Positions 1-42,855 of a stretch of 42,855 bases of DNA are shown here, piece after piece. The stretch is from Oscillospiraceae bacterium. GTDB lineage: Bacteria > Bacillota > Clostridia > Oscillospirales > Acutalibacteraceae. The notes beneath the pieces were generated by a model. It was not told the origin of the DNA, ran no database searches, and was given only the letters and a program-made list of their open reading frames with translations. A program made the translations under genes and the position numbers. Location of the stretch: assembly GCA_015066205.1 (NCBI GenBank), contig SVOV01000020.1, positions 1 to 42,855 of the forward strand, given 5' to 3'. Positions within the stretch are counted from its first letter, which is position 1, and the number at the start of each line of letters is the position of its first letter.

Positions 1-228
1 TTGTAGGAGAAATCCTATGAGGTCTTTTTTTACACTGAAAACCCTTGAAAAAGCTTATAAAACACGAATTTTATAATCATTTTTTAAGTGAATTATGAAA
101 TAGTAGTTTTATAATCAGAATTGCCCTTAAAATTATAAAAGGGGTTGCCCCATAACATGAGCCCAGTAATATCAAGGCTTCCGATTGCTCAGGTTGTTCA
201 TAAAAAGAACTGCTAAACTAGCAATCAG

Positions 229-261
229 CTCCCCGTATTCGAAAGAATATGGGGAGTTATT
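229..261 (+). terminator. Rho-independent terminator
   Basis: A 12-bp stem (229-240 with 245-256, one G-T pair) with a GAAA loop is followed by a T-rich stretch. It probably ends transcription of a gene lying left of the window. Bases 1-228 are AT-rich and I see no convincing gene in them, apart from a possible stop codon of an upstream reading frame at the very edge. Confidence 0.7.
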
Positions 262-280
262 GTATTAAATTGGTTGTTTA

Positions 281-309
281 TTGCAAATGTTTATTCAGTA
301 TGCTACAAT
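281..309 (+). promoter_or_regulatory. Sigma-A-type promoter of the first small gene
   Basis: TTGCAA (281-286), a 17-bp spacer and TACAAT (304-309) sit 22 bp before the start codon at 331. This gives the small gene its own promoter. Confidence 0.6.
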
Positions 310-330
310 TTAATAAAGTGGTGATAAAAA

Positions 331-795
331 ATGAGTAGATTTTGCATCGGAATTATTAATTTGCAATCCTTGAAAGAATGTAAAAATATAATTATAAATA
401 TTTTGGAAGAAAATAATTTGGCGTGTTTTTTTGAATTCGATTATATTGAACCATTTCTGAAAAAATATATTAATGAAGAAAAACAGTTTTTTAGTATTTC
501 AGATAATAAAGACTTTGATAATTGTGAGATTTTTCTCTTGCCTGATAATTGTTATTTCAATGGAATTCAAAATCATATTCCTTTTGATAAAAGAATGGGT
601 GTACTTGTAGATATATCAAACGAAATACTCAAGTCAGCAGAAGAAATAGAATTTTTTATTGGCGACAGTGGTGCGTCTTTTGATGAATTTGAGCATCTTG
701 ATGTGAACATAAATTCCTTTAAAAGCAATCTCTTGCAAAAAGTTAACGACTATAACTGCAAGGATTTGCATTTTATTGTTAGAACTGATTGTTAA
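331..795 (+). CDS. Hypothetical protein, 154 aa
   Basis: I do not recognise this protein. It is small, acidic and probably cytoplasmic, with no signal peptide, membrane segment or obvious catalytic motif. The start ATG has a ribosome site (GTGGTGA) at a good distance and a clear promoter at 281-309. It is a single-gene transcription unit with its own terminator at 893-918. Base composition is clearly more AT-rich than the genes from 3.6 kb on, which suggests an acquired region. Small acidic single genes, each with a promoter and a related 3' module, resemble orphan immunity-gene arrays of polymorphic toxin loci. That reading is inference only, because no toxin gene is in view. Confidence 0.7.
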   Translation: MSRFCIGIINLQSLKECKNIIINILEENNLACFFEFDYIEPFLKKYINEEKQFFSISDNKDFDNCEIFLLPDNCYFNGIQNHIPFDKRMGVLVDISNEILKSAEEIEFFIGDSGASFDEFEHLDVNINSFKSNLLQKVNDYNCKDLHFIVRTDC

Positions 796-812
796 AAAGA
801 ACTAATAATCTC

Positions 813-925
813 CTACATTTCTTCGTTGTCCCACAGGCAACTATCAAAGGCTAATTCGTAACCGAATTACAGGATAGTGAAAAACTAATAAGATCCCCAT
901 CGGATAACCGGTGGGGATTTTTGCA
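813..925 (+). repeat. Repeated 3' module, copy 1 (with terminator)
   Basis: About 110 bp here match 1486-1600. Shared pieces are a CCTACATTCTT-like start, ACAGGCA, TCAAAGGCTAAT, GTAACC, AATT and AGATAGT, followed by a terminator ending in GGGGATTTTTGCATA. Each copy follows an unrelated small gene. The terminator stem is 893-903 with 908-918. The stem sequences differ between copies while the flanks are conserved. Confidence 0.7.
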
Positions 926-942
926 TAGTGATTACAAATGAG

Positions 943-972
943 TTGAATTAATGTATATAGGTATGGTATAGT
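943..972 (+). promoter_or_regulatory. Promoter of the second small gene
   Basis: TTGAAT (943-948), an 18-bp spacer and TATAGT (967-972) lie directly upstream of the AAGAGGTGA ribosome site of the gene at 992. Confidence 0.5.
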
Positions 973-991
973 AAACTAAGAGGTGATATGT

Positions 992-1474
992 ATGTCACAA
1001 GAATACATATTTGAGTTTTTGGGAACAAAAGAAGATTTTTTGAATAAGATCGGCTGTTTTAATAATAATGATGACCAGTTCTATTTCTTTGATAGTTATA
1101 TTATAAAAATAGTTGATGATGAAATACATTTTGGTGTTGAAAGAGCCGGACATTCGGGTGGTCATTGGTTTATTTCGAAAATAACCGAACACGAAGATAG
1201 AATTGAACTTAAAGGAACAATTCAATATATCGGACCTCAAAATAATTCGTTTTTAGATGAAAAAGAAGAATCTGTTTTCAAAAAGTGCATCGGGAAATTC
1301 TTTGAATATCTGTTGTATGTTGTAGTAGCACCGCTTGTACTGATAGTTTATGTGTTTTTATTTTTTAAAAAATTATACAATAAAATGCGTCATCGCCCTA
1401 CGATTGAATTAAAAACAAAGGAGGATAAACTCTTTGATTTGATGGAAAATCAATTGGGCTGCATAAGGAAATAA
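992..1474 (+). CDS. Hypothetical protein with one membrane segment, 160 aa
   Basis: No family is recognised. Residues 1-100 are soluble and acidic with aromatic residues. About residues 108-128 form a hydrophobic transmembrane helix, followed by a short basic tail, so the protein is probably anchored in the membrane. A GTG nine bases upstream (983) is in frame, but it overlaps the AAGAGGTGA ribosome site, so ATG at 992 is the better start. Like the gene at 331 it is a lone unit with promoter and terminator, and it is followed by the second copy of the 3' module. A membrane-protecting immunity-like protein is possible but not shown. Confidence 0.7.
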   Translation: MSQEYIFEFLGTKEDFLNKIGCFNNNDDQFYFFDSYIIKIVDDEIHFGVERAGHSGGHWFISKITEHEDRIELKGTIQYIGPQNNSFLDEKEESVFKKCIGKFFEYLLYVVVAPLVLIVYVFLFFKKLYNKMRHRPTIELKTKEDKLFDLMENQLGCIRK

Positions 1475-1485
1475 ACGAGTAGCAA

Positions 1486-1600
1486 TTCCTACATTCTTGC
1501 GTTGTTGTACAGGCAAAATCAAAGGCTAATCTGTAACCAAATTGCAAGATAGTAAATAAATGAACGAATCCCCTCGGAGAGATCCGAGGGGATTTTTGCA
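1486..1600 (+). repeat. Repeated 3' module, copy 2 (with terminator)
   Basis: This is the second copy of the module at 813-925. Its terminator stem is 1568-1577 with 1584-1593, followed by TTTTT. A short piece (CCACAGGCAGCTATT, near 1618-1632) resembles part of copy 1 again, so the area may have been built by repeated duplication. Confidence 0.7.
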
Positions 1601-1602
1601 TA

Positions 1603-1773
1603 ACGGCAAACAACAACCCCACAGGCAGCTATTGCCGATGGCAGGAAATAAGTTATACTCAATTCGCCGAGTTCACTCTGACGATTGGGGATGCACAGGA
1701 ATATGTCTATTCCATATCCCCAACAAAGCGTGTAAGAGGCTGGCGAGATATTGAAGTTAACCTCTATATTTAA
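1603..1773 (+). pseudogene. Possible orphan C-terminal coding remnant
   Basis: One frame stays open from just after the preceding terminator to a TAA at 1771-1773. Its composition looks protein-like (ends GWRDIEVNLYI) and it has no start codon or ribosome site. A terminator follows at 1779-1812. It looks like the 3' end of a displaced gene; the source family is not recognised. Beyond it, 1815-1944 shows nothing I can name. Confidence 0.3.
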
Positions 1774-1778
1774 AATGA

Positions 1779-1814
1779 ACTCCCTTTGTCAGAAATGACA
1801 GAGGGAGTTTTGTG
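1779..1814 (+). terminator. Rho-independent terminator
   Basis: A CTCCCT..GTCA stem pairs with TGAC..AGGGAG around a GAAA loop, followed by TTTTG. This is the fourth terminator on the same strand within 1.8 kb. Confidence 0.65.
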
Positions 1815-1944
1815 TCTACATAGTTTAACCCTTCAATATTGTTTCTTGAAAGAAGCAAACCTGCAATTTATTGCTTTTTAAGTTGGAGACATTTCTTAAG
1901 AGAGTTACTCTTCTAAAGAGCAACGACGTTATTACATTGAAGTA

Positions 1945-2409
1945 TTATTTTTCTTGATCATTTTCAATTTCTTTGATGAGTTCCTGAGGATCCCCGTCAG
2001 AAAAAAGAAGTGAAAGTATACCACTACCATAACGTTTAAACATAACACAAGGAAGAAGAATACATTTATCTAATGTTTGATTAGGTATATTGTTTGCATT
2101 TTCAATTTCGATGGAATATTTATATCTAATTTCACCATCCGAAAAATCCATTTCAAAATTGCCAAAAATCAAGCCTAGATTTGCCCTATGCAGGTATTCA
2201 GAAATATTGCAAAATTTATCGGGAGCCGCTTTGTTGTTCAAAGAAGCATAACAAACATAAGCGTTATCTAAAACGTGTATTTCTATTCTTAATACACCTA
2301 CTGCTTCTCCGATATCCACATTTAAGGAAATAATATTATTGTTGGTTGCATAACGAAATTCTTTGCTTGTTAATCGTTGCTGCATTTTATCTAATAGCAT
2401 TTTATTCAT
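1945..2409 (-). CDS. YbjN-like (sensory transduction regulator fold) protein, 154 aa
   Basis: The central stretch (about residues 85-115) has the YbjN-family pattern: a helix ending in N-x-GLxFGNFEMD, then SDGEIRYKYSIE. YbjN proteins adopt a type III secretion chaperone-like fold and are thought to act as protein-binding regulators in stress responses; no reaction is known. The gene starts 7 bp after the stop of the membrane protein gene at 2417-3214, so the two are cotranscribed and probably interact. The N-terminal part is amphipathic helix and there is no signal peptide. Family assignment is by motif; partner and role are inferred from context. Confidence 0.7.
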   Translation of the reverse strand: MNKMLLDKMQQRLTSKEFRYATNNNIISLNVDIGEAVGVLRIEIHVLDNAYVCYASLNNKAAPDKFCNISEYLHRANLGLIFGNFEMDFSDGEIRYKYSIEIENANNIPNQTLDKCILLPCVMFKRYGSGILSLLFSDGDPQELIKEIENDQEK

Positions 2410-2416
2410 AATGCAC

Positions 2417-3214
2417 TCACCTTTCTTTATTATAATATATGCGCCATTGAAACCAGTTTACCAAAGCAATAACAATATTATCACTAAGAACAGCTGTTGA
2501 CAAGGAGATAATTGATAGAATATCGTTACCAAGAGAAAAATCTACAAGCTGGTTTACAAGTAGCAAAATTACTATGGGAACAATAATAAAGAGAACCACA
2601 AACCTCCATGTTTTTTTAACAACGGGACTTATCAGTTTATCGCTAATACTTCTTGGTACTCCGTTGGCATCAGTCCACTTATAGAGCTTGTCTCGAACAA
2701 CATTCGGCCAAGCTACGGTAGTGAAAATTATTGCACAGATATTGATTGCATACATTAACACTATGTTAGTATCTTTATTTCCACAACATCGTATGATAAT
2801 GGCAACCAAAGTAATAAAAAAGCCAATTACTGCAGTTGGATTAACACAAGAAAGAGAAGGTTTCGTCTTGAAAAAATGTTTGTACGTTCTATGGCTCAAT
2901 GTATAAAGTTCTTGAATATCGTTATATTCCATTGAACCTGTTTTTATCTTATTCTTTAAAGTTTCAAATTTCCCTTTTTCAGCATCAGAACCACACGCAT
3001 CAGTATACGTAGATAAAGAATTGATGGTTTCTTTAAAATCGGGATTATCTATCACTTTGTCTACTAATTGTTTTTGAATTTTTATAATTTCCTCACTTTC
3101 TACTTTAACCGTATTTGTAGAGAGCTTGTTAATCTTTTTTTTCATATTAGCAGTTTCTTTATCTAAAAATAATCCATCAGAGAATTTCACGGCTTTTCCA
3201 TCACCTCTTTTCAT
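2417..3214 (-). CDS. Multi-pass membrane protein of unknown function, 265 aa
   Basis: The N-terminal ~125 residues are cytoplasmic, charged and helical. Four hydrophobic segments follow, at roughly residues 127-145, 150-170, 203-222 and 230-250. The protein ends in a short basic tail. No catalytic motif is seen. It is the first gene of a two-gene operon with the YbjN-like gene; the pairing suggests a membrane sensor with a soluble partner, but this is inference. The promoter is at 3241-3269. Base composition is AT-rich like the region to its left. Confidence 0.65.
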   Translation of the reverse strand: MKRGDGKAVKFSDGLFLDKETANMKKKINKLSTNTVKVESEEIIKIQKQLVDKVIDNPDFKETINSLSTYTDACGSDAEKGKFETLKNKIKTGSMEYNDIQELYTLSHRTYKHFFKTKPSLSCVNPTAVIGFFITLVAIIIRCCGNKDTNIVLMYAINICAIIFTTVAWPNVVRDKLYKWTDANGVPRSISDKLISPVVKKTWRFVVLFIIVPIVILLLVNQLVDFSLGNDILSIISLSTAVLSDNIVIALVNWFQWRIYYNKER

Positions 3215-3240
3215 AAATGCAATATTATTATATTTGTTGT

Positions 3241-3269
3241 ATTATAACATATTGCGACAAATTATGCAA
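3241..3269 (-). promoter_or_regulatory. Promoter of the membrane protein/YbjN operon
   Basis: On the minus strand, TTGCAT, a 17-bp spacer and TATAAT are followed about 27 bp later by the start at 3214. Confidence 0.6.
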
Positions 3270-3348
3270 TATTTTAAAGTAATGGCTAAAAATGACTTAT
3301 AACGAAATTGATATAGATTTTTGATTCCACACACCCGACAAACCACAA

Positions 3349-3392
3349 ACCTCCTTGTAAAATGGTGTTACCAAATACAAGGAGGTCGTTTT
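3349..3392 (+). terminator. Hairpin with T-tract (terminator or element remnant)
   Basis: A perfect 11-bp stem (3349-3359 with 3376-3386) is followed by CGTTTTTG. No plus-strand gene precedes it, so it may be left from a lost gene. The arms contain the AAGGAGG sequence. Confidence 0.5.
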
Positions 3393-3440
3393 TGTGTTTA
3401 ATTAAATTTTACGGATTTTGAACACAATTTGTTAATCGAT

Positions 3441-3511
3441 GGAATAAACTATTTTAGCGAAGCAATATAACTTGCCGGAAGGCGAATAAAACCGGCATTG
3501 TGTCCTTATGA
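3441..3511 (+). repeat. Truncated copy of the AGTGATATT hairpin-comb repeat
   Basis: The stretch GCGAAGCAATATAACT, GGCGAATAAAAC and TGTCCTTATGAAC matches the right half of the repeats at 9222-9541 and 41027-41398. The left half is missing. Apart from this remnant and the two hairpins, 3215-3601 has no gene. Confidence 0.7.
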
Positions 3512-3540
3512 ACCGCCTATCGGGGCGGTATTTTTTTTGA
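3512..3540 (+). terminator. Terminator-like hairpin
   Basis: ACCGCC pairs with GGCGGT and is followed by an eight-T run. It sits at the place where the intact repeats have their large terminal hairpin. Confidence 0.55.
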
Positions 3541-3601
3541 AAAGCGGACTAAACCGGTGATTTTTTTCGATTATAAGAAAAAAATAACAGTGAGGTGCTG
3601 T

Positions 3602-4354
3602 ATGAAAAATAACAGAATTGATTTAGGACATACTACGGTCCGTCGGATGCTGTCGGGGTATTATCCCGACAATAAGCTCGGCGGTTTTGATACTCTTGTC
3701 TGCTGTGAATTCGGACATATGAGATATCTTCCGGAATTTGTTTTGAGGTGCATAAGGCTTGGAATAAGACCGCTTTGCGGAGTCGGCTTTTCACTTGAAA
3801 CACCGCCTGAGTGCAAGACTGACAGTATAATTATCAAGTGCTACCCAAAGGATGAAGAGGGCTGCAGGGACTTAGAGCTTCTCAGTGCATATAGCGGCGG
3901 TAATGTCAGTTATGAGGATTTCTTAAGACATTCGGAGCATTTACTTGTGGGGTTTGACCTCTCGGATAATGAAGCGGCAATGCTTATAATTGATAATATT
4001 CTCGAAACAATGCGTCTGCCCGATTTTGTACTTATTGATGCGATGCAGGCCTTATTCAGAAGCTGGGGATATTGCAGAGATTTTCTGAATGATTATAATA
4101 TCCCTATATGCGGCAGTTTTTTGAAGTCAAAGAAGCTTTCGGACAGTGACATGGCGGCTCGCTTTAATGTTCCGTTTTCCTCCGGCTTACAGTATATAAC
4201 AGACAATCCGAGAAAAATAGCAGACAGGATAACACAGAATTATAAATTCAGCATCGGCTTTTCCGAAAAAAGCACCTCATCCGATTCTTCCGAAAGGGAA
4301 AAGCAGTTTGATCTTAGTAAAATTAAAGCGGAAATCTCCGATTTGCCCTTTTAA
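3602..4354 (+). CDS. Hypothetical protein, 250 aa (weak PHP-domain resemblance)
   Basis: The start is ATG 3602, with GTGAGGTG upstream; the longer frame from GTG 3557 overlaps the repeat remnant and lacks a ribosome site. The protein is soluble with no signal peptide. Blocks such as 'LRCIRLGIRPLCGVGF' and 'FLNDYNIPICGSFLKS' recall the strand-helix pattern of the PHP domain found in DnaE/PolC polymerases and histidinol phosphatases, but the metal-binding histidines are not evident. If related, it is a degenerate, non-catalytic member. The C-terminal ~35 residues are Ser/Lys-rich and probably disordered. It is followed at 126 bp by an XRE/TPR regulator on the same strand. Function unknown. Confidence 0.7.
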   Translation: MKNNRIDLGHTTVRRMLSGYYPDNKLGGFDTLVCCEFGHMRYLPEFVLRCIRLGIRPLCGVGFSLETPPECKTDSIIIKCYPKDEEGCRDLELLSAYSGGNVSYEDFLRHSEHLLVGFDLSDNEAAMLIIDNILETMRLPDFVLIDAMQALFRSWGYCRDFLNDYNIPICGSFLKSKKLSDSDMAARFNVPFSSGLQYITDNPRKIADRITQNYKFSIGFSEKSTSSDSSEREKQFDLSKIKAEISDLPF

Positions 4355-4479
4355 GAGACTGTCGGTATTTCACTATACAAAAATCAAGAGTCAGGTCATA
4401 GAATAAGACCTTAATTTATGGGGCGGGGTGTGTTATAATTTGAACAGAAGAACGGAAAAATATGAAAAGGGTGAAATGT

Positions 4480-5397
4480 ATGAATAAAATATTCAGTTAT
4501 AATCTGAAAAAATTCCGTCTTGCCAAGGGACTGACACAGGAGCAGGCGGCTGAAAGGCTTAATGTCAATGCTCAGACGGTCTCCCGTTGGGAGTGCGGGA
4601 ATACCTTGCCCGATGCTCTGACTCTTCCCGTTATCGCTTCTCTTTATGAGGTGACGGTGGATGATCTTTACAGAAAAAGCAATACGGCTTATGACAATTT
4701 TGCACAGAGGCTCGCGTCCGTCTATGAAAAATCCCGCGATCCCGAGGATTTTATGCGCTGCCGTGCGGAATATGAAAAGCTCATAAAAAACGGGGAGCTT
4801 TCAACCGAGGACAAGTGGCTTTACGCATGGATACATATGTATATGATGAATTACTGCAGGGACATTGCTCTCGAGTGGTACGATAAGGCGGTAAGTGATG
4901 ACCCGAATGATGATCCCGAGAATTATCAGTTAGCCACAATGCAAAGAATGTGGATGTATTTTCTGCTGAAAAGAGAGGATGAAATTATTTCGGAGCTTGA
5001 AGAAAAGATAAAAGCTGCCCCCGATAACCCGAGAAATGCGGATAATCTCATAATTGCCCTGATATGGCAGGAAAAATATGATGAGGCATACAGCCTTTTC
5101 AGGGAATCCGTTGAAAAATTCCCCGAGGACTGGCGTATGTATATTCACGGCGGTGACATCTGCAAGGCTCTTAAAAAATATGACGAGGCTCTAGGTTTCT
5201 ATGATAAGGCGGGGGAGATCGGCACATTTTTCTGTGACGAATTTGACGGCAGAGCGAATCTCTATAAGGATATGGGCGAATTCGGAAAGGCATATGACGA
5301 ATATATGAAAATGGCAGAAATCTACCGTCAGCGCGGCTTTGATGTTGAGGCGGAAATGATTGAGAAAAGTGCACTCGAGCTCGAAGATAAGCTTTGA
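4480..5397 (+). CDS. XRE-family regulator with TPR-like repeats, 305 aa
   Basis: Residues 1-60 form a Cro/CI helix-turn-helix with the usual pattern (KGLTQEQAAERLNVNAQTVSRWE, given here across two helices, then GNTLPD). The rest is helical and built of tetratricopeptide-like repeats (for example 'WLYAWIHMYMMNYCRDIALEWYDKA' near residues 112-136 and 'KKYDEALGFYDKAGE' near 230). This architecture is common in Clostridia regulators whose TPR domain binds a peptide or protein ligand. ATG 4480 is preferred over ATG 4462 because AGGGTGAA lies 6 bp before it. A TATAAT box is at 4434-4439 with a weak -35. Target genes are unknown; the CPBP protease just downstream is the nearest candidate. Confidence 0.85.
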   Translation: MNKIFSYNLKKFRLAKGLTQEQAAERLNVNAQTVSRWECGNTLPDALTLPVIASLYEVTVDDLYRKSNTAYDNFAQRLASVYEKSRDPEDFMRCRAEYEKLIKNGELSTEDKWLYAWIHMYMMNYCRDIALEWYDKAVSDDPNDDPENYQLATMQRMWMYFLLKREDEIISELEEKIKAAPDNPRNADNLIIALIWQEKYDEAYSLFRESVEKFPEDWRMYIHGGDICKALKKYDEALGFYDKAGEIGTFFCDEFDGRANLYKDMGEFGKAYDEYMKMAEIYRQRGFDVEAEMIEKSALELEDKL

Positions 5398-5410
5398 TTT
5401 GTAAAAGAAT

Positions 5411-5436
5411 AGCTCCTCTCTTTTAAGAGGGGAGCT
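5411..5436 (+). terminator. Hairpin after the XRE/TPR gene
   Basis: A 10-bp stem AGCTCCTCTC/GAGGGGAGCT starts 13 bp after the stop codon. The T-tract is weak, so termination may be partial. Confidence 0.5.
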
Positions 5437-5441
5437 GTCTG

Positions 5442-5470
5442 TTGAGTTTTTGACCCGCGTATGTTATAAT
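5442..5470 (+). promoter_or_regulatory. Promoter of the CPBP protease gene
   Basis: TTGAGT (5442-5447), a 17-bp spacer and TATAAT (5465-5470) lie 24 bp before the TTG start. Confidence 0.6.
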
Positions 5471-5494
5471 TAAGAAAAAAAGCGGGGTGGTTTC

Positions 5495-6193
5495 TTGATT
5501 CGGATTTTTGAGCGGTTTGAATTTTTGTTCTGTATGGTGCTGATAGCTCTTTATATTGCCGTGAATTCCGTGATTTCTGCCGTCTTCGGGCAGACGGGAG
5601 CAGTCAGCTTTATTGTGAATACTGTTTTTTCTCTCGGTCTTATTGCTCTTATGTCGGGACTTAAAAGAACGGCGTATTACGGACTGAAAAGAGTACGGAA
5701 CTCAAAGCAGTATTTATACTTTTTACCTCTTCTTCTGCTGATATCCGTAAATCTTTGGAACGGCTTCAATACCGACAAGGGTGCTTCTGAAATTATTTTT
5801 CATATACTTACAATGATAAACATCGGCTTTATTGAGGAGATCATTTTCCGTGGCTTCCTGTTCAAGATGATGGCACGGGATAATGTTAAGACCGCAATTA
5901 TCGTGAGCTCCCTTACCTTCGGAATCGGGCACATCATAAATCTTCTGAACGGCGCCGAGCTTATCCCCACGCTTCTTCAGGTGGTCTATGCCACTGCAAC
6001 AGGGTATCTGTTTGTTATAATCTTTCATAAAAGCGGTTCTCTTCTGCCCTGTATCATTACCCATTCTTTAGTAAATGCCCTTTCCGTTTTCAGTATTGAA
6101 AACACGCTTTCAATGTACATTGCCCCCCTTATTCTTACGGCAGTCCCTCTTCTTTATGCCGTATATATAAACCGAAGGGTCAGAAAATGCTGA
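5495..6193 (+). CDS. CPBP-family intramembrane metalloprotease, 232 aa
   Basis: This is an integral membrane protein with about seven hydrophobic segments and the three CPBP (CAAX protease/bacteriocin-processing) motifs: E114-E115-x3-R119 in 'IEEIIFRG', F142-x3-H146 in 'TFGIGH', and H190-x3-N194 in 'THSLVN'. These residues form the Glu/His catalytic site of Rce1-type glutamate proteases. Bacterial members process or give immunity to peptides, or cleave membrane proteins; the substrate here is unknown. The start is TTG 5495, supported by GGGGTGG just upstream and by the N-terminal helix following at once. It has its own promoter and a strong terminator and lies 98 bp after the XRE/TPR gene. 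Confidence 0.9.
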   Translation: MIRIFERFEFLFCMVLIALYIAVNSVISAVFGQTGAVSFIVNTVFSLGLIALMSGLKRTAYYGLKRVRNSKQYLYFLPLLLLISVNLWNGFNTDKGASEIIFHILTMINIGFIEEIIFRGFLFKMMARDNVKTAIIVSSLTFGIGHIINLLNGAELIPTLLQVVYATATGYLFVIIFHKSGSLLPCIITHSLVNALSVFSIENTLSMYIAPLILTAVPLLYAVYINRRVRKC

Positions 6194-6199
6194 AAAAAA

Positions 6200-6234
6200 C
6201 TCCGTTTACCGATTTAAGGTAAACGGAGCTTTAT
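6200..6234 (+). terminator. Strong Rho-independent terminator
   Basis: An 11-bp perfect stem CTCCGTTTACC/GGTAAACGGAG (6200-6210 with 6218-6228) is followed by CTTTATTTG. It starts 6 bp after the CPBP stop codon. A preceding A-run makes it possibly bidirectional. Confidence 0.85.
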
Positions 6235-6334
6235 TTGTGTTTGATGTAAAAATTAGTGATTTAAGGTAAGATTTTTGCAACCTTTTACCTTTTTCTATAA
6301 TAGAATTGTACTTTTATTTGTTTTTATTCGGGAT

Positions 6335-7711
6335 TTAATTATATTTTGTTATGAAGTCCTTGTAGAAGCAGACGCATTCTCCGAGGTTTTTGATTTTTAT
6401 GTGTTCATTTTCGCTGTGGATGGATGCGTATTGCTTTTTGTCAAGGTCAATGGGTGCAAAGCGAAGAATTGAGTCTGCCACATCCGTGAATCTTCTCGCA
6501 TCCGTACCCGCCGTGAGAAGAAAGGGAGCTACTATGACATCGGGGAAGTTTTCGTTCATTATTCTTTCGAGATGTAAGAAGGGCTTACTGTCAGATGATG
6601 AGGGCTTACAGTAATCTCTTTCAATTTCCTCTATTTCCACTGAATATTTTTTTGCAATTTTCTTGATTTTTTCAAGTCCCTCGAGAAGGTCGTCCTCTCT
6701 TATACAGCGTAAAAACATAGTTGCCTCTGCCGTTTTTGCTCTTATCTGCGGGTCTTCCTTTGTTCCCGCAAAAATATTGGTAAAGCTGATGCTTGTTGAA
6801 AGCATTGCCTTTGTCTGGGGGATATTCAGCATAATTTTTTTGATAAGAGGGGAGAAGAGAGTGAGATTTGAGAATAATACACTTAAGGGAAATGCCATAT
6901 AGGGGGCGTGGGTCTCGAATGTACCTCTGACCTCCTCGTGGAATTTTCCCTTGTATATCTTCTTATTTGTGACCTCATCTATGAATTTCGTGAGCCTTAC
7001 TATGGCGCAGTCATCGGAGGGGTTGAGCCCGCCGTGTCCCGCCGTGCTTCTTTCGGTCCGACAGCGGTAAAGGTGACGGCTTTTTTCGTGGACTGCCACC
7101 ATAGCGCTTTTAGCGCTGACGCCCGGAATCATTCCCTCGGTTATGGCGCCGCCCTCGTCGAGAACTGCTTCAAAGTGAATGCCGTTTTCCTTGAAATACT
7201 TAGTGGTGAGTACCATTCCGTCGCCCGCGACCTCTTCATTGTTTGATGAACCTATATAGACATTAAGCCCCTCGAAATCATAGCCCTCGCCCAGAAGCTC
7301 CTCTACGGCTTCAAGCTCTGCGAAAAGGGGAGTTTTGGTGTCAATGGTGCCTCTGCCGTAGAGAGCGCCGTCCTTTTCCACGGCACAGAAAGGATCTGTA
7401 TCCCATTTTTCGTCGCCCTCTACCACATCGTGATGGGACATCAGCATAATATTTTTTACTGCATTCTTACCCTTTAAAACAAAACAGAAGCAGCCGCTTC
7501 CGAAAGTCAGCCTTTCAGCCCTTTCTCTGATATTCGGAAAGCTCTCTTCAATTACACTGTAGAATTTTTCGAATTCCTCTTTGTTTTCGCCCTCACGGGT
7601 GAATACGGTCTTACAGTCGGTCATTTTTTTGAGAATTTTTGCATATTCCTGATTTTTTTCGGGGGAAACATTCTTTCTTTCGTTTTCCGTTTTAAGAATT
7701 CTCTTACTCAT
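6335..7711 (-). CDS. M20-family metallopeptidase (carboxypeptidase/amidohydrolase), 458 aa
   Basis: The protein carries the di-zinc M20 signature: 'SHHDVV' (first His ligand and Asp), 'GRGTIDTK' (bridging Asp), 'NNEEVAGDG' (catalytic Glu pair), 'LDEGGAI' and a late 'AGTDARRF' block. A lid/dimerisation domain lies in the middle ('TAGHGGLNPSDD'). Length and motif spacing resemble the carboxypeptidase S/PM20D1 branch, which hydrolyses N-acyl or dipeptide substrates. It has no signal peptide and acts in the cytoplasm. Its ATG overlaps the end of the upstream symporter gene by 8 bp, implying translational coupling, so the symporter may import its substrate. Exact substrate unknown. Confidence 0.9.
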   Translation of the reverse strand: MSKRILKTENERKNVSPEKNQEYAKILKKMTDCKTVFTREGENKEEFEKFYSVIEESFPNIRERAERLTFGSGCFCFVLKGKNAVKNIMLMSHHDVVEGDEKWDTDPFCAVEKDGALYGRGTIDTKTPLFAELEAVEELLGEGYDFEGLNVYIGSSNNEEVAGDGMVLTTKYFKENGIHFEAVLDEGGAITEGMIPGVSAKSAMVAVHEKSRHLYRCRTERSTAGHGGLNPSDDCAIVRLTKFIDEVTNKKIYKGKFHEEVRGTFETHAPYMAFPLSVLFSNLTLFSPLIKKIMLNIPQTKAMLSTSISFTNIFAGTKEDPQIRAKTAEATMFLRCIREDDLLEGLEKIKKIAKKYSVEIEEIERDYCKPSSSDSKPFLHLERIMNENFPDVIVAPFLLTAGTDARRFTDVADSILRFAPIDLDKKQYASIHSENEHIKIKNLGECVCFYKDFITKYN

Positions 7712-9101
7712 TGTTATTCTCTTTTCTTAATTCATCTATTGTTTTATTTACCTTTTTATCGTCATATAAAAGGAAGATCACGAGAGAAAGCAGGCTGAAT
7801 ACACCTGCACACACGCCTGTAAGCTTTACGCCCTCAAGACCTACGGATTCACCTGCGGCGGCGCCTACGGCAAGAATACTTGATACGCCCATCATAGCTA
7901 TTGCGGAACAGCATTTTTCAATAAAGGTCTTTACTGCAGAGAATATGCCTTCACGGTTGACTCCGTTTACAAGGCAGTCGCACTGAATGATATCTGATAC
8001 CACAGATTGGGGTAGAATATTTATGGCTGCAAAGGGGAAGGCAACAATAACGCCCATTCCGAGTCCTATGAAAAGCTCATTTCCGGGAGCGAGGGCGGCA
8101 ATTTTATCACCGAAATAAATAAGTCCGAAAACTACGGTGAATATCACGCTTGCAATAATGAGGGGAACTTTTTTATTGTACTTACGGCTGATCTTTATTA
8201 TCAGCGGGAACAGGCATATTGCAACGGCAATGGCGGCAAGCATAACGAGGAAGGACTGGGACTCGGGGACATTGAGAAGCATTGTAATGTAATAGAGCAT
8301 TGCAGTCTGGAAGAATGCCATTGAAACACCGCTGAAAAGGTCGCCGATGCTGAAAATAACGAAATTTTTGTTTCTGAAAACAAGAGAAAAGGACTTTAAC
8401 ATAGATTCCTTGGGTCTTGTGTTCTTCTGAACATAGTCCTTCTCCTCGAATGCGAAGGCACTTAAAAGAAGACAGACTATACCGATAGCGGCAAAGACGG
8501 TGAATACCGTTCTCCACGCCCATAAGGGGGAAAGTCCCGCGTTTTTGAGCATATCAACAAAAAGAGTTGCGGCATACATAAAGGAGCTTGAGCCCATAAA
8601 AAATACGGTGCTGATTCCGTAATAACCGACTCTTACCTTGGCATCGGGGATTATCTCAGGCACGAGAGCATTTCTCGGAATAAAGAAGAAGGTATAAGCG
8701 GTATAATATGCAATAAGGAAGAAGCCTACCCAGAGGGCATTGAGGGGAGAGCCTTCATTGAAGGGGGCATAGAAAATAAGAATTACGGACAGAGCATAGG
8801 GAAGAGCCGCATAGCGTAAAAAGGGCATTCTTCTGCCCGCCTTGTGGGTGCATTTATCGGAAAGAGATGCCACGATGGGGTCGGTGACGGCATCAACTAT
8901 TTTTCCGAGAGCAGTAATGAACGCCATTATTGTAATAAAGCCTAAAAACTTATTCTCGGGAAGAAGAAGCGGCAGTCCGCTTTTTACGGTGGGCTGGAAA
9001 AAATAGAGAAGATAATTACTTATCATACCCGTAAACAAGCCCTTTGCAATATCCGCAAGACAGTAGCGGTACATTTTTCTTTTAGGTAAAGCCTTTGTCA
9101 T
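7704..9101 (-). CDS. GPH-family (MelB-like) cation symporter, 465 aa
   Basis: This is a twelve-helix major-facilitator-type transporter. The glycoside-pentoside-hexuronide:cation symporter signature lies at the loop after helix 2: 'DAVTDPIVASLSDK' followed by 'GRRMPFL'. MelB-type proteins take up sugars with Na+ or H+, but several Clostridia relatives are of unknown specificity. The gene is first in an operon with the M20 peptidase, overlapping it by 8 bp, which argues for an amino-acid-containing or amide-linked substrate instead of a plain sugar. That is inference. The ribosome site AAAGGTTGA precedes ATG 9101. Confidence 0.85.
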   Translation of the reverse strand: MTKALPKRKMYRYCLADIAKGLFTGMISNYLLYFFQPTVKSGLPLLLPENKFLGFITIMAFITALGKIVDAVTDPIVASLSDKCTHKAGRRMPFLRYAALPYALSVILIFYAPFNEGSPLNALWVGFFLIAYYTAYTFFFIPRNALVPEIIPDAKVRVGYYGISTVFFMGSSSFMYAATLFVDMLKNAGLSPLWAWRTVFTVFAAIGIVCLLLSAFAFEEKDYVQKNTRPKESMLKSFSLVFRNKNFVIFSIGDLFSGVSMAFFQTAMLYYITMLLNVPESQSFLVMLAAIAVAICLFPLIIKISRKYNKKVPLIIASVIFTVVFGLIYFGDKIAALAPGNELFIGLGMGVIVAFPFAAINILPQSVVSDIIQCDCLVNGVNREGIFSAVKTFIEKCCSAIAMMGVSSILAVGAAAGESVGLEGVKLTGVCAGVFSLLSLVIFLLYDDKKVNKTIDELRKENNNE

Positions 9102-9221
9102 TTATATCAACCTTTCTGAGTCGTATTACTGAAAGATTATACCACCGCAGGCTTTGTTTTTCAACCGCAACATAAAATAATAACGGCTTTAAGACAATAT
9201 AAAAAGCTCCGCGGTATGGAC

Positions 9222-9541
9222 AAGGGCTACTAAGGACAAAAAAATATCGGGAGACACTTTAGGCTTGAAAGTGTCATAGCGGGATATATACATTGAAAGC
9301 AATTATGTCAATCTAAAAACAATTTTTTCGGTGAGTATTAAGTGATATTGCAAATTAAAATTTGCAGTGATATTTTTGATAAATCAAAAGTGATATTGAA
9401 GCCTTACGGCTTCAGTGTTATTTTATTCGCATAAAACTGTCCGAAGGACAATAACACTGTGCAAAGCACAATACCACTGCGAAGCAATAAAACTCGCCGC
9501 AAGGCGAATAAAACTGCCGAGTGTCCTTAGGAACACTCGGC
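9222..9541 (+). repeat. Hairpin-comb repeat, AGTGATATT type, copy 1
   Basis: About 320 bp match 41027-41398. The left part shares 'CTAAGGACA' and 'GAAAGTGTCATAG'. From 9341 there is a regular array: short hairpins (for example GAAGCC/GGCTTC, GTCC-GAA-GGAC, GTGC-AAA-GCAC, CGCC-GCAA-GGCG) separated by 9-nt spacers. Spacers read AGTGATATT in the left half and its reverse complement or variants (AATAACACT, AATACCACT, AATAAAACT) in the right half. The array ends in a 10-bp hairpin around 9515-9541. It fills most of the gap 9102-9559, which holds no gene. Confidence 0.85.
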
Positions 9542-9559
9542 TTATGGCGGAGACTTTGG

Positions 9560-10144
9560 TTACAGCTTTATTTTCATAAGCCCGTGGCGGTTGCAGTATA
9601 TATAGAGGAAGCCTTTTCCTCTGAGGCTCATTCTCACCTGAGCGTTCATTTCGGGATAGAGCTTTCTGAAATCTGTTTTGTCGCAGGTGACATGGGCTAT
9701 AAATGATATATAGTGGGTCTTTGTCATTTCGTGGTCTACGGTAATGAAATACTCGTCCTCAACCCTTTCGATTCTCACTGAGTGTTCGGTGTCTGCTTCC
9801 TCTGCTTCTTCTGAGGGGAGTGTGATTCCGCAGCAGCTGACAACAGCCGCTCCCGCAGAAAAAATTACATTCGAGCATACGGGGCAGATGTAAAATTTTG
9901 AACGGAGCATATTCCCCGATACATTTTTATTTATGACCGTTTCTCCTGACATCAGCTCCATAACGGATACCCCGAGGGCACGGCTTAAGGGCTCGATGAG
10001 GGATATATCGGGAAGTCCCTTTGCAGTTTCCCATTTTGAAACCGCCTTTCCCGTAACTCCGATAAGCTCTGCCAGCTGACTCTGGGTCAGTCCCTTTTCT
10101 TCGCGAAGCCTTTTAATAACAGCTCCCGTAATAAAATTTTCCAT
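9560..10144 (-). CDS. XRE regulator fused to a superoxide-reductase-like domain, 194 aa
   Basis: Residues 1-65 form an XRE helix-turn-helix ('GLTQSQLAELIGVTGKAVSK', then WE and GLPD). Residues ~85-110 have a desulforedoxin-type zinc/iron knuckle ('YICPVCSNVI' and 'CCGI'). Residues ~130-194 resemble the superoxide reductase (neelaredoxin/desulfoferrodoxin) fold, with 'HEMTKTHYISFI' and the C-terminal 'CNRHG' Cys-His pair that binds the catalytic iron in true superoxide reductases. It may therefore be a redox- or iron-sensing repressor, or an enzyme with its own DNA-binding domain. It is divergent from the sulfatase, and a palindrome (10155-10174) overlaps its promoter, suggesting autoregulation. 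Confidence 0.85.
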   Translation of the reverse strand: MENFITGAVIKRLREEKGLTQSQLAELIGVTGKAVSKWETAKGLPDISLIEPLSRALGVSVMELMSGETVINKNVSGNMLRSKFYICPVCSNVIFSAGAAVVSCCGITLPSEEAEEADTEHSVRIERVEDEYFITVDHEMTKTHYISFIAHVTCDKTDFRKLYPEMNAQVRMSLRGKGFLYIYCNRHGLMKIKL

Positions 10145-10154
10145 AGCTTTTCTC

Positions 10155-10174
10155 CTGTAGTGTATTTTCTACAG
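10155..10174. promoter_or_regulatory. Probable operator palindrome
   Basis: CTGTAG-N8-CTACAG is a perfect 6-bp inverted repeat directly downstream of the -10 box of the XRE gene and 81 bp upstream of the -10 box of the divergent sulfatase promoter. Position and symmetry fit binding by the XRE dimer. Confidence 0.5.
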
Positions 10175-10201
10175 TATAAACCGTGAAAATGTACTTTTCA
10201 A
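10173..10201 (-). promoter_or_regulatory. Promoter of the XRE/superoxide-reductase-like gene
   Basis: On the minus strand, TTGAAA, a 17-bp spacer and TATACT lie just before the CTGTAG palindrome and the AGGAGA ribosome site. Confidence 0.6.
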
Positions 10202-10225
10202 CCTACGCTCCGTGGAATACACAGG

Positions 10226-10254
10226 TTGATTTTTTGGTGAAATGTCTTTATAAT
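10226..10254 (+). promoter_or_regulatory. Promoter of the sulfatase gene
   Basis: TTGATT (10226-10231), a 17-bp spacer and TATAAT (10249-10254) are followed by GGGGAGAGTGG and the start at 10276. Confidence 0.65.
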
Positions 10255-10275
10255 CGGTTTGGGGAGAGTGGTTTT

Positions 10276-11682
10276 ATGAATAAAAGACCAAATGTTTTAT
10301 TTATCGTGACGGACGATCAGCGATGGGATACCATACACGCTCTCGGAAATGATGAAATTATCACGCCGAATCTTGACCGTCTTACATATGAGGGCTGTGC
10401 CTTTACCGGGGCTCATATTGCAGGGGGCACCTGCGGAGCGGTGTGTATGCCCAGCCGTGCTATGATTCTGTCGGGAAGAAATCCCTTTCATCTTGAGGAG
10501 CTTGGCGGGAATATCCCTCCCGAGCATAAAACGATGCCCGAGACCTTTAAGAATAACGGCTATGAGACTATAGGTCTCGGAAAATGGCATAACGGATGCC
10601 CCGCATATGCCAGAAGCTTTACTCAGGGTGAGAAGATATTCTTCGGCGGTATGTGGGATCATTGGAATGTGCCGACATCAAGGTTTGACCCCACGGGAGC
10701 TTATGACAATGTCATTAATTTCGTTGTGGATTTCTATAAGGACAACCACCCTCAGGAGGTTCACTGTGACGAGTTTTCACCGGGCAAGCATTCGAGCACA
10801 CTTCTTACGGACAGTGCCATTGAGATGCTGAGAAAGAATGCGGGCGGGGACAAGCCCTTTTTTATGTATTTAGCCTATCTTGCGCCTCACGATCCGAGGA
10901 CAATGCCCGATGAATTCAGAAAAATGTATGACCCCGAAAAGATCAAGCTTCCGCCCAATTTCAGAAAGACCATCGAAACAAATTATCCCCTTATGGTGCA
11001 CCGTGACGAGCATCTTGCGGCGTATCCGAGAGATGAAAAGGAGATAAAACGCCATATTGCGGAGTATTTCGCAATGATAACCCATCTTGATTTTGAAATA
11101 GGACGGCTTCTTGATGCCCTTGACGAAACAGGCGAAAGGGACAACACGATTATCGTATTCACGGGGGACAACGGTCTTGCAACGGGTCAGCACGGGTGGC
11201 TGGGCAAGGAGGATATTTATGAACACTCAGTGAGAGTTCCGCTTATTATGTCAGGCCCCGGAATTGCAAAAAATGTGAGAAACGAGGCTTTCGTTTACCT
11301 CTTTGATATTTTCCCCACGCTATGTGAAAAAATCGGAATAGAAATTCCCGATTCCGTTGACGGAAGAAGCTTCTTGCCGCTTCTTGACGGCTGTCACGGC
11401 GAAAATTTCCGGGATGATCTCTATCTCATATTCGACGAATTTGTAAGAGGCGTGAAGGACGGCCAATATAAACTCATAGAATACCGCAACGGCGACAAAA
11501 AGGAGGATGCCTGGACCTTTCTTTATGACCTGAAAAACGACCCTTGGGAAACCGAAAACCTCGCAGAAAAAGAGGAGTATAAAGAAACACTAAAGCAATA
11601 CCGCCAAGCGATCCTGACCCACCGCGACTCATGGGAAGAACAAAAACACCCCTGGGGCAAGGTTTTCTGGGAGAGGTTCTGA
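10276..11682 (+). CDS. Type I (formylglycine) sulfatase, 468 aa
   Basis: The N-terminus 'NVLFIVTDDQRWD' carries the metal-binding Asp pair (D13, D14). The signature C57-M-P59-S60-R61 is the Cys-type motif whose Cys is oxidised to formylglycine, in anaerobes by the radical SAM enzyme anSME (not in this window). 'FTGDNGLATGQHG' supplies later calcium ligands. The enzyme removes sulfate esters from a glycan or small organic sulfate; there is no signal peptide, so it acts in the cytoplasm. ATG 10276 is preferred to the frame opening at 10183, because the promoter and ribosome site lie between them. The last ~45 codons recur at 13437 and 14336, which marks recombination in this region. Confidence 0.9.
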   Translation: MNKRPNVLFIVTDDQRWDTIHALGNDEIITPNLDRLTYEGCAFTGAHIAGGTCGAVCMPSRAMILSGRNPFHLEELGGNIPPEHKTMPETFKNNGYETIGLGKWHNGCPAYARSFTQGEKIFFGGMWDHWNVPTSRFDPTGAYDNVINFVVDFYKDNHPQEVHCDEFSPGKHSSTLLTDSAIEMLRKNAGGDKPFFMYLAYLAPHDPRTMPDEFRKMYDPEKIKLPPNFRKTIETNYPLMVHRDEHLAAYPRDEKEIKRHIAEYFAMITHLDFEIGRLLDALDETGERDNTIIVFTGDNGLATGQHGWLGKEDIYEHSVRVPLIMSGPGIAKNVRNEAFVYLFDIFPTLCEKIGIEIPDSVDGRSFLPLLDGCHGENFRDDLYLIFDEFVRGVKDGQYKLIEYRNGDKKEDAWTFLYDLKNDPWETENLAEKEEYKETLKQYRQAILTHRDSWEEQKHPWGKVFWERF

Positions 11683-11683
11683 A
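11530..11683 (+). repeat. Sulfatase 3'-end repeat, copy 1 (inside the intact gene)
   Basis: This is the reference copy of a direct repeat of 135-155 bp; the others are at 13441-13575 and 14336-14487. All copies end at or just after the stop codon. Confidence 0.9.
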
Positions 11684-11743
11684 AGATATATAGTAATTGA
11701 TGTGCTTTCAGGCTGATATATGAAATATAAATAACAGTTAAGC

Positions 11744-11783
11744 ATCCCCCATTCCGCATATTTTGTCGGAATGGGGGATTTTT
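11744..11783 (+). terminator. Sulfatase terminator
   Basis: A 13-bp perfect stem (11744-11756 with 11767-11779) is followed by TTTTTA. Confidence 0.9.
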
Positions 11784-11864
11784 ATGCGCATATGCTGTCA
11801 TATAATGAGGTTTTTCTTACTTTTATAAAAAATATTGAATTATAATCAGAATTATGATAAACTG

Positions 11865-12031
11865 AATAGTGCCAAACCAATTGAATATAAAAAGCAAGGG
11901 CAGTATTTTTCTATACAGGAATAATATACCCGATTTTTTTGCATACCTATTTTGTGAATTTGTTAAAAATACAAATTCCGTCAATTTAGGTGTGCTTATT
12001 GCCCTTTATATTGAATTGGTTTGGCGACTAT
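11865..12031. mobile_element. MITE-like element with long terminal inverted repeats
   Basis: 11871-11891 and 12005-12025 are inverted repeats with 20 of 21 bases matching (GCCAAACCAATT...). The match continues outward to ATAGT on both sides with one base inserted. The inner ~110 bp have no credible gene but contain a smaller hairpin (11956-11978). The size and form are those of a miniature inverted-repeat element. No transposase or target-site duplication is clear. Together with the terminators at 11744 and 12048 it accounts for the gap 11683-12149. Confidence 0.6.
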
Positions 12032-12047
12032 CGGAGTTTGTGTTTTT

Positions 12048-12080
12048 TGTGCGACTGCTTCGGTAGTCGCACTTTTTTGT
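12048..12080 (+). terminator. Terminator or attenuator hairpin
   Basis: GTGCGACT pairs with AGTCGCAC around GCTTCGGT and is followed by TTTTTT. It lies about 70 bp before the next gene, so an attenuator role is possible. Confidence 0.6.
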
Positions 12081-12149
12081 TTTACGCGTTTTTTTAGATT
12101 GGTAAGTATGCCGACAACTATCAGATTATTATTCAGTTTTGAGGTTTTT

Positions 12150-13406
12150 ATGAAAAAGGTTTTGATTTATTATCCCCCTGAAAAATTAGGAATGAGTGAT
12201 TTCAGAAAGACTGATTATACAAAGCTTGCCGAACGAGCAAGGACAGAACTGAACGGAAAAATTCCGAATTTCGGCAACAAAGTTTGGTTACAGGGCATTC
12301 TTTCAGAAATCAGCACGCCTGCAACAGAATATGAATTCGGATATGACGAACTTTCCGAGGATTATATAAATCAGACTTATGACTGTGTTCTTTTGCCTTT
12401 GGCAAATTGTTTTCATAAGGCATGGATTCCATATCTTGAAAAAAGGGCATCTCATGTAAGAAAGCTTAAGATTCCTGTTTATGTTATCGCCTGCGGAGTT
12501 CAGGCAGAGTCCTATGATGAGCTTGACTCACTTGCCGAGTGTGTAAAAGAGCCCGCGACGGAATTTATTAAGGCTGTTTATAATACAGGCGGTGAATTTG
12601 CATTAAGAGGTTACTTTACGCAGGAATTCTTTAATAAGCTCGGATTCTATGATGCTGTTGTTACAGGCTGTCCTTCAATTTATCAGATGGGCAGAAGTCT
12701 TACAATTTCAAATGACAAGGTTTCAAAGGAAGAGTTTATTGCGACAATAAACGGAACATTTAAGCTGCCGGTGACCGATAAAGACATAAAAAATGCCGAA
12801 TTCATCTGTCAGGATGTTTACGGCAAGGTATTGTATGATCCCGAGTATTTTATGTCAAATCCTTTTACAATGAAGCGGATTCTTAAATACATCAAGAGAG
12901 GCGAGTATAATTTTGTCAGAGCCGTTGGCGACAGCAGAATCAGATTATTTGCCGATACTCAGCAGTGGCTGAGCTACTATGTGAAGAACAATATCAGCTT
13001 TTCTTTCGGAAGCAGAATTCACGGTTCAATAATGCCTATTCTTGCAGGTGTTCCGTCTTTATGCTTTACTATGGATGCAAGAACAAGAGAAATGACGGAA
13101 TTTTTTGATATTCCTAATGTAAATCCGTCAGATGTATCCTGTAAAAAGGATTTGTATGAGTGGTATCTTGAAACAGATTACAGTAAATTCAATGAGGGAT
13201 TTGCTAAACGGTTTGATGATTTTGAGAGCTTTCTCATAAAATGCGGGTTAGTTGACAGAATTAATCAGGATAATCCGTTTATGACAAAGGACGCAGATTT
13301 TGAAATGCCCGAAATCGTAAATGCAAAACATATTGAAGCCCTTCATAAAAAGCTCAGCTGTAGCGGTGTTGTGCTGAATTGCCTTGATGCTTATTACAGA
13401 AAATGA
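12150..13406 (+). CDS. Polysaccharide pyruvyl transferase family protein, 418 aa
   Basis: The C-terminal half has the hallmark of this family: 'FGSRIHGSIMPILAGVP' followed by a basic 'DARTREM' stretch that binds the phosphate-containing donor. The N-terminal half is the first Rossmann-like lobe ('KKVLIYYPP' and 'FALRGYFTQEF', near residue 150). Members add a ketal-linked pyruvate from phosphoenolpyruvate to sugars of capsules or secondary cell-wall polymers. ATG 12150 is used (GAGGTTTTT upstream); the frame is open further upstream but runs through the terminator hairpin. It is followed after 30 bp by a sulfatase-tail fragment, showing that it was inserted into, or recombined with, a sulfatase locus. 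Donor and acceptor are not known. Confidence 0.85.
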   Translation: MKKVLIYYPPEKLGMSDFRKTDYTKLAERARTELNGKIPNFGNKVWLQGILSEISTPATEYEFGYDELSEDYINQTYDCVLLPLANCFHKAWIPYLEKRASHVRKLKIPVYVIACGVQAESYDELDSLAECVKEPATEFIKAVYNTGGEFALRGYFTQEFFNKLGFYDAVVTGCPSIYQMGRSLTISNDKVSKEEFIATINGTFKLPVTDKDIKNAEFICQDVYGKVLYDPEYFMSNPFTMKRILKYIKRGEYNFVRAVGDSRIRLFADTQQWLSYYVKNNISFSFGSRIHGSIMPILAGVPSLCFTMDARTREMTEFFDIPNVNPSDVSCKKDLYEWYLETDYSKFNEGFAKRFDDFESFLIKCGLVDRINQDNPFMTKDADFEMPEIVNAKHIEALHKKLSCSGVVLNCLDAYYRK

Positions 13407-13436
13407 CAACAGAATTTGCAGTTTCGGAATTACTCT

Positions 13437-13574
13437 ATGAAAACCGAAAACCTCGCAGAAAAAGAAGAGTATAAAGAAACACTAAAGCAATACCGCCAAG
13501 CGATCCTGACCCACCGCGATTCATGGGAAGAACAAAATCACCCCTGGGGAAAGGTATTTTGGGAGAGGTTCTGA
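13437..13574 (+). pseudogene. Sulfatase C-terminal fragment (copy 2)
   Basis: An intact 45-codon frame, from ATG 13437 to TGA, encodes nearly the same tail as the sulfatase. Of seven differences seen against copy 1 in the shared part, six are synonymous and one changes Lys to Asn. It has no ribosome site, so it is probably not translated. The synonymous bias says it came from a functional, diverged sulfatase allele and not from a recent copy of the intact gene. Confidence 0.85.
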
Positions 13575-13632
13575 AATGAATCAAGGGCGTTGACACTTTG
13601 GTAAAGCAAGGGATTTAACTGTTTATTTTTAA

Positions 13633-13809
13633 AAGGTTTTGTTTTATAAATTTTTTGATATTCCCATTTACGATAAGACCAAATTGAGTGAAACAATTTT
13701 GCCTGTAATAGTGGTTACGGTTTTAAGTTTTTTGTTTGCATTGTTTTACAATAAAATGAAACTATTTATTAGAAACATTGTGTATCAAATAAAAATACTA
13801 TATATTTAA
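13633..13809 (+). pseudogene. Orphan C-terminus of a membrane protein
   Basis: A frame without a start codon encodes about 58 residues containing a clear transmembrane helix ('VIVVTVLSFLFALFY') and a basic end, stopping at TAA 13807-13809. A bidirectional terminator follows at 13852. It looks like the last helix of a lost polysaccharide acyltransferase or flippase, but the family cannot be fixed. Confidence 0.5.
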
Positions 13810-13851
13810 TTCATAATTTATTTGTTATATTTAAGTTGTTAATTTCAATGA

Positions 13852-13890
13852 AAAAATCATTCTCACTAATGCCTATGAGAATGATTTTTC
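13852..13890. terminator. Bidirectional terminator
   Basis: AAAAATCATTCTCA pairs with TGAGAATGATTTTT (13852-13865 with 13876-13889). It lies between two converging gene remnants (plus-strand membrane tail and minus-strand licD tail) and is probably a relic of both. Confidence 0.75.
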
Positions 13891-13920
13891 TTTATTTTGT
13901 ATATTTTGTGTAGTTATTGT

Positions 13921-14166
13921 TTATGTAATGATAGAAAGAGTGTGGCATCCGCCGTTTCTTTTTTCAGGAGGCGGAGGGGTCATGTAATCTCCGTATACAA
14001 CGGTAAGATATTCATCCCATTTTTTGGGAACAGGCAGCATATAACCTTCAAATTCGACAGTTGTTATTTCATCAAATAAATCAGTTTTGAATCGTGCCGT
14101 AATTCTGGGGCTTGCCCAAAGATAATAACAATGAGTATATTCAAGTAAATTTAATGTGGACTTGTT
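13921..14166 (-). pseudogene. licD-family gene remnant (C-terminal part)
   Basis: Minus-strand translation gives the LicD C-terminal pattern: 'TTVEFEGYMLPVPKKWDEYL', then YGDYM and PPPPEKR. LicD proteins transfer phosphocholine or related groups to surface glycans. Only about 80 residues remain; there is no start, and the upstream part has been replaced by the promoter region of the gene at 14213. This is a clear sign that older polysaccharide genes were overwritten. The rest of 13575-14212 holds only this, the membrane-protein tail and the terminator. Confidence 0.75.
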
Positions 14167-14212
14167 GATAGAATTATGATAAAATCGAAAAAAAGAGTTT
14201 ATAGGTGATATT

Positions 14213-14533
14213 ATGATGCGTGGGTTTGTTACTTTGGCTACCGGGAATGTAAAGTATTATAATATGGCTCTTAATATGTTGAATTCTTTCAGAATTCATA
14301 ATCCCGATGTGCCTTTTGCTATTGTTTGCGACAGAGAAAACGACCCCTGGGAAACCGAAAACCTCGCAGAAAAAGAGAAATATAAAGAAACAGTAAAGCA
14401 ATACCGCCAAGCGATCCTAACCCACCGCGACACCTGGGAAGAACAAAAACACCCCTGGGGCAAGGTTTTTTGGGGAGAGGTTTTGAAGTGTTTATTTTTA
14501 GTTATTAACTCCCAATATTTTGTGAGTAGTTAA
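14213..14533 (+). pseudogene. Chimeric ORF: glycosyltransferase N-terminus fused to sulfatase tail
   Basis: Residues 1-42 ('RGFVTLATGNVKYYNMALNM' and 'PFAIVCDREN') match the start of a nucleotide-sugar transferase with the first Rossmann strand and the CDR motif. At codon ~42 the sequence switches in frame to the sulfatase tail (NDPWETENLAEKE...). The junction falls in a short shared GAAAAC run near 14336-14342. An extra G near 14470 shifts the last codons and extends the frame past the normal sulfatase stop. Ribosome site AGGTGA and a -10-like TATGAT are present, so it may be transcribed, but no active enzyme is expected. Confidence 0.8.
14336..14487 (+). repeat. Sulfatase 3'-end repeat, copy 3
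   Basis: This is the third direct copy of the sulfatase 3' end, with conservative amino-acid changes (E to K, L to V, S to T) against copy 1 and one inserted G. It is the downstream half of the chimeric ORF. Confidence 0.9.
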
Positions 14534-14565
14534 GCGAAAAACAATTAGTTTTCAGAAAAATTATG

Positions 14566-14594
14566 TTGAAAAATATGCTTATTTTTGCTATAGT
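14566..14594 (+). promoter_or_regulatory. Promoter of the fucosyltransferase gene
   Basis: TTGAAA (14566-14571), a 17-bp spacer and TATAGT (14589-14594) lie 38 bp before ATG 14633. Confidence 0.65.
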
Positions 14595-14632
14595 GTTAAC
14601 GGTAAAAAATATATTCAATAAAGGTGTTTTAT

Positions 14633-15611
14633 ATGAAAACGATAAAACTTCATTTTACAGGTTTCTGGAAGTCTTTTGATCCTTCAAATAATATGTTTAT
14701 GTACATATTAAGGAAACGATATAATGTTGTGCTTGATTCAGCTTTCTCCTGACTTTGTTATTTGTTCTCCTTTGGGTGAGCCTTATGAGTATATAAAGTA
14801 TGACTGTCCCAGGATAATGTATACCGGAGAATTTTTAAGTGCAGATTTTAATGCAATCGATTATTTTATCGGTTATGATAATATTGAATTTGGCGACAGA
14901 AGCTTCAGGTTTCCATTGTTCCTTTGGTCAGATAACGGACAGTTTGCGCCTTCCGAACCACTTTCTGAGGATGAGGCAAGAAAAGAATTACAACGCAAGG
15001 AATATTTCTGTAACTATATATTTGGTCACGATACAGCTATTGGAAAACGCGAAGAAATACTTAAGAAACTGTCAGCTTATAAAAGAGTGGAATGTGCCGG
15101 AAAGCAGTTTAATAATATGCCAAACGGAGAAAGATATACCATCAGAACTAAATTTGAATTAATGAAGAAATGTAAGTTTTCTATAACGGCTGAAAGTGTT
15201 TGTTATCCCGGTTTTACTTCGGAAAAATTGGTTGATGGATTCAGGTCGAAAACTATTCCTATTTATTACGGAGATCCTACTGTGAATAAAGATTTTAACC
15301 TGAATGCATTTGTTGACTGTTATCAGTATCCGACAATAGATGATGCTGTTGAGAGAATAATTGAAATAGATAAAAATGATGAGCTGTATATTCATATGTT
15401 ATGTGAATACAGATATAAGGTTGCAGATTATGAAAATATAATGTTCAAAAAGCTTGAAGATTATCTTTATCACATTTTTGATCAGGATGTTGAAGAAGCA
15501 TACCGCAGACCTCGTTTTTATAGATCCGGATGGCACGAAACATATCTCAAAGAGTATAACAAGTATATGTTATCTGTTCCCCACCGTATATTAAAAAAGT
15601 TTGGTATATAA
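14633..15611 (+). CDS. GT10 alpha-1,3/4-fucosyltransferase family, frameshifted near the N-terminus
   Basis: The gene begins at ATG 14633 with AAAGGTG upstream and encodes 'MKTIKLHFTGFWKSFDPSNN', typical of bacterial GT10 enzymes. A TTT run at 14743-14745 has one T too many. The first frame stops at 14750, and the remaining ~290 residues continue in the next frame. The main part has the GT10 core: 'YDCPRIMYTGE', 'FCNYIFGH', a basic K-R-V-E-C block, and 'GFTSEKLVDGF' with 'IPIYYGDP' for GDP-fucose binding. Removing one T restores a normal ~325-residue enzyme. It would fucosylate a surface glycan. An internal start at 14724 would lack the N-terminal fold. The shift may be real inactivation, phase variation or a sequencing error. 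Confidence 0.85.
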
Positions 15612-15625
15612 ATTTTAGATCAAAA

Positions 15626-15670
15626 AAACACAGCTGAAAAAACGGTTAGTTTTAACAGTTGTGTTTTTTT
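15626..15670 (+). terminator. Fucosyltransferase terminator
   Basis: AAACACAGCTG pairs with CAGTTGTGTTT (15626-15636 with 15656-15666) and a T-run follows, 15 bp after the stop codon. Confidence 0.75.
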
Positions 15671-15735
15671 AATTGTTGTTTTTTGAGGGAAGGTTTTATT
15701 TTATTCATATGTTTATTTTTTAGCTTTTTTGTTTG

Positions 15736-15764
15736 TTGACATTGAATTAATATAGTGTTAAAGT
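15736..15764 (+). promoter_or_regulatory. Probable promoter of the Dlt-like operon
   Basis: A perfect TTGACA (15736-15741), a 17-bp spacer and TAAAGT (15759-15764). The AT-rich leader of about 60 bp shows no obvious riboswitch. Confidence 0.5.
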
Positions 15765-15833
15765 ATATTTTGAAATATTATGTTGTAATTAATATATATT
15801 TATATATTTCTGTAGTGTAATATGAGGTGTCTG

Positions 15834-17339
15834 ATGAAGAGTGTTATAGAATATCTTGAGTTGTCAGAAAAGAGTTTCCCCGATAAAACAGCGGTTGTTG
15901 ATGAGCATAAGAAGCTTACATATTCTGAACTGGCGGATTATAGCAGACGCGTAGGCGGAAGACTTGTAGGTCATATAAAAAAATCTGAGCCGGTTGCAGT
16001 TTATATGGAAAAATCTGCTGAAACGCTTTGTGCTTTCTTCGGTATAGTTTATGCCGGAGGTTGTTATTCACTATTGAATACAGAGCTGCCCGAAGGAAGA
16101 ATAAGAAGCATAATTGAGGTTCTGTCACCCAATGTTATTATAACGAGTGAAGAGTTGTATCCCCGGGCTTTATGTTTGTTTAAGGGGAAAGTAATCTTAA
16201 GGATTGACGAATTGATGACGGCACCGTTGCCTGACAGCCTTTACTGCAGAAGATTTGATGTTGATCCGTTATATATTAATTTTACTTCCGGCTCGACCGG
16301 TGTGCCTAAAGGAATCGTTGTAGGCAACCGAAGTGTGTTGGATTTTATTGATTGTTTTACAGATACATTTTCAATTTGTTCTGATGATATTATTGCAAAT
16401 CAGGCACCTTTTGATTTTGATGTTTCAGTTAAAGATATATATTCTGCATTAAAGGTCGGGGCAACACTTGTTATAGTTCCCCGACGGATGTTTACTGCTC
16501 CCGTTGAGCTTGTTGAGTTTTTGGTTGAACATAATGTTACAACTATGATATGGGCAGTTTCTGCTCTTTGTCTTCTCAGCACTTTTCACGCGTTTGATTA
16601 TAAAACTCCTTCCACAATTAACAAGATACTTTTCAGCGGTGAGGTTATGCCTTTAAAACATCTGAATACTTTCAGAAAGCATTTACCTGAAGCAATGTTT
16701 GTAAATCTGTATGGACCGACGGAAATAACCTGTAATTGTACATATCATATTCTTGATAAAAATGTCGATTATGCGGACGGAATACCTATTGGAATTCCTT
16801 TTGAAAATGAGGATGTTTTTTTGTTGGATGAAAGTGATAAAAGAATAGAAGCTGTTGATTGTACCGGAGAAATCTGTGTGCGCGGAACAGCTCTTGCATT
16901 GGGCTATTATTCCGCACCCGAGCAGAATAAGAAGAGCTTTGTGCAGAATCCTCTCAATCCCCGATATCCGGAAATTATTTATCGTACAGGTGATCTCGGC
17001 AAATTTAACAAAGACGGAGAATTAGTATTCTGCGGCAGAAAGGATTTCCAGATAAAATATCTCGGACATCGAATTGAGCTTGAGGAAATAGAACGCGCAA
17101 TTGCTGCTATTGACGGTGTTGAGCGTTGCTGTTGTATTTTTGATGAAAAACGGTCAAGACTTAAGGGATTTTATATGGGTGAAATTGACAAAGAAGAGCT
17201 TAATTCTGTTATGAAAAAAACATTTCCTTCATTTATGATCCCCGGAGTTATAAAAAAGGTTGATAATATGCCGTTAACCAAAAACGGAAAAATCGACAGA
17301 AAGGCATTGGCCGAAATATCCGGAGGAAGCAAAGCATGA
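15834..17339 (+). CDS. DltA-like AMP-forming amino-acid:carrier-protein ligase, 501 aa
   Basis: This is an ANL-superfamily adenylating enzyme with all core motifs: P-loop 'FTSGSTGVPKG' (near 155), 'NQAPFDFDVSVKDIY' (the Asp that holds the substrate amino group in DltA and NRPS A-domains), 'NLYGPTEITC', 'YRTGDLG' and C-terminal 'KNGKIDRKAL' with the catalytic Lys. Closest in layout to DltA, which charges D-alanine onto DltC. At residue 268 it has Ser (ILFSGEV) where Bacillus DltA has Cys (FLFCGEV), a residue that contacts the D-Ala side chain, so the substrate may differ. ATG 15834 has GAGGTGTCTG before it. It is the first gene of a tight operon and overlaps the decarboxylase by 4 bp (ATGA). 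Confidence 0.9.
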   Translation: MKSVIEYLELSEKSFPDKTAVVDEHKKLTYSELADYSRRVGGRLVGHIKKSEPVAVYMEKSAETLCAFFGIVYAGGCYSLLNTELPEGRIRSIIEVLSPNVIITSEELYPRALCLFKGKVILRIDELMTAPLPDSLYCRRFDVDPLYINFTSGSTGVPKGIVVGNRSVLDFIDCFTDTFSICSDDIIANQAPFDFDVSVKDIYSALKVGATLVIVPRRMFTAPVELVEFLVEHNVTTMIWAVSALCLLSTFHAFDYKTPSTINKILFSGEVMPLKHLNTFRKHLPEAMFVNLYGPTEITCNCTYHILDKNVDYADGIPIGIPFENEDVFLLDESDKRIEAVDCTGEICVRGTALALGYYSAPEQNKKSFVQNPLNPRYPEIIYRTGDLGKFNKDGELVFCGRKDFQIKYLGHRIELEEIERAIAAIDGVERCCCIFDEKRSRLKGFYMGEIDKEELNSVMKKTFPSFMIPGVIKKVDNMPLTKNGKIDRKALAEISGGSKA

Positions 17340-18505
17340 ACAATAAAGAAAAACTGCCGATAGGAAATAAGGCTTTTTATGTTTTTGATATACCTGAGTT
17401 AAAGAATCGCATAACTTATATCAGAAGCTTTTTTCCTGATTTTGTTGATCTTTGCTATGCTGTTAAGGCAAACACCTTTATTGTTAAGGAAATGATAGAC
17501 AGTATTGGAAAGTTTGAGATTTGTTCACCCGGGGAATACTATATTTGCGAAAAACTGAATGTTCCGTTGTCCCGAATGGTTATTTCAGGGGTATACAAAA
17601 CTCCCTCTTTTCTGGAATATTTATTTTTCCAGACCGAAACATCCTGTGTTTTGACAGTTGAATCAATGCTCCAGCTTTCGTTGATCAAAGAATTATCCGA
17701 AAAGACAGAAAAACAGGTTCGGATTTTATTGAGGCTGACAAACGGAAGTCAGTTCGGAATAAATGCAGCCGAAATAAAAAGTATTATATCAGAAAAAGAA
17801 AAGCTTCCTTTACTTGATATTATCGGAATTCAGTTTTTTTCCGGCACACAGAAGACATCGGTTAAAAAGATTAAGAGGGAACTTGAGAAGATTGATAATC
17901 TTATTAGTGAACTCAAAGAGGAATACGGTTTTTCTGTACAGGAGCTGGAATACGGAACGGGCTTTCCTGTTACATATTTTGACTGCGAGGATTTTGATGA
18001 AGAAGCTTTGTTCCGTGATGTTGCTGAAATGTTCTGCGGAATGCAGAATAAGACAAGAATTGTAATTGAGCTTGGGCGAAGCATTGCGGCTTCCTGCGGA
18101 AAATACTATACTCCGGTTGTTGATATGAAAACCAATAAAGATATGAACTATCTGCTTGTTGATGGCGGAATGCATCATATTTCTTATTTCGGACAATATA
18201 TGGCAATGAAGCAACCGTTTGTTTCAGTTGTCGGAAAAGAAAATGAAGAAGCGGTCAAATCATGGAATATCTGTGGTTCACTATGCTCTATGAATGACAT
18301 TCTTGTAAAAAATGCCGCTCTTCCTGAAATCGGACTGCTTGATTATCTTTGTTTTGAAAGAACAGGTGCATATTGTGCAACAGAAGGAATATCACTGTTT
18401 TTATCAAGAGATCTGCCCTTGATTTATGTCCTTGATGAAAACGGAAACTATATTTGCTTAAGAGAATCTTACGAAACAATGGCATTGAATATGCCAGAAT
18501 ATTGA
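17336..18505 (+). CDS. PLP-dependent fold-III decarboxylase (DAP/ornithine decarboxylase-like), 389 aa
   Basis: The N-terminal TIM barrel has the PLP-lysine motif 'YAVKAN' (K44). Further barrel motifs are 'YGTGFPV' (phosphate-binding Gly stretch) and 'IELGRSIAA' (normally EPGR). The C-terminal beta domain has 'C313-GSLCSMND' with C317 at the place of the active-site Cys of the G-P-x-C-x-S-x-D motif, and 'RTGAYCATEG' at the usual GAY position. It is therefore a decarboxylase-type enzyme and not an alanine racemase. Known relatives make lysine, putrescine or carboxynorspermidine; BtrK acts on a carrier-bound glutamyl group. Placement between ligase and carrier protein, with ATGA overlap, suggests it prepares or modifies the group to be transferred. 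Substrate unknown. Confidence 0.88.
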   Translation: MNNKEKLPIGNKAFYVFDIPELKNRITYIRSFFPDFVDLCYAVKANTFIVKEMIDSIGKFEICSPGEYYICEKLNVPLSRMVISGVYKTPSFLEYLFFQTETSCVLTVESMLQLSLIKELSEKTEKQVRILLRLTNGSQFGINAAEIKSIISEKEKLPLLDIIGIQFFSGTQKTSVKKIKRELEKIDNLISELKEEYGFSVQELEYGTGFPVTYFDCEDFDEEALFRDVAEMFCGMQNKTRIVIELGRSIAASCGKYYTPVVDMKTNKDMNYLLVDGGMHHISYFGQYMAMKQPFVSVVGKENEEAVKSWNICGSLCSMNDILVKNAALPEIGLLDYLCFERTGAYCATEGISLFLSRDLPLIYVLDENGNYICLRESYETMALNMPEY

Positions 18506-18518
18506 TAGGAGAATTATT

Positions 18519-18749
18519 ATGGAAAAATTATACGAAATTTTAAGAGAAATCAATGATGAAATTGATTATGAAACCTGCACTGATCTTATTGACGGACATC
18601 AGCTGGAATCTCTGGCTATTCTTGCTCTTATTGCAGATCTTGAGGATGAATTTGATATAACGATTCCTGCCACTGAGATTATTCCCGAAAACTTTAATTC
18701 TGCTTCTGCAATGTATTCGATGATTACCCGTTTGCAGGAGGATGAATGA
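18519..18749 (+). CDS. DltC-like acyl carrier protein, 76 aa
   Basis: This is a small acidic four-helix protein. The phosphopantetheine attachment Ser is S31 in 'GHQLESLAIL', at the start of helix 2 as in DltC/ACP, with Glu instead of the commoner Asp before it. 'LEDEFDITIPATEI' is the usual helix 2-loop stretch. It should carry the acyl group loaded by the ligase at 15834 and present it to the MBOAT protein. It follows the decarboxylase by 13 bp (AGGAGAATTATT ribosome site) and overlaps the MBOAT gene by 4 bp. Confidence 0.9.
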   Translation: MEKLYEILREINDEIDYETCTDLIDGHQLESLAILALIADLEDEFDITIPATEIIPENFNSASAMYSMITRLQEDE

Positions 18750-20386
18750 TCTTGGAGCTTTTTGCTGAAATTATTCAGGACAGTGCAGTGAAGCTGACTT
18801 CGTTTTTTTCTTTTGAATATCTTGTCATTTTCCTGCCTGTTGTAATTATTTTATATGCATTATCACCGGGAAAGGCAAAGAAATATATTCTGCTTCTGTT
18901 CAGTTATGTTTTTTATGTGATTGTTAATGGAGGCTTGACTCTGTTTTTATTGTTTTCTACGGTTTGTGTTTTTGCTTTTTCAAAATTGCTTGAATCAATT
19001 AAGAGCAAAAGGGCAGAAGCTTTGAAATCCTGTGAGAAGGATAAGAAAAAAGAGATTAAAGCAGAATATCAGAAAAGAATGCGAAGTGTTTTGGTATTTG
19101 CCATAATTATTCATATAGGCATTCTGGTTGTTCTTAAGTATTCGGGTTTTTTTGCATATAATATCAATTCGATATTGAGTTTATGTAAGATTGAATTCAG
19201 TTTTATTATACCTGATTTTGCTTTACCGCTCGGTATATCATTTTTTTCATTACAGGCGGTTTCTTATCTTACAGATGTATACAGAGGAACAGAGAAGGCT
19301 GATAGCAACTTTTTCAGAGTTGCTTTGTTTCTCGGCTTTTTTCCTCAGATTATTGAAGGGCCGATATGCAGATATTCACAGACTGCACAGCAGCTCTGGG
19401 ATGTAAAGCAGATTGAATTTGAGAATTTGACAAAAGGTCTTCAGCGTGTGCTTTACGGCATGATGAAGAAAGTGGTTATTGCAGACAGACTCAATCCCTT
19501 TATTCAGTCTGTTTTCAGTGATCATAAGGAATACGGCGGAATTATGGTTATTGCTGCCGCAGTATTTTATTCCGTTCAGTTATATATGGATTTTTCCGGT
19601 GCTATGGATGCAGTTTGCGGTATCGGTCAGATATTCGGTGTTGTTATGCCGGAGAACTTCAAAAGACCGTTTTTCTCAAAGAGTATTTCGGAATTCTGGA
19701 CAAGATGGCATATTTCTCTCGGTACATGGTTCAAGGATTATATATTCTATCCTGTTTCAATGTCAAAAAGAATGAAAACTGTTACTTCTGCAGCCCGCAA
19801 AAAAATAGGCAGTTACTACGGTCCTTTGGTTGCCGGAAGCATAGCATTGTTTTGTGTTTGGCTTAACAACGGTTTGTGGCACGGTTCAGCATGGAGCTAT
19901 ATATTCTTCGGAATGTATCATTTTGCGTTAATTCTTTTAGGCAATATCACAGCTCCCTTATCAAAAAAAGTATTACATAAATTAAGGATTTCTTCTGAAA
20001 ACAAAGTCTATCTGTTATTCAGAATTGCCCGAACATGTGGTTTGGTTGTTATCGGTGAATTATTTTTCAGGGCGGACGGACTGAAAAAGGGTCTTTCGAT
20101 GTTTTTCAGTATATTCACAGATTTCAGATTGCCGGAAATGACAGATGGTTTTTTAGGTGATTTCAGATTAAGCTTTTTTGACCTGGGTATAGTTTTTGTT
20201 GTACTTGCTGTTATTCTGGTGATAAGTATTCTTAATGAAAAGGGATATATTATCAGAGATCTTTTGCAAGAAAAGAATGTTGTTGTAAGATGGACTGCAA
20301 TTATTGCTATGATCGTTGTAATTATAGTCTTTGGTGCATATGGTGACGGATATGTACCGGTCGATCCTATATACGCAAATTTTTAG
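18746..20386 (+). CDS. DltB/AlgI-like MBOAT O-acyltransferase, 546 aa
   Basis: This is a multi-pass membrane protein of the MBOAT family, with the AlgI/DltB motifs 'FFPQIIEGPICRY', 'FWTRWHISLGTWFKDYIFYP', and the catalytic His H379 in 'LWHGSAW' with a second His H392 in 'GMYHF'. These enzymes move an acyl group across the membrane and onto an extracytoplasmic polymer. An insertion near residues 75-110 is highly charged (KSKRAEALKSCEKDKKKEIK) and lies between helices, probably cytoplasmic. At 546 residues it is longer than DltB (about 400) and nearer to AlgI (about 520). The start overlaps the carrier-protein stop, so its expression is coupled. Confidence 0.92.
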   Translation: MILELFAEIIQDSAVKLTSFFSFEYLVIFLPVVIILYALSPGKAKKYILLLFSYVFYVIVNGGLTLFLLFSTVCVFAFSKLLESIKSKRAEALKSCEKDKKKEIKAEYQKRMRSVLVFAIIIHIGILVVLKYSGFFAYNINSILSLCKIEFSFIIPDFALPLGISFFSLQAVSYLTDVYRGTEKADSNFFRVALFLGFFPQIIEGPICRYSQTAQQLWDVKQIEFENLTKGLQRVLYGMMKKVVIADRLNPFIQSVFSDHKEYGGIMVIAAAVFYSVQLYMDFSGAMDAVCGIGQIFGVVMPENFKRPFFSKSISEFWTRWHISLGTWFKDYIFYPVSMSKRMKTVTSAARKKIGSYYGPLVAGSIALFCVWLNNGLWHGSAWSYIFFGMYHFALILLGNITAPLSKKVLHKLRISSENKVYLLFRIARTCGLVVIGELFFRADGLKKGLSMFFSIFTDFRLPEMTDGFLGDFRLSFFDLGIVFVVLAVILVISILNEKGYIIRDLLQEKNVVVRWTAIIAMIVVIIVFGAYGDGYVPVDPIYANF

Positions 20387-20398
20387 GAGACAGAATAA

Positions 20399-21367
20399 AT
20401 GAAAATAAGATTAAAATACCTTTTTTCATCGTTGTTTTTTATAACAATAACTTTTGTTATTTTGGGATTTCTTACGGCAATAGTTGTTCCGAAAACAAAC
20501 AAAAAGGAATCCGGGTTTTATCATGCATCAGCGTATGCGATCTGTAATGAGCCTGAAAACTCGATTGATATGCTTTTCCTCGGCACAAGTCAGGTGTACA
20601 GCACCTTTATACCGTTGCAGATCTGGAATCAGATAGGTATAACATCGTATGCCTGTTCAACTCCGAGTCAGGGCTTGTATTATACAGAGGAGCTTTTAAT
20701 CAAAGCATTAAAAACTCAGTCTCCTGAATTGGTTGTTCTGGAAACGGACGCAGTTTTTGAGAATTTTTCTATGAATTCTGTTTTAGAGCATAAACTGTTT
20801 AATGCTGTTCCGTTGTTGAGATATCACAGCAGATGGAAATCTCTTACAGCTGATGATTTTTCGTTTAATTATGATTTTTCGTTTTCACATGAAGGAAAAG
20901 GCTTTGTGTGTGATTTCAGGTGTGAGCCGGTCAGAAATGAGAATTATATGATAAAGACTGATGATGTGAAAGCCATTTCTGAAAAATCAATAGAGTATCT
21001 GGAACGCATAATTAAGATTTGTAATGACAGGGATATTGATATTCTTTTCATCAGCGCACCGTCTGCATTGAACTGGGACTATACCCATTATAACGCAATA
21101 TGCGAATTATCTGAAAAATACAATATTGAATATGTTGATATGAATATGTATATTGATGAAATCGGCATTGATTGGCAGAAGGACTCTATTGATGCGGGAA
21201 AGCATCTTAATTTTTTCGGTGCATATAAAGCAACCGGTTGGTTTGCAGACTATATAAGTAAATCAGGTTATGTATTTGAAGTAAAGGACGATGAAACTGT
21301 CAGCAACTGGGATTCTGCCGTGGTTGATTATAATAAAACACTTACAGAGCATAATGCAGAGATTTGA
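20399..21367 (+). CDS. DltD-like SGNH-fold membrane-anchored protein, 322 aa
   Basis: An N-terminal signal anchor (about residues 9-28) leads to an extracytoplasmic domain. It has an SGNH-type nucleophile block 'MLFLGTSQVYS' (S64) and a late 'D265-AGKH269-LN' that could supply the Asp/His pair. DltD and AlgX/AlgJ proteins with this fold complete or hydrolyse the acyl transfer begun by the MBOAT protein. It is the last gene of the operon, 12 bp after the MBOAT gene, and is followed by a terminator. At 322 residues it is shorter than DltD (about 400). Assignment rests on fold motifs and position. Confidence 0.82.
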   Translation: MKIRLKYLFSSLFFITITFVILGFLTAIVVPKTNKKESGFYHASAYAICNEPENSIDMLFLGTSQVYSTFIPLQIWNQIGITSYACSTPSQGLYYTEELLIKALKTQSPELVVLETDAVFENFSMNSVLEHKLFNAVPLLRYHSRWKSLTADDFSFNYDFSFSHEGKGFVCDFRCEPVRNENYMIKTDDVKAISEKSIEYLERIIKICNDRDIDILFISAPSALNWDYTHYNAICELSEKYNIEYVDMNMYIDEIGIDWQKDSIDAGKHLNFFGAYKATGWFADYISKSGYVFEVKDDETVSNWDSAVVDYNKTLTEHNAEI

Positions 21368-21457
21368 GAATAACAATTATGGACTTGTCCGGATAGCTGC
21401 TTTGTAAAAAGTTCTCCCTTTTGCTCCTTTGTAGTATTTGCTTAATTCTTGTTGAAA

Positions 21458-21494
21458 AACACCCTTCCGTAACTGAGGAAGGGTGTTTTTTTGG
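21458..21494 (+). terminator. Terminator of the Dlt-like operon
   Basis: AACACCCTTCC pairs with GGAAGGGTGTT (21458-21468 with 21477-21487), followed by TTTTTG. Confidence 0.85.
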
Positions 21495-21502
21495 GTGGGG
21501 GG

Positions 21503-22390
21503 TTATTTATAGAATTTATTGATATAGTCTTCTATATCTGTTCGGGTGGCTTTCAGGGCGCCGGGGGTTTCCATTTTCAGGGAAACTGTTGCGGTGGCGG
21601 TGAGCAGGGCCTCGGGGATGGGGGAAGACAGTCTTTCGGTTATGTAGGCGGCGAAGGTGGTGTCGCCTCTTCCTGTTCTGCCGCTGAGATTTCTTGCCTT
21701 TATGGGGCAGGTGTAGATTTCTTTGCCGTCAAAGACCAGTACCTCGGTGTTGTGGGTTATGAGTATTTCTTTTGCTCCCATTGAATGAAGTATTCTTGCG
21801 GCTTCGGCACGGTCAGAGGTTCCCGTGAGTATTTCAGCCTCTGCGGCGTCGGTCTTAAGATAGGTGATAAAGGGAAGCATTTCCTTTTTGTTCTCCCAAT
21901 CGAGGAAGAACATTTTTCCCGTTTCTCTGTCTACATGGCGAAGACAAGCCTGAACATCCACGGCGACCTTACCCCTTTTTGCGCACTCCTTTATCATTTC
22001 GTCGGGGAAATCCCCGTAGACGAGGCCTGCAAAGTGGTAGATGTCGCTTTCGATATCAGAGGGGATGTCATCCGCCGAAAAGGGAGTGCCCACTGAAAGG
22101 CAGGTGCTGTCCCTTTTTTCCTTATCGGGGGTGAAATACTTATTTCTCATGGTAGAGGAGCTGTCACAGGGGACGCAGTATATGTCCTCCTCGGGGAGAG
22201 TAAACTGTGAGAGCCTGTCCGAGTCCTTTTCGTTGAGCTTTGTTACAGCCAGAACCTTGTGTCCCAGAGAAAAAGCGGAGGCACTTGAAAAAAGCACCGC
22301 GCCGCCGCAAAGCTCCGTCTGTTTTCCCTCGTGGTCAATATTAAAGTCCTTTGTTATATGTCCGATTATAACCGATTCGTAATGCTTCAT
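21503..22390 (-). CDS. PfkB-family carbohydrate kinase, 295 aa
   Basis: The ribokinase-like fold is shown by an early 'GGAVLFSSASAFSLGH' and the C-terminal signature 'RTGRGDTTFAAY', which contains the catalytic Asp and anion hole. The second Gly-Ala of the usual GAGD is Gly-Arg here, so the sugar may be unusual. A block 'LKTDAAEAEILTG' matches the strand before the ATP site. It probably phosphorylates a small sugar, sugar acid or inositol-like substrate in the cytoplasm. It stands alone and converges with the Dlt-like operon. Exact substrate unknown. Confidence 0.85.
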   Translation of the reverse strand: MKHYESVIIGHITKDFNIDHEGKQTELCGGAVLFSSASAFSLGHKVLAVTKLNEKDSDRLSQFTLPEEDIYCVPCDSSSTMRNKYFTPDKEKRDSTCLSVGTPFSADDIPSDIESDIYHFAGLVYGDFPDEMIKECAKRGKVAVDVQACLRHVDRETGKMFFLDWENKKEMLPFITYLKTDAAEAEILTGTSDRAEAARILHSMGAKEILITHNTEVLVFDGKEIYTCPIKARNLSGRTGRGDTTFAAYITERLSSPIPEALLTATATVSLKMETPGALKATRTDIEDYINKFYK

Positions 22391-22459
22391 TTTCTTGTTC
22401 CTTAACTTATGTACTTTAAGGCTAATATATCACAGAAGCAGAAAAAACACAATGAAAAA

Positions 22460-22495
22460 AACGGCTGCCGTGAGCTAACGGCGGCCGTTTTTTGT
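22460..22495 (-). terminator. Terminator after the GT-C-like gene
   Basis: AACGGCTGCCG pairs with CGGCGGCCGTT (22460-22470 with 22479-22489, one mismatch). It has T-runs on both sides, so it can work in both directions. Confidence 0.75.
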
Positions 22496-22513
22496 ATGAT
22501 AGTTTATACTTTA

Positions 22514-24367
22514 TCAGCTTTCGGGCAGAGCAAACCTGCAGCCGTCTACTGTCAGCAGAAAGCCCATTGAAAGCTCTTCAACCGAGCAATCGAACAAGCT
22601 TTGAAAAAGCCGTGACTGTTTTCTTGCTTCATCTCTGCTTGTTAAATAGTATCTGTGTGCAAATGATACATAAATATATTTCGGTATCTTATCAGGATTC
22701 TGCTCATAATATGATCTGAAGGTTTCCTCTTCAAGGGAGTACAGAGCTGCGCAATAAGCGGCAGAGGGTCTGTCTATATAAAGATGCATCCAGCCCATTC
22801 TTGAATTGATAAGCACGGGATCATTATCCGAGCTGCGTTCTTTTATTATATCGAGATCGCTTAATCCCTTGTTATATTTTTCATAATAATTACTGTCAAG
22901 ATATAATCCTGCAAATGGTCCGTTTTCCACCTTTTGATAGCTTTCTTTGTCGGGTATTTTGTTATGCATATATAAACAGCAGTTAAATGCGGTCTGTATA
23001 CAGAGAATTATACAGACGAGATTAAAAACGGCAGCAGAAAATGCTTTTTTGCGGTTTTTAAGAAGCGGCTTGTTTTCTGCTTTTACCTCGTTTTTTATTT
23101 CACTGTAAAAATCGCATACAAAAATCATTCCGGGGACAGCTGTGAGTGCAAGTACTGAAAAAGGTGCGGTTATGCCTGTGTTTGTGGCAATGTACTGAAT
23201 AACTGCTCCGATAATAAAAGGTAAATATAACAGGAAAAAGACAGGCTTATTTTTATTTTTTGTCAGGATATAGCATACTGATGAAAAAATTAAAAAGGGC
23301 AGTGATATTGCAAAGGTATTTTCATCTAAATTGAAAAAGCTTATTGATATTGTGATGACATAAAGAATTGATAAAAAAAGGGACAGAATAACATATAAAA
23401 TTTTATGCTTAGTGTCATATCGGCGCTTATCGGCTGCCAGGGCGATAAAAAGAGCCGGAAGAAGAAACGGCATATTAAGGCTGAGCTTATTGATTACATT
23501 TACGGATTCTCTCAGCTTCAGGGAGAGTGAATTGAAAATATCATATTCGGAAGAGGATAAAAGATTTCCGAAATTACCGATAAAGGAGGATAAGGTGCCT
23601 CCCGTGGAAAAATAATACAATATGCTTATTACAGCCATAACGGCGATGCCTGAGGATATTAAAAGAACAGCTTCTTTGCTGAAGAACATTGCAGAAGTAT
23701 TCTTTTCTTCCGGTGTAACTTGCTTTTTTCTTGAAGCAGCTTTTGTGTCCGATGGCGGAGGTGTGTTTTTATTCTTTTTCACTTTCAGATTAAAGTATAG
23801 GTAAACGGCAATGTAAACCGGATAAAGCAAGCAATAAAACGGGTTGCAAACACAGCAAGCGCCGAAGAATATACCTGACATGATATAATACTGCTTTTTT
23901 TCGGTTTTATATGCATAAAAAAGCGAAATGCCCATGAGAAGCAAAAAAAACACGACCATTGATATATAGCTGATAGCAAGCATTCTGTAGGGCGTCTGGG
24001 TATAGAATAATACTGCGGCCATAACAGCCCAGTATTTATATTCACGGAAGCTTTTATAAATTATGACTGCGCCTGATGTATGAATCAGAAGATAGGCTAT
24101 TCTGAGAAAAAGAATAAGCCCCTCGGTTGAGCCCTTTAAGGTGATCCATAAAAGCACTGGCAGATGTGAAAAAAGTGAAGAAAACTGTGACAAATGCCAT
24201 TCATGCTGCATCATAATATCGCCGTTGATGAATCTGAGAGGACCTGTGGGGTACAAAGCCTCATCATCATAGGGCACAGGCGTGTACATACAGATTATAT
24301 GAAATATCAGACATATTAAAATCGCTGCAATGAAGATATAATCGTTTTTTTGAATTCTTTTCAGCAT
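22514..24367 (-). CDS. GT-C-like multi-pass membrane glycosyltransferase, 617 aa
   Basis: A polytopic protein of about 10-12 helices with an acidic 'YDDEALYPTGP' motif in the first outer loop (near residue 33), the place where GT-C enzymes (protein mannosyltransferase/ArnT type) carry the catalytic DE pair. A basic, probably cytoplasmic insert lies near residues 200-220 (KKNKNTPPPS). GT-C enzymes use polyprenyl-phosphate sugars outside the membrane. It is transcribed divergently from the radical SAM/GT2 operon, and that GT2 could make its donor lipid. Specificity is unknown. Start supported by AAGGTAGAC upstream. Confidence 0.75.
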   Translation of the reverse strand: MLKRIQKNDYIFIAAILICLIFHIICMYTPVPYDDEALYPTGPLRFINGDIMMQHEWHLSQFSSLFSHLPVLLWITLKGSTEGLILFLRIAYLLIHTSGAVIIYKSFREYKYWAVMAAVLFYTQTPYRMLAISYISMVVFFLLLMGISLFYAYKTEKKQYYIMSGIFFGACCVCNPFYCLLYPVYIAVYLYFNLKVKKNKNTPPPSDTKAASRKKQVTPEEKNTSAMFFSKEAVLLISSGIAVMAVISILYYFSTGGTLSSFIGNFGNLLSSSEYDIFNSLSLKLRESVNVINKLSLNMPFLLPALFIALAADKRRYDTKHKILYVILSLFLSILYVITISISFFNLDENTFAISLPFLIFSSVCYILTKNKNKPVFFLLYLPFIIGAVIQYIATNTGITAPFSVLALTAVPGMIFVCDFYSEIKNEVKAENKPLLKNRKKAFSAAVFNLVCIILCIQTAFNCCLYMHNKIPDKESYQKVENGPFAGLYLDSNYYEKYNKGLSDLDIIKERSSDNDPVLINSRMGWMHLYIDRPSAAYCAALYSLEEETFRSYYEQNPDKIPKYIYVSFAHRYYLTSRDEARKQSRLFQSLFDCSVEELSMGFLLTVDGCRFALPES

Positions 24368-24476
24368 TATAGTCTACCTTGTTTCTTTTTTTTGTTATGT
24401 CATATTTTTAAATTTTATCACAGAAAAAGTATCAAGTCAACAAAAACGCATACCGGCTGTTGAGAGAATGTTTTGT

Positions 24477-24505
24477 TTGACTTGACAAGAAATAAATGAT
24501 ATAAT
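24477..24505 (+). promoter_or_regulatory. Promoter of the radical SAM operon
   Basis: TTGACT (24477-24482), a 17-bp spacer and TATAAT (24500-24505) precede the AAGGGGTGG ribosome site. A second TTGACA overlaps but has wrong spacing. The leader is about 35 nt, too short for a cobalamin riboswitch. Confidence 0.75.
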
Positions 24506-24544
24506 TAATATCTATTATTATATCTGTTTTAAGGGGTGGTGCAA

Positions 24545-26467
24545 ATGACAAAAAAACGGCTTTATTTTTTTCAGGTAAACTATCCCTACGGTAAGTCTGC
24601 ACATCTGCCTTATACTGCGGGACAGCTATTGGCTTATGCCTTCAGTGATGAGGATATAAAGACAAGCTTTTCAGCCGAGCGTATATTCTTTCTCAGAGAA
24701 AAAATACCTGATGTTCTTGAAAGAATCGATGAACCTGCAGTTGTTGCTTTTTCCTCTTATATATGGAATTACAATTATAATCTTCAGCTTGCAGAGAAAA
24801 TAAAGAGCCTTTACCCCGATTGTATTATCATCTTCGGCGGACACCATGTTTCCCCGGGGGACAGGATGCTTGAAGAATATCCCTTTGTCGATTATCTCTT
24901 ACACGGTGAGGGAGAAATTATTTTCAGACGCCTTTTAAGAAGCGTGCTGGGTCTTGAAAAAGCAGAGGATATTCCCGGTATTTCAATGAGAACCGAAAAG
25001 GGGATAATCACAAATCCCGAAATGATATCCTCGGAATGTAATTTTCCGTCGCCCTATCTTGAGGGATATTTTGATAAGATAATTGAAGAAAACCCCGATA
25101 TTGAATTTATGGGACTGATCGAAACCTCAAGAGGCTGTCCCAATTCCTGTGCATATTGCGACTGGAGCAATATGAAATCAAAAATAAGAAAATTTCCCAT
25201 GGAGCGTATTCTCGGCGAAATTGAATGGATGAGCAAGAACAGAATATGTGTTTTAGGCTCAGCCGATTCAAATTTCGGACTGTTTGAGAGAGATGAGGAA
25301 ATAACCGATAAAATAGTTGAAGAGAAGCTAAAAACGGGACATCCCTTAAGATTTCAGACCTCTTATGCAAAAAACAGCACAAAAAGGGTCTTTGATATCG
25401 GAATGAAGCTTGAAAGGGCTGATATGAACCGCGGTATTACTCTTTCTTTTCAGTCAATGAACAAGGCCGTGCTTAAGAATATCGGAAGAGAAAACATCAG
25501 CACAGAATACTATTCCGAGCTTATGCGCCTTTATAATGAAGCGGGAGTTGCCACCTATACGGAGCTTATCTTAGGTCTTCCCGGTGAAACCTATGAATCT
25601 CTCACTGACGGTATGGACGAGCTTCTTTCTCTCGGTCAGCATAATTCGATTTATATACATAACTGCGAATGGCTTCCCTGTTCAATTATGGGAAGACCGG
25701 ACTTCGTTGAAAAATACGGCATCAGAACGGCAAGAATTCCTCTTAATCAGCCCCACCGTGAGCCTGATGAGGACGATAATATCACGGAATACTCACAGGT
25801 CGTTATTTCAACCCTTTCAATGACGGCGGAGGAATGGAAAAAAATGAACCTCTTTTCATATGCGGTTCAGGCTTTTCATCATATGGGGCTTCTGCAGTTC
25901 TTTGCGCTTTATCTTTATAACGAAAAGATCTGCTCCTATAAAACCTTTTATACCTCGCTTCTCGATTTTTTCCTTTCTCATAAAAACACCGTCGGAGGAA
26001 GAATCTTCAGTAAAATTGATGAATATCTCAATGATGTTATTGAGGAAAAGGGAACTCTCAGCTGCTGTGATGAGTTGTTTGGTAAGGTACAATGGCCCTT
26101 TGAGGAATATGCATTTCTCAGGACTGTTTATGAGCTTGACGGGTTTTATGAGGAAATATCCGTTTTTCTTAAACGATTTGGTATAAGAGAGGATATTTTT
26201 GATGCCTTGCTTGATTTTCAGAAGAGAATGATAAAAACGCCGAAGGAAAGCACAGAAGGCTTTGAAACTGATTTTGATTTCCCGCAGTATTTCAATGCCG
26301 TGCTGAATTCGTACAGTGCTGTTCTTAATAAAGAAAAAACATCCGTAAGAATCAAGCCTGTTTCCTTTTCAGACTGGGAGGAATATGCAAAGGTCATAGC
26401 CTGGTACGGAAGAAAGAACGGAATTGCAACACATATGAAGGATTTCAGTTTCGGTGCGGGGAGATAG
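24545..26467 (+). CDS. B12-binding-domain radical SAM protein, paralogue 1 (640 aa)
   Basis: Residues ~1-140 are a cobalamin-binding-type Rossmann domain ('VAFSSYIWNYNYNLQLAEKI' and 'IIFGGHHVSPGDRMLEE', 'LLHGEGE') without the DxHxxG motif. Residues ~190-420 form the radical SAM barrel with C198-x3-C202-x2-C205 (CPNSCAYC) binding the 4Fe-4S cluster, and 'LILGLPGETYES' late in the barrel. About 220 C-terminal residues form an aromatic-rich helical domain shared by all three paralogues. Family members are often C-methyltransferases or rearrangement enzymes; the substrate here is unknown. ATG 24545 is chosen because GTG 24536 lies inside the ribosome site. First of four genes, ending 2 bp before the next. 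Confidence 0.9.
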   Translation: MTKKRLYFFQVNYPYGKSAHLPYTAGQLLAYAFSDEDIKTSFSAERIFFLREKIPDVLERIDEPAVVAFSSYIWNYNYNLQLAEKIKSLYPDCIIIFGGHHVSPGDRMLEEYPFVDYLLHGEGEIIFRRLLRSVLGLEKAEDIPGISMRTEKGIITNPEMISSECNFPSPYLEGYFDKIIEENPDIEFMGLIETSRGCPNSCAYCDWSNMKSKIRKFPMERILGEIEWMSKNRICVLGSADSNFGLFERDEEITDKIVEEKLKTGHPLRFQTSYAKNSTKRVFDIGMKLERADMNRGITLSFQSMNKAVLKNIGRENISTEYYSELMRLYNEAGVATYTELILGLPGETYESLTDGMDELLSLGQHNSIYIHNCEWLPCSIMGRPDFVEKYGIRTARIPLNQPHREPDEDDNITEYSQVVISTLSMTAEEWKKMNLFSYAVQAFHHMGLLQFFALYLYNEKICSYKTFYTSLLDFFLSHKNTVGGRIFSKIDEYLNDVIEEKGTLSCCDELFGKVQWPFEEYAFLRTVYELDGFYEEISVFLKRFGIREDIFDALLDFQKRMIKTPKESTEGFETDFDFPQYFNAVLNSYSAVLNKEKTSVRIKPVSFSDWEEYAKVIAWYGRKNGIATHMKDFSFGAGR

Positions 26468-26469
26468 AA

Positions 26470-28404
26470 ATGAAAAAGAAAAATGTTTATTTTGTGCAGG
26501 TGGATGTTTCCGCTTCTGCAAGCTCGCAGAATGCATACCTGCCTTATACGGCCGGAATACTTGTTGCTTCCGCTTTTACGAGTGAAGCAGTAAGAGAAAA
26601 CTGCAGCTTTAAGGAGTTTATTTTCCTCAGAGAGGATCCCGATACGGTAACCGAAAGACTGGAGGAGCCTGCTTTTGTCGGTTTTTCCTGTTATTGCTGG
26701 AGTACTCAGTATAATAAGCTTCTCGCAAGTAAGATCAAAGAGAAATACCCCTCCTGCCTTATAGTTTTCGGCGGACATGATGTTCCCGATGACCCTCAGT
26801 TTCTTGAGGAGAATCCCTTTATAGATGTTTTGTGTCACGGGGAAGGGGAGGAGACCGTAAGAAGTCTTCTCGAAAATTATGTGACAGACACCGGCTTTTC
26901 CTCGGTGTGTAATATTTCTTACAGGGATGGCAGCGGGAATATTATCAGAACAAAGAGCCGTCCTCAGACCTGTCTTGACTATCCCTCTCCTTATCTTGAG
27001 GGGTGGTTTGACGGCATATTGGCTTCACATCCCGAAATTACCTTTAATGCCATTCTTGAAACCTCGAGAGGCTGTCCCAATCAGTGCGCCTACTGCGACT
27101 GGGGGCCTCTTAAAACAAGGACCCGTCTGTTCCCCATGGACAGAATAAAGGCTGAAATAAGATGGATGTGTGAGCATAAGATTGCCTTTGTGTGGGGTGC
27201 TGATGCCAATTTCGGAATTTATGACCGTGACCTTGAAATTGCCGATGAGTTGGTAAAGGCAAAAAAGGAAACGGGATATCCCGAAAGAATGAGAATGAAC
27301 TATGCAAAAAACAGGGCTGATAATGTATTTGCCATAGTTAAAAAATTCAAAGAGTGTGAATTTGACAGGATCGGGGCGACCCTTTCTTTCCAGAGTATGT
27401 CCGAAGAGGTTCAGAAGAACATCGGCAGATCAAATCTTGATCTCGATTTTTATAAGGAGCTTCTTCTCTCTTATAAGAAAGAGGGAATGAGAACCTATTC
27501 CGAGCTTATTTTAGGTCTTCCCGGTGAGACCTATGAGAGCTTTATTGCGGGTATCGCAAAGCTTTTTGAAATAGGTCAGCATTTTGTTTTTGAAATATAT
27601 AACTGTATTCTTCTTCCGAATTCCCTGATGGGGCAGAAGGCTTATCAGGAAAAGCACGGAATAAAAACCGTGAATGTTGAAATTATCCGCGCACACTTTA
27701 ATGATACTTCCTTCAGTGTGCCCGAATATAATAATATCATCGTGGAAACTGATACCATGAGCCGTGAAATGTGGGTGCGTGCTTCTGTTTTCGGACATCT
27801 CGCAAAGGCTTTTCACGGAAACGGTCTTATAAGGATATTCTCCTTGTATCTGCGCTATGCTATGGATATTCCCTTTGACCGCTTCTATGATGAGGCTATA
27901 ACTTATCTTGAAAATAATCCTCAGCTTTTTACTTCGGGACTTTATATGAAAATAAAAGAAAAGGCAGAAAAGCTGTCACGGGGTATTCAGAATGAGAAGC
28001 TATTATTTGAACCTACCGGTGGTATAGTATGGGAGGATCACGAGTATTTTGTTCTGAATTCACTTTCTGATACAGACCGTTTTTATGATGATATGATGCC
28101 GTTTCTTAAATTCTTCGGTATAGCGGATGATATTTTCTCTGATATTCTTACCTATCAGAGGGCTGTGCTCAGAAAACCCTTTGAAAGCGAGACTGAGATC
28201 AGGCTTTCTTATGATATCCATTCATTCGTATCGGATATATATCTTAATAATATGCACGGTCTTGAAAAGAGAGATAATACTCTTATTCTTAAGGACAGTA
28301 AGCCTCATAATAATTGGCAGGATTTTTCCAAATTCGTAATCTGGTATGAAAGAATCGGTTGGGCTTCATATAAAGATGATATAAAAGAAAAAAAGGAAGG
28401 ATAA
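26470..28404 (+). CDS. B12-binding-domain radical SAM protein, paralogue 2 (644 aa)
   Basis: Same architecture as its neighbours: B12-type Rossmann domain ('FVGFSCYCWSTQYNKLLA', 'IVFGGHDVP', 'CHGEGE'), radical SAM barrel with C202-x3-C206-x2-C209 (CPNQCAYC, then DW), 'LILGLPGETYES', and the shared C-terminal domain ending 'NNWQDFSKFVIWYERIG'. It has extra cysteines in the B12 domain (SCYCW). It begins 2 bp after paralogue 1 and ends 2 bp before paralogue 3, so the three must be made together. Divergence among them is large (clearly different residues throughout), which argues for an old duplication with separate roles. Confidence 0.9.
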   Translation: MKKKNVYFVQVDVSASASSQNAYLPYTAGILVASAFTSEAVRENCSFKEFIFLREDPDTVTERLEEPAFVGFSCYCWSTQYNKLLASKIKEKYPSCLIVFGGHDVPDDPQFLEENPFIDVLCHGEGEETVRSLLENYVTDTGFSSVCNISYRDGSGNIIRTKSRPQTCLDYPSPYLEGWFDGILASHPEITFNAILETSRGCPNQCAYCDWGPLKTRTRLFPMDRIKAEIRWMCEHKIAFVWGADANFGIYDRDLEIADELVKAKKETGYPERMRMNYAKNRADNVFAIVKKFKECEFDRIGATLSFQSMSEEVQKNIGRSNLDLDFYKELLLSYKKEGMRTYSELILGLPGETYESFIAGIAKLFEIGQHFVFEIYNCILLPNSLMGQKAYQEKHGIKTVNVEIIRAHFNDTSFSVPEYNNIIVETDTMSREMWVRASVFGHLAKAFHGNGLIRIFSLYLRYAMDIPFDRFYDEAITYLENNPQLFTSGLYMKIKEKAEKLSRGIQNEKLLFEPTGGIVWEDHEYFVLNSLSDTDRFYDDMMPFLKFFGIADDIFSDILTYQRAVLRKPFESETEIRLSYDIHSFVSDIYLNNMHGLEKRDNTLILKDSKPHNNWQDFSKFVIWYERIGWASYKDDIKEKKEG

Positions 28405-28406
28405 GA

Positions 28407-30326
28407 ATGAAAAAGAATGTATATTTTGTTCAGATAGCATTGTCTTATTCATCTCCCTGCTTTCTGCCTTATTCCATCGGCTGTATTGCCGCTTATGTTA
28501 TGAGGGATGAGGAAATAACAAAGGCTTATGACATAAAGCCCGTGATCGGGATGAGAGAAAGCATTCCCGAAATAATGAAGCGCTTCACTGATCCCGATTA
28601 TGTTGCTTTTACAAATTTTGTATGGAATCTCGAATATAACAAGGCTCTTGCAAAAGAGCTTAAAAAGAAATATCCCGATGTTAAAATCATTTTCGGAGGA
28701 CACAGTGTTCCCTCGGATGCATCCTTTCTCGATAAATATGAATTTATTGATTTTCTTATGCATAATGAGGGTGAAGAAACAACAGCGATGCTTCTGAAGG
28801 CTCTCGCCTCGGGAGGCCCGCTGAAAGAGGTTCCGAATCTCTCATACAGAACAAAGGACGGCAATGTGACAACAGAGGAATACCATCCTCAGGACATATC
28901 CTCTTATCCCTCTCCCTATACCGAGGGGCTGTTTGACCATTTCTTCAGTGAATTCCCCGATGTGGAGTTTCACGCAACCCTTGAAACAAACCGCGGCTGT
29001 CCTTATACCTGCTCATACTGCGAATGGTGCTTTACGAAGAAAATAAGAAAGTTTCCGATGGAAAAGATAAAGGCAGAGATACGCTGGCTTTCGGAGAAAA
29101 AAATCAGGTACTGCTATTGTGCGGATGCCAATTTCGGTATTTTTGAAAGAGATATTGGAATTGCACGGTATGTAGCCGAGTGCAGTAAAAAGTACGGCTA
29201 CCCCGAGGTCTTCAAGCCCTGTTATGCAAAGGACAGCGATGATACCGTATTTGAGGCGGGGTATATTCTCAACAGCAACCATATAGATAAGGGCGTTACT
29301 CTCGCATATCAGACCCTTGATGAAAAAGCACTGGAAAATATCGGAAGAAAGAACCTTACCCTTGAGCATTTTTCAAGCCTTTATTCACGATACAGCGAAG
29401 CGGGAATTCCTACTTATACCGAGCTTATTATCGGTCTGCCCGGAGAAACATACGAAAGCTTCTGTAAGGGAATGTGCAATCTTCTTGAATCGGGGCAGAG
29501 CAATTCCATGACGGTCTATGAATGTCAGGTCTATGACAATGCTCAGATGGGCGACCCCGCATACAGAGAAAAATTCGGCATAAAGACCTCAAAAATTCCA
29601 TCCTTCGGAATTCACTATAACCCCGATTTCAACGGAGTCAGGGAGTATATGGAGGTTATAACGGAAACCTCGGATATGCCGAAAGCGGACTGGGTCAGGG
29701 CATATATGTTCTCGGTAGTGCTTCAGACCTTCCATCATCTGGGGCTTCTTCGGTATTTTGCTGTCTATATGAACAGGGAAAGGTCCCTGTCCTTTTATGA
29801 TTTCTACAGCCGTCTTTTTGATTTTATTTATTCGGAGCGTCAGGGCTTTCTTCATACTCTTTTCAAGGAGCTTTATAACAGAAAGCTTGATACCGAAAAA
29901 GCGGACTGGACTTATCAGCGAGATATTTTCGGCACAACCGGCTGGTATTTTGAAGAGGGCGCTTTTCTGGAGCTTGTTCTCAATTTCGATGAATACAAAG
30001 AGAACATAAGACCGTTTCTTGATTCTCTCGGAATTGAAAAGGATATTTATGAGGAGCTTCTCGTGTTCCAGCATTCTCTTATAAGAAGGCTTGATACCGA
30101 AGAGGTAACAATAAACAGCAGCTATAATTTCTACAGATATTTCAAGGCTTATGATGATAAGAGGTTTACTGCACTTGAAAAAACCGAAAATACTCTTCAT
30201 ATCAGGGCTCATAAAACCGTAAGCTCCTGGAGGGATTATGCAAGAGAATTTGTATGGTTCGGAAAGAGATACAGTGCCACTCTTATGATAAATCCCAGAG
30301 ATATTATAACCTATACTGAATATTAA
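28407..30326 (+). CDS. B12-binding-domain radical SAM protein, paralogue 3 (639 aa)
   Basis: Third copy: B12-type domain ('VAFTNFVWNLEYNKALAKEL', 'IIFGGHSVPSD', 'MHNEGEE' where the others have HGEGE), radical SAM cluster C198-x3-C202-x2-C205 (CPYTCSYC, then EW in place of DW), 'LIIGLPGETYES', and the shared C-terminal domain ending 'SWRDYAREFVWFGKRY'. The change of DW to EW and HGEGE to HNEGEE marks it as the most diverged copy. It ends 8 bp before the GT2 gene. Role unknown. Confidence 0.9.
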   Translation: MKKNVYFVQIALSYSSPCFLPYSIGCIAAYVMRDEEITKAYDIKPVIGMRESIPEIMKRFTDPDYVAFTNFVWNLEYNKALAKELKKKYPDVKIIFGGHSVPSDASFLDKYEFIDFLMHNEGEETTAMLLKALASGGPLKEVPNLSYRTKDGNVTTEEYHPQDISSYPSPYTEGLFDHFFSEFPDVEFHATLETNRGCPYTCSYCEWCFTKKIRKFPMEKIKAEIRWLSEKKIRYCYCADANFGIFERDIGIARYVAECSKKYGYPEVFKPCYAKDSDDTVFEAGYILNSNHIDKGVTLAYQTLDEKALENIGRKNLTLEHFSSLYSRYSEAGIPTYTELIIGLPGETYESFCKGMCNLLESGQSNSMTVYECQVYDNAQMGDPAYREKFGIKTSKIPSFGIHYNPDFNGVREYMEVITETSDMPKADWVRAYMFSVVLQTFHHLGLLRYFAVYMNRERSLSFYDFYSRLFDFIYSERQGFLHTLFKELYNRKLDTEKADWTYQRDIFGTTGWYFEEGAFLELVLNFDEYKENIRPFLDSLGIEKDIYEELLVFQHSLIRRLDTEEVTINSSYNFYRYFKAYDDKRFTALEKTENTLHIRAHKTVSSWRDYAREFVWFGKRYSATLMINPRDIITYTEY

Positions 30327-30334
30327 GGTGGTTT

Positions 30335-31063
30335 ATGTTTGAAAAGGTAACAATTGTAATAGGTGCGACGGATGAAAGCAGTTCTCTTGTGAAGATAGTT
30401 GAAAGCATTGCAGATGCTTGCGATATTTCCGATATTGAGAGTGTACTTATCGTAATTCCCGCAAATGCAGAAAAGCAGTGTGTTGATACCATAGCACTCC
30501 TCGAAGAGAAATATCCTTCTCTGGTAAAGCATTTCGTGCAAAGAAATCCCTATATCGGCGGAGCGCTCAGAGATTCCGTTGAGGAAACGGTATCCTCTCA
30601 TATAATGTTTTTCACCGCGGATATTCCTGTCGGACTTGAGAGTATTCCGACTATGATAAAACTGTCAAAAAGGTCGCCTGAAAAAATCATCAAGATCTCA
30701 AGATGGCTTGAAAAAGACAGCTTCTTCGGGTACAACAGGGTGCGTCTTGTTTTTAATTTCTTTGCACAGAAGCTGCTTAAGGTATTGTTTTTGTCGCCTC
30801 TTACGGATTTTACAAGTCCCGTGCTTATTGCACCGACTGATATATACAGGAACATAAGATTCAGAGAATGGAATTTTCCCTGTCTTCTTGAAGCGGTGCT
30901 GATTCCTGTAAGAATGAAGCTTGAAATCGAAGAGTTTCCCGCAAAATGCTATCCCAGAGAAGAGGGAAAATCGAAGAATTCCGTATGGCAGACTCTTTTA
31001 TATCTTAAAACTGCATTCCGTATTCGTTTTACACCGAAAAAGAAGCTGTATAAAATTCATTAA
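30335..31063 (+). CDS. Small GT2-like glycosyltransferase, 242 aa
   Basis: A single GT-A-type domain: N-terminal 'VTIVIGATDESSSLVKIVESI', 'NPYIGGALRDSVEETVSSHIMFFTAD' (split over residues 70-96) in the place of the donor-binding and DxD stretch, and a basic end 'FPAKCYPREEGKSKNS', as in dolichol-phosphate-mannose-synthase-like enzymes. Only one Asp of the DxD is evident (TAD), so metal binding may be altered. It has no membrane helices apart from a hydrophobic stretch near 135-150. Fourth gene of the radical SAM operon (AAGGTGG ribosome site). It may glycosylate a polyprenyl phosphate that feeds the divergent GT-C-like protein; inference only. Confidence 0.8.
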   Translation: MFEKVTIVIGATDESSSLVKIVESIADACDISDIESVLIVIPANAEKQCVDTIALLEEKYPSLVKHFVQRNPYIGGALRDSVEETVSSHIMFFTADIPVGLESIPTMIKLSKRSPEKIIKISRWLEKDSFFGYNRVRLVFNFFAQKLLKVLFLSPLTDFTSPVLIAPTDIYRNIRFREWNFPCLLEAVLIPVRMKLEIEEFPAKCYPREEGKSKNSVWQTLLYLKTAFRIRFTPKKKLYKIH

Positions 31064-31066
31064 AAA

Positions 31067-31105
31067 AAGGCTTATCCGCGGATTATTACGGATAAGCCTT
31101 GAGTT
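31067..31105. terminator. Terminator between GT2 and spoIIE
   Basis: AAGGCTTATCCG pairs with CGGATAAGCCTT (about 31067-31100). It has A-runs before and T-runs after and serves both converging genes. Confidence 0.85.
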
Positions 31106-31117
31106 TTTACGGGGCTG

Positions 31118-33421
31118 TCAGCTTTTTCGGATCCTGATGCAGGTGACGGTTATGTCGTCATGTTTTCCTATGGGGGAGAGGGCGAGGGCTTTTTCTACTG
31201 CCGCTTCGGCGAGCTTTTTCGGGGCGGCGGTCTTATTTACTGTGAGAATTTCCTTATACATCGTGGGTGGTATTACGGCGGCGCCGTCTGAAATTATCAT
31301 TACCGTATCGCCTGCCGACAGCTCAATTTCGCTTTTCTCGAAGAGGGTATCCGTGAGGATTCCGAGGGGCATTGAGCTTTTTTCTACTATGAGAGTTTTA
31401 TCTCTCTTTTTTATTACGGAAAAGGCGGCTCCCGCCTTGAAAAACTCTGCCTTGCCGGAATTAATGTCAAATCTCATAATATCGAGGGTGGAGAGGGTCT
31501 CCTCGCCCGATTTCAGAAGAAGAGCGCAGTTTACCGTACCGAGGGCGGCTTCGGGGGAGAAGCCCGCTCTCATAAGGCGGGAAAGGAGAATGCAGGTCAT
31601 AACGGAATCCACCGCCGCTCTTCCTCCCGAGCCCATACCGTCGCTGAGAACGGCGTAAAAATATCCCGTGCCGTCATAAAAGCATTTTGCCGTATCTCCC
31701 GAATATTTTTCACCCGCTCCCGTGTGGGAGGCTGTGTGGTATTCTACGGAGTATTCTCCCTCCTCGGTGAAGGACAGCACCGTGCCCTCTTTTGAGTATT
31801 CGTCAACGACGGGCGGAAGATAGAGTGTGCCCGTCAGCTCATATATTTCCTCCAAAAGTGTGTTCATATCGGAGATAAGGGGGACATTTCCCGCGTAAAG
31901 CTGAAAGGCTTTCTTTCCGCAGGAGTTAACCGCTGCATGGAGCCCGTGAAGAGAAAAGCCCTTTTTTTCAAAAAAAGGAGAAAGAAGCTCTTCAGTTTCA
32001 GTGTCCCTTTTGTCGGGGGAGTCAAGTGTCTTTATTGCATCCTCAATGAGGTCTCCCGCACATAAAAAGCTTTTTGCCGCTGTTTTTTTTGCATCGTTTA
32101 TTTCGTTCAGAGCCAAAAGCTCTGCGATATGCATTGAATAGGCACGGCTGAAGGCTTCTCCCAGCCTTGCAGGGCTTTTGCATAAAAGGGTTATTCTTTC
32201 GGGAATATCGTCATATAAAAGCCTTTCGTTTTCACGGACCTTGTTTTCGGCCTCGGCAAATGCCTTTTTTGTCAGAGCCTCATTATTTATCCAGCAGAAT
32301 TCATATTTGGGACAGGTACTGCAAAGCTCCTCTTTTACCGTAAGAGAGAGCTTTTCTTTTGTTTTGTCGGTGCTTTTTCCGAGAAAGGCTGTTACCGCTT
32401 CAACGGAGGATGCGATGTCCCTTACTGCCTTTGCGCTTCTTTTAAGGGCGAAGACGGCGGCGTTGTTTTCTGCAGTGCTGTTTTCGGGTGTTACGGTTTT
32501 TATGAGTGACAGCAGAGCTTTTTTAGGAACGGCGGCAAAAAGAAGAGCGGAAATTACGGCTTCCGAAATTGAGATCATTGCGGTATCCGCCTGACCGCGG
32601 AGAATTACCGCAAGAAGCGAGGACAGTACAATGCTTGCGGCAACGGGAATTTTGCCGTGAAGACTCAGAAGTCCCGAGGAGAGCCCCGAAATGAGGTAGG
32701 CGGTCATAGCCTCGGGTCTGTCTTCATTGAAGCCCAGTGCCAGTGCACAGCATATTCCCGCAAGTGCCGATGCCGTGCCTTTTTTCATAACGGCAAAGAG
32801 CATAATTGCAAAAAAGGCGGTAATTCTTGAAAGGGAAAAGCCGAAGATACCGAATCTGTCTCCGCCGAGAAGCACCGCGGCGGCAAAGAATACTGCGGCA
32901 AGGGTATCAGCGGTGTTTATGTGAAGTCCCGTCCGAAGCTTCTCGGGTACTGTTACGGCACGGACGGTAAAGCAGGCAAAGGCACAGCTTATAAGAGATT
33001 CGGACAGGCACATTATTATGAAGATTGCGCTTTCCCCGAGGGCAAGGGACACTCCGAGAGAGGAAATAAAGCTTACAATGAGTGCCGAAAGTCCCGCTGA
33101 AAGAAGAGTTTTTCCCTCGGCTTTTTGTTCAAGACCAAGTCTCAGCAAGCATATCACGAAAACTGCGGCAATGAATCTCAGGGAGTCGAGAAGCCCGAAA
33201 AAAAGAGCGTAGCCTCCCGCCGCTCCCACTGAGGCGGATATGAGATATGTAAAGGGGACGCCCGCAATAAAGCCCGTGCCGAAAGGGGAGAGCCCGCCCG
33301 CAAAGGATATCCCGCCGAAAATAAATCCCCCGAAAAGATACAGAGCCTGCAAAGCGAAGCTCTTCATAAGCTCGGTGTTAAAAATATTTGCCGTAATCAG
33401 CTTTTCTTTCAGTTTCTCCAT
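31118..33421 (-). CDS. spoIIE: Stage II sporulation protein E, SpoIIE, 767 aa
   Basis: The N-terminal ~300 residues hold about ten transmembrane helices. A middle cytoplasmic region (~300-560) contains the Cys-rich 'CSTCPKYEFCW'. The C-terminal PP2C-type phosphatase begins near 570, with 'LSDGMGSGGRAA' (metal-binding Asp) and 'MIISDGA' at the end. SpoIIE dephosphorylates SpoIIAA to activate sigma-F in the forespore and takes part in polar septation. Length agrees with the family (about 800). ATG 33421 fits the AAAAGGA site (9-nt gap); TTG 33430 touches it. The gene shows that the host can, or recently could, form spores. Confidence 0.95.
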   Translation of the reverse strand: MEKLKEKLITANIFNTELMKSFALQALYLFGGFIFGGISFAGGLSPFGTGFIAGVPFTYLISASVGAAGGYALFFGLLDSLRFIAAVFVICLLRLGLEQKAEGKTLLSAGLSALIVSFISSLGVSLALGESAIFIIMCLSESLISCAFACFTVRAVTVPEKLRTGLHINTADTLAAVFFAAAVLLGGDRFGIFGFSLSRITAFFAIMLFAVMKKGTASALAGICCALALGFNEDRPEAMTAYLISGLSSGLLSLHGKIPVAASIVLSSLLAVILRGQADTAMISISEAVISALLFAAVPKKALLSLIKTVTPENSTAENNAAVFALKRSAKAVRDIASSVEAVTAFLGKSTDKTKEKLSLTVKEELCSTCPKYEFCWINNEALTKKAFAEAENKVRENERLLYDDIPERITLLCKSPARLGEAFSRAYSMHIAELLALNEINDAKKTAAKSFLCAGDLIEDAIKTLDSPDKRDTETEELLSPFFEKKGFSLHGLHAAVNSCGKKAFQLYAGNVPLISDMNTLLEEIYELTGTLYLPPVVDEYSKEGTVLSFTEEGEYSVEYHTASHTGAGEKYSGDTAKCFYDGTGYFYAVLSDGMGSGGRAAVDSVMTCILLSRLMRAGFSPEAALGTVNCALLLKSGEETLSTLDIMRFDINSGKAEFFKAGAAFSVIKKRDKTLIVEKSSMPLGILTDTLFEKSEIELSAGDTVMIISDGAAVIPPTMYKEILTVNKTAAPKKLAEAAVEKALALSPIGKHDDITVTCIRIRKS

Positions 33422-33567
33422 TTTTTTCAATCCTTTTATTTCATATATTTAATAAGAATATACATCCCCCGCTGAAAGAAAACTGTCATAAGAGTGAAAA
33501 GAATAATGTCGCAAAACAAGGCTTTTATAATTATTTGTTTTTCTTTCGGAAAAAAAGAAAAAATGTC

Positions 33568-33596
33568 TTGACAAAGGGTGCTTTCATATGTATAAT
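33568..33596 (+). promoter_or_regulatory. Consensus promoter of tRNA-Gly
   Basis: TTGACA, a 17-bp spacer and TATAAT (33568-33573 and 33591-33596), 20 bp before the tRNA. Confidence 0.85.
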
Positions 33597-33616
33597 AGCT
33601 TTTGTTCGTTAGATAT

Positions 33617-33692
33617 GCGGATGTAGCTCATCTGGTAGAGCGCCACCTTGCCAAGGTGGAGGTAGCGAGTTCGAGCCTCGTCATCCGCTCCA
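33617..33692 (+). tRNA. tRNA-Gly (GCC)
   Basis: Cloverleaf with acceptor GCGGATG/CATCCGC, anticodon stem CCACC/GGTGG around TTGCCAA (anticodon GCC), T-arm with GTTCGAGCC, and encoded CCA. A terminator follows at once. Confidence 0.95.
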
Positions 33693-33695
33693 AAA

Positions 33696-33727
33696 AATCT
33701 CGTTCCTCGGAACGAGATTTTTTTATC
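33696..33727 (+). terminator. tRNA-Gly terminator
   Basis: AATCTCGTTCC/GGAACGAGATT stem with a T-run. Nearly identical to the terminator at 34310-34338. Confidence 0.9.
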
Positions 33728-33894
33728 CATCGCGAAGCGGTGGTATATCATCAGCCGTCAGGCTGTATATCATCGCCGAAGGCGTATATCATCACCGAAG
33801 GTGTATCAGGCTTCGCGCTGATGATATGCAAGGCTTCGCCTTGATGATATACAAGGCATCCGCCTTGATGATATACAATTCCTTCGGAATTGAT
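33728..33894 (+). repeat. Hairpin-comb repeat, TATATCATC type, copy B1
   Basis: Mini-hairpins (for example GCC-GAA-GGC, ACC-GAA-GGT, AAGGC-TTC-GCCTT, AATTCC-TTC-GGAATT) are separated by spacers. Left-half spacers read GTATATCATC; right-half spacers read GATGATATAC or GATGATATGC, the reverse complement. Three spacers stand on each side, so the array is a large interrupted palindrome. It lies between the tRNA-Gly terminator and the tRNA-Val promoter. Confidence 0.85.
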
Positions 33895-33895
33895 A

Positions 33896-33924
33896 TTGAC
33901 AACAGCCGTCTTTCGTGATATAAT
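33896..33924 (+). promoter_or_regulatory. Consensus promoter of tRNA-Val
   Basis: TTGACA (33896-33901), a 17-bp spacer and TATAAT (33919-33924). It starts two bases after the repeat ends. Confidence 0.85.
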
Positions 33925-33940
33925 GCAACAAGTTAAATAT

Positions 33941-34017
33941 GAAGGCATAGCTCAGTTGGTTAGAGTACTTGCTTGACATGCAAGGGGTCGGTGGTTCAAG
34001 TCCACTTGTCTTCACCA
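33941..34017 (+). tRNA. tRNA-Val (GAC)
   Basis: Acceptor GAAGGCA/TGTCTTC (one G-T pair), anticodon stem CTTGC/GCAAG around TTGACAT (anticodon GAC), T-arm with GTTCAAGTC, encoded CCA. Confidence 0.95.
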
Positions 34018-34022
34018 AAAAA

Positions 34023-34060
34023 GAAGTAACTTTTGGTAGACAAAAGTTACTTCTTTTTTT
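34023..34060 (+). terminator. tRNA-Val terminator
   Basis: AGAAGTAACTTTTG/CAAAAGTTACTTCT stem followed by TTTTTTT. Confidence 0.9.
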
Positions 34061-34245
34061 ATCCAAGCCGCAGGCTTGGCATATCATCACCGCGCGAAGC
34101 GTGGTGCATATCATCAGCCCCTTTGGGGCTGTATCTCATCACGCTTTAGCGTGCATTTATCTGCGGCTTGATGATATGCAATGCTTCGCATTGATGATAT
34201 ACCGCAACAAGTTGCGGATGATATACACGCCTTTGGCGTGATTTT
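34061..34245 (+). repeat. Hairpin-comb repeat, TATATCATC type, copy B2
   Basis: Same architecture as B1 with different mini-hairpins (AGCCGCAGGCT, CAGCCCC-TTT-GGGGCTG, CACGC-TTTA-GCGTG, GCAAC-AA-GTTGC, CACGCC-TTT-GGCGTG). Left spacers are CATATCATC/GTATCTCATC and right spacers GATGATATGC/GATGATATAC. Confidence 0.85.
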
Positions 34246-34278
34246 GCGTTTAGGTTCGAATCCTTAATACAAACCACA
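34246..34278 (+). pseudogene. Possible tRNA 3' remnant
   Basis: GGTTCGAATCC followed by TTAATACAAACCA looks like a T-arm and acceptor end with CCA. The T-stem has a mismatch and the 5' two thirds are absent. It precedes a terminator almost identical to that of tRNA-Gly. Confidence 0.4.
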
Positions 34279-34309
34279 AAAATATCTTTTTCGTAGCCTT
34301 TATACAAAA

Positions 34310-34338
34310 AATCTCGTTCTGCGGAACGAGATTTTTTT
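34310..34338 (+). terminator. Duplicate of the tRNA-Gly terminator
   Basis: AATCTCGTTC/GAACGAGATT stem with a T-run. The loop differs by a few bases from the copy at 33696. Confidence 0.85.
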
Positions 34339-34340
34339 AT

Positions 34341-34510
34341 CCATCGCGAAGCGGTGGCATCTCATCAGCCGACAGGCTGTATATCATCGCCGTAGGCGTA
34401 TATCATCACCGAAGGTGTATCTGCTTCGCGCTGATGATATGCAAGGCATTCGCCTTGATGATATGCAATTCCTTGCGGAATTGATGATATACAATGCTGC
34501 GCATTGATTT
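34341..34510 (+). repeat. Hairpin-comb repeat, TATATCATC type, copy B3
   Basis: Same order of mini-hairpins as B1 (CGCGAAGCG, AGCC..GGCT, GCCGTAGGC, ACCGAAGGT, then AAGGCATTCGCCTT and AATTCCTTGCGGAATT) with compensatory changes inside stems. B1 and B3, with their matching terminators, are one duplicated module. B3 runs into the promoter region of the four-helix-bundle gene. Confidence 0.85.
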
Positions 34511-34553
34511 TGTTGTGATTCTGTATTATAATTACAATAAGGGAAGTGATAAT

Positions 34554-34922
34554 GTGTCTGAAAATTATTTGCATATATATTCCGAACAGCTTGCAACAGA
34601 CATTGAACTGCTTTGTCAGAAGATTAAAGCCTCCTCAAATACATTGTTTCAGCTTCGCAAAAGCTCAAGCAGTGTTTATGCTAATATCAGAGAAGCCAAT
34701 TACGGTCAAAGCAAAGCCGATATGCTTTCAAAATTTGAAATAGCCTTAAAAGAATGCAGCGAAACAGAAGGATGGCTGAAATTACTTTTTAATACCAAAG
34801 CTATTGATGAAGATGCCTATAAAAAACACAGAAACCTCTGCGGAAGAATAAGACGAATGTTGATTGCAAGCTGTAAAACCCTGAAAGAAAGCATCTCCTC
34901 TTCAAAAAAACAATCAGAATAA
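34554..34922 (+). CDS. Four-helix-bundle protein (23S rRNA-intervening-sequence protein family), 122 aa
   Basis: The motif 'SSSVYANIREANYGQSKADM' followed by FEIALKECSETEGWLKLL is typical of the IVP/Avd-like four-helix-bundle family. Members are encoded in rRNA intervening sequences or serve as accessory nucleic-acid-binding proteins in diversity-generating retroelements; most have unknown roles. The start is GTG 34554, with GGGAAGTGAT just before it; the longer frame from 34494 begins inside the last mini-hairpin of repeat B3. There is no reverse transcriptase or rRNA nearby. Its place beside three structured repeats is suggestive but not proof of a link. Confidence 0.85.
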   Translation: MSENYLHIYSEQLATDIELLCQKIKASSNTLFQLRKSSSSVYANIREANYGQSKADMLSKFEIALKECSETEGWLKLLFNTKAIDEDAYKKHRNLCGRIRRMLIASCKTLKESISSSKKQSE

Positions 34923-34929
34923 ATAACAA

Positions 34930-34972
34930 CCGCATCCGAATTGCATTATTGCATGGATGCGGTCTTTTTTTA
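34930..34972 (+). terminator. Terminator of the four-helix-bundle gene
   Basis: ACCGCATCC pairs with GGATGCGGT (34930-34938 with 34955-34963), followed by CTTTTTTT. Confidence 0.85.
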
Positions 34973-35170
34973 TTCTAACCCGAGAATATAATCTGCAGAC
35001 ACATTATAGTACTTGCAAAGAGCAATAATATGCCTTACAGGTATTTCGTTTTCTCCTTTTTCGTACCGTGAATATACCTGCTGTGTTGTGCCGAGATACT
35101 GTGCAATTTCCTTTTGGGTCTTGTCATGGTCTTCCCTTAGATCTCTGATAATTTCAACATAGCTTTTCAT
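34970..35170 (-). CDS. Small XRE-family repressor, 66 aa
   Basis: The protein is a single Cro/CI helix-turn-helix domain ('KTQKEIAQYLGTTQQVYSRY', then EKGENEIP) with 'YNVSADYILGL' at the end, the usual last helix. Ribosome site AAGGAG. Two similar palindromes (35206-35227 and 35231-35252) lie directly upstream, between it and the divergent zinc-ribbon gene, so it probably represses itself and perhaps that neighbour. Confidence 0.9.
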   Translation of the reverse strand: MKSYVEIIRDLREDHDKTQKEIAQYLGTTQQVYSRYEKGENEIPVRHIIALCKYYNVSADYILGLE

Positions 35171-35205
35171 AACTATCTCCTTGAAAATTGATAGTTAAAT
35201 TTTAT

Positions 35206-35252
35206 AATACACTATATTTGATGTATTGACATTACACCAAATATGGTGTATT
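35206..35252. promoter_or_regulatory. Twin operator sites
   Basis: 35206-35227 and 35231-35252 are 22-bp palindromes with arms AATACA/TGTATT and TACACC/GGTGTA. The reverse complement of the first matches the second at about 18-19 of 22 positions, giving a consensus TACAYCAAATATRGTGTA. They flank a TTGACA. The geometry fits cooperative binding by the adjacent XRE protein. Confidence 0.65.
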
Positions 35253-35345
35253 ATTTTGTTGCAAATATTCTTTATAAAAACGGAATTCTGTTTTTAGTAA
35301 GTATTTTCGTTTTATATGCAATTATTTATTAACGGAGGTTACAAA

Positions 35346-36017
35346 ATGGAAGTTAATCAGAAAAGTACACAAGCAGTTACACAGCAGACTGTTAATAACA
35401 AGAAAATGATGAGCTGTAAGACCTGCGGTGCACCTATGGCAAAGAGCGCAAAGAAATGTCAGGCCTGCGGAGCAAAGAACCCAAAAAAGAGAATTAAAAA
35501 ATTAATTGCTTTGTTTATTATACTTGCAATTATAATAGGTTATCCCGCATTCTTCATAATCCGTGACCGTGCATCAGCAACAATAACAGCATTAAACGGC
35601 GAAAAGCTCTCTTATTCTGAATTAAGCTCAATTTATAATGAACATATTCGTAATGATGATTACAAAGAATTTGTCGAGGAATATTTACCTGCAAAGGTTG
35701 TTGTCAAGGGCAAAATTACCGAAATTGATACTTATTCTGTAGGAGTGTCAACCAACGGCTTCTCTGCTAATGTTGAGGCAGGCGCCTGTAATATTATAGA
35801 ATTTGAAATAAACAACGAATATATCTATGCAATACCTTATGATCTTTATACTGAAGAAGAGGATTACAGCTTTGGAAAATTAAAGGTCGGTGATAAGGTT
35901 GAGGCTACGGGTATAATTACAAAGGCAATTACGCTTAAGGATGGTAATTATATCAAAGAAGGACTTGACAGCGTATTGGAAATTGTCGGCTCCGAGGATG
36001 GAATAATTAAAAAATAA
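35346..36017 (+). CDS. Zinc-ribbon, single-pass membrane protein with OB-fold-like domain, 223 aa
   Basis: Residues ~24-42 hold a zinc ribbon, 'CKTCGAPMAKSAKKCQACGA'. Then come a basic stretch (KKRIKK), one transmembrane helix (~50-70) and an outer domain of about 150 residues whose beta-rich pattern ('AKVVVKGKITEIDT ... VGDKVEATGIITKAI') recalls the tRNA_anti-like OB fold found in secreted or membrane proteins of Firmicutes. The function is unknown. ATG 35346 is used, with GGAGG upstream. It is divergent from the small XRE gene across the twin operators. Confidence 0.75.
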   Translation: MEVNQKSTQAVTQQTVNNKKMMSCKTCGAPMAKSAKKCQACGAKNPKKRIKKLIALFIILAIIIGYPAFFIIRDRASATITALNGEKLSYSELSSIYNEHIRNDDYKEFVEEYLPAKVVVKGKITEIDTYSVGVSTNGFSANVEAGACNIIEFEINNEYIYAIPYDLYTEEEDYSFGKLKVGDKVEATGIITKAITLKDGNYIKEGLDSVLEIVGSEDGIIKK

Positions 36018-36027
36018 CAGCAAAACA

Positions 36028-36058
36028 GGGAACGGTGAGAGCCGTTCCCTTGGTTTTT
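36028..36058 (+). terminator. Terminator of the zinc-ribbon gene
   Basis: AGGGAACGG pairs with CCGTTCCCT around TGAGAG, followed by TGGTTTTTG. Confidence 0.75.
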
Positions 36059-36183
36059 GTATGTCGGTGGCAGAGAAAATGCTGATTTTCGGGCGGGATA
36101 ATGAAAGCCTTCTGCATTTTCCGTGAATGGGAAAACCGAATTTGTGCGAAGAGTCAGCGTTTCTGAAGACGGAGCTTCCGTTT

Positions 36184-37134
36184 TCAGTCCGAATCTGTTT
36201 TTTCTTCTATAATGTATCTCGGTCTGCCTTTGGTTTCGAGGTATATTTTTCCAATGTATTCGCCGATTATTCCGAGGCTTATGAGCTGGACTCCGCCGAG
36301 GAAGCAGAGGATACTTGTAATTGATGCCCAGCCTGCTACGGAGTTTCCCGTCAGCTGAACTATAACCGACCAGAGGATTCCAACGAAGCTCAGCAGAGCC
36401 ACAAGGCAGCCGAAAAGAGTTATTATTCTTATGGGCTTTACCGAGAGGCTCGTTATACCGTCGAGGGCAAGGGCTGTCATTTTTGCGGGGGAATATTTGC
36501 TTTTTCCCGCAATTCTTTTTTTTCTTTCATAATAAACACAGGTGCTTCTGAAGCCTACAAGGGGAAACATTCCTCTCAAGAATATGTTTACCTCCTTAAA
36601 GGAGCTGAAGCTTTTCAGCACCTTTGAGGAAACGAGGCGGAAATCCGCGTGGTCATATATGAGCTCTGCTCCCATAAATGACATCAGGCGGTAAAACAGC
36701 TTTGCGGTATTCTTTTTAAGGAAGGAATCGTTATCTCTGTTGCTTCTGACTCCGTAGACTATTTCACTGCCCGAAAGATATTCGTCTATCATTTTATCGA
36801 CAGCGTTTATATCGTCCTGACCGTCACAGTCAAGGCTTATTGTGATGTCGCACTTATCCTGTGCTTCTTCAAGTCCCGCAATAAGAGCGTTCTGATGTCC
36901 GCGGTTTCGGCTGAGAGAGATTCCCTCAATATAAGCCTGTTTTTCGGACAGCTTTTTTATTATTTCCCAGGTACTGTCGGAGCTTCCGTCATTTACGAAA
37001 AGCAGACGGCTTTGTTCGGAAATTTTACCGCTTTCAATAAGTGCCCTGAGCTTTCCGAGAAATTCGGGCACGGTCACGGGAAGAACCTCCTCCTCGTTAT
37101 AACAGGGAATTACCATATAAAGAACGGGCTTCAT
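36184..37134 (-). CDS. GtrB/DPM1-like polyprenyl-phosphate glycosyltransferase (GT2), 316 aa
   Basis: GT2 domain with 'VIPCYNEEEVLPVTV', 'FVNDGSSDST', 'NRGHQNALIAGLEEA' and 'SLDCDGQDD' (DxD). Two C-terminal transmembrane helices (about 235-258 and 268-290) follow, as in GtrB, ArnC and YfdH. Such enzymes transfer glucose or another sugar to undecaprenyl phosphate on the inner face of the membrane. The start is ATG 37134 because AAAGGAAAAGGAAGTG lies just before it; the frame is open to 37164. It is monocistronic. The lipid-linked sugar it makes would need a GT-C enzyme or a flippase; the GT-C-like protein at 22.5-24.4 kb is one candidate. Confidence 0.9.
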   Translation of the reverse strand: MKPVLYMVIPCYNEEEVLPVTVPEFLGKLRALIESGKISEQSRLLFVNDGSSDSTWEIIKKLSEKQAYIEGISLSRNRGHQNALIAGLEEAQDKCDITISLDCDGQDDINAVDKMIDEYLSGSEIVYGVRSNRDNDSFLKKNTAKLFYRLMSFMGAELIYDHADFRLVSSKVLKSFSSFKEVNIFLRGMFPLVGFRSTCVYYERKKRIAGKSKYSPAKMTALALDGITSLSVKPIRIITLFGCLVALLSFVGILWSVIVQLTGNSVAGWASITSILCFLGGVQLISLGIIGEYIGKIYLETKGRPRYIIEEKTDSD

Positions 37135-37230
37135 CTTAACACTTCCTTTTCCTTTGTAAATCATAACATTTTACAGGGAAAAAGTAAAGACAGGGCTTGA
37201 TAAAAAGTATTGTCTGTAATATATTCCGAC

Positions 37231-37313
37231 GCTAAAATACGATTGTATCGTATTTTAGCCTGAAAAACCGTCTGTTGAGAAGTTCATTGATTTATCAGTG
37301 AAGAACTCAACAG
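37231..37313. other. Two adjacent hairpins between genes
   Basis: 37231-37259 is a 13-bp perfect stem (GCTAAAATACGAT/ATCGTATTTTAGC) with a 3-nt loop. 37272-37313 is a second stem-loop (CTGTTGAG/CTCAACAG with an inner GTTCA/TGAAGAAC pairing). Neither has a T-tract on the expected strand, so they are not classic terminators. They could form an mRNA 3' end, a small RNA or a protein-binding site. Confidence 0.45.
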
Positions 37314-37317
37314 CAAT

Positions 37318-37851
37318 TCATTTTATTCCGTGTCTTTTTGCTTGTTCGGTTACTATGTCGCGGAAGTGGCTGTGGCGGAAGCTTCTGTTTATGTCGGTCA
37401 GGTCTATATAGCAGCCTGAACGCAGTGCCGATATTACGGCTTCGGCTGTGAAGGCTTCAAATATACGCTCATCAGAGAAGGCCTGTTCTATGTCGGTGTT
37501 CATTCCCTTGTTTATTCCGTCTGCTGCGTGAAGATACAGTATATTATCCTTTCCGAGAAGCTCTCCCATTCTTCTGAGGCAGTTTATTCCCTCTATGATG
37601 TCGGATACCTGTTTTCTTCCTCTGTAGCAGGTGCTTTTTTTGTCCGAGAGAAGAAAGTCCGTTGTTGTGTCAAGCACATCGGCGAGGACGGGGAGAAGCG
37701 TTATGTCGGGGAGGGTCTCTCCTCTTTCCCATTTTGATACCGCCTGAAAGCTGACTCCCACCCTCTCTCCGAGAGCTGTCTGTGTAAGCCCCTTTGAGGC
37801 TCTTAAAAGTGCTATGTTTTTTCCTATTACGCTGTTATCCAATGAAATCAT
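37318..37851 (-). CDS. XRE-family regulator, 177 aa
   Basis: Residues 8-62 form a helix-turn-helix ('KGLTQTALGERVGVSFQAVS', then KWERGETLPD). A linker and a C-terminal domain of about 100 residues follow that I do not recognise ('NILYLHAADGINKGMNTDIE'); it is probably ligand-binding or oligomerising. The ATG at 37851 overlaps the AAAGG ribosome site, and a TTG nine bases downstream (37842) is better spaced, so the true start may be 37842. The promoter is at 37937-37964. Target unknown. Confidence 0.8.
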   Translation of the reverse strand: MISLDNSVIGKNIALLRASKGLTQTALGERVGVSFQAVSKWERGETLPDITLLPVLADVLDTTTDFLLSDKKSTCYRGRKQVSDIIEGINCLRRMGELLGKDNILYLHAADGINKGMNTDIEQAFSDERIFEAFTAEAVISALRSGCYIDLTDINRSFRHSHFRDIVTEQAKRHGIK

Positions 37852-37936
37852 CCTTTCTTTTTCCTTTTCGGGGAAGCTTCGGCGGGATTCCCCGTGAAAA
37901 ACAGCCCGCGGACTGTTTTCTTCTTTTGATAATATG

Positions 37937-37964
37937 ATTATACAATATGATACACAGTATTCAA
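37937..37964 (-). promoter_or_regulatory. Promoter of the XRE gene at 37.3-37.9 kb
   Basis: On the minus strand, TTGAAT, a 16-bp spacer and TATAAT. The spacer holds GTGTATCATATTG, which is partly palindromic and may be an operator. Confidence 0.45.
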
Positions 37965-38078
37965 TAACCTGAACGGTTAGTTTTTTCCGATTTATTTTTT
38001 CAGGATAAAAAAAGTATGTACAAAACGGAAAATATTTGTTAGAATATGTTTATATTAAATTGGCAGGAGAAAATTGTT

Positions 38079-39791
38079 ATGAAAAAGTTATTGTGCTTGA
38101 TACTTTCAGTTGTTTTAGCTTTGTCCGTAATGTCACTTACGGCATCGGCTTTAGTTACAGAGGATAATATGGAGCTGGGCTTTGCCGTGGCATCCGACCT
38201 TCATTATAATGTGCCCGAGGAGGAGCTGTCCGAGACTAACGATCACGAGATATTCTGGTATGCCAACCGCCGTGCATCTCTCGATAATGAAAGCGGTCTT
38301 ATCATTGATGAATTTCTTCGTCAGTGTGCAGAGGATGAAAGTGTTCAGTATGTGCTTATCCCCGGAGACCTTGCTGATAACGGAAGAAGTATTTTTGAGG
38401 AGCATTATGCGGTTGCCGAAAAGCTTACCGCCTTTGAAAAGGAAACAGGCAAGCCTGTTTTTGTTATCCCCGGCAACCACGACTACGGTCAGGGCGAAAA
38501 TGATTTCAAGATAGACGATTTCAAGTCCTGTTACGGTGACTTCGGCTATAATGACGCTCTTTCCGTTATGGAGGAAAACGGCTCATATACTGCTGACCTC
38601 GGGGACAGCTACCGCCTTATTGCTCTTGACAGTAATGATCCCTCAAAGTCCACCGAGGACGGAATGAGCATAAAGAAGATCATGTGGGTGCTTGATGAGG
38701 CAAAGAAGGCGAAGGAAGAGGGCAGATACCCTGTTCTTATGATGCATCATAATCTTCTTGACCATCTTCCCATGCAGAGAATAATAAGCCGTAACTTTAT
38801 TGTCCGCTTCCATTATACCACCGCAACTCTTTTTGCGGATGCGGGTATAAAGCTTGTTTTCACGGGTCACGAGCATTGCTCCGATGCCACAAGCTATACA
38901 ACGCCTATGGGCAATAAGATATATGATTTCGCAAATACCGCTCTTACAATGTATCCCTTACAGTATAAGGTATTTTATATAAACGATGCGGAAATTACCT
39001 ACAGAACAAGAACCGTTGACACCATTGACACGAAGCCTCTTCGCAGTATCAAGGGCTATACGGAAGAACAGCTTTCTCTTATGGAAGAGGATATGAACGG
39101 TTTCGCAAAGGGCTACCTTAAGGCGGGTATTCAGTACAGGCTTGAGCTTTCTCTCTCAATGGAAAAGATGGGAATTGAAGAGGACTCCGTTTTCTATCCT
39201 CTTGTTTCAACAGCAGTGGGTGAGCTTGTAAAGCTTCTTCGTATGCCTCTTTACGGTGAAGGCTCCGTTCAGGAATTAGGTAAGGAATATAACATCGAAA
39301 TTCCCGATTCCGACTACGAAACAGGCTGGGATCTTGCAACCGAGCTTGTAGGCTGGCATTATGCGGGTGAAGAGCCCTTTGAGGTTCAGAGCACCGAGGT
39401 AAAGATACTTCTTCGCACAGTTGCACTTATTCTCAAGGATGACCTTTCAACGGTAAATGACGAGATATTCTTTGCCGCCGCAAACGCTCTTATTGAAAAA
39501 ATGGGCGGAAACGGCAATATGTCAAAGGAATTCACCAAGATAACATCGGAGATATTCGGCGGAGTTACCGCAGGTCAGTATTTTATTACTGCTCTCGTTT
39601 CTCCTCTTCTTTATCAGTTTGCCTTTGACGGCGACAGCGTTCCCGACAACAACGGCACTCTTCAGGGCTACGGCATTGAGATGAACGGCAGAAACATTCT
39701 CACTAATCTCTCAAACACAGCCAATACCCTTATGCTCTATATCGAAAACTTCTTTGTGATATTCATAAAGATATTCGGTATCGGAAGATAA
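38079..39791 (+). CDS. Secreted calcineurin-like metallophosphoesterase, 570 aa
   Basis: Signal peptide at residues 1-26 (MKKLLCLILSVVLALSVMSL, cut after ASA). The phosphoesterase domain has the five metal-ligand motifs in order: 'ASDLHYN' , 'IPGDLADNG', 'PGNHDYG', 'MMHHN' and 'TGHEHCSD'. A ~280-residue helical C-terminal region follows and ends in an amphipathic stretch 'NFFVIFIKIFGI', similar to the end of the converging hydrolase. It acts outside the cell on phosphate mono- or diesters. The start at 38079 fits GGCAGGAG upstream; the longer frame would spoil the signal peptide. A terminator follows at once. Confidence 0.92.
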   Translation: MKKLLCLILSVVLALSVMSLTASALVTEDNMELGFAVASDLHYNVPEEELSETNDHEIFWYANRRASLDNESGLIIDEFLRQCAEDESVQYVLIPGDLADNGRSIFEEHYAVAEKLTAFEKETGKPVFVIPGNHDYGQGENDFKIDDFKSCYGDFGYNDALSVMEENGSYTADLGDSYRLIALDSNDPSKSTEDGMSIKKIMWVLDEAKKAKEEGRYPVLMMHHNLLDHLPMQRIISRNFIVRFHYTTATLFADAGIKLVFTGHEHCSDATSYTTPMGNKIYDFANTALTMYPLQYKVFYINDAEITYRTRTVDTIDTKPLRSIKGYTEEQLSLMEEDMNGFAKGYLKAGIQYRLELSLSMEKMGIEEDSVFYPLVSTAVGELVKLLRMPLYGEGSVQELGKEYNIEIPDSDYETGWDLATELVGWHYAGEEPFEVQSTEVKILLRTVALILKDDLSTVNDEIFFAAANALIEKMGGNGNMSKEFTKITSEIFGGVTAGQYFITALVSPLLYQFAFDGDSVPDNNGTLQGYGIEMNGRNILTNLSNTANTLMLYIENFFVIFIKIFGIGR

Positions 39792-39808
39792 ATTAAAGGC
39801 ATTAAAAA

Positions 39809-39845
39809 AACCGCGGACACTTCGCGTTGTGTCCGCGGTTCTTTT
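39809..39845. terminator. Bidirectional terminator between converging secreted-protein genes
   Basis: AACCGCGGACAC pairs with GTGTCCGCGGTT (39809-39820 with 39829-39840), with A-run and T-run on either side. Confidence 0.9.
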
Positions 39846-39859
39846 GTCAGTTTTTTGTA

Positions 39860-40915
39860 TTAAAGTCCGAATAATCTCTGGAAGAGGTTTACTATTTTGA
39901 GGAAGAAATTTCTTATGGCGTCGAAGAAATTTGTCATAACGGAAACATTGGTATTGCCCGAGCCGTCGCCTGCATTTCCCGTGTAATCCGAACTGAGGGT
40001 GTTCATCCAGCTGATGATGCCCTCGGGGCTTACGAGAGATATTTCCTCTCCGATACCGTTTTCGTGGGTGACATCGGGATAGACCGCTCCGTTTAACATA
40101 TGGAAATCATAGGTTACCACCTTTGCCATATGGTGGTTGTCGCTGGCACCCGAGCCTCCCGGCTCTCTTACATCCGAAAAACTTGAAAGACGGCAGGATG
40201 CGGGGTTATCGTTATAATTTTTGACATTGTTCCATAAGGGAGTGGTTGTGGCAGCATAGCTTACAACGGGGTCTTTTTTACTTGATATCATCCAAATGGC
40301 AACTGAGGAACATTCCTTTACATCGGAGGCACTGACGGTACCTGTTGAGGCAATGGGGAAGGCACCTGCAAAGTATTCGGGGAAGGCTATTATCATATCC
40401 CATGTCATTTCACCGCCCGCTGAAGAGCCGCCGATGAATATCTTTGAGGTATCAATGTTTTTGCCGTGCTTTTCTATCATATCGTCAATTACGGCACGAA
40501 GAGATTCTATAAGGGATTTGCTCCAGTAGACCAATTTGTCCTCGGGAGCGCGGGGGAGGAGAATGAAGGCTCCGCCCTCCGAAAATCTCGACTGAAGCTC
40601 ACGGCTTGCCCAATAGGGGAAATCGCTGTCATCAAGCTGTGCGCCCTTGTAATCGGCGTGGCCTATTCCGTGAAGGAAGATGACGAGGGGATATTTTCCG
40701 CTGTCGTTTTTGCCTACGGGGGAATAATATGCATAGTCGAGAGCGTGTGAGCCCGCCTTGGGGGCGGTATCTATGGCAAATTCATTTCTCAAAGCCTTGA
40801 TTCCCGCCGAGGTGGGAAGAGCTTCCTTTCTGCCTGCGGCTGCCACACTTACGGCAAGTGACGAGATCAGCATTATCAGGGTAAGTGTGAGAGATATCAG
40901 TCTTTTCAGTTTCAT
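39860..40915 (-). CDS. Secreted alpha/beta hydrolase (PHB-depolymerase/esterase-like), 351 aa
   Basis: Signal peptide (residues 1-27, ending VSVAAAG). The hydrolase core has an oxyanion stretch 'PLVIFLHGIGHADYKG' and nucleophile elbow 'GGSSAGGEMTW' (GxSxGG). A late Asp ('SSKKDPVVSY') and His ('VTHENG') complete a plausible triad. This layout is that of secreted esterase/depolymerase enzymes related to PHB depolymerase and feruloyl or acetyl xylan esterases, acting on polysaccharide esters. The C-terminal ~25 residues ('FFLKIVNLFQRLFGL') form an amphipathic helix that may hold the protein at the cell surface. Ribosome site AAGGATG precedes the ATG. Confidence 0.85.
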   Translation of the reverse strand: MKLKRLISLTLTLIMLISSLAVSVAAAGRKEALPTSAGIKALRNEFAIDTAPKAGSHALDYAYYSPVGKNDSGKYPLVIFLHGIGHADYKGAQLDDSDFPYWASRELQSRFSEGGAFILLPRAPEDKLVYWSKSLIESLRAVIDDMIEKHGKNIDTSKIFIGGSSAGGEMTWDMIIAFPEYFAGAFPIASTGTVSASDVKECSSVAIWMISSKKDPVVSYAATTTPLWNNVKNYNDNPASCRLSSFSDVREPGGSGASDNHHMAKVVTYDFHMLNGAVYPDVTHENGIGEEISLVSPEGIISWMNTLSSDYTGNAGDGSGNTNVSVMTNFFDAIRNFFLKIVNLFQRLFGL

Positions 40916-41026
40916 AAAAGCACATCCTTATCTTTATTTATAGACAGAATAACATACTTTTGTTAAAAAATCAATAAACAGATAATTAAACTATGGCGGA
41001 ATATAAAAAAAAGAAGTTATATGAGC

Positions 41027-41398
41027 GGGGTTGCTAAGGACAGAAATAAATATTTATACAGTTGTGAGACACTTTTCATAAGGTGTCTCACAATTTTTTT
41101 GATGAAAAACAGATACTTTCGAGCGGAAAGTGTCATAGTGGGTTATATACTTCAAGGTAACTTTTCAGAAAAACAAATTCTTTTTTCGGTATGTATGAGT
41201 GATATTGCAAATTAAAATTTGCAGTGATATTTTTGATAAATCAAAAGTGATATTGAAGCCTTACGGCTTCAGTGTTATTTTATTCGCATAAAACTGTCCG
41301 AAGGACAATAAAACTGTGCAAAGCACAATAAAACTGCGAAGCAATATCACTCGCCGTATGGCGAATAAAACTGCCGAGTGTCCTTATGAACACTCGGC
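41027..41398 (+). repeat. Hairpin-comb repeat, AGTGATATT type, copy 2
   Basis: Full copy of the element at 9222-9541, in the same orientation 32 kb away. The comb part (41198-41398) is nearly identical to copy 1. The left part adds a hairpin (TGAGACAC/GTGTCTCA near 41066-41092) absent from copy 1. One right-hand spacer is the exact AATATCACT complement of the left AGTGATATT. It accounts for most of the gap 40916-41480, which has no gene. Confidence 0.85.
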
Positions 41399-41420
41399 AT
41401 ATGTAAGCTGTTTTGTTTTA

Positions 41421-41450
41421 TTGACTTGCCGAGCTGTTTTATGATATTAT
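41421..41450 (+). promoter_or_regulatory. Promoter of the phosphodiesterase gene
   Basis: TTGACT (41421-41426), an 18-bp spacer and TATTAT (41445-41450) precede the AAAGGAGAG ribosome site. It begins 23 bp after the repeat. Confidence 0.6.
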
Positions 41451-41480
41451 TTTTTTATCAAAGGAAAGGAGAGTTATTTT

Positions 41481-42428
41481 ATGGAAACTCTTTCAAAGAT
41501 CATCAGCTTATTTCTTCTTATTCCGGGGCTTTTGGGCCTTTACAAGAATGACAGCAAGGATACGGAAGAAAATTTCCGTGCCGTTGTTGATACAATAGGC
41601 TATGAAAACACTATTGAGACCGCAAAGGCTCAGACGGAAATTTACGATATTATAATTGACCACTATAACAGTGCTCTTCCCGAGGGAAAGACCGAGAAAA
41701 AGGCTATTGTCATAGGCTTTGACGGCTGCCGTGCGGATGCTCTTACCTTAAGCGACAACTGCACAAGCGGTGTGAAGAAAATGCTTGACGAGGGGGCTTC
41801 TCTCGAGCTTTATTACTGCGGCGGTGTGAATTATCCCGACGGAGAAAACACTCAGGCTACCTCCACCGCACCCGGCTGGTGCTCTCTTCTTACAGGTCAG
41901 TGGGCAGACAAGACCGGTGTTTACGGCAACGGTCAGCCCAAGAATCTTGAATACAAAACTCTTATGACAGAGCTTACGGAAAACGGCACTATCGATTCCG
42001 CCGCTTTTATCACAAAGTGGGGCGGTCATTTTACCGATGAAGACGGCACATATATCCACGAAAAGAAATACTGCGAGGACAAGGGGCTTGATGTTGATTT
42101 CATCAAGACCTCGGGCAATGTTGCAAGTGCATCAAAGACCATAAGCGATATCCGTCAGAAGGACTGCTCCGACTTTATCATTGCCATATATGAAGGCACG
42201 GACGGGGCGGGACATTCCTTCGGCTTCTCGCTCAATGACCCCTGCTATCAGGCGGGCTACCGTCTTCAGGACACACTCGCTCTTGCCACAATAAATGCCA
42301 TTGAGGGCAGAGATACCTTTGACACCGAGGACTGGCTCATTATAATCTCCAGTGACCACGGCGGATTTTCAACAGGCCACGGCGGCCCTACGATTCAGGA
42401 AAGAATGGTATTTACCGTTATAAAATAA
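41481..42428 (+). CDS. Alkaline-phosphatase-superfamily phosphodiesterase, 315 aa
   Basis: A short hydrophobic N-terminus (residues ~6-21) may be a signal anchor. The catalytic domain begins with 'IVIGFDGCRAD' (first metal Asp), has the nucleophile region 'ATSTAPGWCSLLTG', then 'EGTDGAGH' (Asp and His ligands) and 'SSDHGG' with 'GHGG'. This set is that of type I phosphodiesterase/nucleotide pyrophosphatase and related AlkP-fold enzymes. At 315 residues it is compact. With the metallophosphoesterase and esterase nearby it may serve nutrient release at the surface. The substrate is unknown. Confidence 0.88.
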   Translation: METLSKIISLFLLIPGLLGLYKNDSKDTEENFRAVVDTIGYENTIETAKAQTEIYDIIIDHYNSALPEGKTEKKAIVIGFDGCRADALTLSDNCTSGVKKMLDEGASLELYYCGGVNYPDGENTQATSTAPGWCSLLTGQWADKTGVYGNGQPKNLEYKTLMTELTENGTIDSAAFITKWGGHFTDEDGTYIHEKKYCEDKGLDVDFIKTSGNVASASKTISDIRQKDCSDFIIAIYEGTDGAGHSFGFSLNDPCYQAGYRLQDTLALATINAIEGRDTFDTEDWLIIISSDHGGFSTGHGGPTIQERMVFTVIK

Positions 42429-42448
42429 AAAAACGGGTTGCTCCCGTA

Positions 42449-42494
42449 ATTCCGGTACAGGGATATAAGAGAATCCTGTGCCGGAATGCTTTTT
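42449..42494 (+). terminator. Terminator of the phosphodiesterase gene
   Basis: ATTCCGGTACAGG pairs with CCTGTGCCGGAAT (42449-42461 with 42475-42487), followed by GCTTTTTT. Confidence 0.85.
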
Positions 42495-42588
42495 TCAGGG
42501 CAGTAACAGAATACGGAGAAATTTTTGTTTACTGACGGAAGAAATTGTGATAAAATTTTTTCAGTACTTACAAAAGGGAGGAATTCTG

Positions 42589-42855
42589 ATGAAAAAGACT
42601 GCAGCTGTTTTTACTGTTTTTTGCATTTTTATTTCAATTTTCTCTTTTACCGTTTCGGCAGAAGGTACTGTAAAGCCTGTTATTGTTGATACGGTGTATC
42701 CTACCGATGATATTGTTATTGCAGATATAATCGTGACGGAAGCTCCTTATTTTGCGGACAATACGGGTAAAACCGATGTTACTGCCGTGATACAAAGGGC
42801 TATAGACGATTGCAGTAAGGCGGGCGGGGGAACGGTATTTCTTCCCGTCGGCGAA
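42589..42855 (+). CDS. Secreted pectate-lyase-3/beta-helix protein, N-terminal part (cut by window end)
   Basis: AGGGAGG lies 8 bp before ATG 42589. Residues 1-24 are a signal peptide (ends FTVSA). The visible mature part contains 'DNTGKTDVTAVIQRAIDDC' and 'GGGTVFLPVGE', the start typical of the pectate lyase superfamily (Pectate_lyase_3, GH28/GH55-like right-handed beta-helix). The protein continues beyond 42855. It probably acts on plant or host polysaccharide. Confidence 0.85.
   Translation, partial: MKKTAAVFTVFCIFISIFSFTVSAEGTVKPVIVDTVYPTDDIVIADIIVTEAPYFADNTGKTDVTAVIQRAIDDCSKAGGGTVFLPVGE

Follow-up and report, generated by a model that had tools for sequence, protein, structure and literature searches.

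A Dlt-like five-gene module with an added PLP decarboxylase is widespread in gut Clostridia

The stretch of DNA that was analysed (hereafter the window, 42,855 nucleotides of contig SVOV01000020.1 from an Oscillospiraceae bacterium) encodes on its forward strand five intact, tightly spaced open reading frames in the order ligase, decarboxylase, carrier, MBOAT and SGNH protein. These genes, their order, their two ATGA overlaps and the residues Ser31 and His379 are all present as a first-pass annotation had reported. The five products are: an amino-acid adenylating ligase resembling DltA and NRPS A domains (A, 501 aa, 15834..17339), a fold-III PLP decarboxylase (K, 389 aa, 17336..18505), a stand-alone carrier protein (C, 76 aa, 18519..18749), an MBOAT acyltransferase (B, 546 aa, 18746..20386) and a predicted SGNH acyltransferase (D, 322 aa, 20399..21367). 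The open frame of A begins at 15822, and GAGGTG lies immediately 5' of the start at 15834. A and K, as well as C and B, overlap by the 4 bp ATGA (17336-17339 and 18746-18749, respectively), and the remaining intergenic gaps measure 13 bp (K-C) and 12 bp (B-D). Pfam cut-offs are passed for AMP-binding, the decarboxylase families PF02784/PF00278, PP-binding and MBOAT, and none of the five proteins attains a Dlt family cut-off.

This Dlt-like module is widespread and is carried by many gut Clostridia, including strains of Ruminococcus bromii (loci L066 and L068); Catenibacillus scindens is another cultured carrier. Indeed, the full set A, K, C, B and D was found together in 97 of the 105 loci examined (in one relative search, the best 80 of at least 584 stretches were taken), the other 8 being interrupted by contig ends. 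Such conservation of the gene set excludes a chance neighbourhood and bears out the earlier proposal of a Dlt-like apparatus for loading and export, of which the decarboxylase is a fixed member, accompanying the other four genes in relatives. A two-component system adjoins the module in 30 of the 73 loci with at least 3 kb upstream, versus 1 of 28 loci of related ligases without K (p ~1e-4 by a Fisher test that ignores relatedness), and two-component proteins also form the largest cluster of flanking ORFs (40 of 96 loci). Because many loci lie beside a two-component system, regulated envelope remodelling is suggested. When 646 flanking ORFs taken from 96 loci were clustered, no glycosyltransferase or polymer gene emerged as a constant neighbour from which the acceptor could be named.

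The pocket code of the window ligase is DVKWLSLCNK, and Lys200 of A (codon 16431-16433) corresponds to position 239 of PheA. The reading of this position was guided by the PheA numbering and by DAKDLGVVDK, the glutamate code of NRPS enzymes. Position 239 is Lys or Arg in all 95 readable ligases, and to judge from the sequences a cation at this place suits a substrate with a second carboxylate. Against the DltA model TIGR01734, A scores 282.9 bits (cut-off 559.85), and against the exosortase A-associated ligase model TIGR03098 it scores 202.5 (cut-off 592.35), i.e. under the cut-off in both cases. Related ligases encoded without K gave 45 matches, of which 33 were fetched and 12, all located in long NRPS-like frames of 1265-5374 aa, were set aside. 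Lys239 occurs in 9 of the 33; of these 9, 4 neighbour an Asp/Glu racemase, 2 a GNAT and 3 neither.

The decarboxylase K has the PLP lysine Lys44 (17465-17467) and the catalytic-loop Cys317 (18284-18286). The loop Cys is kept in 95/95 rows of K and, according to PMC7857480, is conserved in all AR-fold PLP decarboxylases. Where LysA has the Glu that binds the distal amine of diaminopimelate (DAP), K of the window has Ser318, and this position is Thr or Ser in all 95 K proteins (residues were matched through our own alignment to PMC8277567, the source of the roles of the DAP-site residues in LysA). Furthermore, the Arg-containing motif of the distal DAP site is missing in the 24 K sequences aligned. 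Since the ligase pocket is cationic and K lacks these two features of the DAP site, Asp or Glu fits better than lysine, ornithine or DAP; among the substrates that the first-pass annotation had offered, the two acids thus gained support and the other three lost it. An identification of K as the LysA of lysine biosynthesis in this genome was rejected, as K reaches 155 bits against the lysA model TIGR01048 (cut-off 297.9) and the true LysA is encoded elsewhere (417.5 bits). The comparison with BtrK, also made earlier, is upheld by the family profile of K, which places BtrK at the top of 44 solved sequences; BtrK comes second to a LysA in the single-sequence comparison, and the two are tied and not separable in the structural ranking. 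In the tree, the nearest relatives of K are exosortase-type decarboxylases encoded beside a ligase and a carrier, though K scores 159.9 bits against their model TIGR03099, under the cut-off of 478.45. Six outside relatives of K are not LysA: in five (L145, L147, L148, L149 and L150) both a ligase and a carrier are matched or annotated in the vicinity, and the sixth (L146) has a carrier gene and no ligase match. The K frame of L148 itself additionally gives a match to the carrier profile.

The phosphopantetheine Ser31 of the carrier C (18609-18611) is Ser in 91/91 readable rows, and His379 of the MBOAT B (19880-19882) is kept in 95/95, both counts including the window. B scores 152.3 bits against the DltB model TIGR04091, under the cut-off of 375, and its profile has DltB as sole match among solved structures. 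The C-terminal extension of B comprises two hydrophobic segments (469-503 and 509-539), and the C-terminal hexapeptide PIYANF (20366..20383) is an acyl-shuttle motif, comparable with FIYANF of NgPatA (PMC12148441). Tyr543, the presumed acyl-accepting residue of this motif, is found in 94/94 readable rows; among the 96 B proteins whose 3' end is closed, one terminates in LSIITF instead, and the MBOAT of L135 was read as two frames. D has no match to a Pfam or NCBIfam family, and its profile retrieved from the solved sequences weak matches to unrelated proteins alone (best E 0.021). A reading of D as something other than an SGNH protein, based on the missing family match, was rejected, since its structure model (pLDDT 90.2) has the SGNH fold; Ser64 (20588-20590) and His269 (21203-21205) are conserved, and a helix predicted at residues 2-29 is presumed to be a membrane anchor. 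B and D thus combine the features of an MBOAT-SGNH shuttle: a conserved His, a shuttle Tyr, and an SGNH partner with Ser and His.

Among known systems, teichoic acid D-alanylation (DltA-DltX-DltB-DltC-DltD) likewise has a single operon for a ligase, a small carrier, an MBOAT and an SGNH protein. The module's MBOAT profile matches DltB, and its ligase scores well against DltA models. However, the module has an extra decarboxylase, and its 546 aa MBOAT has a fused acyl-shuttle tail; in Dlt, the FxYxxF motif is carried by the separate microprotein DltX. Its ligase code also differs from DLMSLCTVAK, the code found in two dlt-type operons from within this bacterial family, which were picked by gene order, size and a DltX-like ORF and not by Dlt-model score. 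In addition, its SGNH protein is without an NCBIfam or Pfam match and the other proteins lie under the Dlt cut-offs. The description as a Dlt-like operon therefore holds in kind, but not in the sense of a standard dlt operon, given the MBOAT's own shuttle motif and the Dlt cut-offs that no protein reached. Among the matches listed in the open-licence literature, no title or abstract opening mentioned a Dlt-like system with a decarboxylase.

In systems of the VinN-VinO-VinL and FlvN type, which are likened here by description, a residue of the aspartate type is attached by a ligase to a free-standing carrier, where a PLP enzyme decarboxylates it (PMC11284099). Their product primes a polyketide (macrolactam antibiotics), whereas the module has an MBOAT-SGNH export pair instead. 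BtrJ-BtrK-BtrI similarly employs a fold-III decarboxylase for a carrier-bound acidic residue, but its product, the butirosin side chain, goes to an aminoglycoside, and BtrJ is, to our knowledge, not an A-domain ligase. The exosortase A-associated systems (TIGR03098/TIGR03099) provide the tree neighbours of K. The order ligase-decarboxylase-carrier is found in a Rhizobium locus and, together with glycosyltransferases, in an S. meliloti locus whose ligase was read in two frames; neither locus gave an MBOAT or SGNH profile match, and a search of the open-licence literature found no paper on the exosortase ligase-decarboxylase pair. Finally, PatA-PatB of peptidoglycan O-acetylation, as presented in PMC12148441, pairs an MBOAT carrying a C-terminal FxYxxF shuttle motif with an SGNH partner, but PatA draws on acetyl-CoA and works without a carrier protein.

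Taken with the ligase pocket and the likeness of K to BtrK, the gene set is likely to encode a Dlt-type system of five proteins for surface acylation, extended by a decarboxylation through which carrier-bound Asp (or Glu) would become a beta-alanyl (or GABA) group destined for a surface polymer. Before export, the extra enzyme probably acts on an acidic amino acid bound to the carrier and leaves a group that resembles beta-alanine and is positively charged. In brief, A would adenylate an acidic amino acid (L-aspartate is the likeliest, through its side-chain carboxyl, with glutamate as the alternative) and load it onto the phosphopantetheine of Ser31 of C; loading would precede decarboxylation, K then stripping the free alpha-carboxyl on the carrier to give beta-alanyl-S-carrier (or GABA-S-carrier) and CO2. 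B would carry the amine-bearing acyl group across the membrane onto Tyr543 of its own PIYANF tail, the tail would hand it to Ser64 of D, and D would esterify a hydroxyl of a cell-surface polymer, making the polymer more positive.

Glutamate is less likely than aspartate as the loaded acid, and we give a minor chance, about one in four, to the same machine loading glutamate by its side chain and exporting GABA, not beta-alanine. BtrK, the best solved profile match of K, acts on carrier-bound glutamate according to PMC7857480. Furthermore, a minor ligase clade (4/95; codes IARWCSQASK and IARWISQASK) lacks the Asp by which a nearby amino group is normally held, an absence that a longer substrate would permit, and the major and minor clades may use different acids. 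However, the major clade, window included, retains Asp at position 235, as do beta-amino-acid ligases (PMC11284099), in keeping with an amino group close to the end that is activated. It is rather unlikely that K decarboxylates a free amino acid (e.g. Asp to beta-alanine) and that the ligase then loads the product. The most familiar fold-III decarboxylases, LysA and ODC, as a rule act on free substrates, but the cation in all 95 ligase pockets suits a substrate whose second carboxylate is still present, and the outside relatives of K sit near a carrier (6/6) and a ligase (5/6). VinN, moreover, accepts 3-methylaspartate and not the decarboxylated acid (PMC11284099).

Meso-diaminopimelate (or lysine/ornithine) as substrate, leading to a lysyl or diamine-derived decoration, is improbable: besides the low lysA score of K, the replaced distal-amine Glu and the missing Arg-containing motif speak against DAP, although a carrier-bound form would not need the distal-carboxylate Arg, which leaves the residue argument incomplete, and lysine is directly available to the cell. 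That K is an on-carrier racemase giving a D-residue, as in D-alanylation, is very unlikely, for while PLP fold III has racemases among its members and the sister operons of class DAKW contain an Asp/Glu racemase as a gene of its own, K possesses the invariant loop Cys and the decarboxylase C-terminal domain PF00278.

D-alanylation is the textbook route by which Gram-positive bacteria adjust the charge of their surface and withstand cationic peptides. The chances seem to us evenly balanced that gut Clostridia hold diversified Dlt-like operons whose decoration is set jointly by the ligase pocket and by an exchangeable tailoring gene, the latter being a decarboxylase (beta-alanyl or GABA), an Asp/Glu racemase (D-aspartyl or D-glutamyl), a GNAT (N-acylated) or none. 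If this is true, the aminoacylation code of surface polymers would be much broader than D-alanine. For gut commensals, a second machine of wide occurrence, with its amine made by on-carrier decarboxylation, would explain surface chemistry missed by dltA-based annotation and would suggest a function for the orphan ligase-decarboxylase-carrier cassettes in polysaccharide loci.

The five genes encoded on the forward strand at 15834-21367 of the window, namely a ligase, a fold-III PLP decarboxylase, a carrier protein, an MBOAT protein and an SGNH protein, form a conserved module. Of 300 genomes from the same family, 25, counting the window's own, encode a homologue of the decarboxylase (E up to 1e-20). 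The three other sampled genomes of the window's genus gave no match at this threshold; the distribution is patchy. In the named genome collection, relatives are encoded in at least 584 pattern-bearing stretches (tblastn, E up to 1e-3). All five families occur in one run in 97 of the 105 loci compared (the window, 24 loci from family genomes and the best 80 of the at least 584 stretches; nine of the 105 are repeats), and the eight incomplete sets (ligase-decarboxylase alone in six, ligase-decarboxylase-carrier-MBOAT alone in two) all lie at contig ends. Among the 105, the carrier gene precedes the decarboxylase gene in four loci (ligase-carrier-decarboxylase-MBOAT-SGNH), the SGNH gene comes first in one (SGNH-ligase-decarboxylase-carrier-MBOAT), four have a second export pair (ligase-decarboxylase-MBOAT-SGNH-carrier-MBOAT-SGNH; L133 being a repeat of L039), and the remaining loci share the order ligase-decarboxylase-carrier-MBOAT-SGNH with minor extras. 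In L038, L039 and L042, one ligase-decarboxylase-carrier set is accompanied by two MBOAT-SGNH pairs, which suggests two acceptors. Among the organisms named in the titles of records with all five genes are Ruminococcus bromii, Catenibacillus scindens, Acetobacterium wieringae and Pseudoflavonifractor, together with Collinsella ihumii from outside Clostridia.

The ligase pocket was read from ten NRPS specificity positions, located from core motifs and numbered as in PheA. Codes were readable for 95 of 96 non-redundant module ligases (91 of DVKW type and four of IARW type), and position 239 is Lys or Arg in all 95. In the major clade, the retained Asp at 235 together with Lys at 239 fits aspartate; a different acid may be the substrate of the minor clade, where position 235 is Ile.

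Searched at E up to 1e-60, the same 300 genomes gave 70 matches to the ligase, 25 in decarboxylase loci and 45 outside; 33 of these 45 were compared as sister loci, the 12 left out lying in long NRPS-like frames. Ligase, carrier, MBOAT and SGNH matches occur in order in 25 of the 33, one (L213) has ligase-carrier-MBOAT, two are dlt-type, and in five (L186, L192, L207, L209, L214) the export pair is missing on the ligase strand. Their codes are SM.W (19), DAKW (7), DVKW (2), DNLW (2), DAPW (1) and DLMSLCTVAK (2). The SM.W code (19 loci within L185-L213) has lost the Asp that binds an alpha-amino group, and the acyl substrate of these ligases is probably other than an alpha-amino acid. Since Lys239 is found in nine of the 33 ligases lacking the decarboxylase, a cation at 239, invariant in decarboxylase operons, is not a mark of that enzyme. 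Judging from sequence, Lys239 can be read as denoting an acidic amino acid, the fate of which would be decided by the gene adjoining the ligase. In four of the nine (L189, L191, L201, L202; code DAKW), an Asp/Glu racemase is encoded directly upstream of the ligase (PF01177 in the two domain-scanned loci, phmmer in all four), and these operons are candidates for D-aspartyl or D-glutamyl surface decoration. In two others, both DVKW, a GNAT acetyltransferase (L187:1528-2367; L196:6479-7321) occupies the decarboxylase slot between ligase and carrier; their code, DVKWMSLCNK, also occurs in five decarboxylase operons. The other three have neither gene and give no support to the adjoining-gene reading. 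No relatives of the sister racemase or GNAT were found in the 105 decarboxylase loci (E up to 1e-5).

Against solved sequences, the MBOAT profile matches DltB only (two distinct sequences, E up to 0.001; positions 134-428), and beyond this region the window's protein has two hydrophobic segments followed by the acyl-shuttle motif PIYANF. The tail was readable in 94 of 96 proteins; its Tyr is kept in all 94 and the final Phe in 91, with Tyr instead in three. PMC12148441 shows acetylation of the motif's Tyr by C. jejuni PatA and the use of an acetylated FIYANF peptide by NgPatB; it also describes Dlt as having a carrier and a separate DltX, and other MBOAT-SGNH pathways as having no carrier. Unlike Dlt and these carrier-less pathways, as described there, the window's module unites a carrier with a fused shuttle, as do related operons without the decarboxylase, in which 27 of 28 scored MBOAT proteins end in xxYxxF. 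The two DLMSLCTVAK loci of the same bacterial family (L216, L217) are a natural control for the window's module: they have a canonical dltABCD appearance (508, 385, 80 and 395 aa), a DltB without the C-terminal tail and, nearby, a DltX-like small ORF ending in FVYNNF.

Two-component genes, for a response regulator and a histidine kinase, lie within 2.6 kb upstream of the ligase in 30 of the 73 decarboxylase loci that extend at least 3 kb in that direction, against one of 28 related loci without the decarboxylase (Fisher p about 1e-4, relatedness ignored); the window's copy is outside these 30. In L127, another decarboxylase locus, a phosphopantetheinyl transferase gene (PF01648; 4501-5082) adjoins the two-component genes that precede the module, the sole such match among decarboxylase loci at the threshold used. 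Upstream of the window's module are encoded a sulfatase, a polysaccharide pyruvyl transferase and a fucosyltransferase-like protein. A 153-bp stretch of the sulfatase 3' end (11519-11671) recurs downstream, between genes for surface sugars, at 13411-13563 and 14322-14474 (84% and 90% identity); these copies are left over from duplication or recombination of sulfatase ends. A search of the window's genome (85% complete) for a CDP-glycerol polymerase domain gave no match, so a polymer other than wall teichoic acid may be the acceptor. The two other MBOATs of this genome have no ligase, decarboxylase, carrier or SGNH match nearby. The window also encodes three radical SAM proteins in tandem at 24536-30326; they are 639-644 aa long and carry B12-binding-like domains. 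Outside this set, a Streptomyces plasmid (L147:5932-10842) encodes a carrier-type PLP decarboxylase, a holo-ACP synthase, a ligase, a carrier, an ectoine synthase and EctA, possibly a carrier-bound route to an ectoine-like unit.

Alpha-decarboxylation requires a free alpha-carboxyl group, so the residue must be carrier-bound by its side chain. According to PMC11284099, VinN loads 3-methylaspartate, the decarboxylation of which by VinO first requires thioester formation, and FlvN accepts Asp for fluvirucin B2, the starter of which is beta-alanine. On the basis of this precedent and of the pocket fit (Asp235, Lys239), an Asp-to-beta-alanyl route is proposed. Each chemical part of this pathway already has precedent; no description of their combination was found among the open-licence papers listed. 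In the proposed pathway, (i) Asp on the carrier would be converted to beta-alanyl-carrier, (ii) the MBOAT would transfer the beta-alanyl group from the carrier to Tyr543, the presumed acyl acceptor of the shuttle motif, and (iii) the SGNH protein would pass it from Tyr543 to the polymer.
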